From Pseudomonadota bacterium (lineage in GTDB: Bacteria > Pseudomonadota > Gammaproteobacteria > Steroidobacterales > Steroidobacteraceae), in contig JAKARC010000005.1 of NCBI GenBank assembly GCA_021822385.1, positions 1-64,000 of the forward strand: DNA of 64,000 nucleotides, read 5' to 3'. Every line of letters begins with the position of its first letter. Position 1 is the stretch's first letter. Below are positions 1 through 64,000 of the stretch, one piece after another. The notes beneath the pieces are model-generated. The model was not told where the DNA came from, searched no databases, and was given only the letters and a program-made list of their open reading frames with translations. Made by a program: the position numbers and the translations under genes.

Positions 1-1224
1 GGCAATGAAATCGCAGGGAATGAGCCGCGTGCCCTGATGGATCAGCTGGTAGAAGGAATGCTGTCCGTTGGTGCCGGGCTCGCCCCAGTAGATCGGACCG
101 GTATCGACGCCAACAGGCTGACCGGTCAGCGTAACGTGTTTGCCGTTGCTCTCCATCGTCAACTGCTGCAGATACGCCGGGAATCGCTTCAGGTACTGCT
201 CGTAAGGCAGCACCGCAACCGTCTGGGCGCCGAAGAAATCCGTATACCATACCCCGAGCAGACCGAGCAGAACCGGCAGATTGCGCGCGAACGGCGCGGT
301 GCGGAAGTGCTCGTCCATCTGGCGGAAACCAGCGAGCAGCGCCCGAAAGTTCTCCGCACCGATGGCGAGCATGGTCGACAGCCCGATCGCCGAGTCCATC
401 GAGTAGCGCCCGCCCACCCAATCCCAGAACCCGAACATGTTGGCGGTATCGATGCCGAAGGCGGCCACCTGCTCGGCATTGGTCGACACGGCCACGAAAT
501 GCCGTGCCACCGCCGCCGGCTCGCCGCCGAGACCGGCGAGCAGCCACTCGCGCGCCGTGCGCGCATTGGTCATGGTCTCGAGCGTGGTGAAGGTCTTCGA
601 TGCGACGATGAACAGCGTCTCGGCCGGGTTCAGATCGCGCGTCGCTTCGATGAAGTCCGTGCCGTCCACGTTCGATACGAAGCGAAAGCTCAGCGCCCGC
701 TCGCTGTAGTGGCGCAGTGCCTCGTAGGCCATGACCGGGCCGAGATCCGAGCCGCCGATGCCGATGTTGATCACCGTGCGGATGCGCTGGCCGGTGTGGC
801 CGCGCCACTGCCCACTGCGCACCCGCTCGGCGAACGCGCCCATGCGCTCGAGCACCGCCTGCACCTGCGGCACCACGTTGACGCCATCGACCCGGATGCA
901 GGCCGCAGGCGGCGCGCGCAGCGCCACGTGCAGCACCGCGCGCTTCTCGGTCACATTGATCTTCTCGCCGCTAAACATCGCCTCGATGCGCTCGCGCAGT
1001 GCGCACTCCTCGGCGAGCGCGATCAGCAGCTGCACGGTTTGATCGGTGATGCGGTTCTTCGAGTAATCGAGAAAAATCCCCGCACCCTCGGCCGTGAGGC
1101 GCTCACCGCGGCCGCCGTCCGCAGCGAACAGCTCGCGCAGATGGGTCGCGGCGAGCTGGGCGTGGTGTGCAGCGAGAGCGCGCCACGCGGGCCGCTCGCT
1201 CAGGGTCTGCTCCGTCTGGCTCAT
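1..1224 (-). CDS. pgi: Glucose-6-phosphate isomerase (3' end outside window)
   Basis: Interconverts glucose-6-phosphate and fructose-6-phosphate in the cytoplasm. The reverse strand reads open from an ATG at 1224 to the window edge (408 codons; the family is usually about 550), so the C-terminus is missing; it is absent from the ORF track because no stop lies in the window. Family landmarks are visible: [19 protein letters not shown] (sugar-phosphate binding), [14 protein letters not shown], and [17 protein letters not shown]. The start ATG overlaps the stop of the upstream ROK kinase gene (ATGA overlap), pointing to translational coupling in a tal-glucokinase-pgi operon. Confidence 0.95.
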
Positions 1225-1931
1225 GCTGGGGTCCTGTGCTTGCGCGGTGTGGCGCGCACGCTGCGCTTGCGGCGCGGCCCGGCGTCCTTTTCCCAGAGCG
1301 CGAATCCGCCCTTGAAGGCATTGGCATTGTCGCCGGCGCGGCAGTGGGCCGGGAGCCTCTTCAGGTGCCTGACGTTGCCGCCACCGATCACGATCTCATC
1401 GGGCTCGAGCGCCGCGCCCAGTCGTTTGATCACATCGAGCACGTGCTTGCGCCACTTCTTCTTGCCGTGGCGCTCGAGCGCCCGATCACTCACATAATCC
1501 TCGTAGGTGTGCTTCAGGTACGGCAGATGGCCGATCTCCATCGGCTCGATCCTGCCATCGACGATGAGCGCCGTGCCGAGGCCGGTGCCGAGGCCAAGGA
1601 ATAGCATCCTGCCGCCCCGATAACTGCCGAGCGCCTGCATCGCCGCATCGTTCACGATCCGCACCGGACAGCCGAATGCGGCCGCGTAATCGAAGCCCAC
1701 CCAGCCGGCGCCGAGATTGTGCGGTTCGGCAACCGGCCGATCGTGCACGACCGGTCCTGGATAGCCGATGGCGACGACATCGTAGCGCCAGCCGCGCGCC
1801 AGTCGCTTCACGCCCGCGACCATCTGCCGCGCCGTCAGCTTCGGGCCGGAGTCGAACTCACGCTTTTCCGTCTCGCCGGTGGCCAGAATCTTGACGTGCG
1901 TACCGCCCACGTCGACCGCAAGTACCCTCAT
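1221..1931 (-). CDS. ROK-family (poly)phosphate glucokinase-like protein
   Basis: A 236-residue sugar kinase of the ROK fold, probably phosphorylating glucose to feed the following pgi. The N-terminus shows the phosphate-binding DVGGTHVK, then IGYPGPV and the sugar-site NDAAMQALG, and a glycine-rich [12 protein letters not shown] followed by IEPMEIGHL. The ORF track starts far upstream at 2096; ATG at 1931 ([10 protein letters not shown]) is chosen because the ROK fold begins right there and it sits 5 bp after the tal stop. A second, more canonical PpgK lies at 42572-43321. Whether this one uses ATP or polyphosphate cannot be read from the sequence. Confidence 0.85.
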
Positions 1932-1936
1932 GACGG

Positions 1937-3022
1937 TCAGGCCGCCGCACCGAGCGCAGCGCTCTTGTCCGCAATGACCCCGAGCAGCTCCTGCCAGGAC
2001 TTCACGAACGCGGCGGCGCCTTCCTGTTGCAACTGCTCGGCGAGCGCGAGCACATCGATGCCCGCTTGCGCGAACCGGGCGAGCGCCCGCTCGCAATCGC
2101 CGCCATCCTCGGCGAGTCCCGCGCCGATGTCACTGCGCTGCGCGAGCGCCTGCAACGTCGCCTCGGGCATCGTGTTGATGGTAAATGGCGCCGCGAGCGC
2201 CTGCACGTACAACGTCGGATCGGCCTTCGGGTCCTTGGTGCCCGTGCTTGCCCAGAGCAGCCGCTGCGCGCGCGCGCCGGCGTTGTATGCACGCCGCGCG
2301 CGCGCCGAGAACAGCAGATCCTGCGCCGCGCGGTAGGTGCGCCCGGCAACGGCGATGCCCAGCCGGTTCACGAGCTCCGCGGGCACCTTGCCGTTGACCG
2401 CCACATCCCAGCGGCTGATGAACACCGAGGCAACCGAGCCGACATCCGGGTTGAGCCCGGCGGCAATCCTTCGTTCGATCCCGCGCAGGTATGCCTCCGC
2501 GGCGGCGAGGTACTGCTCACGCGAGAATAACAGTGTCACATTCACCGGAATGCCAGCGAAGATCGCCGCCTCAATGGCCGGCAGGCCGGGTTTGGTGCCC
2601 GGGATCTTGATGAACAGATTCGGCCGGTTCGCGCGTGCGTGCAGCGTCTTGGCCGCCTCGATGGTGCCGGCCGTGTCGTAGGCGAGCTGCGGGGAGACCT
2701 CGAGGGAAACCCAGCCGTCGACTCCGTTGGTGCGCTCGAAAGTCGGGCGGAATTCATCGGCAGCGCGCGTAATGTCCTCGAGCGCCAGGTCGAAGAACAG
2801 CGCCTCGTCCCTGCGGCCCGCCTTCAGCTTGGCGCGGATCGAGGCATCGTACGCAGCGCTGCTTTTCAGCGCATGATCGAAGATGGTCGGGTTGGAGGTG
2901 AGCCCGGTGACCGACAGCTCCGTGATGTAGCGGCGCAGCGTGCCGCTGTCAAGCAAGTCGCGGGTGATATTGTCGAGCCAGAGGCTCTGTCCAAACTGGT
3001 GCAGCAACTGGGTCGCTTTCAT
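1937..3022 (-). CDS. tal: Transaldolase
   Basis: Transfers a dihydroxyacetone unit between sugar phosphates in the non-oxidative pentose phosphate pathway. The protein is 361 residues, the longer form found in actinobacteria, cyanobacteria and some proteobacteria. SVTGLTSNPTIFDHAL near the N-terminus and the Schiff-base lysine segment LFIKIPGTKPGLPAIEAAI are present; SRWDVAVNG also fits. It is the first gene of a tight operon with the ROK glucokinase (5 bp gap) and pgi. The 230 bp upstream (3023-3254) contain a weak reverse-strand -10-like TATGAT at about 3207-3212 but no convincing -35. Confidence 0.95.
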   Translation of the reverse strand: MKATQLLHQFGQSLWLDNITRDLLDSGTLRRYITELSVTGLTSNPTIFDHALKSSAAYDASIRAKLKAGRRDEALFFDLALEDITRAADEFRPTFERTNGVDGWVSLEVSPQLAYDTAGTIEAAKTLHARANRPNLFIKIPGTKPGLPAIEAAIFAGIPVNVTLLFSREQYLAAAEAYLRGIERRIAAGLNPDVGSVASVFISRWDVAVNGKVPAELVNRLGIAVAGRTYRAAQDLLFSARARRAYNAGARAQRLLWASTGTKDPKADPTLYVQALAAPFTINTMPEATLQALAQRSDIGAGLAEDGGDCERALARFAQAGIDVLALAEQLQQEGAAAFVKSWQELLGVIADKSAALGAAA

Positions 3023-3254
3023 CGTGTCATCTCCGTCTCAACTCGCTGGACCTCGGCGCCACCGACGCTCCTGACGGGCGCACGCGCCGGCGCGGACGTT
3101 GCGTTCGATCGGGGCTCTCGCCCGGAGGCGCGGCTCGGGGCGCGCCCGAGGGCAACACGGAGTTGGCCGAAAATCGTCCGGCTCCACACCGTAGGCCGCA
3201 TAGGTTATCATATTCGTGCCCGCTGCGGGCCGTCGCGCTTAACGTCGGGCGCCG

Positions 3255-3842
3255 TCAACGTCGCATTTCGTTCCACAAATGCACCACCGGCTCATCCGGA
3301 CCGTGCTCGTAGCCGAGCATGCTCAGGCTCGCGGTGCCGAGCTGCAGCAGCCGGCCGGTCTCGGGCGGCTGGCCGAGCCAACGCGCTGCCAACACCCGCA
3401 GAATGTGCCCGCTCGAGAACACCAACGCATTGCCGCCGCAGGCACGCACCCGCGCTATCACTCGATCGGCCCGGGCCGCCACCGCAAGGACGGACTCGCC
3501 GCCGGGGCAGCCGTCGCGAAACAGCTCCCACTGCGGACGCTCGGCCCGGATCTGATCCGTACGCCGTCCCTCGTACGCGCCGTAATCCCATTCGTACAGA
3601 TCCGGATCCAGGCGCGCCGCGTCGGCAAAGCCGGCCAGATCACACGTGCGCGCCGCGCGCTGCAGCGGGCTTGTCAACACCAGCGCGAACGGCACGGACT
3701 GCAGCCGCGGCGCAAGCGCGCGCGCGGCCTGCTCGCCCGCCGCCGTGAGCGGCAGATCGGTCAAGCCGGTGTGCTGCCCGGTACGGCTCCAGGCGGTTTC
3801 TCCGTGTCGAACGACATAGACGGTCGGCAGCTCGGTGCTCAT
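3255..3842 (-). CDS. Histidine phosphatase family protein (phosphoglycerate mutase-like)
   Basis: A 195-residue cytoplasmic member of the histidine phosphatase superfamily. The catalytic RHGETAWS motif is at residues 12-19, with the second conserved histidine in FSSGHILRVLAARWLG, and the typical LTAAGEQAARAL and LYEWDYGAYEG segments. The substrate is not determinable: such proteins act on phosphoglycerate, alpha-ribazole phosphate, sugar phosphates or others. It stands upstream of the tal operon on the same strand with its own 5' gap. Confidence 0.85.
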   Translation of the reverse strand: MSTELPTVYVVRHGETAWSRTGQHTGLTDLPLTAAGEQAARALAPRLQSVPFALVLTSPLQRAARTCDLAGFADAARLDPDLYEWDYGAYEGRRTDQIRAERPQWELFRDGCPGGESVLAVAARADRVIARVRACGGNALVFSSGHILRVLAARWLGQPPETGRLLQLGTASLSMLGYEHGPDEPVVHLWNEMRR

Positions 3843-4170
3843 GATGTTGGTGCGCTGTGATTTAGGACAACGATCCTACGCAGGATCGGCCGACAAGTGA
3901 AGCCGGGCGCGGACCGGTACGGATCCGCGCCGCTATCGATGCCACGGTCTGCTCGCGAACAGACACCGCTGGTGCGCGATGCTCGCGCGGCACCATGGGT
4001 CGACGCCGGACGGCCACCAGATCTCGCTATCTCTCGGGGCCACCGGACGCGCCTATCGCCTCGTACCGGTCAACACCGACGCCGAGCGCAGCGTCGCGGC
4101 GGATCCTGCTCGGGCAGACGGCCGCGAGCCTCGCCGGAGGTGCAGCCGCGTCCGCGCGCAAGTCGGGCGC
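3843..4170. other. Intergenic region, no gene seen
   Basis: About 330 bases between the start of the phosphatase gene and the end of the aldehyde dehydrogenase gene. The ORF-track entries crossing it (3897-4346 and 3979-4971, plus strand) are extensions of antisense shadows of the dehydrogenase and resemble no protein family. It presumably holds the promoter of the phosphatase gene. Confidence 0.6.
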
Positions 4171-5595
4171 CTAGGCGCGCCACGCCGCAAGGGCGCGCAA
4201 CAGGCTCACCCAACGCCGGGCGCGCGCGCCGTAGGGTGGCGCGAATACGCCCGCGAGCGGAATCCTGCCGGCCACGATCGCCCGCTCGTGCGAAAAGGCG
4301 CGCATGCCCCACTCGCCGTGATAGCTGCCGATGCCGGAGTGATTGACGCCGCCGAACGGCAGGTTGTGTTGCAGGAACTGCCGGCCCACCTCGTTGATGC
4401 AGGTGCCGCCGGCGCTGGTGCGGGCGATCAGCTCCTGCGCCTCGCGCCGCCGGCGTGTCCAGACGTACATCGCCAGCGGTTTTGGCACGGCATTGAGGCG
4501 CGCGAGCAGATCCTCCTGCGAACCGTAGACGATGATCGGCAGCAGCGGCCCGAAAATCTCCTCCTGCAGGATGCGCGCGCCCTCCGGCACGTCGGTGATG
4601 AGAGTCGGGGCGACGAATCGGCGCGGCACATCGATCGCACCGCCGTGCAGCACCCGCGCGCCGCGCGCGCGCGCATCCTCGAGCAGGTCGGCGAGCCGGC
4701 GCGTGTGGTGCACGTTGACGATCCGTCCCAGATCGGGCGATTGCTGTGGGTCGTCGCCATACGCGTCCGCGAAGCGGCGCTTGAACCGCTCGAGCGCGCG
4801 GGCATATACCGCCGCGTGCACGAACACGTGATCCGGCGCAATACAGGTCTGACCGGCGTTCAGACACTTGCCCCAGGCAATGGCGTCGGCGGCACGCTCC
4901 ACATCGGCGCTGGCCGTGATGATCGCGGGGCACTTGCCGCCGAGCTCGAGCGTCACGCTCGCCAGATTTAGGGTCGCGGCGCGCAGCACTTCCCGTCCGA
5001 CCGCCGGTGAGCCCGTAAAGAAAATGTGATCGAACGGCAGCTCGAGCAAGGCGCGAGCCGCGGTGGCGTCGCCCTCGATCACCGCCACCTCGCTCGCGTC
5101 GAATGCGGCACGGATCAGGCTCGCCAGCACGTGCGCGCACTGCGGGGCGAGCTCGGAGGGTTTGAGGATCGCGGTGTTGCCGCACGCGAGCGCCGGGATG
5201 AGCGGACCCAACGTGAGCACGAATGGATAGTTCCACGGCGCGAGGATCAGGGTGCGCCCGCGCGGCTCGCGCTCGACCCACCCCTGAGTTCCGAGCGTCG
5301 CGACGGTTGGGCGTACGCGGCGCGGACGCAGCCAGCGCGCGAGGTTGCGGCGGTGCGCCGCTAGGTCGGCCAGAAGCGGAATCCATTCCGCCAGTTCGGT
5401 CTCGGTCTGTGGTCGGCCGAGATCCGCCTGCACGGCCGCATCGATCTGCCGGCGGTGGCGCAGAATCTGCGCACGCAACCGCTCGAGACGCTCGAGCCGC
5501 TGCGCGACCGGCGCGGCGCGCAGCCGCTCGGCGCCCGCGCGCTGCGCCGCAAACACCTGCGCGATCTGCCCGCCGGACGGCGGTGCATCGGTCAT
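4171..5595 (-). CDS. Class 3-type aldehyde dehydrogenase (coniferyl-aldehyde-dehydrogenase-like)
   Basis: A 474-residue NAD(P)-dependent aldehyde dehydrogenase. LAPWNYPFVLTLGPLIPALACGN, the general-base glutamate in TLELGGKCPAI and the catalytic cysteine in NAGQTCIAPDHV are all present. The C-terminal GGVNHSGIGSYHGEWGM region is characteristic of the class 3 / coniferyl aldehyde group. It lies directly downstream of a LysR gene on the same strand with an ATGA overlap, so the two are probably co-transcribed. The natural aldehyde is unknown; the neighbouring prp cluster makes a short-chain aldehyde possible but this is only context. Confidence 0.9.
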   Translation of the reverse strand: MTDAPPSGGQIAQVFAAQRAGAERLRAAPVAQRLERLERLRAQILRHRRQIDAAVQADLGRPQTETELAEWIPLLADLAAHRRNLARWLRPRRVRPTVATLGTQGWVEREPRGRTLILAPWNYPFVLTLGPLIPALACGNTAILKPSELAPQCAHVLASLIRAAFDASEVAVIEGDATAARALLELPFDHIFFTGSPAVGREVLRAATLNLASVTLELGGKCPAIITASADVERAADAIAWGKCLNAGQTCIAPDHVFVHAAVYARALERFKRRFADAYGDDPQQSPDLGRIVNVHHTRRLADLLEDARARGARVLHGGAIDVPRRFVAPTLITDVPEGARILQEEIFGPLLPIIVYGSQEDLLARLNAVPKPLAMYVWTRRRREAQELIARTSAGGTCINEVGRQFLQHNLPFGGVNHSGIGSYHGEWGMRAFSHERAIVAGRIPLAGVFAPPYGARARRWVSLLRALAAWRA

Positions 5596-6527
5596 GAGCC
5601 GAGCTCGCGGCCTGGGCGGCGCTTTTGACCGTGCGCGCGCTGCGCTGCGGCCGCGCGCGCCTGCTCGATGAATTGCCGCACCCCCTCGGCGCGATCGTCC
5701 TGCCGGTAGGCGACCCCGAGCTGCGCATGCAGCGGCTCGCCCCGCAGGGTCACGTAGGCCACGGACCTCGGCTGCAGCGGGCGCATGCTCGCCGGCACGA
5801 TGGAGATGCCGAGCGAGGCGGCCACCAGATTGATCGTCGAGGACAGCTGCGGCGCGTATTGCCCCACGCGCGGGGTAAACCCGGCGGCCTCGCAGGCCGC
5901 GATCACCTCATCGGCCAGCCCCGGGCGCACCGCGCGCGGATACAAGATGAACGTCTCGGCGGCAAGTTCGGCCAGATCCACGGCGCGCCGCCGCGCCAAG
6001 CCGTGCTCGGCGGGCACGGCCACGACCAGCGGCTCCTTCTCGAGCAGTTCGAAGGCGAGGCCCTGCGCCTCCCGCAGCGGTGGACGCAGGATGCCCACAT
6101 CGAGACCGCTCTTGCGCAGTTGCGCGGCCAGCTCCGTCGACGGATGCTCCTCGAGGGAGATCTCGACCTGCGGATAGGCGGCGCGGAAATTGCGCAGCGC
6201 GGCAGTCACCAGGGGATTGAAGGAGGCCGACTCCGTGAACCCCACCCGCATCCGCCCGCGGGCCCCGCGCGCCGCCGCGCGCGCGCGCCCGGTGGCGGCG
6301 CGCACCTGCTCGAGAATGTGGGCCGCGTCGGCGGCAAACACCGCGCCGGCGTCGGTGAGCGCAATGCGATAGGCCGAGCGGTCGATGAGGGTTACGCCGA
6401 GTTCGGCCTCGAGCCCTTTGAGCTGTTGCGTCAGCGGCGGCTGCGAGATGTGCAACCGGCGCGCGGCGCGGGTGATGTTCAGTTCCTCGGCGACGGCGAG
6501 GAAATAGCGCAGGTGCCGCAGTTCCAT
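5592..6527 (-). CDS. LysR-family transcriptional regulator
   Basis: A 311-residue LTTR: N-terminal winged helix-turn-helix (MELRHLRYFLAVAEELNITRAARRLHISQ) followed by an effector-binding domain from about residue 90. The ORF track starts at 6581, but ATG at 6527 gives the normal family start. It is divergent from prpC across 76 bp and its end overlaps the aldehyde dehydrogenase start by 4 bp. By position it is the obvious candidate regulator of the prp genes, a job more often done by sigma54-type PrpR or GntR proteins; this is inference from layout. Confidence 0.9.
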   Translation of the reverse strand: MELRHLRYFLAVAEELNITRAARRLHISQPPLTQQLKGLEAELGVTLIDRSAYRIALTDAGAVFAADAAHILEQVRAATGRARAAARGARGRMRVGFTESASFNPLVTAALRNFRAAYPQVEISLEEHPSTELAAQLRKSGLDVGILRPPLREAQGLAFELLEKEPLVVAVPAEHGLARRRAVDLAELAAETFILYPRAVRPGLADEVIAACEAAGFTPRVGQYAPQLSSTINLVAASLGISIVPASMRPLQPRSVAYVTLRGEPLHAQLGVAYRQDDRAEGVRQFIEQARAAAAQRAHGQKRRPGRELGS

Positions 6528-6603
6528 GACGATATCTGTCTCATATCGAGTTTCTATTTTCAATCTATTTTCGTTTTGCACGCGGCAAGACTAAAGTCGC
6601 GCC
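6528..6603. promoter_or_regulatory. Divergent LysR/prpC control region with direct repeats
   Basis: A 76-bp AT-rich island in an otherwise very GC-rich region. It contains two copies of TCTATTTTC (6553-6561 and 6564-6572) repeated with an 11-bp period, i.e. on the same face of the helix, as expected for a multimeric activator. A possible -10 for prpC is TAAAGT at about 6592. Which protein binds is inferred from the flanking LysR gene. Confidence 0.45.
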
Positions 6604-7764
6604 ATGAACACCACCGCACAGCCGGCACCGGGGCTGAAACCGAAGAAATCCGTTGCGCTCTCGGGCGTGGCGGCGGGCAATACCGCGCTGTGCACCGTCG
6701 GGCGCAGCGGCAACGATCTGCACTACCGCGGCTACGACATCCTCGAGATCGCCACTGCGTGCGAGTACGAGGAGATCGCGCATCTGCTGATTCATGGCAC
6801 GCTGCCGACCCGGACCGAGCTCACCGCCTACAAGGCCAAGCTGCGCGCGCTGCGCGGGCTGCCGGCCGTGGTCCGTGCCGTGCTCGAGAAATTGCCCGCC
6901 GCGGCCCATCCGATGGACGTGCTGCGCACCGGCGTCTCGGCACTCGGGTGCACGCTGCCTGAGAAGGACGGCCATGCGGATGCCGGCGCACGCGAGATTG
7001 CCGACCGCCTGATCGCCTCTCTCGGCTCGATGCTCGCCTACTGGTACCACGCCAGCCACGACGGCCACCTGCTGCAGACCGAGACCGATGACGATTCGAT
7101 CGGCGGGCATTTCCTGCACCTGCTGCACCGCCGGCCACCGCCCTCGGCCTGGGTGCGAGCCATGCACACCTCGCTCATTCTGTATGCCGAGCACGAATTC
7201 AATGCCTCGACGTTCGCGGCGCGGGTCATTGCCGGCACCGGCGCAGACGTGTATTCGTGCATTGCCGGCGCGATCGGCGCGCTGCGCGGCCCGAAGCATG
7301 GCGGCGCCAATGAGGTCGCCTGCGACATTCAGCTGCGCTATGCGGACCCCGACAGCGCCGAGGCCGACATCCGCGCGCGCCTCGCCCGCAAGGAGGTCAT
7401 CATCGGCTTCGGCCACCCGGTGTACACGGTGTCCGATCCGCGCAACCAGGTGATCAAGGCGCTCGCACGCGAACTGGCCGAGCAGGCGGGCGACCTGAAG
7501 ATGTTCGCGATCGCCGAGCGGATCGAAACGGTCATGATGCGCGAGAAGCGCATGTTCCCCAACCTCGATTGGTTCTCGGCGGTGTCCTACCATCTGCTGC
7601 AGGTGCCGACCGAGATGTTCACGCCGCTGTTCGTCATCGCCCGCACCGCCGGCTGGGCCGCGCACGTGCTCGAGCAGCGCGCCGACGGCAAGATCATCCG
7701 GCCCACCGCCACGTATGTTGGACCGGAACCGCGGCCCTTCATTCCGCTCGAGCAACGCGCCTGA
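6604..7764 (+). CDS. prpC: 2-methylcitrate synthase
   Basis: Condenses propionyl-CoA with oxaloacetate in the methylcitrate cycle. It is 386 residues, matching PrpC, and has citrate synthase landmarks: LHYRGYDI near the N-terminus, the active-site histidine region [10 protein letters not shown], and IGFGHPVY. It starts at an ATG preceded by AAAGTCGCGCC. Identification as methylcitrate rather than plain citrate synthase rests on length and on prpD and prpB following immediately on the same strand. Confidence 0.93.
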
Positions 7765-7783
7765 GGCGCGACGGCTGCACATC

Positions 7784-9235
7784 ATGACCACACGACACGC
7801 CGGCGCCCGACCCACGCCCGATGCGGTTCTGCTCGCGATCGCCGACTACGTGCTCGGGGCCGACCCGGGCGGCGAGCTCGCCTACGAAACAGCGCATTAC
7901 TGCCTGCTCGACACCCTCGGGTGCGGACTCGAGGCGCTCGGCTATCCGGCCTGCACCAAGCTGCTCGGCCCGATCGTGCCCGGCACCTGGGTACCGAACG
8001 GGGCGCGCGTACCGGGCACGCAGTTCCAGCTCGACCCGGTGCAGGCCGCGTTCAACATCGGCGCCATGATCCGCTGGCTCGACTTCAACGACACCTGGCT
8101 CGCCGCCGAATGGGGACACCCCTCGGACAACCTCGGCGGCATCGCCGCCACCGCCGACTGGTTGGCACGCGAGGCGCTCGCGCGCGGGCACACGCCGCCC
8201 ACCATGCGCGAGGTGTTGACGGCGATGATCCGGGCGCACGAGATTCAGGGGATCATCGCGCTTGAGAACAGCTTCAACCGCGTCGGCCTCGATCACGTGC
8301 TGCTCGTCAAGGTTGCCACCACTGCGGTCGTCGGCCGCCTGCTCGGGCTGTCGCGTGAGGAGATCGTGAACGCGCTCTCGCTCGCCTTTGTGGACGGTCA
8401 GAGCCTGCGCACCTACCGCCATGCACCGAATACCGGCTCGCGCAAAAGCTGGGCGGCAGGCGATGCCACCAGCCGCGGGGTGCGCCTCGCGCTGATGGCG
8501 CGCACCGGCGAGATGGGCTATCCGACGGCGCTCACCGCCAAGACCTGGGGCTTCTACGACGTGTCGCTGAAAGGCGAGCCGCTCAAGATCTCGCGTCCCT
8601 ACGGCGCTTACGTCATGGAAAACGTGTTGTTCAAGGTGGCCTATCCGGCCGAATTCCATGCGCAGACCGCGGTCGAGGCCGCCATGCGTATTCATGCACA
8701 GCTCGCCGAGGAGAACATCGGCCTCGATGCGATCGAGCGCATCACCGTGCGTACCCACGAGGCCTGCCTGCGCATCATCGACAAGCACGGACCGCTCGCC
8801 AATCCCGCCGATCGCGATCACTGCATCCAGTACATGATGGCGGTGCCGTTGATCTTCGGCCGCCTGGTCGCGGCGGACTACGAGGACGCAGTGGCCGCCG
8901 ATCCCCGCATCGACGCACTGCGCGCGCGCATCCACTGCGTCGAAGCGCCGCAGTTCACGCGCGATTATCTCGACCCCGAGAAGCGCTCCATCGCCAACGC
9001 GGTGACGGTGCACCTCACCGACGGGCGCGTGCTGCCGGAAGTGCTGGTCGAATACCCGATCGGGCACCGGCGGCGGCGCGCCGAGGGCATCCCGCTGCTG
9101 CTCGAGAAGTTCCGGCGCAATCTCGCGCGGCGCTTCCCACCGAAGCAACAGCAGTTGATCTGGGAACTGTCGCTCGATCGGGCGCGCCTCGAGCGCACGC
9201 CGGTCAACGAATACTTCGATCTGTTCGTGATCTAG
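7784..9235 (+). CDS. prpD: 2-methylcitrate dehydratase
   Basis: Dehydrates 2-methylcitrate to 2-methyl-cis-aconitate. With the ATG at 7784 the protein is 483 residues, the standard length of the family; the track start at 7715 lies inside prpC and is not used. MmgE/PrpD landmarks include [35 protein letters not shown] and [19 protein letters not shown]. It follows prpC by 19 bp and is followed by prpB after 11 bp. Confidence 0.95.
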
Positions 9236-9246
9236 AGGAGGCGACC

Positions 9247-10149
9247 GTGAGCACCTATCTGATCGGGGCGGATCAACCGCAAACGCCCGCCGGGGAGCGT
9301 TTCGCCGCGCTGGTGCGGCGCGGCCCCATCCTGCCGCTGCCGGGGGCCTACAACGGGCTTGCGGCCCTGCAGGCCAAGCGCGCCGGCTTCGAGGCGCTGT
9401 ACCTCTCCGGAGCGGCGATGAGCGCCTCGATGGGGCTGCCGGACCTCGGCATCATCACCATCGAGGATGTGTGTTTCTTCATCCGCCAGATCAGCCGCGC
9501 CGCCGGGCTGCCGGTGCTGGTCGATGGCGACACCGGCTACGGGGAAGCGCTGAATGTGATGCACATGGTGCGCTCGTTCGAAGACGCCGGCGCCGCCGCG
9601 GTGCACATCGAGGATCAGGTGCTGCCGAAGAAATGCGGCCATCTGAACGACAAGCGACTGCTACCGGCGGCGGACATGGCAGCCAAGATCGCCGCGGCAG
9701 CGCGTGCCCGGCGGCACCTGTACATCATCGCGCGCACCGATGCGGCCGCGAGCGAAGGGATTGATGGCGCGGTGGCGCGGGCGCGGTGTTATCTCGAGGC
9801 GGGGGCCGATGCGATTTTTCCCGAGGCGCTGACCAGCGCCGAGATGTTCCGCGAGTTTGCCCGCCGCATCGAGGCGCCGCTGCTCGCCAACATGACCGAA
9901 TTCGGCCGTACGCCGTATTTCACCGCCGATGAATTCCGCGCCATGGGCTATCGGCTCGTGATCTGGCCGGTGAGTGCGCTGCGCATGGCGGCCCGCGCAC
10001 ACAGCCTGCTCTACGAGCGTATCGCGCAGGAAGGTGGCACGGCGAGCCTGCTCGGGCAGATGCAAACCCGGCAGGAACTCTATGAAACGATCCGTTACGG
10101 GGAATACGAGGCGCTCGACGCCGCGATCGTCAAGAGTCTGCCGCCGTGA
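9247..10149 (+). CDS. prpB: Methylisocitrate lyase
   Basis: Cleaves 2-methylisocitrate to pyruvate and succinate, the last step of the cycle. 300 residues, GTG start with a good ribosome binding site (GAGGAG 11-6 bases upstream, beginning right after the prpD stop). The metal-binding DGDTGYGEALN and the catalytic loop PKKCGHLNDK are intact. No acnD/prpF or aconitase is in the window, so the isomerisation step must be encoded elsewhere. Confidence 0.95.
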   Translation: MSTYLIGADQPQTPAGERFAALVRRGPILPLPGAYNGLAALQAKRAGFEALYLSGAAMSASMGLPDLGIITIEDVCFFIRQISRAAGLPVLVDGDTGYGEALNVMHMVRSFEDAGAAAVHIEDQVLPKKCGHLNDKRLLPAADMAAKIAAAARARRHLYIIARTDAAASEGIDGAVARARCYLEAGADAIFPEALTSAEMFREFARRIEAPLLANMTEFGRTPYFTADEFRAMGYRLVIWPVSALRMAARAHSLLYERIAQEGGTASLLGQMQTRQELYETIRYGEYEALDAAIVKSLPP

Positions 10150-10152
10150 GCG

Positions 10153-10174
10153 GCGCCGCGCGAAGGCGCGGCGC
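10153..10174. terminator. GC-rich hairpin after prpB
   Basis: Perfect 9-bp stem GCGCCGCGC / GCGCGGCGC around a GAAG loop, starting 3 bases after the prpB stop. There is no clear T-tract, so it is a terminator-like or mRNA-stabilising hairpin and could serve both the prp operon and the small reverse-strand ORF beside it. Confidence 0.5.
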
Positions 10175-10182
10175 AATACAGC

Positions 10183-10269
10183 TCAGACGCGGCGACTGAC
10201 CAGGGTCTCGTAGGCGAAACCGACGATCATCATCCAGGCGAGGACGAGCTGAGATATTGCAATGATCAT
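10183..10269 (-). CDS. Possible 28-residue single-pass membrane peptide
   Basis: Too short for the ORF track. The reverse strand reads ATG ... TGA as a 28-residue peptide beginning MIIAISQLVLAWMMIVGFAY and ending SRRV: a hydrophobic stretch long enough for one membrane helix followed by basic residues. A ribosome-binding-like GGAAG lies 7 bases before the ATG. Length, hydrophobicity and a plausible start support a real small membrane protein, but no family is recognised and chance cannot be excluded. Its 3' side meets the prpB hairpin. Confidence 0.35.
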   Translation of the reverse strand: MIIAISQLVLAWMMIVGFAYETLVSRRV

Positions 10270-10505
10270 GATATTTCTTCCTTAACTGAATTCCAGGAGA
10301 CGAGCGCTAGTGTAGGCGTGCGCGCGGCGGCGGCCATGGCCATGGCGAGGGTACGGACCGTGACCTGTGCGAGGGCGTTGTCGCTACTCCCTTTGAGAGA
10401 TCCGCGCGCCGGATGACGCGCCGTCATGCCCCGACGTACAATTCAGACCTTCATGGCGCCGATCGGTCGCGGCGCCCCCTCAACCCGGATACCCGGAGCG
10501 CGCTG

Positions 10506-10991
10506 ATGCCCATAGGTCCAGATTCCGTCGTCACCTTCCACTACATTCTCAAGGACGAGAACGGCACCGTCCTCGATGAGTCCGAGCCCGACGAGCCGCT
10601 CGCCTATCTACATGGTCACGGCCATATCATCCCGGGACTGGAGAAGGAAATTACCGGGCGCGATGCCGGCGATGCGCTGGTGGTGGACGTGGCGCCCGCC
10701 GACGGTTATGGCGAATACGACGAGGATCTGGTGCAACGGGTGCCGCGCCGCGAGCTGCACGGAATCAAGGACCTCGCGGCGGGCATGCGCCTGCAGGCCC
10801 AGACCCCGGCGGGAACGCACGCGGTCACGGTCACACAGGTGAGCGAGGAGATGGTGACGCTCGACGGCAACCACCCGCTCGCCGGCAAGCACCTGCACTT
10901 TGACGTGCGCATCGAGGCGGTGCGGGCCGCGACCGAAGAGGAACTCGTACACGGCCATGTGCACGGACCGCACGGGCATCACCATCATTGA
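10506..10991 (+). CDS. slyD: FKBP-type peptidyl-prolyl isomerase, SlyD type
   Basis: 161-residue cytoplasmic prolyl isomerase and metallochaperone. The FKBP core VTFHYILKDENGTVLDES ... GHIIPGLEKEITG is interrupted by the insert-in-flap domain (EYDEDLVQRVPRREL), as in SlyD. The tail is histidine-rich (HGHVHGPHGHHHH), the nickel/metal-binding feature of SlyD. ATG at 10506 is chosen over the track start 10413 because the FKBP fold begins there. Confidence 0.92.
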   Translation: MPIGPDSVVTFHYILKDENGTVLDESEPDEPLAYLHGHGHIIPGLEKEITGRDAGDALVVDVAPADGYGEYDEDLVQRVPRRELHGIKDLAAGMRLQAQTPAGTHAVTVTQVSEEMVTLDGNHPLAGKHLHFDVRIEAVRAATEEELVHGHVHGPHGHHHH

Positions 10992-11008
10992 GATCAGAGC
11001 GCTGCGCC

Positions 11009-11027
11009 GGTCCGGGTGACCCGGGCC
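11009..11027. terminator. Hairpin between convergent genes
   Basis: An inverted repeat GGTCCGGGT / ACCCGGGCC (one G-T pair) lies in the 43-bp gap between the converging slyD and oxygenase-like genes. It has no T-tract, so its role as a two-way terminator is inferred from position. Confidence 0.35.
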
Positions 11028-11034
11028 CTGCGCG

Positions 11035-11643
11035 TCAGAACCAGCCGTAGTTGAAACTGATGCTGACGCGCTCGCCGGCGGGATTGGCCGGCACCTCGTG
11101 GCGCAGCCAGCTCTCGAACAGCACCACGCTGCCGGCCATGGCCGGCAGCGTCACCCACGGCCGGTTGCTGCGGCTTGCGCCACGGCGGCGCGGTGGCGCG
11201 GCCATCATCCGCTCGAGGCGCGGATCCTCCAGCTTCAGCGCCGCACAGCCGCGCGGGGTTTTCACATAGAACGTACCGCTGATCGTGGCGAGCGGATGCA
11301 GGTGCAGCCCGTGCGCGGTGCCGGCCGGCATGATGTTGACCCAGCAATCGGTCATGGCGAGTTCGCGCCCCGTCAGGTCGAACTCGAGCGCGCGGGCGAA
11401 CGCGGCCACATGCGGATCGATCGCGCGCTGCAGCGCCGCGAATGTCGGCGAGAGGCGGTGCAGACGGCACGCCGAGGCGTAGGACGTGTACCCGCCCGGA
11501 TAGTTGTGTGCCGACCAGCGGCGCCCGGCCGCATCGTCGCGGCGCAGTTGCCGGCTCTCGCGCAGCAGGCGCGGCATCAGCCGACGAGCCTGCGCCAGGC
11601 GCTGTGCATAAACCAGGGTTGGAAACAGCCTTTCGAGCCGCAC
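11035..11643 (-). CDS. Putative 2OG-Fe(II) oxygenase (TIGR02466-like)
   Basis: A 202-residue protein matching the pattern of the TIGR02466 2-oxoglutarate/Fe(II) oxygenase-like family: CWVNIMPAGTAHGLHLHPLATISGTFYV carries the likely metal histidines, and the C-terminal LFESWLRHEVPANPAGERVSISFNYGW carries the distal histidine and the 2OG-binding arginine. The substrate is unknown. It converges with slyD and lies 80 bp downstream of the E2 gene stop on the same strand. Confidence 0.75.
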   Translation of the reverse strand: MRLERLFPTLVYAQRLAQARRLMPRLLRESRQLRRDDAAGRRWSAHNYPGGYTSYASACRLHRLSPTFAALQRAIDPHVAAFARALEFDLTGRELAMTDCWVNIMPAGTAHGLHLHPLATISGTFYVKTPRGCAALKLEDPRLERMMAAPPRRRGASRSNRPWVTLPAMAGSVVLFESWLRHEVPANPAGERVSISFNYGWF

Positions 11644-11722
11644 TCATCCAGTATACCGGCGCCGCGCGCGCGTGCATGCAAACCGGCGCACAACCGGCGT
11701 CTGCGCCGAGACGGACAGCGCC

Positions 11723-12988
11723 TCAGCGGCGCTCGTCCATGAACAGCGTCGCCGGGTGCTCGATGCGCTCCTTGAGCGCCTGGATCATGGCCGCGGCATC
11801 GTAACCATCGACGAAGCGATGATCGAAGGACGAGGAGAGATTCATCATGCGCCGAACCGTCACCGCGCCATGCTGAACCACCGGCCGGTCGACGGCGCGA
11901 TTGACCCCAATGATGGCAACTTCCGGAGCATTGATGATCGGCGTGCTGACGATGCCGCCGAGCTTGCCGAGACTGGTGACCGTGATGGTCGAGCCGGTGA
12001 GCTCCTGGCGCGTCGACCGATTGGCGCGCGCCGCCTCGGTCACGCGGCGCATCTCGGCGGCGATCTCCCACAGCGACAGGCGCTCGGCGTCGCGCACCAC
12101 CGGCACCTTCAATCCCTCGGCCGTCTGGGTGGCCACGCCCACGTGCACCGCGCGATAGCGGATGAGCATGCCGCGCGCGGCGTCATAGTGGGCATTGCAC
12201 TGGGGGAAATCGCGCAGCACGCGCGCGAGCGCCACCACCAGCAGCGGCAGATAGGTCAAGGCCGGCGCGCCGGCCTCGAGCCGGCCGTTCAGATATCGGC
12301 GCAGCGCCTCGAGCTCGCTGACATCGACCTCCTCGACATAGGAAAAATGCGGGATGTTGCGCTTGCTCTCGCTCATGCGCTGCGCAATGAGCCGGCGCAC
12401 GCCGATGACCTTGATTTCCTCGCACGGCGCGTCCGCTCCGCGCTCCGACGGCACAACGGGATTTGGGCCCCGGGCGATATACGCCTCCAGGTCCGTGCGC
12501 GTGATCCGACCCTGCGGACCGCTGCCGCGCACCTGCGCCAGATCGACGCCCGCCTCGTGTGCCCGCCGGCGATTGGCGGGCGAGGTCATCACACGCCCGC
12601 CGGTGGGTTGCGCCAACGCGTGGGTCCGCGGCGAGATGGGCTCGGCATGCGCGCGCGGCGCGGCTGCGGGTGCAGCCTGCGCTGCGGCCAGGGCCGATGA
12701 ATCCGCCCCGTCCGCCGACGCGGGCGGGGCGTCGTCATGGGCGTCGACGTCGGTCTCGAGCACGATCAGTTCCGAGCCGACGGCCACGCTCTCTCCCGGC
12801 TGGCCGCGAATGGACAGCACGCGGCCGCTCACCGGCGCGGGCACCTCGACGGCCGCCTTCTCGGTCATCACTTCGACCAGCACCTGCTCTTCGGCGACCC
12901 GATCGCCCGGCTTGACATGCCAGCTGACGACCTCGGCCGATACCGTGCCCTCGCCGAGATCGGGCAATTTGAAGACATAGCGGCTCAT
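11723..12988 (-). CDS. bkdB: 2-oxoacid dehydrogenase E2 (branched-chain type dihydrolipoamide acyltransferase)
   Basis: Acyltransferase core of a 2-oxoacid dehydrogenase complex. With the ATG at 12988 it is 421 residues: one lipoyl domain (1-80, lipoyl lysine in VEVMTEKAAVEV), an Ala/Pro linker, the E1/E3-binding domain (about 135-170, TSPANRRRAHEAGVDL) and the catalytic domain with SSSFDHRFVDGYDAA. The track ORF starts at 13432, inside E1beta, and is not the real start. It overlaps the E1beta stop by 4 bp. Branched-chain specificity is inferred from the accompanying two-gene E1. Confidence 0.9.
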   Translation of the reverse strand: MSRYVFKLPDLGEGTVSAEVVSWHVKPGDRVAEEQVLVEVMTEKAAVEVPAPVSGRVLSIRGQPGESVAVGSELIVLETDVDAHDDAPPASADGADSSALAAAQAAPAAAPRAHAEPISPRTHALAQPTGGRVMTSPANRRRAHEAGVDLAQVRGSGPQGRITRTDLEAYIARGPNPVVPSERGADAPCEEIKVIGVRRLIAQRMSESKRNIPHFSYVEEVDVSELEALRRYLNGRLEAGAPALTYLPLLVVALARVLRDFPQCNAHYDAARGMLIRYRAVHVGVATQTAEGLKVPVVRDAERLSLWEIAAEMRRVTEAARANRSTRQELTGSTITVTSLGKLGGIVSTPIINAPEVAIIGVNRAVDRPVVQHGAVTVRRMMNLSSSFDHRFVDGYDAAAMIQALKERIEHPATLFMDERR

Positions 12989-14004
12989 GCGTCTCTCTCC
13001 GTCACGGCGCGCAGCGCGGCCGCGATGCGCGCCGGACCCGGGAAATACTCCCACTCGAATGCGTGTGGGTAGGGGGTATCCCAGCCGGTCACGCGCGCAA
13101 TCGGCGCCTCGAGGTGCCAGAAACACTGCTCCTGCACGGTGGCCGACAGCTCCGCACCGAAGCCGCTGAAACGCGTCGCCTCGTGCACGATGACACATCG
13201 GCCCGTCTTGCACACCGATGTGCAAAGCGTATCGACATCGAGCGGCACCAGCGTGCGCACATCGATGATCTCCGCATCGATGCCGGCAAGCCGCACCGCC
13301 GCCTCGGCCACGTGCACCATGGTGCCGTAGGTGATCACCGTGGCGGCGCTGCCGGGACGGACGATCTCGGCCTTGCCGAGCGGGATGGCGTAGTGGCCCT
13401 CCGGAACCTCGCCCCGCGGATCGCTGCTCCACGGCACCGCGGGCTTGTGCGGATCGCCGTCGAACGGTCCGTTGTAGATGCGCTTCGGCTCGAAGAACAG
13501 CACCGGATCCTCGCCTTCAATGGCGCTGATCAGCAAGCCCTTGGCATCGCGCGGATTGGAGGGCATGACGACCTTGAGGCCACAGACGTGCGTGAATATG
13601 CCCTCGGGGCTCTGCGAGTGAGTCTGGCCGCCGCGGATACCACCGCCGCAGGGCGCGCGAATGGTGACGGGCGCGCTGAAATCCCCCGCCGTGCGGTAGC
13701 GCAGCCGCGCCAGTTCACTGACGATCTGGTCGAATGCCGGATAGATGTAATCGGCGAACTGGATCTCGGCAACCGGCCGCAGACCATTGACGCCCATGCC
13801 GATCGCGGCGGCGACAATGCCGCCCTCGGCAATCGGGGTGTCGAGGACGCGCTGCTCGCCGTACTTGCGCTGCAGACCGTCGGTGCAGCGGAACACGCCG
13901 CCGAAATACCCCACATCCTCGCCAAAGACCACGACCCGCGGATCGCGCCCGAGCATGACGTCGAGCGCCGAATTGATCGCCTGCACCATGTTCATCTGTG
14001 CCAT
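12985..14004 (-). CDS. bkdA2: 2-oxoacid dehydrogenase E1 beta subunit
   Basis: 339-residue beta subunit of the thiamine-diphosphate E1 component. Characteristic segments are VFGEDVGYFGGVFRCTDGL, TPIAEGGIVAAAIGMGVNG, and FFEPKRIYNGPFDGD, the last being typical of branched-chain rather than pyruvate dehydrogenases. It sits 3 bp downstream of E1alpha and overlaps E2. No E3 (lipoamide dehydrogenase) gene is present in the window, so E3 must be shared or encoded elsewhere. Confidence 0.92.
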   Translation of the reverse strand: MAQMNMVQAINSALDVMLGRDPRVVVFGEDVGYFGGVFRCTDGLQRKYGEQRVLDTPIAEGGIVAAAIGMGVNGLRPVAEIQFADYIYPAFDQIVSELARLRYRTAGDFSAPVTIRAPCGGGIRGGQTHSQSPEGIFTHVCGLKVVMPSNPRDAKGLLISAIEGEDPVLFFEPKRIYNGPFDGDPHKPAVPWSSDPRGEVPEGHYAIPLGKAEIVRPGSAATVITYGTMVHVAEAAVRLAGIDAEIIDVRTLVPLDVDTLCTSVCKTGRCVIVHEATRFSGFGAELSATVQEQCFWHLEAPIARVTGWDTPYPHAFEWEYFPGPARIAAALRAVTERDA

Positions 14005-14007
14005 GAC

Positions 14008-15282
14008 TCAATCCCCGACGGCGTCGCTACCCGCCGCGGCCGTGGCCTGCTGTTGCTGCAGGCGGCGCAACTGCTCGCGCTGGCGCTGCAAGTGCGGCGG
14101 CATTTCGGCAAACACGTCCGCGAACATGCTCAACGGATCGAGCGTCGGCCCTTCGCTGAGAGTGCCGTAACTCACCGCCTCCTTCCAGCACTCGGTCACA
14201 TGCCCCTCGAGCTGCTGCTCGAGCGCCGCCTGACGCTCCTGCGACCATTCCCCGAGCGCGATCAGATGCGCCTGCAGGCGCGTGATGGGATCGCCGAGCG
14301 GCCACGCCTGCCACTCCTCCTTCGGTCGATAGCGGGCCGGATCGTCACTGGTCGAGTGCGCCGCGGCGCGGTAGGTGACGTGCTCGATCAGGGTCGGCCC
14401 GCCGCGTGCACGGGCACGCTCGGCCGCCCAGCGCGTGACCGCGTACACGGCCAGAAAGTCGTTGCCATCGACGCGCACGCCGGGAATACCGTAGCCCGGA
14501 CCACGCTGCGCAAACGTGCGCTGCTCGCCACCGGCAACGCCCTGAAAGGTCGAAATGGCCCATTGATTGTTGACGACGTTCAGGATCACCGGTGCCCGAT
14601 AGACCGCCGCGAACGTCATGGCGTGATGGAAATCCGCCTCGGCGCTCGCGCCCTCGCCGATCCAGCTTGCCGCCAGATGATCCTCGCCCTTGATCGCCGC
14701 GGCCATGGCCCAGCCGACCGCCTGCGGGAATTGCGTGGCGAGGTTGCCCGAAATTGAAAATATGTTGCCCTCGGCCCAGTGATACATGATCGGCATCTGT
14801 CGCCCGCGGCACATGTCGCGTGTGTTGGACAGGCATTGACACATCAGATCGACCAGACTCTTGCCGCGTGCGACGAACAGACCCTGGGTACGGTAGGACG
14901 GGAAGAGCATGTCGCTCGGCCGCAACGCCAGCGCCTGTGCCACCGCCACCGCCTCCTCGCCCGTCGATTTCATGTAGAACGAGATGCGGCCCTGGCGCTG
15001 CATGCGCTGCATGCGCTCATCGAAGCGGCGCGTGAGCACCATGTGTCGCAGCGCGACCCGCAGTTCCTCCGGCGTGAGGTGCGGATTCCAGGGGCCGAGC
15101 GCCTGACCGTGCTCGTCCAGCACGCGCACCATCCCGGTCCCGAGCGTTTCGATCTGCTCGGCCGGCGCGAGAATATCCGGCCGGCCTGCGAGGCCGGCCG
15201 GTGGAATCCTGAGATAGCTGAAGTCAGGCGTCTCCCCGGGCCGAGCCGGAGGATGGGGAATATGCAGGCGCGACTGCGTCAT
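14008..15282 (-). CDS. bkdA1: 2-oxoacid dehydrogenase E1 alpha subunit
   Basis: 424-residue alpha subunit that decarboxylates the branched-chain 2-oxo acids from Val, Leu and Ile. The thiamine diphosphate/Mg site reads IGEGASAEADFHHAMTFA ... NVVNNQWAIS, and the phosphorylation-loop-like region HSTSDDPARYR is conserved. The N-terminal extension (LHIPHPPARPGETPDFSYL) is typical of proteobacterial BkdA1. It is first in the bkdA1-bkdA2-bkdB operon; no Lrp-type BkdR is adjacent. Confidence 0.92.
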   Translation of the reverse strand: MTQSRLHIPHPPARPGETPDFSYLRIPPAGLAGRPDILAPAEQIETLGTGMVRVLDEHGQALGPWNPHLTPEELRVALRHMVLTRRFDERMQRMQRQGRISFYMKSTGEEAVAVAQALALRPSDMLFPSYRTQGLFVARGKSLVDLMCQCLSNTRDMCRGRQMPIMYHWAEGNIFSISGNLATQFPQAVGWAMAAAIKGEDHLAASWIGEGASAEADFHHAMTFAAVYRAPVILNVVNNQWAISTFQGVAGGEQRTFAQRGPGYGIPGVRVDGNDFLAVYAVTRWAAERARARGGPTLIEHVTYRAAAHSTSDDPARYRPKEEWQAWPLGDPITRLQAHLIALGEWSQERQAALEQQLEGHVTECWKEAVSYGTLSEGPTLDPLSMFADVFAEMPPHLQRQREQLRRLQQQQATAAAGSDAVGD

Positions 15283-15456
15283 GACCTTGGAGCCTTACCA
15301 CCGCCGGTTTCCGGCAGAATCCAAATCTTAGCGCCCTTCCGACGCAATACATGTCCCAATCCGTGCGCGATCACGCTGATCGACGCAATGAACGTCGCAT
15401 AACCACGGGACACCGGCGGTTTGGCGGAACGGCCTGCACGCGCGATAATTCCGCCC

Positions 15457-15792
15457 ATGAAATCCTACCCCACCGCCCGTGGTGTCGTCCTGCGCAATGC
15501 GCCCCACACGCCGCCCCGGAGCGCACCGAGGCCGGTGAGCGAACCGGCAGGTCCGGCCCGGGTGCGCGTCGGGCGAGAGGTCTCCGGCCGAGGCGGTAAA
15601 GGCGTCTCGGTGATCACGGGCCTGCCGCTCACCGAGGGCGAACTCGAGACGCTGGCGCGCGAACTGAAACAGCTCTGCGGTGCCGGAGGCGCGGTGCGGG
15701 CGGGCCGTATCGAGATCCAGGGCGAACACCGCGAGCGTCTGGTGGCCGAACTGATCCGGCGCGGTTGGGAAGCCAAACGCTCCGGCGGCTAG
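15457..15792 (+). CDS. yciH: SUI1/eIF1-like translation factor YciH
   Basis: A 111-residue protein whose second half is the SUI1 fold: RGGKGVSVITGLPLTEGELETL, then LKQLCGAGGAVRAGRIEIQG and a C-terminal ELIRRGWEAKRSG. Bacterial YciH affects start-site fidelity like eIF1. The ATG at 15457 is used; the track offers a TTG 12 codons earlier with no advantage. Its promoter region is shared with the divergent bkd operon. Confidence 0.88.
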   Translation: MKSYPTARGVVLRNAPHTPPRSAPRPVSEPAGPARVRVGREVSGRGGKGVSVITGLPLTEGELETLARELKQLCGAGGAVRAGRIEIQGEHRERLVAELIRRGWEAKRSGG

Positions 15793-15946
15793 CGGACGCC
15801 GAACTCCGGGGCGCAGCAGCGGTCAAGGTGGCGCCCGCGAGACGCATATGGCGCCCCGCGCACTGCCTTCGGCCCGTGCATGCTGTAGGGTAGAGGGCTT
15901 TGGCACGCTCACTGGCGGCGGCCATCCCGACGGAGATCTCAGACTC

Positions 15947-18340
15947 ATGACGAACAACGGCACAGGCGATGCACCGGGCGCACCCGGTATCTCTCCCACC
16001 TGGTGCAGCAGCGCCAAGGACATGGTCGGCTGCGCGCTCGGCACCTCGCGCCTATGGTTCACGGTGGGCCGCGGCATCGTCAATGAGGTCTACTATCCGC
16101 GCGTCGACATCCCGCAGATCCGCGACATTGGCTTCATCGTTGCCGACGGCAAGGGCTTCTGGGTCGAGGTCAAGCGGCTGACCGAGCCGACGGTCACCCT
16201 CGCCGGCCCGGGCATCCCGGCGGTGCGCGTGGTGCACCGTCACGAGCGCTTCGAGCTGCGTCTGCGCATCGTGCCGGCCACCGACCGCGACGCGCTGCTG
16301 ATCGAGCTCGATCTGACCGGCGATGAACAGCTGCGGCCCTACGCGCTGCTCGCGCCGCACCTCGGCGGCACGGGGCACGACAACAGTGCCAGTGTGGCCG
16401 ATCACCGCGGTCACCGCCTGCTGCTCGCCGAGCAAGGCCCGTTTGCGCTCGCCCTCGGCGCGGTCGACGCCGAGCAGCGCGATGCCTGGGGACGGGCAAG
16501 CTGCGGCTATGTGGGCGCGAGCGATGGCTGGCAGGACTTCGATCACAACGGCGCCATGTGTTGGGAGTACGATCGCGCCGGGCCCGGCAACGTCGCCCTC
16601 ATGGGCGAGCTGCCCCGCCAGGCCGTCCTCGGGCTCGGCATCAGCAGCAGCACCGAATCGGCCGCGACACTGGCGCTCGCCTCGCTCTTTGAGCCCTTCG
16701 AGGCCAGCTGGCAGCGACAGATCGAGACATGGAAGACCTGGCAGCAGACGTGCGCCCAGCGCGCGCCGGTCATCAACTCGCTGCCGCCGGAGTGCCGCGC
16801 GCAGTTCAGCATCTCGACCATGGTGCTGCGAACCCATCAGTGCAAGACCTTTCCGGGCGCGATGGTGGCGAGCCTGAGCGTCCCATGGGGCAACACCAAG
16901 GATGAGCGCGCCGGCTATCACCTGGTCTGGCCCCGCGACCTGTGCGAGTGCGCCGGCGCGCTGCTTGCCTTCGGCGCGACGCACGAGGCGCGCGACACGC
17001 TGCGCTACCTGCGCGCCACGCAGCTCGCCGACGGTCACTGGAATCAGAACCAGTGGCTCGGCGGCACACCGTACTGGACGGCGGTGCAGCTCGACGAGAC
17101 GGCCTTCCCGGTGCTGCTCGCCGCGATGTTGCATGAACGGCATGCGATTGACGGTGTCGAGGTCACGGATATGATCCGCCGCGCCCTGTCCTTCATCGTG
17201 CGCAATGGTCCGGCGTCGGATCAGGACCGCTGGGAAGAGGACGCCGGAGTGAATACGTTCACGCTGGCGGCCTGCATCTCTGCTCTGGTGTGCGGCGCGC
17301 CACACCTGAGCCCGCCGGCACGTGAGCTTGCGCTGGCGATCGCGGACTACTGGAACGGCAGTCTCGAGCGTTGGACCGCGGTGTACGACACCGCTCTGGC
17401 GCGTCAACACGGCATTCTTGGCTACTACGTCCGGGTCGCGCCGGTCGAGGCGCTGCATGATCGGAGCGCCTTGCAGAACACCATGCCCATCCGCAATCAG
17501 GCCGTCGATCCGGAGCTTCCGGCCGCCGCGCAAGTCGGCGTCGACTTCCTGCAGCTCGTCCGCTTTGGCCTGCGCAGCCCGGACGATCCGTTGATCCTCG
17601 CCACGATCAAGCTGGTCGATGCGCTGCTCAAGGTCGACACTCCGAGCGGACCGAGCTGGTACCGCTACAACGACGATGGTTACGGCGAGCATGACGATGG
17701 ATCGGCCTACGACGGCACCGGACGGGGCCGGGCCTGGCCGCTGCTCACCGGCGAGCGCGGGCATTTCGAGGTGGCGGCCGGACGTGACCCGCTGCCACTG
17801 CTCGAGGCCATGACCCGCATGGCCTCCAAGGGCGGAATGCTGCCCGAACAGGTCTGGGATGCCGCACCCATTCCGGAACGCTTCCTCGCGCCGGGGCGGC
17901 CGACCGGCAGCGCGATGCCGCTCGTGTGGGCCCACGCCGAGTTCATCAAGCTCGCGGTCTCACGCGCCATTGGTCGTCCCGTGGACCGGCTCGAGCCGGT
18001 GTGGGACCGCTATGGCGGCAAGCGGCCGGCGATCAAGCGCGCGTTCTGGTGTCCCCATGCCCCCAGCAGCGAGCTGCCGGAAGGTGCAACGCTGACGCTT
18101 GCACTGACGGAGCCCGGCGTGTTCCGCTGGGGCTTCGACGGCTGGCAGGACCCGCAGGAGCAGGCCACTGAGGCCAACCCGCTCGGCCTGCATCTGGTCG
18201 ATATCGATACGCGGGCACTGCGCAGCGGCCGCCAGATTGATCTGACGTACCGCCGCCAGTCGGACGGCCAATGGATCGGCGAGGACTATCGCCTCACCGT
18301 CTGTGCGCCCGCCTCGAGACAGGGCGGCACGCGACGTTGA
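15947..18340 (+). CDS. Glycoside hydrolase family 15 protein (glucoamylase-like)
   Basis: A 797-residue enzyme of the bacterial GH15 type, likely releasing glucose from alpha-glucans or related oligosaccharides. An N-terminal beta-sandwich (about 1-270, RLWFTVGRGIVNEVYYPRVD) is followed by an (alpha/alpha)6 barrel with HLVWPRDLCECAGALLAFG, WNQNQWLGG, the acidic DRWEEDAGVNTFTLAA and PLVWAHAEFIKL, and a short C-terminal beta domain. No signal peptide is visible from ATG 15947, suggesting a cytoplasmic enzyme. The track start at 15848 only adds an unlikely leader. Confidence 0.88.
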   Translation: MTNNGTGDAPGAPGISPTWCSSAKDMVGCALGTSRLWFTVGRGIVNEVYYPRVDIPQIRDIGFIVADGKGFWVEVKRLTEPTVTLAGPGIPAVRVVHRHERFELRLRIVPATDRDALLIELDLTGDEQLRPYALLAPHLGGTGHDNSASVADHRGHRLLLAEQGPFALALGAVDAEQRDAWGRASCGYVGASDGWQDFDHNGAMCWEYDRAGPGNVALMGELPRQAVLGLGISSSTESAATLALASLFEPFEASWQRQIETWKTWQQTCAQRAPVINSLPPECRAQFSISTMVLRTHQCKTFPGAMVASLSVPWGNTKDERAGYHLVWPRDLCECAGALLAFGATHEARDTLRYLRATQLADGHWNQNQWLGGTPYWTAVQLDETAFPVLLAAMLHERHAIDGVEVTDMIRRALSFIVRNGPASDQDRWEEDAGVNTFTLAACISALVCGAPHLSPPARELALAIADYWNGSLERWTAVYDTALARQHGILGYYVRVAPVEALHDRSALQNTMPIRNQAVDPELPAAAQVGVDFLQLVRFGLRSPDDPLILATIKLVDALLKVDTPSGPSWYRYNDDGYGEHDDGSAYDGTGRGRAWPLLTGERGHFEVAAGRDPLPLLEAMTRMASKGGMLPEQVWDAAPIPERFLAPGRPTGSAMPLVWAHAEFIKLAVSRAIGRPVDRLEPVWDRYGGKRPAIKRAFWCPHAPSSELPEGATLTLALTEPGVFRWGFDGWQDPQEQATEANPLGLHLVDIDTRALRSGRQIDLTYRRQSDGQWIGEDYRLTVCAPASRQGGTRR

Positions 18341-18507
18341 AACCCCAAGCGGGTGATCCGGAGCCACGCTACCGGCCAGGGTGCAGGCGGTGTAGAGTGC
18401 AATCCTCGGACGATGGCGCGGCGCAGACCGGGACTGCGGTCCGTCTGCAATCGGCGTCAACCGCCGGAACTCTGGGACGTTTCAGAGATCTATCTTTGAG
18501 AGAGGCA

Positions 18508-19149
18508 ATGATCATGGAGAGCAAGTCCGCACTGCGAGTCGCAAAGTTGACCGGCATGCTGATGGCGGCCGGCGCCACATTGCTATTGGCCGCATGCGCC
18601 ACCGGACCGGTGATCCGCACGCGTATGGCCATGAACGCCAATTTGGCCAGCGCGCATACGTTTGCGTATGTGGCGCACCCCGGCACCAATCACGGCGCGT
18701 ACAAGTCGCTGACGACGCAGCAACTCGAGCAGGATGTCACGCAGCAGATGGAGGCGCGGGGCTACCGGCAGGTATCACGCCGTGACGCTCCGGATTTGCT
18801 CGTCGATTTCCGCGTCCGGGTGCACAACCGCATCGAGGGTGCCTATGGTCCCCCGGCACCTTATTTCTGGGGCGGCTGGGGCTGGGGCGGACCTTGGGGC
18901 GGTCCCTGGGGCGGCTGGGGCTGGCCTTACGGCTACGGCTGGGGCTGGGGCGGCGGTTACTACGGCGACGTCTACACCGTGACCAAGTCGGCACTGACCA
19001 TCTCGGTCATCGATCGAGCGGATCGTTCCGTGGTCTGGAGCGGTACGGCCATCGCGACGCTCTCGCACAGCATGGCGCGTCATCCGGGCAGGTCCATCGC
19101 CAAGTCGGTTGACGAAATCTTTGCGCACTTTCCGGTACCGCCGCGCTGA
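18508..19149 (+). CDS. DUF4136-type lipoprotein with Gly/Trp-rich loop
   Basis: A 213-residue exported lipoprotein: signal peptide with lipobox LLLAAC (Cys about residue 30), then a DUF4136-like fold with LLVDFRVRVHNR and a C-terminal SVIDRADRSVVWSG ... DEIFAHFPVPPR. The middle holds an insertion of about 40 residues made almost only of Gly, Trp, Tyr and Pro (WGGWGWGGPWGG). The start is ATG 18508, preceded by GAGAGAGG; the track start 18271 lies in the previous gene. It ends inside a perfect hairpin. Confidence 0.82.
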   Translation: MIMESKSALRVAKLTGMLMAAGATLLLAACATGPVIRTRMAMNANLASAHTFAYVAHPGTNHGAYKSLTTQQLEQDVTQQMEARGYRQVSRRDAPDLLVDFRVRVHNRIEGAYGPPAPYFWGGWGWGGPWGGPWGGWGWPYGYGWGWGGGYYGDVYTVTKSALTISVIDRADRSVVWSGTAIATLSHSMARHPGRSIAKSVDEIFAHFPVPPR

Positions 19150-19163
19150 GCGCGGCGGTACCG
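19133..19163. terminator. Perfect 14-bp hairpin with the stop codon in its loop
   Basis: Arms 19133-19146 and 19150-19163 (core GGTACCGCCGCGC) are exact complements, separated only by TGA, which is the stop codon of the DUF4136 gene. It lies between that gene and the converging nitroreductase gene, whose stop begins 3 bp later, so it can act as a two-way terminator or 3' stabiliser. Confidence 0.7.
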
Positions 19164-19165
19164 AC

Positions 19166-19738
19166 CTAAACGGGCGGATCGGGCCAGTACGAGACCCGAT
19201 CGCGCCACGCGCGCGGGGGCGTCGGGCCGTCGTGGCCCGATGATTCCGTGCCGATGTACAGAAAAGCCACCAGCGCGTCGGCTGGTGCGATGCCGAACTC
19301 GCGCTTCACCGTTTCGTCGTAGGCCGCAGCCCCGGTCTTCCAGACCGCATTGAATCCGAGCGCGCGCGCCGCTAGGAGCATGTTCGTGGCAGCGGCGCCG
19401 GCGCAGAGGATTTGCTCGATCTGGGGCACCGCCGAGTGCGGATCTGGCACCGCCGCCACGGCGATGATGAGCGGTGCGCGCAACGCCTTCGCGCGCTCCC
19501 GCGCCAGCGCATCAGGGCTCGCATCGGGCCGCGAGCGCTGCAGACGTTCGGCAAACAGCTCGCCCAAGCGCTCGCGCGCCCGCCCCTGGATCACGATGAA
19601 GCGCCACGGCCGCAGCCGACCGTGATCCGGGGCGTGCGCACCGGCGGCGAGCAGCAGCTCGAGCGCCGCTTCGTCCGGTCCGGGCCCGATGAGCACCGCC
19701 GCCGAGCGGCGGCTCAAGAGAAGATCGATCGCTTCCAT
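19166..19738 (-). CDS. Nitroreductase family protein (YdjA-like)
   Basis: A 190-residue FMN-dependent oxidoreductase of the nitroreductase superfamily. Conserved features are [10 protein letters not shown] (FMN phosphate contact), [17 protein letters not shown], and [24 protein letters not shown] 19738 is used because the family start is [12 protein letters not shown]; the track adds six unlikely residues. The substrate is unknown. Confidence 0.87.
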
Positions 19739-19785
19739 GGATTGATCATGACACAAACGCGGCGTATTCCGTGTACAGTTCCGGC

Positions 19786-20331
19786 ATGGACTCCGCTGAC
19801 TTGAACGCGCTGCGCTCTGCCATCCGCTGCATCCCCGACTATCCCAAGCCCGGGATTCTCTTTCGCGACATCACCACGCTCCTCGGCAATGCCTCGATGT
19901 TCCAGCTTGCGGTCGCGGAGCTCTCGCGCCCCTGGGTGCAACGGCAGGTCGGGCACGTCGCGGGCATCGAGGCGCGCGGATTCATTCTGGGTGGCGCCGT
20001 CGCACAGCGGGTGGGCGCCGGCTTCATCCCCATCCGCAAGAAGGGCAAGCTGCCGCATGAGACGGTGCGCGTGGCCTATTCGCTCGAATATGGTCTCGAC
20101 GAGATGGAAATGCATCGCGATGCCATCGCGGCCGGCGAGCAGGTCCTTCTGATCGACGACCTGATCGCTACCGGGGGAACGGCCGAGGCGGCCGTGAAAT
20201 TGCTGCGCTCGCTCGGCGCCGAAATCCTCGCGGCGTGCTTCGTGATCGACCTGCCGGAACTCGGCGGCGCCCGCCGCCTGCAAGCTTTGGGCGTCAACGT
20301 CCACAGTCTTGTCGCTTTTGAGGGACATTAA
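19786..20331 (+). CDS. apt: Adenine phosphoribosyltransferase
   Basis: Salvages adenine to AMP with PRPP. 181 residues, normal for Apt; [18 protein letters not shown] at the N-terminus, [14 protein letters not shown], the flexible loop [12 protein letters not shown], and the PRPP-binding [21 protein letters not shown] 19786 is preferred over the GTG at 19771 in the track. It is divergent from the nitroreductase gene. Confidence 0.95.
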
Positions 20332-20434
20332 CCGGACCGCTGTACGCGCAACGACATGCGATAATGCCCGTGCACCGGAGCCTGTCAGCTCTGGAGGTTC
20401 GTTCACCGCTCAGTTCCTCAATTTGGAGACGTCG

Positions 20435-20698
20435 ATGTTCAAGAAGCTCGTTCCTGTCGTCGGTGCTCTGTTGGTTGCCGGCTCGCTGCTCGTGACTCCC
20501 GTTGCCGCGGTGGCGGCTCAGGCCACCCCGATGCACCACGTCGTCAAGAAGCAGGCCATGCACAAGCAGTGGACCCATAAGAAATGGGTGCACAAGAAAT
20601 GGACGCACAAGAAGTGGACTCACAAGAAGTGGGCGCACAAGAAAATGATGCATAAGAAAATGATGCCCAAGCACCCGATGATGAAAAAGTCGGCCTGA
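20435..20698 (+). CDS. Small exported protein of tandem HKKW pentapeptide repeats
   Basis: An 87-residue protein: a signal peptide (about 1-28, MFKKLVPVVGALLVAGSLLV...VAAQA) followed by a mature region of pentapeptide repeats, MHKQW-THKKW-VHKKW-THKKW and on to AHKKM-MHKKM, i.e. seven units with a central His-Lys-Lys. The DNA repeat has a 15-bp period. The mature chain is extremely basic with regularly spaced His, Trp and Met, suggesting metal or polyanion binding in the periplasm. It is a single-gene unit: own upstream region with a GATAAT (20360-20365) and a strong terminator. No named family is recognised. Confidence 0.8.
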   Translation: MFKKLVPVVGALLVAGSLLVTPVAAVAAQATPMHHVVKKQAMHKQWTHKKWVHKKWTHKKWTHKKWAHKKMMHKKMMPKHPMMKKSA

Positions 20699-20719
20699 GC
20701 GATTGACGCTCGCGTCGCA

Positions 20720-20752
20720 AGAGCCCCGCATGGACGCGGGGCTCTTTCGTTT
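20720..20752 (+). terminator. Rho-independent terminator
   Basis: A 10-bp perfect stem AGAGCCCCGC / GCGGGGCTCT with a six-base loop ATGGAC, followed by TTCGTTTT. It lies 22 bp after the stop of the HKKW-repeat gene and is the clearest plus-strand terminator of the window. Confidence 0.92.
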
Positions 20753-20846
20753 TGGAGTGACCGGACACGGTGCGCTCGGCACAGCGAGCGTCACCACACG
20801 CCCGGCGGCGGAAGCTTCCCGCGCTAGGCTACAATGACAGGCGACG

Positions 20847-23564
20847 GTGAACCGAAGCGACATTCAATTCCCACCCGAGCACGCGGCCTTACGCGCCGAC
20901 GTGCATGCGCTCGGGGAGCTGATCGGGCAGATCGTGCGCGAACAGGGCGGCGAGGCGCTGTTCGAGCTGGTCGAGCTCGATCGACGCGCGGCCATTGCCC
21001 GCCGTGATGGGGATGCGCAGGCGGCCGCCGAACTCACCGCCTCCGTTCACGACCGTCCACCGGCACTCGCGCACGATCTGCTGCGCGCCTTCTCGCTGTG
21101 GTTCCGCACGATCAATCTCGCCGAAAACGTGCATCGCGTCCGACGGCGGCGCGAGTACTTCCGCGACAGCGACCATCCTCAGCCCGGCGGGGTCGAAAGC
21201 GCCCTGCTCGCGCTGCGCGAGCGCGGCATGAGCCTGGAGGAGACCCTCGCGCTGATCGGATCGCTGCACATCGAGCCGGTCTTCTCCGCCCACGCCCTGC
21301 ATGCGACGCGCCGCTCCCTGCTGCGCAAGCAGCAGCGGGTGGCGCAACGGCTGTTCGAGCAACTCGACACCACGCTGATTGCGCAAGAGCGGCGTACCCT
21401 GTGGGACCGGATCCGTTTCGAACTCACCACCGTGTGGCAGACCGAGGAGCTGCCCCGCCAGCGCTTGACCGTGGGCGATGAGCGCGAACACGTCGTGTTT
21501 TACCTGATCGAGATCCTGTACCGGGTCCTGCCCGCTTTTTATGAGGAAATCGCGCTCGCGCTCGGCAAGGTGTTCGCCGTGCCCGCGGAGTCGATCGAGC
21601 TGCCGTGCATCCTGCGCTTCGGCTCCTGGGTGGGCAGCGACATGGACGGGCATACCGACGTACACGCCAAGACCATCCGTGAAACCCTGGCCCGCCATCA
21701 GCATGCGCTCCTCGGCGCCTATATCGCCGAGTGCGAGCAGCTCGCAGTACAGCTCTCACAGGGCGAGCGGCGCATCGGCATCGCGCCGGAACTGATCAAG
21801 CGGATCGAGGATTACGCATGGCTCGCGGCCCGCGCGCGGCCGACGCTCGGCGCGCGCCGCGAACGCATGCCCTATCGGCTGTTCCTCGCTCAGGTCGCAC
21901 TGCGATTGCGCGACACCCAGGACGGCCGGGTCAACGGTTACGGCAACGCCCGCCAGCTGCGCGAGGACATCGAGCTGATCGCCGCGAGTCTCGCGGCCAA
22001 TCAGGGCACGCACGCCGGTCTGTTTCAGATCCGCCGCCTGCTGCGCCGCATCGATACGTTCGGCTTCCACCTCGCCAGTCTCGATGTGCGGCAACACGCC
22101 GGCGTTCTGCACAGCATCATCGCGCAGGGCTGCGACGATGCGCTCTGGCCGCAGCGCCCGCGCGCCGAGCGCACGCGTCTGCTGGTCGAGGCGCTCACGA
22201 AGGACCTCGGCCCACGCGTCGAACTTGGCCCGCTCGCGCGCCGTACGCTCGCGGTGTTCGAAACCTTCGCGAAAATGCGACATCGCTACGGCGCCGAGGC
22301 CATTGGGTCGTTCGTGGTCAGCGGCACGGAGGGCGTCGACGATGTGCTCGCGGCATTGCTGCTTGCGCGCTGGTCAGCCGTATTCGACCGCAGCAGCGGC
22401 GAGGTCAGCCTGGATATCGCCCCGCAACTCGAGTCGATCAGCGCGCTCGAGCACAGCGCCTCGATCATGCAGGCACTGCTCGCCGAACCGGTCTACCGGC
22501 GCCACCTGGAGAGCCGCGGTGGCCGCCAGCACGTGCTGATCGGCTACTCGGACAGCAACATGGATGCGGGTCTGTGCGCGTCACGCTTCGCCATCCATCA
22601 GGCCCAACGCGCCCTCGCCGAGACGCTGGCGGCGTCGCACCAGCAATTCGCGCTGATGCATGTACGCGGAGCCAGCCTGACGCGCGGCGGCGGGCGCGTC
22701 GATCGCCTGGTGCGATCGGTGCCCGCGGGGCTGTCGAACGGCGTGCTGCGCCTGCGCGAGCAGGGGGAGACCATCCGGCTCGGCTACGGCTTGCGTCCGA
22801 TCGCCATGCGTACGCTCGAGCGGGCATTCCATGCCCTCACCCTGGCGAGCGCCGAGCGCCTGCCGCGTCCCGCCGCGGCGCAGCACATTGCCTGCGCAAC
22901 GACGCTGGCGGCAGCCAGTCGGGACGCCTACCGCGCCCTCGTGCACGCGCAGCCCGAGTTCCACGAATTCTTCCGTGCCGTGACGCCGATCGATGTCATC
23001 GAGCGCATGCGGGTCGGCTCGCGCACCATGCATCGTGCCGACGGCACCGGCATCGGCAAGCTCCTGCCCCTGCCATGGGTGTTCGCCTGGACGCAGACGC
23101 GCCACCTTTTGCCGGCATGGTTTGGCGCCGGCTCCGGTCTCAGGGCCGCCTGCGCCCGTCACGGTGCCGAGCAGGTGCGCGCCGCGTATGAGGAGTGGTA
23201 TTTCCTGCACAACCTCGTCGACGATATCGAGGTCATGTTGGCGCGCGCCGATCTGGACATCGCCGCCGCCTATCTGCGGCTCGTGCCGGAGGGCCTGCGG
23301 CATTTTGCCGCAGCCATCCGCGCCGAATACGAGCTCACCTGCGCCCAGGTGCTCAGCCTGAAGAACATCGGCGCCCTGCTCGAGCGCGACCCGACACAGC
23401 AGCTCAGCATTCGGTTGCGCAATCCCTATGTCGATCCGATGAACCTGATGCAGGTCGATCTGTTGGCACGCTGGCGTGGCAGTGATCGCGCCGACCCCGA
23501 GCTGCTCGAGGCGCTGCTGATGAGCATCGCGGGTATCGTTCAGGGCCTGCAAAGCACAGGCTAG
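20847..23564 (+). CDS. ppc: Phosphoenolpyruvate carboxylase, divergent
   Basis: 905 residues, GTG start, full PEPC length; would carboxylate PEP to oxaloacetate. Family landmarks are recognisable but altered: the HPT motif reads SAHALHATRRS (the His is kept, Pro-Thr lost), the YSDSxKDAG motif reads GYSDSNMDAG (Lys replaced by Met), and the HGRGGSxGRGG loop reads HVRGASLTRGGG. The C-terminus STG resembles the usual NTG end. It is certainly of the PEPC family, but substitutions in conserved catalytic segments leave activity uncertain. The GNAT gene follows 8 bp later. Confidence 0.85.
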   Translation: MNRSDIQFPPEHAALRADVHALGELIGQIVREQGGEALFELVELDRRAAIARRDGDAQAAAELTASVHDRPPALAHDLLRAFSLWFRTINLAENVHRVRRRREYFRDSDHPQPGGVESALLALRERGMSLEETLALIGSLHIEPVFSAHALHATRRSLLRKQQRVAQRLFEQLDTTLIAQERRTLWDRIRFELTTVWQTEELPRQRLTVGDEREHVVFYLIEILYRVLPAFYEEIALALGKVFAVPAESIELPCILRFGSWVGSDMDGHTDVHAKTIRETLARHQHALLGAYIAECEQLAVQLSQGERRIGIAPELIKRIEDYAWLAARARPTLGARRERMPYRLFLAQVALRLRDTQDGRVNGYGNARQLREDIELIAASLAANQGTHAGLFQIRRLLRRIDTFGFHLASLDVRQHAGVLHSIIAQGCDDALWPQRPRAERTRLLVEALTKDLGPRVELGPLARRTLAVFETFAKMRHRYGAEAIGSFVVSGTEGVDDVLAALLLARWSAVFDRSSGEVSLDIAPQLESISALEHSASIMQALLAEPVYRRHLESRGGRQHVLIGYSDSNMDAGLCASRFAIHQAQRALAETLAASHQQFALMHVRGASLTRGGGRVDRLVRSVPAGLSNGVLRLREQGETIRLGYGLRPIAMRTLERAFHALTLASAERLPRPAAAQHIACATTLAAASRDAYRALVHAQPEFHEFFRAVTPIDVIERMRVGSRTMHRADGTGIGKLLPLPWVFAWTQTRHLLPAWFGAGSGLRAACARHGAEQVRAAYEEWYFLHNLVDDIEVMLARADLDIAAAYLRLVPEGLRHFAAAIRAEYELTCAQVLSLKNIGALLERDPTQQLSIRLRNPYVDPMNLMQVDLLARWRGSDRADPELLEALLMSIAGIVQGLQSTG

Positions 23565-23572
23565 AGGCCGCA

Positions 23573-24061
23573 ATGATCGAGATCCAGCCGGCCTGTCCGG
23601 CCGATGTGCCGCAGATCCTGCAATTCATTCATGAGCTCGCACGTTTCGAGCATCTCGAGCAGCACGTGCGCGCCACGGTAACCGATCTCGAGACGGCATT
23701 GTTCGGCCCCCGCCCCTGTGCCGAGGTGCTGCTTGCCCGCCTTGACGGTGCGCCGGTCGGCTTCGCGCTCTTCTTTCCCAACTTCTCGACATTCAACGGA
23801 CGTGCGGGCATCCATCTGGAAGACCTGTACGTCACGGCCCACGCCCGCGGCCGGGGCGTCGGGCGCGCCTTGCTGCAAGCGCTGGCCCGTATCGCCGTCG
23901 CGCGACAGTGTGTTCGCATCGATTGGGAGGTGCTCGCCTGGAACGAACGCGCGCTCGAGTTCTACCGTGCCCTCGGCGCGCAGGCGCTCGACGATTGGCG
24001 GCTGTTGCGCCTCGGCGGCGCGGCGCTCGCGCGCCTCGGGGAGGATCTGAACGCGCGCTGA
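23573..24061 (+). CDS. GNAT family N-acetyltransferase (SAT/thialysine acetyltransferase-like)
   Basis: 162-residue acetyl-CoA-dependent acetyltransferase. The pattern LEDLYVTAHARGRGVGRALLQALARIA is the acetyl-CoA pyrophosphate-binding motif A, and WNERALEFYRALGAQ is motif B. FFPNFSTFNGRAGIHLEDLYV is typical of the spermidine/thialysine acetyltransferase group, so a small amine substrate is likely. It follows ppc by 8 bp and is probably co-transcribed. Confidence 0.85.
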   Translation: MIEIQPACPADVPQILQFIHELARFEHLEQHVRATVTDLETALFGPRPCAEVLLARLDGAPVGFALFFPNFSTFNGRAGIHLEDLYVTAHARGRGVGRALLQALARIAVARQCVRIDWEVLAWNERALEFYRALGAQALDDWRLLRLGGAALARLGEDLNAR

Positions 24062-24202
24062 ACCACAGCGGCCCGGCTCGCGTCCAACTCCCCTCGCCGG
24101 GTTTTCTGCGGTAAGCTTGCGCGATCGGGCTGAGCGTAGTTGTATGCGCGGCGCACATTGCGATTCGCGTTCGATCCGCCCGAACATCGGAGTAAACCTG
24201 AC

Positions 24203-25027
24203 ATGCGCATTCGTACTCGTCTGTCTGCGGCGCTGGCCGGAATGGTGTTTGCGCTCGCGACCGTCGTGGCGCACGCCCAGGCCCTGGAGGAGGGCCGCCT
24301 GTTGCTCGCCACACAGGTCTTGAACGATTTGCGGGGTACCCGCGACCAGGGCATTCCCAGCTGGCTGCTGCAGCGCGCCTACGCCGTCGCCGTATTCCCC
24401 GGGGTGACCAAGGTGGCTTTCTTTTTCGGCGGCCGGTTCGGTCACGGCGTGCTGGTCGAACGCACCCCGAGCGGTCAGTTCTCCGACCCGGTGTTCGTCA
24501 CGATTGCGGGCGGCAGTTTCGGGTTCCAATGGGGCGTGCAGAAGACCGATCTGGTGCTGGTGTTCACCTCACGCCAGGGCGTCTCGGGCTTGAGCGGGGG
24601 CAAGATCACCCTGGGCGCCGATGCCTCGGTGGCCGCCGGTCCGATCGGTCGGGAAGCATCCGCGGCGACGGTGCAGACGTTCGACGCCGGCGTGTATTCG
24701 TATTCCCACAACAAGGGATTGTTTGCCGGGGTGTCGATCAACGGCGCCGAACTGACCACCGATCACGGCGCCGATGCCGCCTTCTACGGCAACCCCGACG
24801 TGCGCGCCTCGCAGATTCTCTCTGGCGCGATCACGACCGGAAATTCGTCGGCGGTTCAGTTCGTCGATGCGGTGGATACGGCCTGCGGGCTGCCGGCCGT
24901 CCCAATCCAGGCCGGGGTGCCGGCAACCACAACAACACCGGCCGCGAGCGCAGGGCCGTCGAACTCGACGACACAGGCTTTCCCGCTCGAGCAGCAGAAT
25001 TCCGGCAGCAGCAATCCGCCGAATTGA
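24203..25027 (+). CDS. Exported SYLF/YSC84-domain protein
   Basis: 274 residues: signal peptide (about 1-27, ending AHAQA), then a SYLF (YSC84) lipid-binding domain from about residue 45 to 215 (RAYAVAVFPGVTKVAFFFGGRFGHGV, VQKTDLVLVFTSRQGVSGL, VYSYSHNKGLFAGVSINGAEL), and a low-complexity Ala/Thr/Ser/Asn tail. ATG 24203 gives the signal peptide; the track start at 24140 is too early. Bacterial roles of this domain are poorly defined; membrane association in the periplasm is likely. Confidence 0.83.
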   Translation: MRIRTRLSAALAGMVFALATVVAHAQALEEGRLLLATQVLNDLRGTRDQGIPSWLLQRAYAVAVFPGVTKVAFFFGGRFGHGVLVERTPSGQFSDPVFVTIAGGSFGFQWGVQKTDLVLVFTSRQGVSGLSGGKITLGADASVAAGPIGREASAATVQTFDAGVYSYSHNKGLFAGVSINGAELTTDHGADAAFYGNPDVRASQILSGAITTGNSSAVQFVDAVDTACGLPAVPIQAGVPATTTTPAASAGPSNSTTQAFPLEQQNSGSSNPPN

Positions 25028-25063
25028 TCGCGCACACCGCGAGGGGATGACTCCTCCGGGCGC

Positions 25064-25606
25064 TCAGCGACCCTGGTGCGCGGGAGGAACCGGGAAGAGG
25101 ACATCAGCGCTCAGGTAGGTGCCGATGTCGATCAAATGAGGCACGCAGCTCGCGCGCAGAACGATGTCGCGGGCGGGGAAGACCGGCAGTACCTTGTGCC
25201 GGAACTGCGCGGCCAGGTCGCAGTCTCCGGCCTGCTCGAGGCTGGCCCGGCCCGAGATCAGCACCACCTTGCGCCACGCGGCCGCGACATGCGGCTGGCC
25301 CGCGGCCGCCGGAACGAGCACTTGCAGCGTCGCGTCCACGCCGGGTGAGGATTGCGGCCCGATGCCGGCGCAGCCAATTTCACGAACATGAACATCGCGG
25401 GCACCGAGCCGCAACAACATGTTCTCGATCTGATTGCGCAGACCATCGCAGGTAAACCGCGTTGTGAAGCTCTGGTAGAAGAATTGCACGTGCCGGCGGA
25501 CCCAGACGGCAGGCACTGGCGGTGCTGCCCAGGCGGGCACGGACAACAGGACGCTCAGCGTCGCAAGGACGGGCAGAACGGAACGAGACAGGCCTCGGAT
25601 ACGCAT
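25064..25606 (-). CDS. Exported protein of unknown function, tandem paralog 1
   Basis: 180 residues with a clear signal peptide (cleavage after VPAWA). The mature part shares a line-by-line pattern with the next gene: VPAVWVRRHVQFFYQSFTTRF then TCDGLRNQIENMLLRLGARD, a central Cys, and a C-terminal ASCVPHLIDIGTYLSADVL. Conserved cysteines suggest disulfides in the periplasm. The start at 25606 is preceded by GGAGGG. No known domain is recognised. Confidence 0.75.
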   Translation of the reverse strand: MRIRGLSRSVLPVLATLSVLLSVPAWAAPPVPAVWVRRHVQFFYQSFTTRFTCDGLRNQIENMLLRLGARDVHVREIGCAGIGPQSSPGVDATLQVLVPAAAGQPHVAAAWRKVVLISGRASLEQAGDCDLAAQFRHKVLPVFPARDIVLRASCVPHLIDIGTYLSADVLFPVPPAHQGR

Positions 25607-25650
25607 GGCGGGACCCTCCACACTCTCGGATTTCCCGACTATAAGCCCCT

Positions 25651-26223
25651 TCAGCGGCTCCGGTGCAGTGACTGGTGAGGCTCAGCTCGCGCCTGCGCCG
25701 GCTCGAGCACTTCGGCGCTGAGATAGGTGCCTGGGTTCACCTCATACGGCACGCAGGGCGCTTGCAGATCAATGGCGCGGGCCGCGAACACCGGCAGGAA
25801 CACGCGGCGGAATTCCGCCACCAGCTCGCACTGCCCGCCCTGACGATAGCCGCCGCCTGAAGCGAGGACCACTTTGTGCCAGCGCGCCCCGACACGCGCC
25901 GCCCCGGCGGCAGCCCGGGTGGCTGGGATCAGGACCCGCATCGATACCGAAACCCCGGGAAAAGGCTCCGGACGCCCATTCCCGTACACACAGCCCTCCT
26001 CGCGCACCTTCAGATCCCGGGCGCCCAGCCGGGTGAGCAGCCGGACGATCTCATCGTGCAGACCACCGCAGCTGTAGCGCGTGGTGAAGCCCCGGTAGAC
26101 GAACTGCACCTGCCGCGGCACCCAGACCGCAGGCACCGCTCCCCCCGCCGCAAACGCGGGGGCACAAATAACGCCCGCCGCAAGCGCGGCGAGGGCGCAT
26201 CGAATCCATCGAGTCGGCTGCAT
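25651..26223 (-). CDS. Exported protein of unknown function, tandem paralog 2
   Basis: 190 residues with a signal peptide (cleavage after APAFA) and strong similarity to the downstream neighbour: VPAVWVPRQVQFVYRGFTTRY, SCGGLHDEIVRLLTRLGARD, ARWHKVVLASG, and VPYEVNPGTYLSAEVLEP. The start ATG 26223 has the excellent site GAGGAGG five bases upstream; the track start 26253 is too early. The pair arose by tandem duplication and is probably one operon (44 bp apart). Confidence 0.75.
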   Translation of the reverse strand: MQPTRWIRCALAALAAGVICAPAFAAGGAVPAVWVPRQVQFVYRGFTTRYSCGGLHDEIVRLLTRLGARDLKVREEGCVYGNGRPEPFPGVSVSMRVLIPATRAAAGAARVGARWHKVVLASGGGYRQGGQCELVAEFRRVFLPVFAARAIDLQAPCVPYEVNPGTYLSAEVLEPAQARAEPHQSLHRSR

Positions 26224-26298
26224 CGCGGCCTCCTCAACCGTCAGGGTCAACACAGTATAGACCCGCCGCCGCCGCGCGGGTTCACCGCCGCGCGGACC

Positions 26299-26655
26299 TC
26301 AGCGCACGTATGGCGAGATCACCATGCATACCACCGTAACCGAAAGCAGCACAGCGGCGATCCGCTGTCCACGCGTCGGATGCATTCGGTACATGCCGCC
26401 CTGCACGCCCGCGGCGATCAGCGCGCACAGTGCGCCCAGGCCGAGCGTATCGGCCATCGGACCGTGTGCTCCGCGGATCAGCAGCCCCCAGAGCCCAAGC
26501 CCTGCGGCCACCGCGAGCACGGCCGCACTCATTTGCGCACGGAAGAGCTTGCGGGTGAGCGTGAGATCCGAATGCGTCAGGGCCAGTGTGGAGCCCACCC
26601 AGAACACGCCGGCGAGCGCATGCACGGCCACCAGGATCATCACGACGATCGCCAT
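26299..26655 (-). CDS. Small integral membrane protein
   Basis: 118 residues with four predicted membrane segments: MAIVVMILVAVHALAGVFWV, AAVLAVAAGLGLWGLLI, TLGLGALCALIAAGVQGGM and IAAVLLSVTVVCMVISPYV. The N-terminal HALAGVFWVGS resembles small CopD/DUF-type membrane proteins, but no specific family or function can be named. It lies between the exported paralogs and msrA on the same strand. Confidence 0.65.
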   Translation of the reverse strand: MAIVVMILVAVHALAGVFWVGSTLALTHSDLTLTRKLFRAQMSAAVLAVAAGLGLWGLLIRGAHGPMADTLGLGALCALIAAGVQGGMYRMHPTRGQRIAAVLLSVTVVCMVISPYVR

Positions 26656-26827
26656 TGCTCAGATCTCCCCGTCAGGCTGATGACACCCGCTCGGTGCACG
26701 ATGGGCCGAACCCCCGCGGGTCCACCCGGATCTTCGCCAGGTCCCCCGGATGATACTCCGCCTCAGCGCTGTCCCCACCCTCCATGCCGCGCACCGAACA
26801 CCGCGCCAATCCCAGACCGCTCGCAGC

Positions 26828-27490
26828 CTACGCCCGCCGTCCCGCCAGTGACTGCGCGAATGCGTAGGGCACGCCGCAGCCGCCGAGACCGCAGTACCCG
26901 TCCGGGTTCTTCGCCAGATACTGCTGGTGGTAGTCCTCCGCATAGTAGAAGGCGGGGACCGGTGCAATCTGCGTCGTGATGCGGCCACGACCGGCGGCCG
27001 TGAGCAGCGCCTGATAGGTATCGCGCGACGCCTCTGCCGCCGCGCGCTGCGCCGCGTCGGCGGTAAAGATCACGGAGCGGTATTGCGTTCCCTCGTCAGC
27101 CCCCTGACGCATGCCCTGGGTGGGATCATGAGACTCCCAGAATGCCCGCAGCAGTGCGTCGTAGCCGATGCGCTTGGGGTCAAAGACGACCCGCACGACC
27201 TCGGCATGGCCAGTCAACCCCGAGCAGACTTCGCGGTAGGTTGGATTTGGGGTCAACCCGCCCGCATAGCCGACTGCGGTGACATAGACACCGGGCATCT
27301 GCCAGAACAACCGCTCCGCGCCCCAAAAGCACCCCATGCCGAACAGAGCGATGTGCAGGCCTGCAGGGAAAGGCTCGATCATGCGCTGGCCCGTGACCGC
27401 GTGCGTCGCGGTGACCTCGATCGGGGTCGTGCGTCCGGGCAGCGCCTCGGCCGCACTCGGCAAAGTCAATCGTTTGTGCACTGCGTTCAT
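26828..27490 (-). CDS. msrA: Peptide-methionine (S)-S-oxide reductase
   Basis: 220 residues; reduces methionine-S-sulfoxide in proteins. The catalytic motif [12 protein letters not shown] is intact, followed by [25 protein letters not shown] and the C-terminal [11 protein letters not shown] with resolving cysteines. ATG 27490 has GAGGAAGG upstream; the N-terminal extension (about 45 residues before GCFWG) is as in the long MsrA of enterobacteria. The 170 bp downstream (26656-26827) show no gene. Confidence 0.95.
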
Positions 27491-27576
27491 CCGCACCTTC
27501 CTCCACCCCGTCATCATACTCTGTCCGCGCATCCGGCTTGCGCCCGGTGGGGCCGGCGCCGTAAGCTTCGCGCGCG

Positions 27577-27864
27577 ATGGGAATCAGCCAGGCACAAAAC
27601 CTCAAGACAGCCCCTGCGCAACAGCCGCGACCTTATGGGGTACGTGTGAGCCTGCTGCCCGGGGATCCGTTCCGCACACTCGTCGGGCCCGAATGGCACC
27701 GCCTGCACTGGTATGCCAGCGCGGCCGAACGCGACGCCGCGCTCGCCGAGATGAGCCGGCGCCACCTGTACTCGCGTGCCGGCGACAAGCCCGCGCTGCG
27801 CTTCGAGAAGGTCGACAGCCCGCTCGACGGTGCGGCTCAGAACGTGCGCCCGAGAAACAGGTAA
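27577..27864 (+). CDS. Small conserved-looking protein of unknown function
   Basis: 95 residues, divergent from msrA and overlapping the end of the patatin gene by 28 bp in convergent orientation. The sequence [39 protein letters not shown] and [14 protein letters not shown] looks like a compact alpha/beta protein of a type often found as short conserved proteobacterial hypotheticals. No function is assigned. Confidence 0.6.
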
Positions 27865-30149
27865 AACGACTGCTCGCCGTGGTCGTCGAAGCCGGTGCCG
27901 AGGTACACCGGCCCGAGAAACGTCTGCAGTCCAAGAAACACGCTCTGGTCCTCGTGTAGATTGCGCCAACGGATGTCGCTCATGTTCCGCCACACATTGC
28001 CGGCTTCGAGCGAGGCGCCCAGATAGATCGGTACGCCGAGATAACCCGGCCCGCCGCGATCGATCTCGCGGTAGAACACCACTCGGGCGATACCGTAGTG
28101 CGGCCCGTACAGCGAGTACTGCCGCAGTCCCGACAGATTGAGAAATCCGCCCAGCGGAAACTCCATCTCGAGATCCGTGGGGCGGTCAAGGAGGCTGCCG
28201 GCGGAAGCCGAGAATGCCAGCGTGTTGCGACTACGCCAGGTATGCGCCGCCAGGAAATTGAATGTCACCCGATTGTAGCTCGACTGTCCGCCGAGCACCT
28301 GGTGCGCGCTCGACCATTGTAGACGGGCCTGCTCGCCGGAGTGTGGGAAGTCGATATTGTCGAGCGTGTCATAGCTGAAGCGCACGAAATAGGTGACCGA
28401 GCCGAGCGGCTGCAGGGCCGGAAACGGCAGCAACGGATCGGACGGATCGCCCACGTTCAGCCGCGAGTGTCCCTCCTCCCGGTACACTCCCGCGCGCACC
28501 TCGCCCCAATTGCCGAACTGCTTGCCGATGTCCAGGCCGTAGCGAAAGGTGTGCACGCGGTAGTCGGCCCGTTCGCGCTGGCCGACCACATACGGCAGGT
28601 CGCTCGCCTGCACGGAAATGCGCGGCATCACGAACCACCCGGAGAACTTCGAGAACGGCAGATAGATCTCGCTCGCGAGCCGGGTGGTCTGACCGATCTC
28701 GCCATCGGTGACCCACTCCCCTCCCGGGCGGGTGATTTCCGACATGACGTAGCGGGCCGCCGCCTCGTAGGTGGCATCGCCGGCGAAGTCATCGCGCAGA
28801 CTCAACCCGAAACGCAGGTAATTCGGCCCGATGGAGGCGCCGCGCGCATCGATGAGCAGGCCGTAGCGCGTGCCGCGGCGCACGAGTTGGTACTCGAGCG
28901 TATCGAGTCCGCCAAGACCGTACACCGCCGTGATGCGCCGGGCGATCGCATTCGGGTTCAGCCGCTTGCCGATCATGTCGCTGAAGAGGCGCTCGAGCGG
29001 CGCGGAGAACTGCCGCGTACCGGTTTCGACCTCGACGAAGGCAATGCGAGGCGGCGGCCGGCGCAGCGCCGCGCGGCGCCGCTGGTAGCGCCGGTACGCG
29101 GCCGGGCTCACCGCAAACTGCTCGAGCCGCCGCCGCATGCGCCAGGCCGCCGCCTCGCCGAGCGCCAGCAGTCGGTTGACGTCGCCGAAATCAAACGAGG
29201 AAATGCCGTGGAGATTGGGGCGAATCAAAACGTCCTGCGGACCGAGGGTGGCGAGCTCACGGTTGGACTTGCGTGCCATCAGGATCGCGAGCGCCTGGGC
29301 ACTGATGCCCGCCACACCGTTCAGCCGCGCCAGCGGCTGCAGTGGGTAGCTCACGTCGACCACGATCAGCACGTTCACGCCCATGGCGCGCGCGACGTCG
29401 ATCGGCACATTGTCCGTAAGTCCGCCATCGACCAACAGCCGGCCGCCGCGCGGCACGGGCGCGAACACTCCGGGGGCCGACATACTGGCGCGCATGGCGC
29501 TCACCAGATCGCCGGAACGCATCACGACTTCCTTGCCGTTGGCGAGGTTGGTCGCCACAGCGCGAAACGGCGTAGGCAGATCATTGAAATTGGTGATGCG
29601 TGCGACCGGCAGGGTCAGGCGGCTTAAGATCTCGGTGAGACTCTGCCCCTGGATCAAGCCCTGCGGCAGCACCAGATGCCAGTGTTTGACGCCAATGCGG
29701 AAATGCACCAGGAAGTTCTCGTCTTCCTCCTTGCGGCGCAGCGTCAGATCCTGCCGGGGCGGTTGATCGCGGAACGCCTCGCGCCAGTCGAGCGAGCGCA
29801 CCATGGCGGCAATCTGCCCGGCCGTGAGGCCGCTCGCATAGAGCCCGCCCACCACCGCGCCCATGCTCGTTCCGGCGATGGCATCGATGGGCACGTGCAG
29901 CCGCTGCAGGACCTCGAGCACCCCGATCTCGGCAATGCCCCGGGCCCCGCCGCCGGAGAGCACCAGGCCAATGCGCGGCGGGCCGTGGCCTGTAACGTAC
30001 ACTCCGGGCGGTACTGCGCAGCGTATCGCCACGGCAGGCGCGCAGGGCGCGCGCCGCGGCAGCGCGGCGTGCGCCACGGCCGCGAACCACACGCAGGCCG
30101 TCAGTCCGAGAGCCCCGAGCCGAATACCGGCCGTCTCTGCGCGCATCAT
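27837..30149 (-). CDS. Patatin-like phospholipase with outer-membrane barrel (PlpD-type)
   Basis: 770 residues in three parts. A signal peptide (about 1-28) precedes a patatin lipase domain (about 60-260) with GGGARG oxyanion loop, nucleophile GTSMG and the catalytic aspartate in DGGLTDNVP. A short POTRA-like segment (about 360-430) follows, then a C-terminal BamA/Omp85-type beta barrel ending in FYLFLGRTF with terminal Phe. This architecture matches type Vd patatin-like autotransporters such as PlpD, so the lipase is probably presented across or released from the outer membrane. Confidence 0.9.
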   Translation of the reverse strand: MMRAETAGIRLGALGLTACVWFAAVAHAALPRRAPCAPAVAIRCAVPPGVYVTGHGPPRIGLVLSGGGARGIAEIGVLEVLQRLHVPIDAIAGTSMGAVVGGLYASGLTAGQIAAMVRSLDWREAFRDQPPRQDLTLRRKEEDENFLVHFRIGVKHWHLVLPQGLIQGQSLTEILSRLTLPVARITNFNDLPTPFRAVATNLANGKEVVMRSGDLVSAMRASMSAPGVFAPVPRGGRLLVDGGLTDNVPIDVARAMGVNVLIVVDVSYPLQPLARLNGVAGISAQALAILMARKSNRELATLGPQDVLIRPNLHGISSFDFGDVNRLLALGEAAAWRMRRRLEQFAVSPAAYRRYQRRRAALRRPPPRIAFVEVETGTRQFSAPLERLFSDMIGKRLNPNAIARRITAVYGLGGLDTLEYQLVRRGTRYGLLIDARGASIGPNYLRFGLSLRDDFAGDATYEAAARYVMSEITRPGGEWVTDGEIGQTTRLASEIYLPFSKFSGWFVMPRISVQASDLPYVVGQRERADYRVHTFRYGLDIGKQFGNWGEVRAGVYREEGHSRLNVGDPSDPLLPFPALQPLGSVTYFVRFSYDTLDNIDFPHSGEQARLQWSSAHQVLGGQSSYNRVTFNFLAAHTWRSRNTLAFSASAGSLLDRPTDLEMEFPLGGFLNLSGLRQYSLYGPHYGIARVVFYREIDRGGPGYLGVPIYLGASLEAGNVWRNMSDIRWRNLHEDQSVFLGLQTFLGPVYLGTGFDDHGEQSFYLFLGRTF

Positions 30150-30272
30150 GCAATGTTCCGGAGAGAATCCAGGGTATCACCGCGCCAGAGACCGGCGTCA
30201 CGCCGCCTCGCTCCCGCCGCCACGGACGCGCGCGCGATTCAGCACGCCCGATGCGGTAGGATATCAGGCTAC

Positions 30273-31010
30273 ATGACGTATCTGGCGTACGCCCTTCCCT
30301 ATATCCTGTCGCTGGCGCTGGTGGTGCATTGCATCAAGACCGGGCGCAGCTGGATCTGGGTCTTCGTGCTGATGTTCCTGCCGCTGCTCGGCGCACTGGC
30401 CTACACAGCCGTCGAGATCCTGCCGGAACTGATGCGCGGACGGTCGACGCAGCGCGCCGCGCGCGGCCTTAAGAAGGCCATCAATCCGTTCGGAGATCTG
30501 CGCCGGCTGCAGCAGGAAGCCGAGCTCACCGGCAACATCGCCAGTCGTCAGCGCTATGCCGATGAGCTGGCTCGGCACGGACGCTTCGCGGAGTCGGCGG
30601 CGCAGTACCGCGAGACGCTCACCGGCCTGTATGAGCATGACCCGAATCTGATGCTCGGACTGGCGCGCGCGCAGTTCGGCAACGGCGAGGCGTCCGCCGC
30701 CCGCGCGACTCTCGAGGCGCTGATGCAGTACAACCCCGAGTTCAACTCCCCGGAGCGGCACTTGCTGTATGCGCGCGCGCTCGAAGCCGAAGGCAACGTA
30801 CCGCGGGCACTGGAGGAATATCGCGCCCTGGCACACGCCTATCCCGGCGCCGAGGCCGCGGTGCGCTATGCCCAACTGCTGCAGCGGCAGGGGCAGCCTG
30901 ACGAGGCACGCAAGATCGCCCGGGAGCTGCTCGATCAGGCACGCCTCGCGCCGGCGCACTACCGCCGGGCGCAGCGTACGTGGCTCGAGGAAGCCACGCG
31001 TCTGTTGTAA
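30273..31010 (+). CDS. Membrane-anchored TPR protein with PLDc_N-like N-terminus
   Basis: 245 residues. Two membrane helices at the N-terminus (YALPYILSLALVVHCI, WIWVFVLMFLPLLGALAYTAVEI) resemble the PLDc_N segment of cardiolipin synthases, but there is no phospholipase D domain. The rest (about 75-245) is a tetratricopeptide-like array (NLMLGLARAQFGNGEASAARATL, RHLLYARALEAEGNVPRALEEY). The start ATG 30273 is used; the track start at 29676 lies antisense in the patatin gene. Probable scaffold, function unknown. Confidence 0.8.
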   Translation: MTYLAYALPYILSLALVVHCIKTGRSWIWVFVLMFLPLLGALAYTAVEILPELMRGRSTQRAARGLKKAINPFGDLRRLQQEAELTGNIASRQRYADELARHGRFAESAAQYRETLTGLYEHDPNLMLGLARAQFGNGEASAARATLEALMQYNPEFNSPERHLLYARALEAEGNVPRALEEYRALAHAYPGAEAAVRYAQLLQRQGQPDEARKIARELLDQARLAPAHYRRAQRTWLEEATRLL

Positions 31011-31034
31011 CGCACAGCGCGCACGTACCGACGG

Positions 31035-31904
31035 CTACTGCCCTGCGCGACGCATCGCCCCGCGCCCCAGCACCACCCCGAATTCCTTGTCGCCCTCGCC
31101 GTGCGCCAGCGCCTCGAGCATCGCATCGCGCATGACACTCGCAAATGGCATCGGCGCGGTGACGGCCTCTGCGGCAGCGAGCGCAAGGCGCACGTCCTTC
31201 AGGCCCAACCGGGCCTTGAATCCGGCCGGCTCGACACGCGCGGCGGCGATCAAGCGGCCGTAGCCTTCATACACCGGGCCGGGGAAGAAGGTCTGACTCA
31301 CCAACTCGAACAGCCGGCCCGGTTCGATGCCGTAGCCGCCCGCGAGCGCCGCCGCCTCGCCCAGCGACTCGATGGCCGCGGCCAACATGAAATTCATCGC
31401 GAGCTTGACGACATTCGCTTGCGCGGCACGTTCGCCGAACCGCCAGGTCTTCTGCCCGATGACATCGAGCAGGGGCTGTGCCCGATCGAGGTACGCCGCC
31501 GGCCCGGCCGCGATGATATTGAGCTTGCCCGCTGCGGCAACATCCGGCCGTCCGAGGACCGGCGCCGCAATGTAGCCACAACCGCGCTCGTCCAGCCGAG
31601 CGGCAAGCTCGTCGCTGAGCGCCGGGGAAATGGTCGCCATGTTGATGTGCAGAGTACCGCGCTCGGCCGACGCCACTGCCGCAAGCAGCACCTCGCGCAC
31701 CGCCCGATCGTCCCCCAGAATGGAGAACACCACCGGCGCGGCGCACGCCTCGAGCGCACTTGCCGCCACCACCGCGCCCCGCTCGGCGAGCTCCCGGGCC
31801 GATTCCGGTGAGCGGTTCCACACCCGCACCGTGTGGCCCGCCCCGAGCAGGCGCGCCGCGATAGCGCGTCCCATGTTCCCCAAGCCGATGAATCCGAGGT
31901 TCAT
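31035..31904 (-). CDS. NAD(P)-dependent beta-hydroxyacid dehydrogenase family protein
   Basis: 289 residues of the 3-hydroxyisobutyrate / tartronate semialdehyde reductase family. The Rossmann motif GFIGLGNMGRAIAARLLGAGH opens the protein, followed by the substrate motif APVLGRPDVAAAGKL and the catalytic lysine in NVVKLAMNFMLAAAIESLGEA. The GRP in place of the usual GS(G)-type motif suggests a glyoxylate/succinic-semialdehyde-reductase-like or unknown substrate. ATG 31904 replaces the track start at 32369, which lies in the antisense of pirin. Confidence 0.85.
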   Translation of the reverse strand: MNLGFIGLGNMGRAIAARLLGAGHTVRVWNRSPESARELAERGAVVAASALEACAAPVVFSILGDDRAVREVLLAAVASAERGTLHINMATISPALSDELAARLDERGCGYIAAPVLGRPDVAAAGKLNIIAAGPAAYLDRAQPLLDVIGQKTWRFGERAAQANVVKLAMNFMLAAAIESLGEAAALAGGYGIEPGRLFELVSQTFFPGPVYEGYGRLIAAARVEPAGFKARLGLKDVRLALAAAEAVTAPMPFASVMRDAMLEALAHGEGDKEFGVVLGRGAMRRAGQ

Positions 31905-31973
31905 GTGCGTCTCCAAGCCATCGTGGCCGCTCATGCTAGCATCAGTGCATCCGAGCGGTCCGAAGAGGCACGC

Positions 31974-32891
31974 ATGAGTCTGAACCCCCCTGCCGAGCCC
32001 GGCCGGGACGGAGCTGCGACCGCTGCGCTCGTAGCGCTGCTGCCGGCGCGATCGCACGACATTGGCGCACTGACGGTCGGGCGGGTCCTGCCGGCCGTGA
32101 CGCACCGCATGATCGGCCCGTTCATCTTCTTCGATCACATCGGTCCGGCGGCGCTGCCGGCCGGGCGGGGGCTCGATGTGCGTCCGCATCCGCACATCGG
32201 GCTCGCCACGGTCACCTACCTGTTCGAGGGCGAGATCATCCACCGTGACAGCCTCGGCTGCCAGCAGGCCATCCGGCCCGGCGACATCAACTGGATGACC
32301 GCGGGCGCCGGCATCGTGCATTCCGAGCGCAGCCCACCGGATGCGCGTGCCGGAGGCGCGCGCCTGCACGGCCTACAGCTGTGGGTTGCGCTGCCGAGTG
32401 CGCACGAGCAGATGCCGCCAGTGTTCCAGCATCACCCGGCCGCGACGCTGCCGATGCTCGCGCGCGCCGGCGTCGAGGTCCGCATCCTCGCCGGCGAGGC
32501 CTACGGCCGCCGCGCTCCGGTGCCGACACTATCACCACTGTTCTATGCCGACGTCGCGCTCTTGGGCGGAGCGCAATTTCCGCTCACCGATGAATACACC
32601 GAGCGCGCCTGCTATGTCGTGACCGGCGAGGTCACCTGCGGGCACGAGCACTTCGAGTGCGGCCGCATGCTGGTGTTCCGCGCCGGCGCGCCGATCACGC
32701 TCGGCACCCGGACCGGGGCGCGCCTGGCGCTGATCGGCGGCGAGCCAGTGGGCGAGCGCCATATCGAGTGGAATTTCGTGGCCAGCTCCCGCGAGCGGAT
32801 CGAGCAGGCCAAGCGGGACTGGCGCGCCGGCCGCTTCCCGCGCGTGCCGGGCGATGAACTCGAGTGCATACCGCTGCCCGAATCGACTTGA
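31974..32891 (+). CDS. Pirin family protein
   Basis: 305-residue bicupin. The metal-binding N-terminal cupin is clear: IGPFIFFDHIGPAALPAG, RPHPHIGLATVTYLFEGEIIHRDS and WMTAGAGIVHSE, which hold the histidines and glutamate of pirins. A C-terminal pirin_C domain follows (LIGGEPVGERHIEWNFVASS). Some pirins have quercetinase activity; the function here is open. The threonine dehydratase-like gene starts 13 bp downstream. Confidence 0.9.
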   Translation: MSLNPPAEPGRDGAATAALVALLPARSHDIGALTVGRVLPAVTHRMIGPFIFFDHIGPAALPAGRGLDVRPHPHIGLATVTYLFEGEIIHRDSLGCQQAIRPGDINWMTAGAGIVHSERSPPDARAGGARLHGLQLWVALPSAHEQMPPVFQHHPAATLPMLARAGVEVRILAGEAYGRRAPVPTLSPLFYADVALLGGAQFPLTDEYTERACYVVTGEVTCGHEHFECGRMLVFRAGAPITLGTRTGARLALIGGEPVGERHIEWNFVASSRERIEQAKRDWRAGRFPRVPGDELECIPLPEST

Positions 32892-32904
32892 GAGCGGGCT
32901 GGCC

Positions 32905-33912
32905 GTGAGCGAACCGGTGTTCGAGTTTACGGCGATCGATGCGGCGCGCCGGCGGCTCGCCGCAGTGGCGCAGCGCACGCCGGTCCTCACCTCGCGCACC
33001 GCGGACGCCATGACGGGAGCACGGCTCTACTTCAAGTGCGAGAACTTCCAACGCACCGGCGCATTCAAATTCCGCGGCGCCTACTCGGCCGCGTCCCATC
33101 TCGATCCGACCGGCCGCGCTGCCGGGGTGGTCACCTATTCCTCGGGCAATCACGCCCAGGCCATCGCGCTTGCCTGCCGGTTGCTCGCAATACCCGCAGT
33201 CTGCGTGATGCCGCGCGATTGTCCGCGCGGCAAGCTCGCGGCCACGCGCGCCTATGGCGCGGAAATCGTGCTCTATGACCGTTATGCCGAGGACCGCGAA
33301 GCCATCGGCCGACGCCTCGCCGCGGAGCGCGGCCTGACGCTCCTGCCGCCGTACGATCATCCCGACATCATGGCCGGACAGGGAACGGTGGCCTGCGAGT
33401 TCATCGAGCAGGCCGGCCCGCTCGATGTGTTGCTGGTACCGCTTGGCGGCGGCGGTCTGCTCTCCGGCTGCGCTACGGCGGTGCAGGTGCTGTGCCCGGA
33501 CTGCAGCGTGATCGGCGTCGAGCCCGAGGCCGGTGACGACGGACGGCGCAGCCTGCGCGCCGGTCGCATCGTGCACATCGACACCCCGCGAACGATCGCA
33601 GACGGCGCGCAGACGCAACACCTCGGTCAACACACGTTTCCGGTCATACAGCGGCGAGTCCGCGCCATCGTCACGGTCAGCGACGCGCAACTCGTGGCCG
33701 CCATGGCGTTCTGTGCCGCACGCCTGAAGATCGTGGTCGAGCCGACCGGAGCACTGGCCATCGCGGCCGCATTGGGGGGCGAACTCGACCTGCGCGGCCA
33801 GCGCGTCGGCATCGTCGTCTCGGGCGGCAACATCGACTTGGCGCGCTACGCGACGCTCCTCGCCGACGCGCCAGGCGAGGACGGTGGCCTACTGCGTGCG
33901 CCCGGCGGCTAG
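32905..33912 (+). CDS. Threonine/serine dehydratase family PLP enzyme (hydroxyaspartate ammonia-lyase-like)
   Basis: 335 residues of the fold-type II PLP family. The PLP lysine lies in FQRTGAFKFRGAYSA, the SSGNHAQAIALA loop binds the substrate carboxylate, and PLGGGGLLSG binds the PLP phosphate. It lacks a C-terminal ACT domain, so it is the short catabolic / serine racemase / threo-3-hydroxyaspartate ammonia-lyase type. GTG 32905 (GVSEPVFEFTAID) is chosen; the track ATG 32854 would overlap pirin. Its 3' end overlaps the converging agmatine deiminase gene by 24 bp. Confidence 0.87.
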   Translation: MSEPVFEFTAIDAARRRLAAVAQRTPVLTSRTADAMTGARLYFKCENFQRTGAFKFRGAYSAASHLDPTGRAAGVVTYSSGNHAQAIALACRLLAIPAVCVMPRDCPRGKLAATRAYGAEIVLYDRYAEDREAIGRRLAAERGLTLLPPYDHPDIMAGQGTVACEFIEQAGPLDVLLVPLGGGGLLSGCATAVQVLCPDCSVIGVEPEAGDDGRRSLRAGRIVHIDTPRTIADGAQTQHLGQHTFPVIQRRVRAIVTVSDAQLVAAMAFCAARLKIVVEPTGALAIAAALGGELDLRGQRVGIVVSGGNIDLARYATLLADAPGEDGGLLRAPGG

Positions 33913-35076
33913 ATCGGGCCTGACCCGCGGCGCGTGCGGATCGGGCACCTGTTGGGTAATGCAGTGGATGCCGCCGCCGCCGAGCAGGATCTCGCGCGCC
34001 GGCACGCCGATCACCTCGCGATCGGGACAGGCCCGCCGCAAGATCGTGAGCGCTTCGGCATCGGTGCGTGGATCGAGCAACGGCATCACGATGCCGCCGT
34101 TGGCGCAGTAGAAATTTATATAGCTGCCGGCCAAGCGCTCCCCGGCGCGACGGGGCTTGCACGCGCCGCTCGGGGCAATGCCGCGCGCCTCGAGCGCGCT
34201 CATGTACAGCGGCCCGGGCATGGGCAGCTTGACGATCTCGAGCGCGCGACCGAGCGCATCGCGCGCCGTGCGCAGATGCTCCCAGGCGGCGCGCGAGCGC
34301 TCATACTGCGGATCGGCGCGATCATCCGTCCACAGCAGACACACCCGCGCCGGCCCGATGAAACAGGCCAGGTTGTCGATGTGTCCGTCGGTCTCGTCGT
34401 TGTACACCCCGCGGGCGAGCCAGATGCAGCGGCTCACACCGAGATACTCGCGCAGCACCGCCTCCATGCGCGCACGGGTCATGCCGGGGTTGCGGTTGGG
34501 ATTAAGGACGCACTCCTCGGTGAGCAGCGCCGTGCCCTGCCCGTCCACGTGCACGGCGCCGCCCTCGAGCACGACGGGCGCCCGGTAGCGGGCCCGGCCC
34601 TCAAGCGCGAGCACCTCGCGCGCCACGCGCGCATCGCGATCCCAGGGGTGATAGAGCCCGCCTTCGCGCCCCCCCCAGGCGTTGAAACGCCAGTGCACGC
34701 CACGCAGCCGCGGCGCCTCACTCACCACATAGGTTGGACCAACGTCGCGCATCCAACAGTCATCATGGGCGAGAACATGCACGGTGACATGGGCGGGCAG
34801 CAGCGCGCGCGCGGCCGCCTCCTGCGGCGCCGAAACACCGACGGACACGGGCTCGAAGCGCGCGATCGCGGCGGCCACGGCGGCAAATGCCGCCTGGGCC
34901 GGACGCGCCGCCTCACGCCAATTATCCGGCCGCTCCGGCCAGAGCAGCCAGCAGCGCTCATGCGGCTCGAACTCGGCCGGCATCCAACAGCCATCCGCCG
35001 CCGGCGTCGTCGGCAGCGCACCCGCCGACAGCTCATCGGGCGCGCAGCTTGCTGTGGCGGAATCCGTACAAGACAT
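33889..35076 (-). CDS. aguA: Agmatine deiminase
   Basis: 395 residues; hydrolyses agmatine to N-carbamoylputrescine. Conserved features include MPAEFEPHERCWLLWPER at the start of the domain, DDCWMRDVGPTYV, DGHIDNLACFIGP and the catalytic cysteine region ILLGGGGIHCITQQVP. The N-terminus overlaps the upstream permease gene by 44 bp, tight enough for one operon. The usual partner N-carbamoylputrescine amidase (AguB) is not in the window; the putrescine-degrading puu genes are 9 kb away. Confidence 0.94.
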   Translation of the reverse strand: MSCTDSATASCAPDELSAGALPTTPAADGCWMPAEFEPHERCWLLWPERPDNWREAARPAQAAFAAVAAAIARFEPVSVGVSAPQEAAARALLPAHVTVHVLAHDDCWMRDVGPTYVVSEAPRLRGVHWRFNAWGGREGGLYHPWDRDARVAREVLALEGRARYRAPVVLEGGAVHVDGQGTALLTEECVLNPNRNPGMTRARMEAVLREYLGVSRCIWLARGVYNDETDGHIDNLACFIGPARVCLLWTDDRADPQYERSRAAWEHLRTARDALGRALEIVKLPMPGPLYMSALEARGIAPSGACKPRRAGERLAGSYINFYCANGGIVMPLLDPRTDAEALTILRRACPDREVIGVPAREILLGGGGIHCITQQVPDPHAPRVRPDLAAGRTQ

Positions 35077-36523
35077 AAATCAAGGCTCCAAGGAACGTCC
35101 AGACCACCAAGCGGATCCAGGTGGCATCCGAGAGAAAATAGGTCATGCCGAGACACACGCACGCGCCGAGCGGACAGAGCACGCCCGCCCAGGGCACCCG
35201 GAACGGGCGGTGCACATCCGGGCGCGTGCGGCGCATGACCAGCACGCCGATGCACACGACGGCGAACGCCAGCAGAATGCCGATCGAGATCAGATCGGCC
35301 AGCACATCGAGCGGAAAGAGCGCGGCAATCAGCGCCGCGCCGATGCCGGTGATCGCGGTCGACACGTGCGGGGTCTTGAAGCGGGGATGACAGCGTCCCA
35401 TCGCCGGGGGCAGCAGACCATCATCCGCCATCGACAGCAGAATGCGCGGCTGCCCGAGGATCGACGTGAGGATCACCGAAGTCATGCCGATGATGGTGCC
35501 GATGATCACGAGCGAGCGCAGCCAGGACAGCGCCGGATGCGCCTCGAGAGCCACCGCCACCGGCGCGGTGACGTTGAGCTTCAGGTACGACACCATCCCG
35601 GTCACGACGGCCGCCATGGCCAGGTAGAGCACCGTGGAAATGACCAGCGTGCCGATGATCCCGAGCGGCAGGTCGCGCTGCGGATTGCGGGCCTCGAGCG
35701 CGGTGGTCGAGGCGGTATCGAAGCCCACATAGGAGAAGAAGATGATCGCCGAGCCGCGCAGCACGCCGGACCAGCCGAAACGCCCGAAGGTACCGGTATT
35801 GGCTGGGATGTATGGGTGCCAGTTGCCCGGGTCGATGAATTTCAGTCCGGCGATGATGAACACGAGGATCACCGCAACCTTCAAGGCCACCATGAAGTTC
35901 GTGGTGCGGGCAGTCTCCTGTATACCGACATAGCACAGCGCGCTCAGCACGAGCACGATCAACATCGCCGGCACGTTCATGATGGCGCCGCTTGCCACCA
36001 GCTGCCCGGCGGCGTTCTGGTGAAACGGCGCGTGCACCCAGAGCGTCGGCAGCTGCACGCCCCAGCTCGCGAGCAGATTGACCACGTACCCCGACCAGCT
36101 CACCGCGACCGCGGAGGCGGAGATACCGTATTCGAGCAGCAGGTTCCAGCCGATGAACCACGCGGTCACCTCCCCGAGCGTGGCGTACGTATAACTGTAG
36201 GCGCTGCCCGGCACCGGCAGGAACGCTGCGAATTCCGCATAGCACAGCGCCGCAAGTCCGCTGCCGAAGGCGGCGATCAACAGCGAGATCGTGATCGCGG
36301 GCCCCGAGTGGCGTGCCGCCACCACGCCGCTGAGGACGAAAATCCCAGAGCCGATCGTCGCGCCGATGCCGATGGCCATGAGGGCCCAGACGGACAGCGC
36401 CTGCTTCAGGCGCTCGGCACCGGCACGTTCCGGCGCGACGACCGGATGAACGGCAAACAGCTTGCGCAGCAGCGAAGTCCCGGGGGCAGGGCCCGCGGAA
36501 CCGCCGTCGGTGGTCTGACTCAT
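35033..36523 (-). CDS. APC superfamily cationic amino acid / amine permease
   Basis: 496 residues with about 12-14 membrane segments. The consensus substrate helix IGIGATIGSGIFVLSGVVA, and SYVGFDTASTTALEARNPQRDLPLGI are typical of CAT/YfnA-type APC transporters. With aguA overlapping downstream, uptake of agmatine, arginine or a related cation is a reasonable inference. Confidence 0.9.
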   Translation of the reverse strand: MSQTTDGGSAGPAPGTSLLRKLFAVHPVVAPERAGAERLKQALSVWALMAIGIGATIGSGIFVLSGVVAARHSGPAITISLLIAAFGSGLAALCYAEFAAFLPVPGSAYSYTYATLGEVTAWFIGWNLLLEYGISASAVAVSWSGYVVNLLASWGVQLPTLWVHAPFHQNAAGQLVASGAIMNVPAMLIVLVLSALCYVGIQETARTTNFMVALKVAVILVFIIAGLKFIDPGNWHPYIPANTGTFGRFGWSGVLRGSAIIFFSYVGFDTASTTALEARNPQRDLPLGIIGTLVISTVLYLAMAAVVTGMVSYLKLNVTAPVAVALEAHPALSWLRSLVIIGTIIGMTSVILTSILGQPRILLSMADDGLLPPAMGRCHPRFKTPHVSTAITGIGAALIAALFPLDVLADLISIGILLAFAVVCIGVLVMRRTRPDVHRPFRVPWAGVLCPLGACVCLGMTYFLSDATWIRLVVWTFLGALIYVLYGFRHSKLRAR

Positions 36524-36745
36524 GAGCCGGGCGACCCCTGATTGAAATTATGGCCAAGTGTGGCATAGATGCCGCGCGATCGCCCACGCCACAGCGCCGC
36601 CCCCAGAGTGAATCGGCACCGCGACCGGGCGCCTGGACGCGCCGGGCGGCGCGCCCCGGGGCCCTCGCCCGTGCTAGCATTACCGGCCCGAGCGGCCGCG
36701 GCCGGCGGTGCTCGAGCCGGTTTTCAGCATCCACGAGGAGCTCTC

Positions 36746-38053
36746 ATGCCCAACGCCACCGCCCCGAAAGTCGTCCCGCCCGCGAGCGGCAGCAAGATCA
36801 CGATTCGCGACGGCAAGCTCCTCGTTCCCGACAATCCGATCGTGCCGTTCATCGAGGGCGATGGCACCGGCGCGGATATCTGGCGTGCCAGCGTGCGGGT
36901 GCTCGATGCCGCCGTGCGCAAGGCCTACGGGGAGCGGCGCAAGATCCACTGGCTCGAGGTCTATGCCGGCGAGAAGGCGTTCAAGCAATTCAACAACTGG
37001 CTGCCCGATGAGACCGTGGCCGCATGCCGCGATTATCTGGTCTCGATCAAGGGCCCGCTCACCACGCCGGTCGGCGGCGGCATCCGCTCGCTGAACGTGG
37101 CGCTGCGCCAGCTCCTCGACCTGTATGTGTGCCTGCGGCCGGTCCGTTGGTTCAAGGGCGTCCCGTCCCCGGTGAAACACCCCGAGAAGGTCGACATGGT
37201 GATCTTCCGCGAGAATACCGAGGACATCTACGCCGGCATCGAGTTCGAGGCCGGTACGGCCGAGAACGGCGAGTTTCTCGCGCTGTTCAAACAGCACTTT
37301 CCCAAGGCCTACGCCAAGATCCGCTTTCCGGACAGCTCCGGCATCGGCATCAAGCCGGTATCGCGCGAGGGCTCACAGCGGCTGATCCGCTCGGCCATCG
37401 AGTACGCCGTGGCGAACAAGCGCCGCAGCGTGACCTTCGTGCACAAAGGCAACATTCAGAAGTTCACCGAAGGGGCGTTTCGCACCTGGGGCTATCAGCT
37501 CGCCGAGCGCGAGTTCGGCGCAGTCACGTACACCTGGGAGCAGTGGGAGCGCACCAAGGCAAGCGCGGGCGAAGCGGCCGCCAATGCCGAGATGGACGCC
37601 GCCAAGCGCGCCGGCAAGATCATCATCAAGGACGCCATCGCCGACATCACCCTGCAGCAGGTGCTGACCCGGCCCGAGGAGTTCGCGGTGATCGCGACCC
37701 TCAATCTCAACGGCGACTATCTCTCCGATGCGCTCGCGGCCCAGGTCGGCGGCATCGGCATCGCCCCGGGCGGCAACATCAACTACCTGACCGGACACGC
37801 GGTGTTCGAGGCCACCCACGGCACGGCCCCGAAATACGCCAACCTCGACAAGGTCAATCCCGGTTCGGTGATTCTCTCCGGGGAGATGATGCTGCGCTAC
37901 ATGGGCTGGGGGGAAGCGGCCGACGCCATCATCGCGGCGATGGACAAGACCATCGGCCAGAAAATCGTCACTTACGACTTTGCCCGGCTCATGGATGGGG
38001 CGACGGAAGTGTCGACCTCGGCATTCGGCGATGCGCTGATCCGCAACATGTGA
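36746..38053 (+). CDS. icd: Isocitrate dehydrogenase (NADP+)
   Basis: 435-residue TCA-cycle enzyme that makes 2-oxoglutarate, CO2 and NADPH. The substrate/phosphorylation loop is [18 protein letters not shown], catalytic Tyr in [17 protein letters not shown], catalytic Lys in [15 protein letters not shown], and metal aspartates in [19 protein letters not shown] 36746 follows GAGGAG; the track start is 177 bp too early. The serine in RSLN would be the site for IDH kinase if that enzyme is present. Confidence 0.96.
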
Positions 38054-38069
38054 GCAGCCAGCTCTGGAT

Positions 38070-38699
38070 GTGACCGACGATCGGATCGGGCAGGTGATCG
38101 ACTGGGCGCGCAAGGTACACGCGCTCGCCGCCAACGGGCTCGCCTTCAGCGCGGACCCTTTCGATCGGGAGCGCTACCGCGAGCTGCAGGACCTCGCTCG
38201 AGCGCTGCTGGCCGGCGAGCTCGACATCCCGACCGAGCGCGCCGGAGCGCTCTGGGCGGGCGAGACCGGTTATGTGACCCCGAAGGTCGATGTGCGCGGC
38301 GCGATTTTCGAAGACAATCGCGTGCTGCTGGTGCGCGAGCGCGCCGACGGCAGGTGGTCGCTGCCGGGTGGGTGGGCCGACGTCAACGACGCGCCTTCCA
38401 CGGCAGTCGTGCGCGAGATTCGTGAAGAGGCCGGCTGTGCAGCCCGCGCCGTCAAGCTCGCTGCGCTCATCGACCGGCGACGCCATCCACATCCGCCCTC
38501 GGTCCACCACATCTACAAGCTGATGTTCATCTGCGTGCGCACCGGTGGGATGCCGACAGCGGGCGCGGAAACCGATGCGGTCGATTTCTTTCCGGTGCAT
38601 GCGCTGCCGGAGCTGTCCACGGGCCGGATTCTCGCGTCGCAGATCGAGCGGCTCCATGCCCATCATCTGCATCCCGAGCTGCCCAGTGATTTCGACTGA
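38070..38699 (+). CDS. NUDIX hydrolase with N-terminal helical domain
   Basis: 209 residues, GTG start. Residues 1-65 form the NUDIX_N_2-type helical domain (IGQVIDWARKVHALAANGLAF...) and the rest is a NUDIX fold with the motif GGWADVNDAPSTAVVREIREEAG (consensus GX5EX7REUXEEXGU, with one deviation at the first Glu position). This group often acts on ADP-ribose, FAD or NADH-like compounds. It follows icd by 16 bp. A decayed copy of its 5' part lies 0.9 kb downstream. Confidence 0.85.
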   Translation: MTDDRIGQVIDWARKVHALAANGLAFSADPFDRERYRELQDLARALLAGELDIPTERAGALWAGETGYVTPKVDVRGAIFEDNRVLLVRERADGRWSLPGGWADVNDAPSTAVVREIREEAGCAARAVKLAALIDRRRHPHPPSVHHIYKLMFICVRTGGMPTAGAETDAVDFFPVHALPELSTGRILASQIERLHAHHLHPELPSDFD

Positions 38700-38750
38700 G
38701 CCTCCCCGAGGCCGCACCATCGGCGGAATGATCCGGGTACACTCGCGCGC

Positions 38751-38951
38751 ATGAGCCGCATACTGATCGTCCTCGGGGCACTGCTGATCCTCGTCGGCAT
38801 CGGCTGGCAGTGGGTCCGGCGCCTGCCCCTGTTCAAGCTTCCCGGCGATATCGTCATCGACCGGCCGGGCTTCCAGTTCTTCTTTCCCATCACCACGATG
38901 CTGCTGATCAGCCTCGTGATCTCGCTGCTCGCTTGGATCTTCCGGCGCTGA
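38751..38951 (+). CDS. DUF2905 family small membrane protein
   Basis: 66 residues with the DUF2905 pattern: an N-terminal membrane helix LIVLGALLILVGIGWQWV, the conserved LPLFKLPGDIVIDRPGFQFFFPITTMLL and a second helix ending AWIFRR. Function unknown; a small inner-membrane protein widespread in bacteria. Confidence 0.88.
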   Translation: MSRILIVLGALLILVGIGWQWVRRLPLFKLPGDIVIDRPGFQFFFPITTMLLISLVISLLAWIFRR

Positions 38952-38954
38952 GCC

Positions 38955-39170
38955 GCAGCATGTGAACGCCCGGGTCTGGCCGTGACGCACGAGCGAACCG
39001 CGCAAGTCAGCGACTGAGCACGCACGATGCAGGCGCTGGCCGGCAACGGCCTCGCCATCACCGCGGACTCCTGTTCCGGAGCGCTGCCGCGAGCTGCAGG
39101 ACCTCGCTGCGGCGCTGCTCATCCATGAACTCGAAATCCCCATCGAGCGCGCCCGGCTCAGCCGGGCCAT
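38955..39170 (+). pseudogene. Decayed partial copy of the NUDIX gene 5' end
   Basis: Base-by-base similarity to 38048-38250 is visible: the copy begins with GCAGCATGTGAACGC (compare the icd end GCAACATGTGAGCAG), continues with a GTG start at 38982 (VTHERTAQVSD for VTDDRIGQVID), and later GAGCTGCAGGACCTCGCT matches exactly. The conserved Trp codon at residue 12 has become TGA and a two-base deletion near 39075 shifts the frame; nothing of the catalytic NUDIX box remains. It is therefore a dead remnant of a duplication that included the tail of icd. Confidence 0.8.
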
Positions 39171-39599
39171 GACCGGACGGCGCCGCAAAAGGGTCTACGC
39201 CCCGAACCGAGCATGGAGGGAGCGCCGCGGCCCGACGTCGCATTGCGGCAAGTCTGTTACCGAGGGTCCTCGCACCCCATCGAACCTCAGGCCACGCTGC
39301 CGACTATCCCGGGCAGCGTTGCGACGGCAGCGCGCTGTGAACCGGGCTCCCGCCATGCAGTACGCCGCCGGCACTCGGGACGACGCGCCGATTCGGCAAC
39401 GTCTTCCCACTCGTGATGAGTGCCGAGCCCACCATGTCATCATTGCCGACGAAGGCAATCCCCGCCGCAGAGCCGGCGGCGAGTACATACACGTGCGAGC
39501 CAATGCTTGCGCATGGAAGCCACCCTTGCGACCTGGCCGGACTCGCACAGCGCGGCGCCGAGCGGTCGCACGCTCCAAGTTTACTGCGGCACAAGACCA
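39171..39599. other. No gene recognised
   Basis: About 430 bases between two pseudogenes. ORF-track entries on both strands (39169-39777 plus, 39304-39618 minus and others) have no recognisable motif and unlike composition in each frame. Most likely decayed sequence. Confidence 0.5.
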
Positions 39600-40220
39600 G
39601 GATCGGCGCCACACCCATGGCAACACACGCGCCTCATCGCATCCATTCAATTCGAGCAGAAATCCCTCGCCGGCCGGATGCCAACAGGCCGAGGCGCGCA
39701 GCGCGCATGCTCCGCCGTCGCGCCCTGCACGCAGCTGCAGGTCGGCGAATTGGTACGGTGCCCCATTGAGGATGTAGGCACACATCGCGCGCAGCGTCGC
39801 CACGCCATCCGCACTCGGCAAACCTTCCAGCGACCGGCCCGGCGCTGCCGCCGGTTAGAGCTCCAGCAGGACCGCACCCATCTAATTCAGCTCACGCACC
39901 ACCGCGGTGACGTCCACGGTCCAATAGCCCACCGGGGCATACTCGTAGAGCTGCATCTGCCGCTGCAGAGAAATCTCGAGCTCAGCCTGCATGCGATGCA
40001 GTTCCTCGGTCTGAAGATCGAGTTCGACTTGGTGAGCCTGCAGCTCGTGCAGCAACGCAAGTGCGTTCGGGGCAGTGGCCGGCGCGGAAGCGAGTTCGTA
40101 GAGCGCGCGCACAGCCGCGCCGGCATCCAACCGCGCGTGACTCTCGGGACCGCTCCGGTGCGAAACCGCACGCGAGCGCAAATCATTCGGGTCCACTGCC
40201 CGCGGAAAAGTCTTTGCCAT
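39600..40220 (-). pseudogene. PAS-domain signalling protein, broken by two in-frame stops
   Basis: Reading from ATG 40220 (GAGGTGGTG upstream), the frame gives a coiled linker LLHELQAHQVELDLQTEEL and then LYEYAPVGYWTVD, the signature entry into a PAS domain of bacterial sensor kinases. At the point where the PAS core should continue there is TAG (39882-39884), eight codons later TAA, and after that the same frame continues PAS-like for about 75 codons (FADLQLRAGRDGG ... GEGFLLELNGCDEAR). No kinase or output domain follows. The continuous frame on both sides of the stops makes a recent pseudogene more likely than two separate genes. Confidence 0.7.
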
Positions 40221-40395
40221 GACACCACCTCGTCGATCGCGCCGTACCCGCAGATCATTGCGCGCCGTCGTGTCATCGCCCCCGCGCAGACCGCCAGCGC
40301 TTTGTGACTGACCGTCCAGGCCGAAGACTGCCGCGAGCCAGCCATCCGGATGAACTTCCACTCTGCTCGATCCGGCAACTGCTGCGGCGGGAACG

Positions 40396-40614
40396 CTATT
40401 TCTTACGGCCCGCGACCAGCAGAACACCCCCCAACACAATGATGCCGAGGCCGGCCCAGATCGGCACGTTGACGCTTTTCCTCTCCGGCAGGGTCAATTC
40501 AACCGACCCGACCTTGGCTACGGCAGTTCTCTGCGTATACGTAAAGCCGCCGTAGGCGAGAGCCAGGATGCCGGCCACGACGCATATCACCGCAACGAGT
40601 TTGACTGGATTCAT
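40396..40614 (-). CDS. DUF3185-type small membrane protein
   Basis: 72 residues: N-terminal helix VKLVAVICVVAGILALAYGG, an external FTYTQRTAVAKVGSVELTLPE, and a second helix WAGLGIIVLGGVLLVAG ending in RKK. This is the layout of DUF3185 proteins. ATG 40614 is preceded by GGGAG; the track start 40794 is too early. Function unknown. It lies between degenerate regions, but its own frame is intact. Confidence 0.75.
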   Translation of the reverse strand: MNPVKLVAVICVVAGILALAYGGFTYTQRTAVAKVGSVELTLPERKSVNVPIWAGLGIIVLGGVLLVAGRKK

Positions 40615-40770
40615 TGCAATACTCCCGAACCGATCGACCCGTGCGGCGCGGCACCCCGCCTTACCTTCGCTGCCGCGTCGCGACCACGCCGTCGTATTGA
40701 CGGACTCCCTCGACCGCGCAGGACATTCAGCGCGATGGCGCGCGCGACGTCCCACGGAATTCGACACCCA

Positions 40771-40791
40771 CACCACCCCTAAAGGGCGGTG
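40771..40791. repeat. Inverted repeat / hairpin next to TnpB remnant
   Basis: CACCACCC and GGGCGGTG flank CTAAA; on the reverse strand this folds as an 8-bp hairpin (one G-U pair) 5 bp after the stop of the TnpB-like fragment. IS200/IS605 elements carry subterminal hairpins at this place, so it may be the remnant right end; on its own it is only a hairpin. Confidence 0.4.
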
Positions 40792-40795
40792 CAAC

Positions 40796-40935
40796 CTACG
40801 GCGCTACGCGGTGCCCCCGCGCCAAGACAGTGATCGCGCCGACTCGATCGGCGCGCTCCTCGAATCCGCATGCGACGCAAAGGAATTGCGCCTGCCACCG
40901 TCGGCTCCAAGCCGACACAGGGCTGCAACATGTTG
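40796..40935 (-). pseudogene. tnpB: C-terminal remnant of an IS605-family TnpB (OrfB) protein
   Basis: One reverse frame ending at TAG 40796-40798 reads FLCVACGFEERADRVGAITV followed by LARGHR, which is the end of the TnpB zinc ribbon plus the last RuvC segment (typical TnpB: CxxCG...ADxxGAxNxLARG). The catalytic-type Asp in ERAD is kept. Upstream the frame is lost: the first CxxC knuckle is scrambled by indels and no earlier RuvC motif is visible. Hence only about 45 codons of a transposon-associated nuclease survive. Confidence 0.65.
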
Positions 40936-41364
40936 CGTCCCGCACAATGCCAGCCAATTCCAGCATACGCGCATGCGGAATTTACACAATAGACCGGCAG
41001 AACCCCGGCGGATGGGCGGCATGGCAAACACCTCGATTGCCGACACTCCGAAGTCTCGTCCTGCTGCGGTTGCAGCGGTGGAGCAAGCGCTGCTCGCCCG
41101 ACTCGGAGCCGTTTCGGGCCACACCGCGCAGCGCACGCTCACGGGCCTTCGAGCGGAGCCCATTCCGAGCCGTTGGCGCATTGGCCGCGACCGGGCTCGG
41201 CGGGAGGCGGTGCTTGCAGGAGGCGCCGTGCTGACAGGTGTCTCGATTTCGAGCGCCCGCGGGTGTCCAGGCTCGAGTGCCGCCCGGACACGAAGTTGCA
41301 CTACCCTTTGCTCCCGCCACAGCCGTGGGTCGAGAGAAGGATCGCACCACCGCCCCGCGGATTC
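40936..41364. other. No gene recognised
   Basis: About 430 bases downstream of the aminotransferase stop. Several overlapping ORFs exist on both strands (40568-41488 plus, 40804-41301 minus) but none shows a recognisable fold or start site. Possibly further decayed transposon sequence. Confidence 0.5.
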
Positions 41365-42555
41365 TCAGGCGCCCGCGCGGCCCTCCCGCTCGATGAACGC
41401 GCGCAGATGCGCTGCGGCCGCAGCGAGTGTCGCGTCGCGCTTGGCGATGCACAGCCGCACGAGCGCGAGCGGCGGCGGCTCGGCATAAAAGGGCGAAAGC
41501 GGGATCGAGGCGACGCCCGCCTCGGTGAGCAGGCGCTCGGCGAACGCGCAATCCCCGGGTGGGGCGAGCGCGCTGAAGTCGAGCAGCTGAAAGAAGGTGC
41601 CCTGGGCCGGCGGCAGACGCAGCGGGCCGTCCGCGAGCGCGGCGCGCAGCCGATCGCGCTTGGCGGTGAAGAATGCTGCCAGATCGGCACCCGTCCCGGG
41701 CCGCAGCTGCAGGTACTCGGCGATTGCCCACTGCAGCGGGTGTGCGATGCTGAAGGTGTTGAACTGGTGCACCTTGCGCAGCTCGCCGGTGAGCTCGGCC
41801 GGAGCGACCGCATAACCCACGCGCAGCCCGGTGGCGTGCAGGGTCTTGCCGAACGAGAATACGGCCAGACTGCGCACGCGCAGCTCCGGATGCTGCAGCA
41901 CCGAGACATGCGCACGGCCGTCGAACACCATGTGTTCGTAGACCTCATCGGCAAGCACCGTGATGTCGTGCTGCCGGATCACCGCCGCAAGTGCCGCCAG
42001 ATCCGCCGCCGTCGCCACCGTACAGGTCGGATTGTGCGGCGAGTTGAACAGGATCAGCCGCGTGCGCGGGCTCAGCGCCGCGCGTACCCGGTCCCAGTCG
42101 TAGCGGAATTCCGGTGGCACGAGCGGCACATGCACGCAGCGCGCTCCGGCCAGGCGCACCGCCGGGGCGTACGCGTCGTAGGCCGGATCGAATACGATCA
42201 CCTCATCGCCGTGGCCGACCAGTGCCTGAATGCCCGAGTAGATCGCCTCGGTCGCACCCTGGGTAATGGTGATCTCGGTATGTGGATCGGCCCGCACCGC
42301 GTAGAGTGCGGCCATTTTTGCCGCGATCCGCTCGCGCAGCACCGGCAGTCCCTCCATCGGGGCATACTGATTGTGGCCGGCGCGCATGGCGCGGCCGACC
42401 AGTTCCGCCAGCAACGGATCGATATCGTAGTCCGGAAAGCCCTGCCCGAGGTTGATGGCGCCGAGCGCCTGCGCACGACGCGAGATGACCGTGAAGATCG
42501 TGGTGCCGACTTCGGGCAGCTTGCTGCGCGCGCTCCAGTGCATCGCGACGGACAT
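41365..42555 (-). CDS. PLP-dependent aminotransferase, YbdL/methionine aminotransferase-like
   Basis: 396 residues of fold-type I class I/II aminotransferases. GAINLGQGFPDYDIDPLL, NQYAPMEGLPVLRERIA, ITQGATEAIYSGIQAL, the NSPHNPTC cofactor motif, and the PLP lysine in VFSFGKTLHATGLRVGY are all present and closest to the YbdL (methionine/2-oxo acid) group. It lies 16 bp downstream of ppgK and is probably co-transcribed with the puu-side genes. Confidence 0.9.
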   Translation of the reverse strand: MSVAMHWSARSKLPEVGTTIFTVISRRAQALGAINLGQGFPDYDIDPLLAELVGRAMRAGHNQYAPMEGLPVLRERIAAKMAALYAVRADPHTEITITQGATEAIYSGIQALVGHGDEVIVFDPAYDAYAPAVRLAGARCVHVPLVPPEFRYDWDRVRAALSPRTRLILFNSPHNPTCTVATAADLAALAAVIRQHDITVLADEVYEHMVFDGRAHVSVLQHPELRVRSLAVFSFGKTLHATGLRVGYAVAPAELTGELRKVHQFNTFSIAHPLQWAIAEYLQLRPGTGADLAAFFTAKRDRLRAALADGPLRLPPAQGTFFQLLDFSALAPPGDCAFAERLLTEAGVASIPLSPFYAEPPPLALVRLCIAKRDATLAAAAAHLRAFIEREGRAGA

Positions 42556-42571
42556 GCCGCCGAGTCCGGCC

Positions 42572-43321
42572 TCAGGCGTCGGCTTCGGCTGCCGCGAGCG
42601 CCGCGCCGATCACCCCGGCCTGCCCGGCGAAGCGGGCCGGCAGGACGCGCGCCTGCGAGCGCAGCAACGGCGCAAAGTCTTCGAACCGCTCGCTGATCGC
42701 ACCGCCGAGAATGAACAGATCCGGCCAGAACAATGCGTACAGGCGCTGCAGATACACGTTCACCCGCTCGATCCACTCCGGCCAGTCGAGCTTCTCCACC
42801 GTCTTCACGTGCGCCGAGGCCCACTTCTCCGCGTCCATGCCATTTAACTCCATGTGCCCGAACTCGGTGTTGGGAAACAGATGCCCGGCGGAAAACAGCG
42901 CCGTGCCAATGCCCGTGCCGAAGGTGAGCATGATCGCCGTGCCGGTTTCACCGCGGCCGGCGCCAAAACGCATCTCGGCCAAGCCGGCCGCATCGGCGTC
43001 GTTCAGAAAGAGCGCGGGCCGATCGAGCGCCTGACGTACGAGTTCTGCGCCGTCGGTGCCGATCCACGCCTGATCGACATTGGCAGCGGTGCGCGCGCGG
43101 CCCTGCTTGATCGCCGCCGGAAAGGCGAGACCGATCCGCCCGCGGGCCGCCGGCAGCCGGGCCGCGAGCCCGGCGATCACCGGCACCATTGCCGTCGGCG
43201 TCGCCGGTCGGGGCGTCGGCGCGGCGATCAGTTCGCCGAGCAGCTTCCCGGCCGACACATCCACGACGCCGGCCTTGATCGAGGAGCCGCCGACATCGAT
43301 ACCCAACATCTTTTCCGTCAT
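42572..43321 (-). CDS. ppgK: Polyphosphate glucokinase
   Basis: 249-residue ROK kinase that phosphorylates glucose with polyphosphate (and often ATP). It matches the PpgK subgroup closely: MLGIDVGGSSIKAGVVD, LNDADAAGLAEMRFG, LTFGTGIGTALF, and PNTEFGHMELNG, followed by DLFILGGAISERFEDF. It is the second glucokinase-type gene in the window. It starts 98 bp after the puuA stop on the same strand. Confidence 0.92.
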   Translation of the reverse strand: MTEKMLGIDVGGSSIKAGVVDVSAGKLLGELIAAPTPRPATPTAMVPVIAGLAARLPAARGRIGLAFPAAIKQGRARTAANVDQAWIGTDGAELVRQALDRPALFLNDADAAGLAEMRFGAGRGETGTAIMLTFGTGIGTALFSAGHLFPNTEFGHMELNGMDAEKWASAHVKTVEKLDWPEWIERVNVYLQRLYALFWPDLFILGGAISERFEDFAPLLRSQARVLPARFAGQAGVIGAALAAAEADA

Positions 43322-43419
43322 GCTTCGTGCGTGCCTGTGTGTCGCCGCGGGAGACCCGAGCGCGCGCCGGGGCGCGGCGGGGCCATGAGTATTGCGATTG
43401 GCTGTGCCGCGCGCAAGAC

Positions 43420-44760
43420 TCAGACGTTCAGCAGCAGATGCTCGCGCTCCCAGGAGCTGATCACCTGCAGGAACACCTCGTATTCGGCCTCCTTGACGAT
43501 GGTGAACGCCGACACGAACGACTCGCCGAGCAGCTTCACCAGAGCGGGGCTCGCGCGCAGCGCCCGCAGCGCCTCATCGAGCGAACGGGGCAGACCGAAG
43601 GGCAGATCGTGCGCGCTGCCTGAGATCGGATCGGAGGGCTGCAGCCCCTCGATCATCCCGAGATAGCCGCAGGCGAGCGAGGCCGCGAGCGCGATATAGG
43701 GATTGGCATCGGCGCCGCAGATGCGATTCTCGACCCGGCGATCCTCGGGCGCGGACATCGGCACGCGCAGGCCCGCCGTGCGGTTGTCGTATCCCCAGTG
43801 CGCATTGATCGGCGCCGACAGATATCGGGTCAGGCGCCGGTAGGAATTGACGTTGGCGCAGAACAGCGCCATGGCCGCCGGCAGGTACTTCTGCAAACCG
43901 CCGATGTGGGCGAAGAACAGCTTCGAGGGAGTACCGTCGGCGTTGCTGAACACGTTGCGCCGCGATTTGAGGTCGACGACGCTCTGGTGGATGTGCATAG
44001 CGCTGCCGGGCTCCTTGGCATGCGGCTTGGCCATGAATGTGGCATACATCTTGTGGCGCAGCGCCGCCTCGCGCGCCGTGCGCTTGAAGAGAAAGGCCTG
44101 ATCGGCCAGATCGAGCGGATGGCCATGGATCAGGTTGATCTCCATCTGCGCCGGACCGTCCTCATGGATCAGAGTGTCGATCTCGATGTCCTGGTCCTCG
44201 CAGAACTGGTAGATGTCATCGAACAACGGATCGAATTCGTTGACGGCCGCGATGCTGTAGGACTGGCGCCCGGGCTCGGCGCGCCCGGAGCGCCCGACCG
44301 GCGGACGCAGCGGATAGTCGGCGTCCTTGTTCTGCTCGACCAGGTAGAACTCGAGCTCCGGCGCCACGATCGGCTCCCAGCCGCGCTGCGCATACAGCTC
44401 GACGATGTTGCGCAGCACGTGCCGCGGCGCCATGGTCACTCGCCGCCCGTCGGCGTAGAAACAATCGTGGATGACCTGTGCGGTCGGCTCGGCCGCCCAT
44501 GGCACACGCCGGACCGTCTTCGGATCGGCCTTCAAAACGATATCGATCTCCGCCGGGCTCATCGCGGCAGCGGTTTCGGGCGGGTAGTCGCCCGTGACCG
44601 TCTGCAGGAATACGCTCTCGGGCAGGCGCATCCCGCCATCCTCGGCGAACTTCGCCGCCGGCATGATCTTGCCGCGCGCAATGCCGGCCATGTCCGGGAT
44701 GATGGCCTCGACCTCGGAAATGCCATGATCCCGGAAAAACTGACTCAATTCACTCACCAT
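43420..44760 (-). CDS. puuA: Gamma-glutamylputrescine synthetase (glutamine synthetase family)
   Basis: 446 residues; ligates glutamate to putrescine using ATP, first step of the Puu pathway. GS-fold features: PELEFYLVE (metal Glu), EDGPAQMEINLIHG, GSAMHIHQSV, and NRTAGLRVPMSAPEDRRVENRICGADANPY. The MVSELSQFFRDHGISEVEAIIPDMAGIARGK start is typical of PuuA-type proteins. ATG 44760 replaces the track start 44805. The gene follows puuD by 11 bp and lies opposite puuB, which supports the polyamine assignment over glutamine synthesis. Confidence 0.88.
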   Translation of the reverse strand: MVSELSQFFRDHGISEVEAIIPDMAGIARGKIMPAAKFAEDGGMRLPESVFLQTVTGDYPPETAAAMSPAEIDIVLKADPKTVRRVPWAAEPTAQVIHDCFYADGRRVTMAPRHVLRNIVELYAQRGWEPIVAPELEFYLVEQNKDADYPLRPPVGRSGRAEPGRQSYSIAAVNEFDPLFDDIYQFCEDQDIEIDTLIHEDGPAQMEINLIHGHPLDLADQAFLFKRTAREAALRHKMYATFMAKPHAKEPGSAMHIHQSVVDLKSRRNVFSNADGTPSKLFFAHIGGLQKYLPAAMALFCANVNSYRRLTRYLSAPINAHWGYDNRTAGLRVPMSAPEDRRVENRICGADANPYIALAASLACGYLGMIEGLQPSDPISGSAHDLPFGLPRSLDEALRALRASPALVKLLGESFVSAFTIVKEAEYEVFLQVISSWEREHLLLNV

Positions 44761-44771
44761 GGGGATGCCTT

Positions 44772-45533
44772 TTAACGGGCGCGGGCGCGGGCGCGCTCGC
44801 GGCACGCTGCGCCGAAAGCGGCAAACAGTGCGCGGGAGAGAGGATTATCCAGGACCTTCCACTCGGGATGCCACTGCACCGCGAGCGCGAACTGGGGTGC
44901 GGCTGCCACACGGAACGCCTCGATCAGTCCATCGGGCGCGCGTGCTTCGACCGCAAGCCCGCCGCCGAGTCGCTCGATGCCCTGCCAGTGCAGGGAGTTC
45001 ACCCGCACCCGATCCACGCCCGCAAGCTCGCGCAGCAGGCCATCGGGCTCGAGCGTGACCTCGTGTGCCGGCCCATACTGCACGTCGAGCGGTTGCGTCT
45101 CGTCGTCGCGATGATCCAGGTGCCCCGGAACCTCATGCACGCGCTGGTGCAGGCTGCCGCCGAAGGCCACGTTGATCTCCTGGAAGCCCCGGCAGATCCC
45201 GAGGATCGGCACGCTGCAGGCCACGGCCCGGCGGATCAGCGGCAGCGTGGTGGCATCGCGGGCCGGATCGTGCAACGTTCCGGGCACGCTCGGCGGACCA
45301 TCGTAATGATGCGGCTCGATGTTCGACGGGCTGCCGGTAAACAGCAGCCCGTCGAGACGGTCGATGAGCGCCTCGAAGCCGAGCGCCTCGGCGAGCGGTG
45401 GGATCAGCACCGGCAGCGCATCGGCCGCATCGAGCAGGGCACGGGCGTACTTCTCCGGCACCGCATGAAACGGCTGGGGGCCGATCACGCGCCGGTCGGC
45501 GGGCAGACCAATGAGGGGGCGCACCATTGACAT
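44772..45533 (-). CDS. puuD: Gamma-glutamyl-gamma-aminobutyrate hydrolase
   Basis: 253-residue class I glutamine amidotransferase-like hydrolase that releases GABA in the Puu pathway. The nucleophile motif is PILGICRGFQEINVAFGGSLHQ, and the catalytic His-Glu is VQWHPEWK. ATG 45533 (MSMVRPLIGLPAD) is used; the track start 45608 would overlap puuB. First gene of the puuD-puuA operon, transcribed from a 30-bp divergent gap. Confidence 0.92.
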   Translation of the reverse strand: MSMVRPLIGLPADRRVIGPQPFHAVPEKYARALLDAADALPVLIPPLAEALGFEALIDRLDGLLFTGSPSNIEPHHYDGPPSVPGTLHDPARDATTLPLIRRAVACSVPILGICRGFQEINVAFGGSLHQRVHEVPGHLDHRDDETQPLDVQYGPAHEVTLEPDGLLRELAGVDRVRVNSLHWQGIERLGGGLAVEARAPDGLIEAFRVAAAPQFALAVQWHPEWKVLDNPLSRALFAAFGAACRERARARAR

Positions 45534-45570
45534 GGGTGTAACGGCTATTATACGGGCATCATCATGCCCG
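45534..45570. promoter_or_regulatory. Compact divergent puuD/puuB promoter-operator
   Basis: Only 30 bp separate the two start codons. The gap holds TATTATA (45546-45552): read on the reverse strand this gives a perfect -10 TATAAT for puuD, and on the forward strand a TATTAT for puuB. Immediately beside it is a perfect 7-bp inverted repeat CGGGCAT-CATC-ATGCCCG (45553-45570) that overlaps the puuB ATG. A dimeric repressor bound there would block both directions; the regulator itself is not in the window. Confidence 0.6.
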
Positions 45571-46832
45571 ACGCTCACGCGCCGTCCTACTATGCGGCCT
45601 CGGTTCACAGTCTTGCCGCTCGAGCCGCACTCCTCGGCAGTGTGCGCGCGGACGTGTGCGTGGTCGGAGCTGGGATCTCAGGCTGCTCGGCGGCCCTGCA
45701 CCTGGCGGAGCGCGGCTATTCGGTGGCGCTGCTCGAGCGACACCGGATCGGCTGGGGTGCTTCCGGCCGCAGCGGCGGCCAGGTCCTGCACGGGGTCGCG
45801 TGCGACCCGGCGGTGCTCGAGCATCTGCTCGGCGCCGATGATGCGCGCGCAGTGTGGGAGAGCGCGAACGAGGCGGTCGGCCTCACGCGCGCACTGATCG
45901 AGCGGCACCGGATCGCCTGCGATTGGGCCGAAGGTCATCTGCTCACGGCGATCAAGCCCCGGCATGATCGGGCATTGCGCGCGCACATCGAGTCTTTGCG
46001 CCTGCGCTTCAATTATCACAGCGTGCGCTACGTTGCACGCACCGAGCTGCGCGCGCTGCTCGACAGTCCGCGCTACATCAGTGCGATGTTCGATGCCTGG
46101 GGCGGACATCTGCACCCCCTCGCCTATACCTTAGGCTTGGCAGCAGCGGCGGAACGGGCAGGCGCGCGCATATTCGAGGACAGCCCGGCGATCGAGATCG
46201 CGCCCGGCCGCGTGTGCACCCCGGCAGGGGAAGTGCGTGCCGCGCACATCGTGCTCTGCGGCAACGCATACCTCGGCGCGACGGTGCCGGCCCTCGCGAG
46301 CAGAATCATGGCTGTCGCGGCGCACGTGATCGCCACCGAGCCGTTGGACGCGGCACGCGCCGCCGCGCTGATCGCCAACAACGCGGCCGTCAGCGACATG
46401 AACTGGGTACTCGATTACTTCCGCCGCACCGCCGATCACCGCCTGCTGTTCGGCGGCCCGATCCGCTATGCCCGCGGCACGGATGTCGCAATCCACCCGG
46501 ATACGCGCGCCCGAATGCTGCGCGTGTTCCCCCAGCTCGCCAGCACGCGCATCGAGTATGCCTGGAGCGGTCTGCTCGATCTCACCGCGAACCGCGCCCC
46601 GCACTTTGGCCGGATTTCGCCCGAGATCTATTTCGTACAGGGCTTCTCCGGACACGGCATCGCACTCGCCGGCTTGGCGGGCAAGCTCATCGCGGCTGCA
46701 ATCGCCGGCCAGGCCGAGCGCTTCGATGTGTTCGCGCGCATCCCGCACCGGCCCTTTCCGGGCGGCATGCGCGCGCGCCGGCCGCTGCTGGCGCTGGCGA
46801 TGCTCTACTACCGTCTGCTCGACCTGCTGTAA
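45564..46832 (+). CDS. puuB: Gamma-glutamylputrescine oxidase (FAD-dependent)
   Basis: 422-residue FAD oxidoreductase of the DadA/PuuB type. The FAD-binding motif is CVVGAGISGCSAALHLAERG with RIGWGASGRSGGQVLHG, and the C-terminus shows WSGLLDLTANRAPHFG and YFVQGFSGHGIALAGLAGKL. It oxidises gamma-glutamylputrescine to the aldehyde. PuuC (aldehyde dehydrogenase) is not adjacent. Divergent from puuD-puuA. Confidence 0.92.
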   Translation: MPDAHAPSYYAASVHSLAARAALLGSVRADVCVVGAGISGCSAALHLAERGYSVALLERHRIGWGASGRSGGQVLHGVACDPAVLEHLLGADDARAVWESANEAVGLTRALIERHRIACDWAEGHLLTAIKPRHDRALRAHIESLRLRFNYHSVRYVARTELRALLDSPRYISAMFDAWGGHLHPLAYTLGLAAAAERAGARIFEDSPAIEIAPGRVCTPAGEVRAAHIVLCGNAYLGATVPALASRIMAVAAHVIATEPLDAARAAALIANNAAVSDMNWVLDYFRRTADHRLLFGGPIRYARGTDVAIHPDTRARMLRVFPQLASTRIEYAWSGLLDLTANRAPHFGRISPEIYFVQGFSGHGIALAGLAGKLIAAAIAGQAERFDVFARIPHRPFPGGMRARRPLLALAMLYYRLLDLL

Positions 46833-46875
46833 GCCATCGCATCCCGCGGCGGTGCGCGCACTGCCAACGGTGCCG

Positions 46876-47901
46876 CTAGAGCAGCTCGGCGATCTGCACG
46901 GCGTTCAAGGCCGCGCCCTTCAACAACTGATCCCCGGCCACGAACAGCGCGATCGAGCGGCCGCTCGGATCGGACAGATCCGCGCGAATGCGGCCGACCA
47001 GAATCTCATCGGCACCCGAGGCATCCACCGGCATGGGAAAGTAGTTGCGCGGCCGATCATCGACCAGCTTCACTCCTACGGCCGACGCGACCAGCGTCCG
47101 CACCTCCTCCGGGGTGATCGGCCGCTCGCACTCGAAATTGATCGCGATCGAATGCGCACGCAGCACCGGCACGCGCACGCAGGTCGCGCTCACCCGGATG
47201 GCCGGATCACCATAGATCTTGCGGGTCTCGTGCAGCGCCTTCAGCTCCTCCTCGTTGTAACCGCTGTCCGGATCAACGGCCGAATTGTGGCTGAAAAGGT
47301 TGAAGGCGTAGGGGTGCGGCAGGACGCGCGGAGTGAATGGTTGCCCGGCGAGATAGGCGCCGGTCGCCGCGCGCAGCTCCTCCATCGCGGCGGCACCGCC
47401 GCCCGAGGCTGCCTGATAGGTCGAGAGGATCAGGCGCCGGATTGGATTGCGGCGGTGTATCGGCCAGAGCGGCGTGATCGCGATGATGGTCGAGCAGTTT
47501 GGGTTGGCGATGATGCCGCGATGCGTCTTGACCGCCTGTGGGTTGATTTCCGGCACGACGAGCGGCACGGCCGGATCGCGCCGGAATGCCGAGGAGTTGT
47601 CGACGACGATCGCACCCTGCGCGACGGCAAGCGGTGCAAAGCGCTTGGAAATGCCACTGCCGGCAGAGAACAACGCAATGTCGATGCCGCCAAAGGAATT
47701 CTCCTCAAGTGCCTCGACCGGCAGTTGCTCGCCGCGAAACGGCAGTGTCCTGCCCGCCGAGCGCGCCGAGGCGAACAGACGCAGCTCGGCGAGCGGGAAC
47801 GAACGCTGTTCGAGACAACGGAGCATCTCGACACCGACGGCCCCGGTGGCCCCGACGACCGCAACCACCGGCGCGGTGCCCGCTGGATGACCCAATGACA
47901 T
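46876..47901 (-). CDS. asd: Aspartate-semialdehyde dehydrogenase
   Basis: 341 residues; NADPH-dependent reduction of aspartyl phosphate, the branch-point enzyme toward lysine/diaminopimelate, threonine and methionine. VGATGAVGVEMLRCLEQRSFP binds NADP, IIANPNCSTIIAITPLWP holds the catalytic Cys, and TYQAASGGGAAAMEEL and the late RAHSIAINFECE histidine are present. GGAG lies 8 bases before the ATG. The gene stands alone, and its leader carries a candidate attenuator with lysine codons (see the leader ORF and terminator entries). Confidence 0.96.
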   Translation of the reverse strand: MSLGHPAGTAPVVAVVGATGAVGVEMLRCLEQRSFPLAELRLFASARSAGRTLPFRGEQLPVEALEENSFGGIDIALFSAGSGISKRFAPLAVAQGAIVVDNSSAFRRDPAVPLVVPEINPQAVKTHRGIIANPNCSTIIAITPLWPIHRRNPIRRLILSTYQAASGGGAAAMEELRAATGAYLAGQPFTPRVLPHPYAFNLFSHNSAVDPDSGYNEEELKALHETRKIYGDPAIRVSATCVRVPVLRAHSIAINFECERPITPEEVRTLVASAVGVKLVDDRPRNYFPMPVDASGADEILVGRIRADLSDPSGRSIALFVAGDQLLKGAALNAVQIAELL

Positions 47902-47924
47902 GTGCAGACTCCAATCACACGGAT

Positions 47925-47959
47925 AAAAAAGGGCCCCGACGGTCGCTCCGGCGGGGCCC
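47925..47959 (-). terminator. Intrinsic terminator (attenuator) just upstream of asd
   Basis: On the reverse strand the arms GGGCCCCG (47952-47959) and CGGGGCCC (47931-47938) form a perfect 8-bp stem, extended by three more pairs after a mismatch, and are followed directly by six T (47925-47930). The T-run ends only 23 bp before the asd start. The only reverse-strand ORF ahead of it is the 24-codon leader, so it is placed to control asd rather than to end another gene. Confidence 0.88.
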
Positions 47960-47988
47960 TGGGTATTTCGTGCTGTAACCGCGAACCG

Positions 47989-48063
47989 CTAGCGCGCGCG
48001 CATCCCCAGAGCCCGGTCATGGGGCATCTTCAGGATCTTGGCGCACTTTTTTATCGCAGTCAT
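47989..48063 (-). CDS. Putative asd leader peptide with four lysine codons
   Basis: A 24-codon reading frame on the reverse strand, starting MTAIKKCAKILKM and ending in RAR: four of residues 5-12 are lysine (AAA, AAG, AAG, AAG). It ends 29 bases before the terminator. Its codons 17-20 (GGGCTCTGGG) pair with CCCAGGGCCC, which overlaps the terminator's first arm, giving an antiterminator. No good Shine-Dalgarno is visible before the ATG; a TTTACA-17-TAGCTT promoter-like pair just upstream would start the RNA close to the ATG, so translation may be leaderless. Function is inferred from structure. Confidence 0.55.
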   Translation of the reverse strand: MTAIKKCAKILKMPHDRALGMRAR

Positions 48064-48739
48064 GATGCGCAGAAGCTACCCGAAGCGCCAGGCCCTGTAA
48101 AGGCGGTTTGCCCGCGCCAGGGACGATTTTGTCCTACCCCCACAAGCTCCTGAGGAAAGAATGAGCATGTGATCGGAGGGGTTCCCCCTGCGCTTACCGT
48201 ATGCCGTAAGCCCGCGGTGGGATGGGGTCCGGGGGATGCACGGAGAGATCGAGGTGCGGCGGATGCAGCGCAACGAGGAGCACGCTATCACGCCTGGATG
48301 CAAGCGCACCCTGACCGGGGGCGCTGCTGCTGCGACCCTGAAGTGCCCGGTCGGCTGGCGCTAGCAGCGGCCGCACACGCGGTTGCATCTGCTTGCCAAC
48401 AGCACACGGATTTGCGTTTTGCCTGATTGGCACCGAACATCGCTTCGCGCACGTTGACGCTGTGCGAGCGATACCGCGGGGGAGATTGGCTCGAGGCGTC
48501 CGGCCATCCGATCGCATTGCTCGCGACCTTTCTAGATCCGCAGCATCATGGCAGCACGCGCTAGCGGGCTTCCAATTGCACGTATGTCGAGGCCACGCGC
48601 AGGCGCTTTTGGGTCAAGCCCATCCGGGCCGCCGTACGCTCATGGAGTGGCAAAACTGATGTTCACCGCCGCCCCGATCGGCACCGCGTGCCGAGCCTAC
48701 GGATCATCCGCGCTGTGGTCCTCCGCATCGGTCCGTAAT
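48064..48739. other. asd upstream region and unassigned sequence
   Basis: About 675 bases with no recognisable gene. The first 100 bases presumably hold the asd promoter (reverse-strand TTTACA and TAGCTT 17 bp apart, about 48075-48105). ORFs 48169-48659 on both strands have no family resemblance. An inverted repeat GCTTAC/GTAAGC lies near 48192-48211. The 3' part may belong to the transposon remnant that follows. Confidence 0.5.
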
Positions 48740-49480
48740 CGCTCGCTCAGGCTCTGCAACGCTGGACGGCACAGTTCGCTGCGCACGATTCCATCCTGGC
48801 CCTCGATGGCAAGACCCTGGCAGCGCGACCGATCCGAGCACCTTCAAACAGACCCACGAGATAAAAGCCGCAATCCCGCTGCTCGCGGGGCTCGACCTTC
48901 GGGCGGAGGACATCACCGCCCATGCGCGGCTGACCCAACGCGTCATCGCCGAGTTCATCTGCCGCCGCGGCGCGCACTACCACTTCATCATCAAGGGCAA
49001 TCGACCGGCACTGCTGACCGACCGCGAGCGCTATTTTAAGGCCCACACCAGTGCGCACTTCACCGAGACCTCCTGCGATCATGAGCGCATCGAGACCCGC
49101 TCCATCTGGGTCAGCGATGCCCTCAACGGCGGTCTCGACTTCCCCGAGGTCCATCAGGCCTGCCTCATCGAGCGGCAGGCCCTGAAGAGGAAAACTGACA
49201 CACTCTCCGGCGAACTCGCTTACGACATCACCAGCCGTCCGGCCGCTCAGGACAGCCCCCAGCGCCAGCTCGAGATCGACCGTGGCCGTTATCTGCTTGA
49301 ATGGAACTTCGACGAGAGTCGTGGTCGTGTCCGCACCGGTCGCGGCCAGCAAAACGTCGCGCAGCTGCGCAGCTGGGCTCTCTCGGTCAATCCGCCTAGC
49401 CTGCCACCCCCTCGCCGCGACTCTGCTCAAGCTCAACCGCAATGTTCGTTCGCGCATTGATGACCGGCTCATGACCGGCA
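48740..49480 (+). pseudogene. ISAs1-like DDE transposase remnant
   Basis: Recognisable in three frame pieces: SLAQALQRWTAQFAAHDSIL then LALDGKTL (first catalytic Asp), after a frameshift and deletion THEIKAAIPLLAGLDL ... RGAHYHFIIKGNRPALLTD and ERIETRSIWVSDALNGGLDFP, LEWNFDESRGRVRTG, and after another shift LAATLLKLNRNVRSRIDD. This is the order of ISAs1-type transposases. The TADA motif reads TAHA (second Asp lost) and the usual SIENSCH segment is deleted. No terminal inverted repeats were found by eye. The 297 bases after it show no gene. Confidence 0.8.
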
Positions 49481-49777
49481 GTGCCCACCAACTCTCCCGG
49501 ACACCCGCTCCCTCGTCCTGCCGCCCGGGCTCCGGCCTGATCGTCCGCCCAGCCGCACAGCGCGGTGATGCGAGAACGCATTCACCGGGGTGCCTGCGCT
49601 GCGGCTCGGGGCGCCCGAACCGTGACCGCGAACACACGCTACGGTGGCCGATCCTGCTAAAACCGCGCTGCGGATACCGCTGCGCGCCTGCAGGCGCAAC
49701 AGCCGTGTCCGGGCCGCACGCGGCGCCGCACCGGTGTGGCTCGATCCGAGCCCATACCGCGGCGGCAGGAGACCTCC

Positions 49778-51187
49778 GTGAACGCAGCCTCAGAGGCGGC
49801 CATCATCCCCGAGTGGCTGCTGCCCCCGTCCGGACGCACACCCGCAACCGTCCGTCGCGCGGAGATCATCGGCGCACTCAGCTACGCGCTCGATCTCACC
49901 GAGGGTCAGCCTCCGGGCCACTGTCTGCGCTGCTGCTGGATCGGCATGCACATTGGAGAGAGGCTCGGGCTCGACACCCCCACGCGCGCCGATCTCTATT
50001 ACACACTGCTGCTGAAGGACACCGGCTGCAGCAGCAATGCCGCCCGTCTCTGGGAACTCTACGGCGGTGACGATCTGCTCACCAAGCGTGATTTCAAACT
50101 CGTCGACTCGCAAAGCCTGCTGCAGCTCGCGCGCTTCGTGCTGCGCCACGCCGGGCCCGGCGAAGCCATGCGCACGCGCTTCAAGCGGCTGGTTCATCTG
50201 TTGCGCCACGGCGAGACCCTCGCCACCGAATTGGTACACACGCGCTGCGAACGGGGCGCGGACATCGTGCGCCGCCTCGGCTTCAGCACTCGCGTCGCGG
50301 ACAGCATCTTCAGCCTGGATGAACACTGGAACGGCAAGGGCCGCCCACAGGGCCTGCGCGGTGAGGCGATTCCGATCGGTGCGCGGATTGCGCTGTTTGC
50401 TCAGGTCGTGGACGTCTTCCACACCGTCGGCGGCGAACAAGCCGTAGCCACCGAGGTCCGCCGTCGCACCCACACCTGGTTCGATCCACAAGTAAGCCGA
50501 GCGTTCTTTGCCGCGGCGCGCCGCCGTGAGTTCTGGACAGGTCTGCAGGCACAGGGGCTGAAGGAGCGGGTGCTTGCCCTCGAGCCGAGCGCCGGCAGCT
50601 TGCACGTCGATGAGCCGCTGCTCGATTCGATCGCCGCGGCGTTCGCCGACATCATCGATGCCAAGAGCAATTTCACCTATGGCCACAGTCAGCGCGTCGC
50701 CGGTTATGCCGAGGCGCTCGGCATCGAGCTCGGCCTGCCCGCCCCGCGGCGCGCCTGGTTGCGCCGCGGGGCTCTTCTGCATGACATCGGCAAGCTCGGG
50801 GTCAGCAACGGCATCCTCGACAAACCCGGCCGGCTCGACGCCGAGGAATGGACGGCGGTGAAGCGCCATGCGCGCTATACCGAGGAGATTCTCGCGCGGG
50901 TCGGCGTGTTCGGCGAACTGGCACCGATTGCCGGCGCGCATCACGAGCGGCTCGACGGTACCGGTTATCCAAAGCGCCTCGCCGGCGCGGCGATTCCCCT
51001 CGAGACACGGATCATCACGGCCTGCGACATCTTCGACGCCATCACCGCCGCGCGGCCGTACCGCGGGCCGATGCCCCTCGTTGAGGCTTTCACACTGATG
51101 GAGCGGGAACGCGACGTTGCGATCGACGGACGCTGTCTTGATGCGTTGAAGCGCACAACGCGGACCGATCCGCTCCCCGCGCGCTGA
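49778..51187 (+). CDS. HD-GYP domain protein (putative c-di-GMP phosphodiesterase)
   Basis: 469 residues, GTG start with AGGAGA upstream; the track start at 49736 is too early. The C-terminal half is a full HD-GYP domain: LLHDIGKLGVSNGILDKPG and HHERLDGTGYPKRL, with IITACDIFDAITAARPY. The N-terminal half is a second, degenerate HD-like domain (YYTLLLKDTGCSSNAARL, where KD replaces HD, and DEHWNGKGRPQGL). No sensor or receiver domain is visible. It would degrade cyclic di-GMP or a related signal in the cytoplasm. Confidence 0.88.
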   Translation: MNAASEAAIIPEWLLPPSGRTPATVRRAEIIGALSYALDLTEGQPPGHCLRCCWIGMHIGERLGLDTPTRADLYYTLLLKDTGCSSNAARLWELYGGDDLLTKRDFKLVDSQSLLQLARFVLRHAGPGEAMRTRFKRLVHLLRHGETLATELVHTRCERGADIVRRLGFSTRVADSIFSLDEHWNGKGRPQGLRGEAIPIGARIALFAQVVDVFHTVGGEQAVATEVRRRTHTWFDPQVSRAFFAAARRREFWTGLQAQGLKERVLALEPSAGSLHVDEPLLDSIAAAFADIIDAKSNFTYGHSQRVAGYAEALGIELGLPAPRRAWLRRGALLHDIGKLGVSNGILDKPGRLDAEEWTAVKRHARYTEEILARVGVFGELAPIAGAHHERLDGTGYPKRLAGAAIPLETRIITACDIFDAITAARPYRGPMPLVEAFTLMERERDVAIDGRCLDALKRTTRTDPLPAR

Positions 51188-51204
51188 GGCGGCGAGCCGG
51201 CCGG

Positions 51205-51747
51205 CTACGGCGCGTCACGCGCCTCGGCTGCAGCCTGCGCCGAAGTCGAATCGATCGCCGTCAGAATCCCCTGCAGGATGCGCACCGGATCCGGTGGACA
51301 GCCCGGAACGGCCACGTCGACCGGTATGACCCGTGCGACCGGACCGAGACACTCTCCGTGCGCCCCGAAGATCCCGCCATCGCAACCGCAGTCCCCGAGC
51401 GCCACCACGAGCTTCGGTGCCGGGGTCGCCGCGTAGGTCGCGCGCAGCGCCGCGGCCATGTTGCGCACCACCGGGCCGGTGACGAGCAGCAGATCAGCAT
51501 GCCGCGGACTCGCGACAAAGCGGATGTTGCCGCCCTCGAGATTGTAGTAGGGATTGCCCAGCGCCTGAATCTCGAGCTCGCAGCCGTTGCAGGAGCCGGC
51601 ATCGACGTGACGGATGCACAGCGCCCGGCCCAGCAGGCGCGCCACACGTCGATCGAGTGCCGCGCGCACGCGCAGCAGCGCATCGGAGGGCGGCAGCGGC
51701 TCGGACACGATGCCCACGGCGACGATCTTGCGGAGCGTTTTCAACAT
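51205..51747 (-). CDS. hyfI: Ehr/Hyf-type small subunit (HyfI/NuoB-like iron-sulfur protein)
   Basis: 180-residue hydrophilic subunit carrying the equivalent of the N2 [4Fe-4S] cluster. The ligand pattern is complete: GSCNGCELEIQAL, then GDCGCDGG and PGCPPDPVRILQGIL. It is last in the six-gene operon, 2 bp after the large-subunit gene. The intact cluster contrasts with the lost NiFe site of its partner. Confidence 0.9.
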   Translation of the reverse strand: MLKTLRKIVAVGIVSEPLPPSDALLRVRAALDRRVARLLGRALCIRHVDAGSCNGCELEIQALGNPYYNLEGGNIRFVASPRHADLLLVTGPVVRNMAAALRATYAATPAPKLVVALGDCGCDGGIFGAHGECLGPVARVIPVDVAVPGCPPDPVRILQGILTAIDSTSAQAAAEARDAP

Positions 51748-51749
51748 GA

Positions 51750-53222
51750 CTACAGATCCACCCCGCTGTACGACAGGTTGAACGACTTATTGATGAGCGG
51801 AAAGTCGGCGACGATGTTGCCGAGGACGGCATGCTCGAGCGCCGGCCATGCCTGCCACGACGGGTCGTGCGGATGACAGCGGCGCACAGTCGCGCCGGCA
51901 CCTGCTCGCAACGCCACCAGCGTCGGCCCGCGCCATCCCTCGATGAGGCCCACGCCGAAGGCATCCGCGCTCGGCGGCGTCAGCGCCGCGACGTGCTCGC
52001 CCGGGGGCAGCTCGGCGAGCAGCGCGGCAAGCAGCCGGCCGGACTCTTGTGCTTCCTCGAAGCGCAACGCCACCCGCGCTGCCACATCGCCTTCGGTCCG
52101 CACCACCTTGATGGCCGGAAACTCATCGTAAGGCGCACAGGGCAGATCAACGCGCACATCGCGCGCCTGTCCACTCGCACGTCCGACAAGTCCGAGCACG
52201 CCGAGGCGCGCGGCGAGCTGCGGCTCGAGCCGGCCGGTGCCAGCGAACCGCTCGCACAGGCCCTCGTGCTCCTCATAGATGACGCGCAGCTCGGCAAGCT
52301 CGGCGCAAATGGCGCGCACGGCCCGCGCCAGCGCCTGCGCGGCCTCGGCGTGCACATCGGCGGCCGTGCCACCGGGCACGATCACATCGAACAGATACCG
52401 GCGTCCCCAGGCCGCCCGCACCGCTCGTAACAGCAGCTCCTTCAGGCGCGCGAATTGCATCAGTCCGAAGGCAAACCCGGCATCGTTGCCGAGCGCCCCG
52501 AGATCGCCGAGATGATTGGCGAGGCGCTCAAGCTCGAGACACACCGCGCGCAGTCGCCTCGCGCGCGGCGGCACGGGGCAGCCACTGATTCCTTCGAGCG
52601 CCTGACAGTAGGCCCAGGAGAACGCCACCGCCGAATCCCCCGACACCCGCGCGGCGAGACGGTGGCCGGCGCTGAGCGGCAGCTCGGTGAAGCGCTGTTC
52701 GAGGCCCTTGTGTACGTAGCCGAGATGCGCCTCGAGACGCAGCACTTTCTCCCCGACGACCGAGAAGCGGAAATGGCCCGGCTCGATGGTACCGGCATGC
52801 ACCGGCCCCACGGCGATCTCGTGGACACCCTCGCCCTGCACGCGTACGAACTCGTACGGCAACCGGTGATCGAGCCACGGACGCTGATCGGGATCGCTCG
52901 AACGTACGCCCGAGAGGTCGCACGCCGCACGTTGCAGACGGGATGCGGCCGGAAACAGATCCTGCAGGCCCGGATAGCCGGCATCGATCGCTCCGGCGCC
53001 GAGCGCGAGTCGCGCGATCAGGACACCGGGATCGGTGAGATACGCGCTGTAGACCTCAGTCCCCGGGGCCGCCGTATCCACCCAGAGCGCAAGCAGCTGC
53101 CCGCCCGCCGCGGCAACGTCACGACCGATCTGACGCCATTGATCGCCATCGGTGTCGACGCCGCGTACGCGTGGCGCCCCTGCCACTTCATAGGCAACGC
53201 TCCACCAGCGCGTCAGCGGCAT
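51750..53222 (-). CDS. hyfG: Ehr/Hyf-type large subunit lacking NiFe cysteines (HyfG-like)
   Basis: 490 residues: an N-terminal NuoC-like part (about 1-110) fused to a NuoD/hydrogenase-large-subunit part (LGYVHKGLEQRFTELPL, LERLANHLGDLGALGNDAGF). In NiFe hydrogenases the first ligand motif is RVCGICG; here the same place reads ARVSGDSAVAF. The last ligand motif DPCxxC is replaced by SFNLSYSGVDL. All four metal cysteines are thus absent, so it cannot hold a NiFe centre. It belongs to the energy-converting hydrogenase-related (Ehr) group. Confidence 0.88.
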   Translation of the reverse strand: MPLTRWWSVAYEVAGAPRVRGVDTDGDQWRQIGRDVAAAGGQLLALWVDTAAPGTEVYSAYLTDPGVLIARLALGAGAIDAGYPGLQDLFPAASRLQRAACDLSGVRSSDPDQRPWLDHRLPYEFVRVQGEGVHEIAVGPVHAGTIEPGHFRFSVVGEKVLRLEAHLGYVHKGLEQRFTELPLSAGHRLAARVSGDSAVAFSWAYCQALEGISGCPVPPRARRLRAVCLELERLANHLGDLGALGNDAGFAFGLMQFARLKELLLRAVRAAWGRRYLFDVIVPGGTAADVHAEAAQALARAVRAICAELAELRVIYEEHEGLCERFAGTGRLEPQLAARLGVLGLVGRASGQARDVRVDLPCAPYDEFPAIKVVRTEGDVAARVALRFEEAQESGRLLAALLAELPPGEHVAALTPPSADAFGVGLIEGWRGPTLVALRAGAGATVRRCHPHDPSWQAWPALEHAVLGNIVADFPLINKSFNLSYSGVDL

Positions 53223-53252
53223 GTGCGATCTCCATGGCGTGCTCCGCTCACC

Positions 53253-54710
53253 TCACCGCCCTCCAATCAGCTGCGCGGCGGCCCGATACCAATGGGCGAG
53301 ATACGGCGGAATATACAATCCCAACACGAGCACGATCGCCAGATGCACGAACACCGGCAACAGCGCCGGCTGATGCGGCAGCCGGCGCCCGCTGCTCTCC
53401 CCGAACACCATGGGCTGAACCTTGGAGAAGATGGCTGAAAACGCCACGGCGAGTGCCGCGAGCAGGATCGGCGTTGCCCACGGTTGCACACGCATTGCGG
53501 TGGTCAGGATCAGAAACTCGCTGGTGAACACCCCGAACGGCGGCACCCCGACGATGGCGAGCGAACCGAGCATCAAGCCCCACCCCACCGTCGGGGAGAG
53601 CGTGATGAGTCCGCGGATATGCTCCATGACCTGAGTGCCCGCCTTCTGTGTGGCATGACCGGCGGAGAAGAAAATCGAGGACTTGGTCAACGAATGCACC
53701 GTCATATGCAGCAATGCAGCGAAGTTCGCAATGGGGCCGCCCATCCCGAATGCGAACGTCGCGAGCCCCATGTGCTCGATCGACGAGTAGGCGAACAGGC
53801 GCTTGATGTCCCGTTGCCGCCACAGCAGCAACGCCGCCACCACCACGGAGGCGAGTCCGAAGCCCATCAGCAACCATGACGGCAGCCGCGAGTGCAGCGA
53901 CCCTTCCACGAGCACCTTGCTGCGCACCACTGCATAGAGCGCCACGTTCAGGAGCAGACCCGAGAGCACCGCCGAGATCGGTGTCGGGCCCTCCGCATGC
54001 GCATCGGGCAGCCAGCTATGCAACGGTACCAGACCGACCTTGGTGCCATATCCGACCAACATGAACACGAACGCGAGCGCAAGCACCTTCGGCTCGAGCC
54101 GACCCTTCACTGCATCGAGGTGTGTCCACAGCAGCGCCGTGACGCCTTGCGCGCCGAGGACCTTCTCGGCGGCCACGTACAGCAGGATCGTTCCAAACAG
54201 CGCCTGGGCGATGCCGACGCCGCACAGGATGAAGTATTTCCAGCCGGCCTCGAGGCTCCCGGGTGTGCGATAGAGCGTCACCAGCAGCACGGTCGAAAGG
54301 GTCGCACCCTCCATCGCCACCCACAACAGTCCCATGTTGTTGGTGGTGAGTGCGAGCAGCATGGTGAACATGAACAGCTGATACATGCTGTGATAGAGCC
54401 GCAGGCGTCCCGGCGTGAGCCGGCCGTGCGCAAGCTCGACGCGCATATAAGGCCGCGAGAACAGAGCGGTGGTCAGGCCGACGAACGCGGTCAGCCCCAC
54501 CAGAAAGACGTTGAACGGATCGATGAAGAACTGCTGCTCGCCGAGCAGCAGATCGCCGTGACGGATCACGTGCACGATGAGCGCGCAGGCGGCGGCGAAA
54601 GTGCCGAAGCTGAACAGCGCGTTGATCTCCGGCGCGCGGCGGCTTGCGCCCGCTCCCGCGAGGAACGCGGCACCGAGCAACGGCAGCAGCAGCAACAGCA
54701 GCAGATCCAT
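53253..54710 (-). CDS. hyfF: Ehr/Hyf-type antiporter-like membrane subunit (HyfF-like)
   Basis: 485 residues, about 13-14 membrane helices of the NuoL/M/N (Mrp antiporter) fold. LVGYGTKVGLVPLHSWLPDAHAEGP carries the channel lysine and the conserved proline/histidine of this fold, and LFAYSSIEHMGLATFAFG and HSLTKSSIFFSAGH hold further channel lysines. ATG 54710 is 1 bp after the hyfE stop; the track start 54809 is too early. Proton or sodium translocation is the expected role. Confidence 0.9.
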   Translation of the reverse strand: MDLLLLLLLPLLGAAFLAGAGASRRAPEINALFSFGTFAAACALIVHVIRHGDLLLGEQQFFIDPFNVFLVGLTAFVGLTTALFSRPYMRVELAHGRLTPGRLRLYHSMYQLFMFTMLLALTTNNMGLLWVAMEGATLSTVLLVTLYRTPGSLEAGWKYFILCGVGIAQALFGTILLYVAAEKVLGAQGVTALLWTHLDAVKGRLEPKVLALAFVFMLVGYGTKVGLVPLHSWLPDAHAEGPTPISAVLSGLLLNVALYAVVRSKVLVEGSLHSRLPSWLLMGFGLASVVVAALLLWRQRDIKRLFAYSSIEHMGLATFAFGMGGPIANFAALLHMTVHSLTKSSIFFSAGHATQKAGTQVMEHIRGLITLSPTVGWGLMLGSLAIVGVPPFGVFTSEFLILTTAMRVQPWATPILLAALAVAFSAIFSKVQPMVFGESSGRRLPHQPALLPVFVHLAIVLVLGLYIPPYLAHWYRAAAQLIGGR

Positions 54711-54711
54711 G

Positions 54712-55374
54712 TCAGTCGTGTTCCTTGAGCGACTCGAGGTGATGCAGGTCCAGGCTGTCGAATTGCTCGCGGATCTGAAAGAAGAACACCCCGAGCACGA
54801 GCACGGCAATCAGCACATCGAGCGCCACGCCAAGCTCCACCACCATCGGCATGCCGTAGCTCGCGCTCATCGCACCGAAAAACACCCCGTTTTCCATCGA
54901 CAGAAAGCCCACCACCTGCGCTACCGCCTTGCGGCGCGTGATCATCATCAGGAACGCGAGCAGCACCACGCTGATCGCAATACCGATGGCACTGCGCGTG
55001 CTGGTGCTGGCGAGACGCGTGATCGGTTGCGCGAGCGCAAAGGCGAACACCACGATCAACAGCCCGACGAGCATCGTCCCGGTAACGTTCAACCGTGGCT
55101 CGCTATCGCGGTAGATGTCCAAGCGGCGCAGCAGCCGGCGCAGCAGCCACGGCAGGAACGTCACCTTCAGCACGATGGTCAACGCTGCCGACAAGTACAG
55201 ATGGCGTTCGCCGGTGCGCCACGCGAGCAACAGCGTCGCCGCCGTAAGCACCGCGCCCTGCACCGCATAGAGGTTCACCAGCGTGACGATGCGCCGCTGC
55301 GAGAGCATGGCGAACGACAGCAGCAGCAGGAGCGCTGCGCACATATCCAACAGTTGCTGTCCCCATGGGAGCAT
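54712..55374 (-). CDS. hyfE: Ehr/Hyf-type membrane subunit (HyfE-like, NuoK-containing)
   Basis: 220 residues with about seven membrane helices. The C-terminal third resembles NuoK/MnhC (VVGFLSMENGVFFGAMSASYGMPM with the conserved membrane Glu). The ORF track extends it to 56421, but that frame is antisense-like shadow in hyfC; ATG 55374 (MLPWGQQLLDM) gives the normal HyfE length. Starts 14 bp after hyfC ends. Confidence 0.88.
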   Translation of the reverse strand: MLPWGQQLLDMCAALLLLLSFAMLSQRRIVTLVNLYAVQGAVLTAATLLLAWRTGERHLYLSAALTIVLKVTFLPWLLRRLLRRLDIYRDSEPRLNVTGTMLVGLLIVVFAFALAQPITRLASTSTRSAIGIAISVVLLAFLMMITRRKAVAQVVGFLSMENGVFFGAMSASYGMPMVVELGVALDVLIAVLVLGVFFFQIREQFDSLDLHHLESLKEHD

Positions 55375-55388
55375 GGTGTGGGTATGCC

Positions 55389-56339
55389 TCAGGTACCGAG
55401 TAGTACCTGCACCAGCAGCGCGAGCACCGCGAACAGAAATGCGCTGGCGAGAAACTCCGGAATGCGCAGCACGCGCAGCTTGGCCGAGACCGTCTCGATC
55501 AATGCGAGCCCCGCGCCCGCGGTGGCGAGCTTGACCGCAAGCGCCGGAATCGCCACCAACAGCCCGAGCGGCCCGATATGCCCCTCGGCGACGCCCCAGG
55601 GCAGGAACAACGCGAAGCCGATGCACACGTAATTGAAGAGCTTCAACGCTGCGGCCCACTCCATCAGCGCCAGATGACGCGCCGAGTACTCCAGGAGCGT
55701 CGCCTCGTGAATCATGGTCAGCTCGAGGTGCGTGGCCGGATTGTCGACGGGAATCCGTCCGTTCTCCGCCAGGAGCACCAGGACGAACGCGACCGCGCTG
55801 AAGGCGAGGCTCGGGCTGAGACCCACCCGTCCGGAGAGCAGATGCTCGGTGATGGCCGGCAAGGCGGTGCTGGCCGAGATCATGGAGGCGACGAAGATCA
55901 CCATCAGCAGCGCCGGCTCGGCGAGAAAACCCACCATCATCTCCCGGCGAGCGCCCAGGGTACCGAAGGCAGTGCCGACATCCATGGCCGCGAGCGCGAG
56001 GAACACCCGTGCCGTGACGAACAGTCCGACCAGTGCGATCGCGTCGGCCGACACCACCAGCGGCAGACGGGTGCCCATCGAGGGGATGATGCCGGCGGCC
56101 AGCACCATCGCGCCGAACACGACGTAGGGGGCCAGGCGAAACAGCGGCGAGGCATTCTCGGCAAGCACGGCCTCTTTGTGGAAGAGCTTGTGCAGGTTGC
56201 GGTACGGCAGCCACAGACTCGGCGCACGGCGGTTCTGCAGCCAGGCGCGGCATTGATTCACCCACCCGAGCAGCACCGGTGCCGCCGCCACCGCCATCAA
56301 CACTTCGAGTCCCTGCGTGATCCAGTCGCCGAGCGTCAT
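55389..56339 (-). CDS. hyfC: Ehr/Hyf-type NuoH-like membrane subunit (HyfC/HycD)
   Basis: 316 residues, eight or so membrane helices of the NuoH/HycD family that joins the redox arm to the ion-pumping arm. NLHKLFHKEAVLAENASPLFRLAPYVVF and the acidic loop LLAENGRIPVDNPATHLELTMIHEATLLEYSAR are diagnostic. ATG 56339 overlaps the hyfB stop by 4 bp. The track ORF starting at 57119 is antisense-like extension. Confidence 0.92.
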   Translation of the reverse strand: MTLGDWITQGLEVLMAVAAAPVLLGWVNQCRAWLQNRRAPSLWLPYRNLHKLFHKEAVLAENASPLFRLAPYVVFGAMVLAAGIIPSMGTRLPLVVSADAIALVGLFVTARVFLALAAMDVGTAFGTLGARREMMVGFLAEPALLMVIFVASMISASTALPAITEHLLSGRVGLSPSLAFSAVAFVLVLLAENGRIPVDNPATHLELTMIHEATLLEYSARHLALMEWAAALKLFNYVCIGFALFLPWGVAEGHIGPLGLLVAIPALAVKLATAGAGLALIETVSAKLRVLRIPEFLASAFLFAVLALLVQVLLGT

Positions 56340-58351
56340 CGGAACAGCGCCACCGCGAGCAGCACGAGCAGCGTCGCGAAGCTGTAGAACAAATACACCG
56401 AGATGCGGCCCTGCTGCACACGGCTGGCGAGGTCGGCGAGCCGCTGCACGGCGCGCGCGAGGGGCTCGTAGAGCATGCTCCAGATGCGCTCGCGGATCTC
56501 GATGTGGTAGCGCGGCGCGCGGTCCTCGGGTGCGGGCAGCTGCCGCTCGATCGCGAAGAACGGCTGAAACAGATGCCGGATCGGCTGGCCGAACCCCTCG
56601 GCGGTATCCTGCATCCGGGATGTGAGCGCGCCGAAACCGCAGTCCCAGGCGGGACTGCGGCGCACCCGCTGGCGGTAGGTCAGACGAACGGCCAACATCG
56701 CGATCCCGACCACGGCGCCGATCGCGGTCAGGAACACCAGCGGCCCGTAGGAAACCGCTCGACCGGGCACGGGCGCAAGCAGCCACCACACCGAGACCGC
56801 CTGCGGCACCGCGGCGCCGAGCAACTGCTGTGTCACCGCCCCGAGTGCGTGCACCACCTGCAGCGGAAACAGGCCGAGCAGCACACAACCGAGGGCGAGC
56901 CAGGCGAGTCCGATCCGCTCCAACACCCCGCAATCGTGCGCCCGAGCGAGCGTGGCTTCGCGCGCGCGCCCGAGGAAGATCACGCCGAAGAATTTCACCA
57001 TGACGTAGCCGGCGAGGGCCACCCCGAGCGCCACGAGCGCCGCGCCCATCGGCAACAGCAGGTTCACGGGCGCGTGCGGCAGACGGTCGGCGAAGAGGAA
57101 CGACTGCAGCAGCAACCACTCAGACACGAAGCCGTTGAGCGGTGGCAGCCCGGCGATGGCGAGCACGCCGATCAGCGTCAGCCACGCCACCCAGGGCATG
57201 CGGTGGATCAGCCCACCCAGGCGACCAAGATTGCGCTCGCCGGTGGCGTGCAGAACCGAGCCGGTGCCGAGAAACAGCAGGCTCTTCATGAACGCGTGGT
57301 TCATACATTGATAGAGCGTCGCCACCAGCGCGAGCGCCGCCACCACCGGCATACCGGCGCCGTCGAAGAGAATCGTCAGGCCGATGCCGGTGAAGACGAT
57401 GCCCATATTCTCGATCGAGGAGTAGGCGAGCAGGCGCTTCATATCGGTCTGCACCGCCGCAAACAGCACACCGTAGACGATCGTGAGGAGCCCGAGCGCA
57501 AGCGGCACGAGCCCCCACCACCACGCCGGATGGCCGAGCAGATCGAGCGTCACCCGCAACACCCCGTACACGGCGGTCTTCAGCATGACACCGCTCATGA
57601 GCGCAGAGACCGGCGAGGGCGCGGCCGGGTGCGCCTCCGGCAACCAGATGTGCAGCGGCACGAGGCCGGCCTTCATGCCGAAGCCGAACAGGGCGAGCAG
57701 GAATGCCGCCGCGGCCCAGCCCGGCGTCAGGTGCGCCGCGCGCATGGCATGGAACGTGAACAGCCAGCTGCCGCCCTGCATCACGCCAAAGGCGAGCAGG
57801 ATCGCGAGCGCGCCGATGTGCGCCATTACCAGATAGATGAATCCGGCGCGACGGATCTCGGGAATGCGATGCTGAGAGACGACGAGGAAATAGGAGCTGA
57901 GCGCCATCACTTCCCAGGCGACGAGGAAGCTGTAGGCATCATCGGCGAGCAGCAACAGGGCCATGCTGGCCAGGAACAGGTGATACTGCAGGCACATCAG
58001 CCCCGGGAGGGTGCCCTCGCCGGGGCGGAAGTAGCCGCCGGCGAACACCGAGATGCCGGCCGAGGAGGCCCCGAGCAGCACCAGGAACACGCTCGAGAGC
58101 GGATCGAGCCGCAGGTGCATCGGCAGGTTCGGCAGCCCCACCGGCAGGATCAGCCGTTCCGTGCCGCCGCCGAGCAGACTCACGGCGCCGAGCACCGCCA
58201 GGGCCAGTCCCAGCGCCGCGCCGAGCGTAAACAGAATGTTGCCTGCCCAGCGCACACTGCCCGGGCGCAACAAACCCGCCAATCCAATCACGCCCCAGCC
58301 GCACAGCAGCGCAAGGCAGCCAATCAGAAGCGTGGGATTTGGGAAGCTCAC
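56336..58351 (-). CDS. hyfB: Ehr/Hyf-type antiporter-like membrane subunit (HyfB-like)
   Basis: 671 residues, GTG start, first gene of the operon. NuoL/Mrp fold with FGFGMKAGLVPLHIWLPEAHPAAP, KRLLAYSSIENMGIVF and NHAFMKSLLFLGTGSVLHATGERNLG, plus the extra C-terminal helices typical of HyfB. The six-gene set HyfB-C-E-F-G-I is the same composition as M. tuberculosis Rv0082-Rv0087. HyfD, the ferredoxin-type HyfA/HyfH subunits, a formate dehydrogenase and hyp maturation genes are all absent here. Confidence 0.92.
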   Translation of the reverse strand: MSFPNPTLLIGCLALLCGWGVIGLAGLLRPGSVRWAGNILFTLGAALGLALAVLGAVSLLGGGTERLILPVGLPNLPMHLRLDPLSSVFLVLLGASSAGISVFAGGYFRPGEGTLPGLMCLQYHLFLASMALLLLADDAYSFLVAWEVMALSSYFLVVSQHRIPEIRRAGFIYLVMAHIGALAILLAFGVMQGGSWLFTFHAMRAAHLTPGWAAAAFLLALFGFGMKAGLVPLHIWLPEAHPAAPSPVSALMSGVMLKTAVYGVLRVTLDLLGHPAWWWGLVPLALGLLTIVYGVLFAAVQTDMKRLLAYSSIENMGIVFTGIGLTILFDGAGMPVVAALALVATLYQCMNHAFMKSLLFLGTGSVLHATGERNLGRLGGLIHRMPWVAWLTLIGVLAIAGLPPLNGFVSEWLLLQSFLFADRLPHAPVNLLLPMGAALVALGVALAGYVMVKFFGVIFLGRAREATLARAHDCGVLERIGLAWLALGCVLLGLFPLQVVHALGAVTQQLLGAAVPQAVSVWWLLAPVPGRAVSYGPLVFLTAIGAVVGIAMLAVRLTYRQRVRRSPAWDCGFGALTSRMQDTAEGFGQPIRHLFQPFFAIERQLPAPEDRAPRYHIEIRERIWSMLYEPLARAVQRLADLASRVQQGRISVYLFYSFATLLVLLAVALFR

Positions 58352-58416
58352 GGTGCGCTACTCGGTGCTTTCTATTATCATGGTATTTACATCAGATGTG
58401 AAGAGGATTCCACCTC
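58352..58416. promoter_or_regulatory. Divergent hyfB / ribbon-helix-helix promoter with dyad
   Basis: For the hyf operon, the reverse strand shows TTCACA (58402-58397) and GATAAT (58379-58374) separated by 17 bp, close to the sigma70 consensus. The inverted repeat ACATC-A-GATGT (58389-58399) overlaps the -35 and spacer, a position suited to repression. The adjacent RHH gene is the natural candidate for the binding protein. Confidence 0.6.
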
Positions 58417-58632
58417 ATGCCCCTGGAAGCCCGAACCGCACGCCTGACCGTCCTCATCGACCCGCGCAAGAAGGCCGTCTTCGAGCGCTTGTGCGCCGAG
58501 GAAGACACGACCCCGTCGCAGGTCGTGCGGCGCCTGATCCGTTCGTACATCGAAACCCGGCTGGGCCGCCCGTGGCAGCCCGAGGACGAGCCGCTACCGG
58601 CGCAACGCAACCGCAGTTCGAAGCAGCGGTGA
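58417..58632 (+). CDS. Ribbon-helix-helix (CopG-type) DNA-binding protein
   Basis: 71 residues. RLTVLIDPRKKAVFERLCAEEDTTPSQVVRRLIRSYIETRL is a beta strand plus two helices of the RHH fold, as in CopG-type repressors and antitoxins, but no toxin is adjacent on its own transcript. It diverges from the hyf operon. The last ~10 residues (PAQRNRSSKQR) are antisense of the conserved rlmKL C-terminus, a relic of the duplication described under the repeats. Confidence 0.78.
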   Translation: MPLEARTARLTVLIDPRKKAVFERLCAEEDTTPSQVVRRLIRSYIETRLGRPWQPEDEPLPAQRNRSSKQR

Positions 58633-58650
58633 ATGTGCGGATTGCGCGCG
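58444..58650 (+). repeat. 207-bp direct repeat, copy A (contains RHH gene 3' part)
   Basis: Aligns without gaps to 59810-60016 (offset 1366 bp), with scattered substitutions. It covers most of the RHH coding region and 18 bp beyond its stop (ATGTGCGGATTGCGCGCG). The end of the repeat is antisense of the rlmKL 3' end, although here rlmKL is 1.3 kb away. Confidence 0.9.
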
Positions 58651-58815
58651 CCAGCGCGGCTGGATAGATCCACGCCACACGACGAGCATGCCATCTAGAA
58701 GGCTGTGCTCACTTATCCGGGCGATTGGCCGCAGCGCCTGCGGCGAACGCGGGGCAGACCGCCTTTGGCCGGTTTGAACCCGCCGCGCCGGTTCCGAGAC
58801 GACGCTCATGTCTTC

Positions 58816-58844
58816 TTGACGCTGGGTATAACCATAGTTATACC
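58816..58844 (+). promoter_or_regulatory. Toxin-antitoxin promoter with perfect 20-bp palindrome
   Basis: TTGACG (58816-58821) and TATACC (58839-58844) are 17 bp apart and form a good promoter. The -10 is embedded in GGTATAAC-CATA-GTTATACC (58825-58844), a perfect dyad seven bases before the antitoxin start. This is the usual arrangement for autorepression by an RHH antitoxin. Confidence 0.75.
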
Positions 58845-58850
58845 AAGGTC

Positions 58851-59042
58851 ATGAAGACAGCGATATCGATCCCCGATGCCCTGTTCAGGGAAGCGGAGGT
58901 TCTCGCGAAAAAGCGCGGCATCTCGCGCAGCGAGCTGTACGCCACCGCAATTGCAGATTACGTCAAGGATGAAAGGTTCTTAGGGATACGAGAGCAGCTC
59001 GATGCCCGTATATGGGACGGAGCCGAAGGCGTCGGCGCTTGA
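58851..59042 (+). CDS. RHH antitoxin (MazE/CopG-like)
   Basis: 63 residues: MKTAISIPDALFREAEVLAKKRGISRSELYATAIADYV is an RHH DNA-binding fold, followed by an acidic tail (REQLDARIWDGAEGVG) that would wrap the toxin. The track start 58725 is too early; ATG 58851 follows the palindromic promoter directly, so the mRNA leader is very short or absent. It pairs with the MazF-type toxin 55 bp downstream. Confidence 0.85.
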   Translation: MKTAISIPDALFREAEVLAKKRGISRSELYATAIADYVKDERFLGIREQLDARIWDGAEGVGA

Positions 59043-59097
59043 CCCTGAGCTTGCAACGATGCAGGCGCGGTCATTCCCAAGCGATAAGTGGTAAGGC

Positions 59098-59436
59098 ATG
59101 CGAGGAGGCGAGCTCTGGTGGGCATCGCTTCCGGATCCGATTGGATCAGGGCCAGGATTTCGGCGACCTGTACTCATTGTCCAGTCCAATGAGTTCAATG
59201 CAAGCGCGATCGGCACGGTCATCTGTGCGGTCATAAGTTCCAACCTCCGCCTCGAGCGGGCGCCCGGCAACGTTCGGATCCGCGCACGTACGAGCGGCCT
59301 CAGCCGCGATTCGATCGTCAACGTGTCGCAGCTGATCACGGTCGACAAGCAGTTACTGGCAGAGCGAATCGGCAGGCTCGCACCGAACGTGCTGCGGGAC
59401 GTGGAATTGGGCATCAGACTCGTGCTGGCCGTGTAG
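59098..59436 (+). CDS. MazF/PemK-family endoribonuclease toxin
   Basis: 112 residues. MRGGELWWASLPDPIGSGPGFRRPVLIVQSNEFN is the SH3-like start with the RRPVLIV core of MazF, then VICAVISSNLRL and VSQLITVDKQLL, the two further conserved MazF segments. It would cleave mRNA when the antitoxin is degraded. Frame intact, so the module is probably functional. The pair lies between two direct repeats, suggesting acquisition. Confidence 0.9.
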   Translation: MRGGELWWASLPDPIGSGPGFRRPVLIVQSNEFNASAIGTVICAVISSNLRLERAPGNVRIRARTSGLSRDSIVNVSQLITVDKQLLAERIGRLAPNVLRDVELGIRLVLAV

Positions 59437-59809
59437 AGACCGTTCCGGTCGACCCGACGATCCGCAGCCCGCGGTCGCCTCTGGCAGCGGCAGCTTTGCA
59501 GAGGGCGAATGCAAGAGCCGCAAGCCGAGTCGCGGCAGAGAGTTGCTACCCAGCGCCAAGGTCATGTTCTCAGCCGCGCGGGCAGTGATCCGGGGATCTG
59601 CGGCGTGAGCGAGCGGAACTCCTGCACGCAGGCTCGTTCATGCTCATCGCCAGCAGCCATCACCAACGCCATCTGCCTGGGACTTAAAATCACGAGAGAA
59701 CAGCCCTACATTCCGTCATTCGCGGCTCGTGACGGTCCGGTCGGAACTGCAATCCACACCTTGATCAGGTGAGCACCTGCTCTCGCGCCAGTCGTTCCCA
59801 CCGAATGAC
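59437..59809. other. No gene recognised
   Basis: About 370 bases between the toxin gene and repeat copy B. The ORF 59509-59772 (plus) has no family resemblance and no ribosome binding site. Probably part of the inserted segment. Confidence 0.5.
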
Positions 59810-59998
59810 CTGCCTCTCCTGGTCGACCCACGCAAGAAGGCTGTCTTCGAGCGCGTGTGCGCTAAGGAAAGCGCGACCCCTGCGCAGGTTGTGCGGCGGC
59901 TGACCCGTTCGTATATCGAAGCCCGGCTGGGTCACCCGTGGCAGCCCGAGGACGAGCCGCCACCGGCTCAACGCAACCGCAGCTCGAAGCAGCGGTGA
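59810..59998 (+). pseudogene. 5'-truncated copy of the RHH gene
   Basis: The frame is open from about 59810 and reads LLVDPRKKAVFERVCAKE then TPAQVVRRLTRSYIEARLG to the same stop, but the N-terminal residues (MPLEARTARL) and a start codon are missing; the ATG at 59805 is out of frame. The last 31 bases overlap rlmKL on the opposite strand. Confidence 0.75.
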
Positions 59999-60016
59999 AT
60001 GTGCGGATTGCGCGCG
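59810..60016 (+). repeat. 207-bp direct repeat, copy B (overlaps rlmKL 3' end)
   Basis: Second copy of the repeat at 58444-58650, ungapped. Its last ~50 bp are also the antisense of the rlmKL C-terminus (NPHIHRCFELRLR), so this copy sits at the original location and copy A carries a displaced fragment of rlmKL. Confidence 0.9.
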
Positions 60017-62190
60017 AAGTCGCGCGGCAGCGTGGCGGCGGAAATATCGTGTACGGCGTAGCGCTGCTCGAGGGCGGGCTCGAGCCGGAAGCGTTGCGCG
60101 TTGGTCGAAAACACGAGCAGCCCTCCGGGGGCGAGCACGCGCATGCACAGATCGATCAGCAGAGCGTGATCGCGCTGCAGGTCGAGCACGCCCTGCATGC
60201 GCTTTGAGTTCGAGAAGGTCGGCGGGTCGAGGTAGATGAGGTCGTAGCGGGCCTGCGCTGCCTGCGCCGCGCGCAGCCACTCGCGACAGTCGGCTTGAAT
60301 CAAGGCATGCGGACCGTCCTGCAGACGGTTCAGCGCCAGATTGCGTCGCGCCCAGTCGAGGTAGGTTCTCGACAGATCCACCGAAGTCGTCGTGGCCGCT
60401 CCTCCCGCCGCCGCATAGACGGTGGCCGTACCGGTGTAGGCGAAGAGGTTGAGGAAATGTCGGCCGCGGGCCGCAGTGCGCAGCCGCGCGCGCGTGCGGC
60501 GCTGATCGAGAAACAGCCCCGTATCCAGATAGTTCGCAAAGTTCACCTCGAAGCGCAGACCGCCCTCGCCGACCCGGTGAGCGCGACCGTCCTCGCGCAG
60601 CTTGACGTATTGATCCTGACCCCGGGTGCGCCGCCGGGTTCGCACGCGGATGCGCTCGCGCGCGATGCCGGTCACCCGCGGCAAGCTGGCGAGCACCTCA
60701 CCGCGCCGGCGACGCGCGGCCTCGGGCGGGATCTCGCGCGGCGCGGCGTATTCCTGCACATACAGCCAGCACTCCCCGCTGTCGAGAAGCGTGTACTGAT
60801 CGATGGCGAAGGCGTACTCGGGCATGTCGGCATCGTAGAGGCGATAGCACGTGACCGATTCGCGCTCCGCCCAGCGGCGCAGGAGCTTCAGATTCTTGGC
60901 CAATCGGTTCGCGAACATGCGCGCCCCGGGCGTATCGGCGCGCGAGTCGTCCGGCCGCGCCAGGGTGCCGGGCGGGCGCAGACTGGCGGGCTCGACGCGC
61001 ATGCGCAGCAAGCGACATTCGATTGCTCCGTTCCAGAGCGTATGGGTGCGCGCGGCTCGGATCCCGAGCTCCATGCCCAACTGTGGCGCGCCGGTGAGCA
61101 CTGCCGCGCTCCAGCCCTGAAAATGCTCGCGCAGCACCGTGCCGAGCTCGCGATGCACAGCGCGCGCCGCCTCGAGATCCGCCAGACGCGCCCCATACGG
61201 CGGATTGGTACATACAAGCCCGCTGCCGGTTCCGTACGGCCGCGCCTGAGCCAGCGGACCGACGGCAAATTGCACCCAGCCGGCAACGCCGGCCCGTTCG
61301 GCATTGGCTGTTGCGGCGCGCACGGCCGCCGGGTCGCGGTCGCGCCCATGCAGCCGCGGCGTCCCGGCCGGGGCCGCTCCGCAGCGCGCGCGCGCACGTT
61401 CCCGCACCTGCCGCCACAGGGCGGCGTCGTGCCCGCGCCAGCCGAGGAACCCGAAGTAGGTTCGCGCGAGTCCCGGGGCGCGCCCGGTGGCGATCAGGGC
61501 CGCCTCGATGACGAGCGTGCCCGAGCCGCACATCGGATCGAGGAACGACCCGCCCTCGGCGGCGCACTGCGGCCAGAGACTGCGGATCAGAACACCGGCC
61601 GCCAGGTTCTCCTTCAGCGGCGCCGCCCCCGCCTCGCCGCGGTAGCCGCGCCGATGCAGGCTCTCTCCCGCCAGATCGATGTAGAGCGTGATCGCCGCTT
61701 CGTGTGCATGCGCGTGCACGCGCACGTCGGGGCGATCCAGTACGATGTTCGGTCGCGTGCCGCTCGCGGCGCGCTGCGCATCGGCGATGGCATCCTTGAG
61801 CTTCAGCGCACCGAAGTGGCTGTGCGTCAGGGTGGGATGACGCCCACTGAAGTCGCAGGCGAGGCTCGCGCCGGCGGCTAGGTGCTCGCACCAGGGAACC
61901 GCGCGCGCGCACGCGTAGAACGTGTCCGTATCGGCAGCCTCGAAGCGGGCGATTTCGAGCAGCACGCGGCTCGCGAGCCGCGACTCGAGGCAGACCCGGT
62001 AGGCAGTCTCGAGCGTGCCGGTGAAGCTCACCGCGCCGGCGCGCTCGCGCACCTCGCGGGCGCCGAGCGCGGCGAGCTCCGCGGCAAGCAGATCGGCGAG
62101 CCCACGCGGCACGGTGGCGAGAAGCGCAAGCGCGCCCTCGCCGCGCGCGGCAGCAGCGGCAAGCGTTTGCTCAGGCTCGGTCGACGGCAT
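59968..62190 (-). CDS. rlmKL: Bifunctional 23S rRNA (guanine) methyltransferase RlmKL
   Basis: 740 residues combining RlmL (m2G2445; THUMP domain about 30-150, then GGSFLDPMCGSGTLVIEAALIATG and TNPPYGARL) and RlmK (m7G2069; GRHFLNLFAYTGTATVYAAAGG, DLIYLDPPTFSNSKRM). The fused form is typical of gammaproteobacteria. Its C-terminus ARNPHIHRCFELRLR is encoded opposite the tail of the RHH copy B. Confidence 0.96.
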   Translation of the reverse strand: MPSTEPEQTLAAAAARGEGALALLATVPRGLADLLAAELAALGAREVRERAGAVSFTGTLETAYRVCLESRLASRVLLEIARFEAADTDTFYACARAVPWCEHLAAGASLACDFSGRHPTLTHSHFGALKLKDAIADAQRAASGTRPNIVLDRPDVRVHAHAHEAAITLYIDLAGESLHRRGYRGEAGAAPLKENLAAGVLIRSLWPQCAAEGGSFLDPMCGSGTLVIEAALIATGRAPGLARTYFGFLGWRGHDAALWRQVRERARARCGAAPAGTPRLHGRDRDPAAVRAATANAERAGVAGWVQFAVGPLAQARPYGTGSGLVCTNPPYGARLADLEAARAVHRELGTVLREHFQGWSAAVLTGAPQLGMELGIRAARTHTLWNGAIECRLLRMRVEPASLRPPGTLARPDDSRADTPGARMFANRLAKNLKLLRRWAERESVTCYRLYDADMPEYAFAIDQYTLLDSGECWLYVQEYAAPREIPPEAARRRRGEVLASLPRVTGIARERIRVRTRRRTRGQDQYVKLREDGRAHRVGEGGLRFEVNFANYLDTGLFLDQRRTRARLRTAARGRHFLNLFAYTGTATVYAAAGGAATTTSVDLSRTYLDWARRNLALNRLQDGPHALIQADCREWLRAAQAAQARYDLIYLDPPTFSNSKRMQGVLDLQRDHALLIDLCMRVLAPGGLLVFSTNAQRFRLEPALEQRYAVHDISAATLPRDFARNPHIHRCFELRLR

Positions 62191-62742
62191 CGGGCGAGGA
62201 ATATCGGCACACGGTCGCGCGGGATGATGCCCGATCTGCCGCCAGGCCGTCGGTGAGATTGCGCTTCAACGTGTCCCCGGGACACTCGCCGCCGGACATC
62301 CCCACGCGCCGCCCGCGCCGTGCGCAGAGTCCTGTTGGCGCAGGTTACCTACCCGCGGCACCGACTCGCCCCTGTGTGGTTCAGCGTCCAGGCTCATCCG
62401 GAACCTAACGATCTGCATGTGGGCATCCCACCCTCATCGACCTCTTGCGCGGACCTTCGGGGCACCCGAAGGCGACGGGTTTACGGCTCTCCGATGGCAG
62501 ACTCTGCACAGATCATACGGGCACCACGCCGATATCCCCGGGAACGCGGTCCACGCAATCAGGCCCTGATCGCAGACCGCCCCGGGCCGCGGTGCCAACC
62601 GTCGACTGCGCACACCGTGCCCGTGCGAGCGCGGCGGCACCCACAGCACACCCGAGGCGAACTACGCACGCAATGACCGAAATGTCGTTATCCTCGTGTA
62701 CCCTGATCGATACAGGATTCATGCGGGCGTGAGAGAACAACA
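62191..62742. other. Intergenic region, no gene recognised
   Basis: About 550 bases between the divergent rlmKL and ClC genes. Short ORFs (62320-62676 plus, 62434-62649 minus) show no family resemblance. The AT-richer last 60 bases presumably hold the ClC promoter. Confidence 0.5.
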
Positions 62743-64000
62743 ATGAACTCCGTGCCGTTCATACAGCCGAACGATGCACCGGCTGCCGTGACATTGAATT
62801 TTTCACCGCGCTTCTGGGTGCTGATCGTCATCACCGGGATCGGCGCCGGCCTCGGGGCATCAGGGCTGATGGCGCTGCTCGCGTGGGTGCAGCACCACTC
62901 CTACGACTACAGCTCAGGTGATTTTCAGCATGCGGCGGAGCTGGTATCGCCGTGGCGACATATCTGGATCATGGCGGCCGCCGGCGTGCTGGCCGTAGTC
63001 GGGATCTGGGTGCTGAAGCGCCGCTTCCGCGGCGAGGACAGTGATGTCCCACGCGCCATCTGGTTCAGATCAGGCCGCCTGCCCTTGCTGCGCACTCTCC
63101 TCGAGGCGGCTCTGTCGATAACGATCGTCGGCATGGGGGCATCGCTCGGGCGGGAAGGAGCGCCCAAGCAGGTCGGCGCCGCCATTGCCAGCGCACTGTC
63201 CGGCTGGGCGAGATTGACCCGGGCGGAAACGCGATTTCTCGTCGCATGCGGTGCCGGAGCGGGCATGGGCGCGGTCTACAACGTACCGCTCGGCGGCGCG
63301 CTGTTTGCACTCGAGATACTGCTCGGAACGCTGAGCTTGCCGCTGATACTGCCCGCAATTACCGCATCCTTCGTTGCGACTGCAGTGTCCTGGCTCACGC
63401 TGCCCAACCATGCCACCTATCTGGTTCCGAATTATGCGTTTACGCGCGGGCAGTTGCTCTGGGCTTTCGTCTTCGGCCCAGTGGCCGGCATGGCATCGGT
63501 AGTATTTGTACGCATGATTATCTGGGTCGATGGGCACAAACCACGGCGCGGCTGGACCTTGCTGGCGCCGCTGCTGATGTTCACCGCTCTCGGCTGCATC
63601 GCCATCGAACTGCCCCAGCTCTTGGGCAACGGCAAGGACGTGACCGAATTGGCCTTCACCGGCCAGCTCGGGGTACCACTGCTGCTGGCGTTGATTTTCC
63701 TCAAGCCGCTCGCCACCTCGGGTTGCCTCGGCAGCGGCGCGCCCGGCGGTCTGTTTACACCGAGCGTAACCATCGGCGCCGCACTCGGCGGGTTTTTCGG
63801 TCACCTCTGGTCGCTCGCCTGGCCCGGCGCACCCCGGGGAAGCTATGCCGTCATCGGCGCCGGCGCGGTCCTGGCCGCAACAACCCAAGCGCCGGTATCC
63901 TCGATTGTCTTACTGCTGGAGCTGACGCATCACACGCTCGGGATCATCGTGCCGATTCTTGCGGCAGTGATCGGCGCCGCCATCACCTCACGGCTCCTCG
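62743..64000 (+). CDS. ClC-type chloride channel/antiporter (3' end outside window)
   Basis: Open from ATG 62743 (GAGAGAAC upstream) to the window edge, 419 codons, and therefore missing from the ORF track. The three ClC anion-selectivity segments are present: GMGASLGREGAPKQVGAA (GREGxP-type; the Glu is the gating residue), GSGAPGGLFTPSVTIGAALG (GxGxP/GxFxP) and the N-terminal helices VLIVITGIGAGLGASGLMAL. Whether it is a channel or a Cl-/H+ exchanger cannot be told, as the C-terminal tyrosine region and any CBS domains lie outside. Confidence 0.93.
   Translation, partial: MNSVPFIQPNDAPAAVTLNFSPRFWVLIVITGIGAGLGASGLMALLAWVQHHSYDYSSGDFQHAAELVSPWRHIWIMAAAGVLAVVGIWVLKRRFRGEDSDVPRAIWFRSGRLPLLRTLLEAALSITIVGMGASLGREGAPKQVGAAIASALSGWARLTRAETRFLVACGAGAGMGAVYNVPLGGALFALEILLGTLSLPLILPAITASFVATAVSWLTLPNHATYLVPNYAFTRGQLLWAFVFGPVAGMASVVFVRMIIWVDGHKPRRGWTLLAPLLMFTALGCIAIELPQLLGNGKDVTELAFTGQLGVPLLLALIFLKPLATSGCLGSGAPGGLFTPSVTIGAALGGFFGHLWSLAWPGAPRGSYAVIGAGAVLAATTQAPVSSIVLLLELTHHTLGIIVPILAAVIGAAITSRLL

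Follow-up and report, generated by a model that had tools for sequence, protein, structure and literature searches.

In the window, by which we mean the whole stretch of 64,000 nucleotides that was analysed, the gene asd is preceded by a short reading frame and an intrinsic terminator. This raises the question of whether asd is controlled by a ribosome-mediated transcription attenuator and, if so, which amino acids provide the signal. The sequence-only reading had proposed an attenuator that responds to lysine codons. Assignment of the gene as a true aspartate-semialdehyde dehydrogenase follows from its score above the cut-off of the asd_B model. Aspartate semialdehyde is the precursor of lysine, threonine, isoleucine and methionine, and Asd marks the branch point to lysine/DAP and the cell wall, threonine, isoleucine and methionine. 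The features of the locus are as follows.

46876..47901, minus strand: asd, aspartate-semialdehyde dehydrogenase, the putative controlled gene (NCBIfam TIGR01296 (asd_B) and NF011456 above cut-off; Pfam PF01118 and PF02774)
47925..47959, minus strand: intrinsic terminator GGGCCCCGCCGGAGCGACCGTCGGGGCCC followed by T6, with 8 perfect and 3 inner pairs (−22.9 kcal/mol)
47954..47963, minus strand: 3′ arm of the predicted antiterminator, CCCAGGGCCC, overlapping the terminator
47989..48063, minus strand: predicted leader peptide ORF MTAIKKCAKILKMPHDRALGMRAR, 24 codons with Lys, Ile, Thr and Met codons, based on the sequence and the alignment of relatives
48005..48014, minus strand: 5′ arm of the predicted antiterminator, GGGCTCTGGG, within the leader ORF
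48011..48025, minus strand: candidate protector hairpin GCCC(7 nt)GGGC (−5.1 kcal/mol)
48025..48030, minus strand: putative control pair of Lys12 (AAG) and Met13 (ATG), whose homologue in relatives is Lys–Lys or Lys–Thr
48073..48078, minus strand: predicted −10 element TAGCTT of the leader promoter, with a 17-nt spacer from the −35 element and 9 nt before the leader ATG
48096..48101, minus strand: predicted −35 element TTTACA of the leader promoter, found in nearly all asd upstream regions of the genus, including those without a leader

Shortly upstream of the promoter, at 48740–49400, there is a transposase-like remnant with broken frames, which we take to resemble an ISAs1-type transposase.

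The 24-codon ORF with lysine at codons 5, 6, 9 and 12 is present as described, on the minus strand, and it also carries Thr2, Ile4, Ile10 and Met13, on which the sequence-only reading was silent. The terminator has the claimed perfect 8-bp stem and T6 and ends 23 nt before the asd start codon (ATG at 47901). The proposed antiterminator pairs over ten positions with one G–U, and GGGCCC is common to it and the terminator arm. When asd was searched in 60 relatives and the upstream DNA was read and its promoter–ORF layout tabulated, ORF, terminator and antiterminator were found together upstream of asd in 22 of the 34 genus relatives whose upstream DNA was readable; the leader was absent from 12 asd regions of the genus. 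Examples of the genus peptides are MFPKKRTITLKKPGGGALGDCTR, MTPMKTRTITLKKPCGALGECVR, MTISIIKRTITLKKPGGLPETRAR and MLMAMTKRTTIKAKKPRGLPEAHAR. Among these relatives the terminator is paired in 98% of the cells, with three pairs showing compensatory change on both sides (0/500 shuffles), and a T-run follows it in most. The antiterminator is paired in 93% of the cells and has four pairs with compensatory change. Compared to codon shuffles, 20 of 23 genus leaders have an antiterminator below 0.05. Thus the alignment of relatives reveals a short Lys-rich ORF upstream of asd with terminator and antiterminator arms that both covary, and the attenuator logic originally claimed is supported. The protector hairpin had been proposed as a CCCC/GGGG pairing. 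That pairing is possible, but the version found in relatives is GCCC/GGGC; as AAGCCC/GGGGCT it is paired in 89% of the cells in 23 relatives, among which no covariation of this hairpin was found. A role as protector is plausible.

A promoter upstream of the leader had been overlooked. Its −10 element is legible in 21 of the 22 leader-bearing loci of the genus and ends 6–10 nt before the ATG. Because this distance leaves little or no room for a Shine–Dalgarno sequence, the leader mRNA is predicted to be leaderless, which we consider very probable with a start site placed by promoter spacing. A leaderless start would account for the lack of a clear ribosome binding site, earlier regarded as the weak point of the proposal. 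The promoter call is supported by the loci that have no leader: at these genus loci the same promoter lies, in most cases, directly before asd. In two of these (L022 and L041), where the leader was lost, remnants of the terminator are still there.

In view of these features the mechanism that we favour is as follows. Transcription would start at or within a few nucleotides of the leader ATG, as the promoter spacing suggests, and the ORF would be read as a leaderless mRNA. A shortage of charged tRNA for Lys, Thr, Ile or Met would cause the ribosome to stall in the stretch of codons for these four amino acids (K/T/I/M), chiefly at the Lys–Lys pair just before the antiterminator. Such a stall would leave the GGGGCTCTGG arm free to pair with the emerging 5′ half of the terminator, and with the antiterminator formed, RNA polymerase could proceed into asd, as anatomy and covariation suggest. 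The terminator would form when a ribosome reaches the stop codon and covers the GGGGCTCTGG arm, perhaps aided by the protector hairpin.

In folding of the partly transcribed leader, a stall anywhere up to the Lys–Lys pair left the antiterminator pairable and a stall further on did not; the K/T/I/M run ends at this same point. K/T/I/M make up 61% of the stall-effective codons compared to 4% of the remaining codons. With the whole terminator transcribed, the equilibrium favours the terminator in 21 of 23 leaders without a ribosome and in 19 of 23 with a ribosome at the stop codon; a stalled ribosome lowers this preference, variably among relatives. In three relatives (L016–L018) the state with the ribosome at the stop codon still permits the antiterminator. 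Since the equilibrium mostly favours the terminator and some stop states allow the antiterminator, the completed-translation half of the model would be partly kinetic. The locus shares with attenuators of the his, trp and thr class a codon-rich ORF, an intrinsic terminator, a mutually exclusive antiterminator and control codons at stall-compatible positions. We estimate the probability that this is a real and conserved ribosome-mediated transcription attenuator of asd at roughly 0.85–0.9.

The arrangement extends beyond the genus. An RNA model built from the leader (R1) and run on 296 genomes of the order matched the leader in further Steroidobacteraceae genera, Povalibacter uvarum among them, and nearly all strong matches precede asd. 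Outside the family, the weak R1 matches inspected are plain terminators (L159, before tRNA genes, L161 and L164). In a scan of named genomes, asd of the window subfamily was preceded by the same layout in Bradyrhizobium, Reyranella, Roseomonas, Acidisphaera, Phenylobacterium and others, with leaders such as MFTTTKRTTKTTTAFGARGGVRA and MTRFATKTTTTKTTTFGGPARTCA. The alphaproteobacterial terminator likewise covaries; the Bradyrhizobium antiterminators are mostly no better than codon shuffles. With a second RNA model (R2), 44 of 385 Alphaproteobacteria gave a match at E 1e-5, not all of them at asd. In a tree of 145 Asd proteins (FastTree, with many weakly supported forks) the leader clusters with the asd subfamily of the window, with repeated losses. 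Two asd paralogues per genome were observed in six of the genomes searched and in several alphaproteobacterial genomes; the pairs consist of one window-type, leader-associated asd and one of canonical type, about 45–50% identical. In both classes, leader ORFs frequently close with a GTGCGCGC/GCGCGC stretch at the stop codon (47989–48003 in the window), with an Arg codon CGC invariant in the 23 genus leaders.

Related leaders occur before other alphaproteobacterial genes, and their codon content tracks the gene that follows. R2 matches include Lys-type leaders before a dapA-type gene, MITKSCALVSKKGPHPGTSECCAR in Bradyrhizobium and MTSGRPLVAKAKKAPLAGTGDRCPR in Inquilinus limosus, and a Lys–Lys pair is conserved in the dapA-type leaders of two further genomes; these could possibly act as lysine-only attenuators. 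In these dapA-type upstream regions (L177/L243, L244, L183 and L246) the Lys-codon leader ORFs are accompanied by terminators. The same model found a Thr-type leader, MKRLNASCTTTTTTTAMGGSLAVGMRA, before thrS in Alphaproteobacteria and a related leader containing Leu and Val before ilvC. The gene is presumably thrS, judged from recognisable sequence in a short piece that gave no Pfam match. Thr-rich, probably leaderless ORFs with terminators precede thrS at seven alphaproteobacterial loci. Similar leaders before thrA, a lysC-type fusion or dapA were not seen in the genome of the window or its genus. Before canonical-type asd of other Alphaproteobacteria (L272, L264 and L273) a short ORF was observed that finishes in a cluster of Thr and Lys codons and is followed by a terminator.

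The codon content of the asd leaders bears on the nature of the signal. In the genus, K/T/I/M account for 52% of the first leader codons in frame and for 10% and 6% in the two alternative frames. Eight of codons 2–14 of the window leader belong to this set. Background ATG-ORFs of the genus loci have on average 2.0 of 13 and reach at least six in only 1 of 447 cases, so the window leader exceeds chance; the genus leaders have 6–10. It could be argued that only stalls at lysine count and that the Thr, Ile and Met codons are passengers. The window leader has four Lys and one Thr, Lys is the commonest residue of the genus leaders (27% of codons 2–14), and alignment column 14, which is Lys12 in the window, holds Lys in every one of the 23 genus leaders. 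Lys is the sole member of the set fixed at a position in the genus, so that the part played there by Thr, Ile and Met is less certain. However, in neighbouring column 15 (K 17, T 4, M 1, one gap) Lys gives way only to Thr or Met, and the other columns swap the four residues among themselves, with some outsiders, Thr and Ile being replaced by Lys and Met among others. At K/T/I/M positions 12 of 22 distinct non-synonymous variants stay within the set compared to 4.3 expected (P ~2e-4, when distinct variants are counted as independent). The alphaproteobacterial asd leaders, chosen as the most K/T/I/M-rich upstream ORF and therefore inflated in this score, contain mostly Thr (45%) and only 17% Lys. 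A response to lysine alone is thus unlikely, and the signal is probably the aspartate family of Lys, Thr, Ile and Met. Lysine remains part of the proposed signal, but not as its only component.

Explanations in which the leader does not work as an attenuator were also considered. Asd is a lysine riboswitch target in other bacteria, and the lysine riboswitch (L-box, RF00168) regulates genes of the lysine pathway, in some bacteria through premature termination. Control of a lysine-pathway gene is common to both, but the mechanism proposed for the asd leader would need translation. A metabolite-binding RNA of this kind, independent of translation, appears highly improbable: a frame of about 25 codons with two competing helices falls short of the size of an L-box, the window has no Rfam match at gathering score, and the RF00168 covariance model gave no match in the window or 30 relatives while it detected the riboswitch in four control genomes. 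The leader could be an ordinary small-protein gene, or encode a trans-acting peptide, that merely lies before asd with its own terminator. In favour of this, the S. meliloti leader peptide peTrpL is reported to act in trans (PMC7298713), and SEP5 of S. meliloti is made as a peptide (PMC10117765). Against this, the leader peptide is unconserved save for its amino-acid class, and the overall pN/pS of 1.2 among genus leaders shows no ordinary purifying selection on the peptide as such. Moreover, the antiterminator arm overlaps the terminator and covaries, and most strong matches with a checked downstream gene precede asd, thrS, a dapA-type gene or ilvC, which leaves this explanation very unlikely. 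Finally, a chance ORF may lie beside a plain terminator that stops transcription from upstream. The window antiterminator on its own is not significant compared to codon shuffles (0.11), and terminator-like sites in the scan are about as many as in shuffles. Yet the layout is repeated in 22 genus relatives and in a second class, where the helices covary and the codon class is kept, which makes chance scarcely credible.

The Rfam family Atu_C8 (RF02502) was rejected as an identity for the leader, as it scored 17.5 bits (E 0.98), below the gathering score of 50. It represents a different attenuator, since the genes that follow it encode acetolactate synthase and have Ile/Leu/Val leader peptides: nearly all inspected matches (L277–L296) directly precede such genes and have Ile/Leu/Val leader ORFs, for example MKKALILVGRRVGKAV. 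What Rfam lists as an sRNA looks more like the transcript of an ilvI attenuator than like a free sRNA.

Among known systems, the E. coli thrABC operon has the thrL attenuator, and Vitreschak et al. (2004) reportedly predicted a Thr/Ile/Met-type thrA attenuator in Pasteurellales. These share with the asd leader a multi-amino-acid leader of the aspartate family and competition between terminator and antiterminator. They differ in that they control thrA instead of asd, have no Lys control codons and possess a leader with a Shine–Dalgarno sequence. A leaderless leader-peptide attenuator is described for trpL/rnTrpL of S. meliloti (PMC10117765), and leaderless leader ORFs in S. lividans include leuL, trpL, ilvL, thrL(thrS) and metL (PMC8079986). 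They have in common with the asd leader a short leaderless ORF with end-product codons, often followed by a terminator, but concern other genes and amino acids, with no Lys or asd case among them.

The nearest precedent is SEP5 of Sinorhizobium meliloti, a sORF that contains six Thr and three Lys codons and lies in the 5′-UTR of an ‘aspartate dehydrogenase’ gene; its translation is shown by Ribo-seq and Western blot, and it is called ‘possibly a leader peptide’ (PMC10117765, Microlife 2023). That gene is probably asd, so that SEP5 and the window leader share a Thr/Lys-rich sORF in the asd 5′-UTR. The passages on SEP5 call it conserved only in Sinorhizobium and give neither an antiterminator nor a mechanism (PMC10117765). 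As described there, its K/T cluster occupies the 3′ end of the ORF, like that of L272, L264 and L273, whereas window-type leaders have their K/T/I/M run in the 5′ half, carry a KK(P) control pair, are predicted to be leaderless and belong to a different asd subfamily. The SEP5-like and window-type leaders could be either homologous or convergent. The sequence-only reading knew of no lysine-codon attenuator for asd, and apart from the SEP5 remark we likewise found no asd or lysine-codon attenuator among the 5.4 million open papers searched. This type of asd leader recurs in many other bacteria and, it seems, has hardly been described.

On balance we lean towards a widespread class in which one leaderless ORF pools the charging of Lys, Thr, Ile and Met tRNAs to set asd expression. 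It would span Steroidobacterales and Alphaproteobacteria on one asd subfamily, perhaps with a separate origin on canonical asd, and with sister leaders that read a single signal (Lys before dapA-type genes, Thr before thrS). The swaps among the four residues that occur across relatives form a natural series from which the response-setting codon could be identified, and the asd attenuator is testable in hosts that can be cultured, such as Povalibacter uvarum and Bradyrhizobium. By reading four tRNAs in one ORF, a branch-point enzyme could respond to several end products with no need for a regulatory protein. If true, this would amount to a codon-tuned, gene-by-gene regulatory code for one pathway, which would include the first lysine-codon attenuators.
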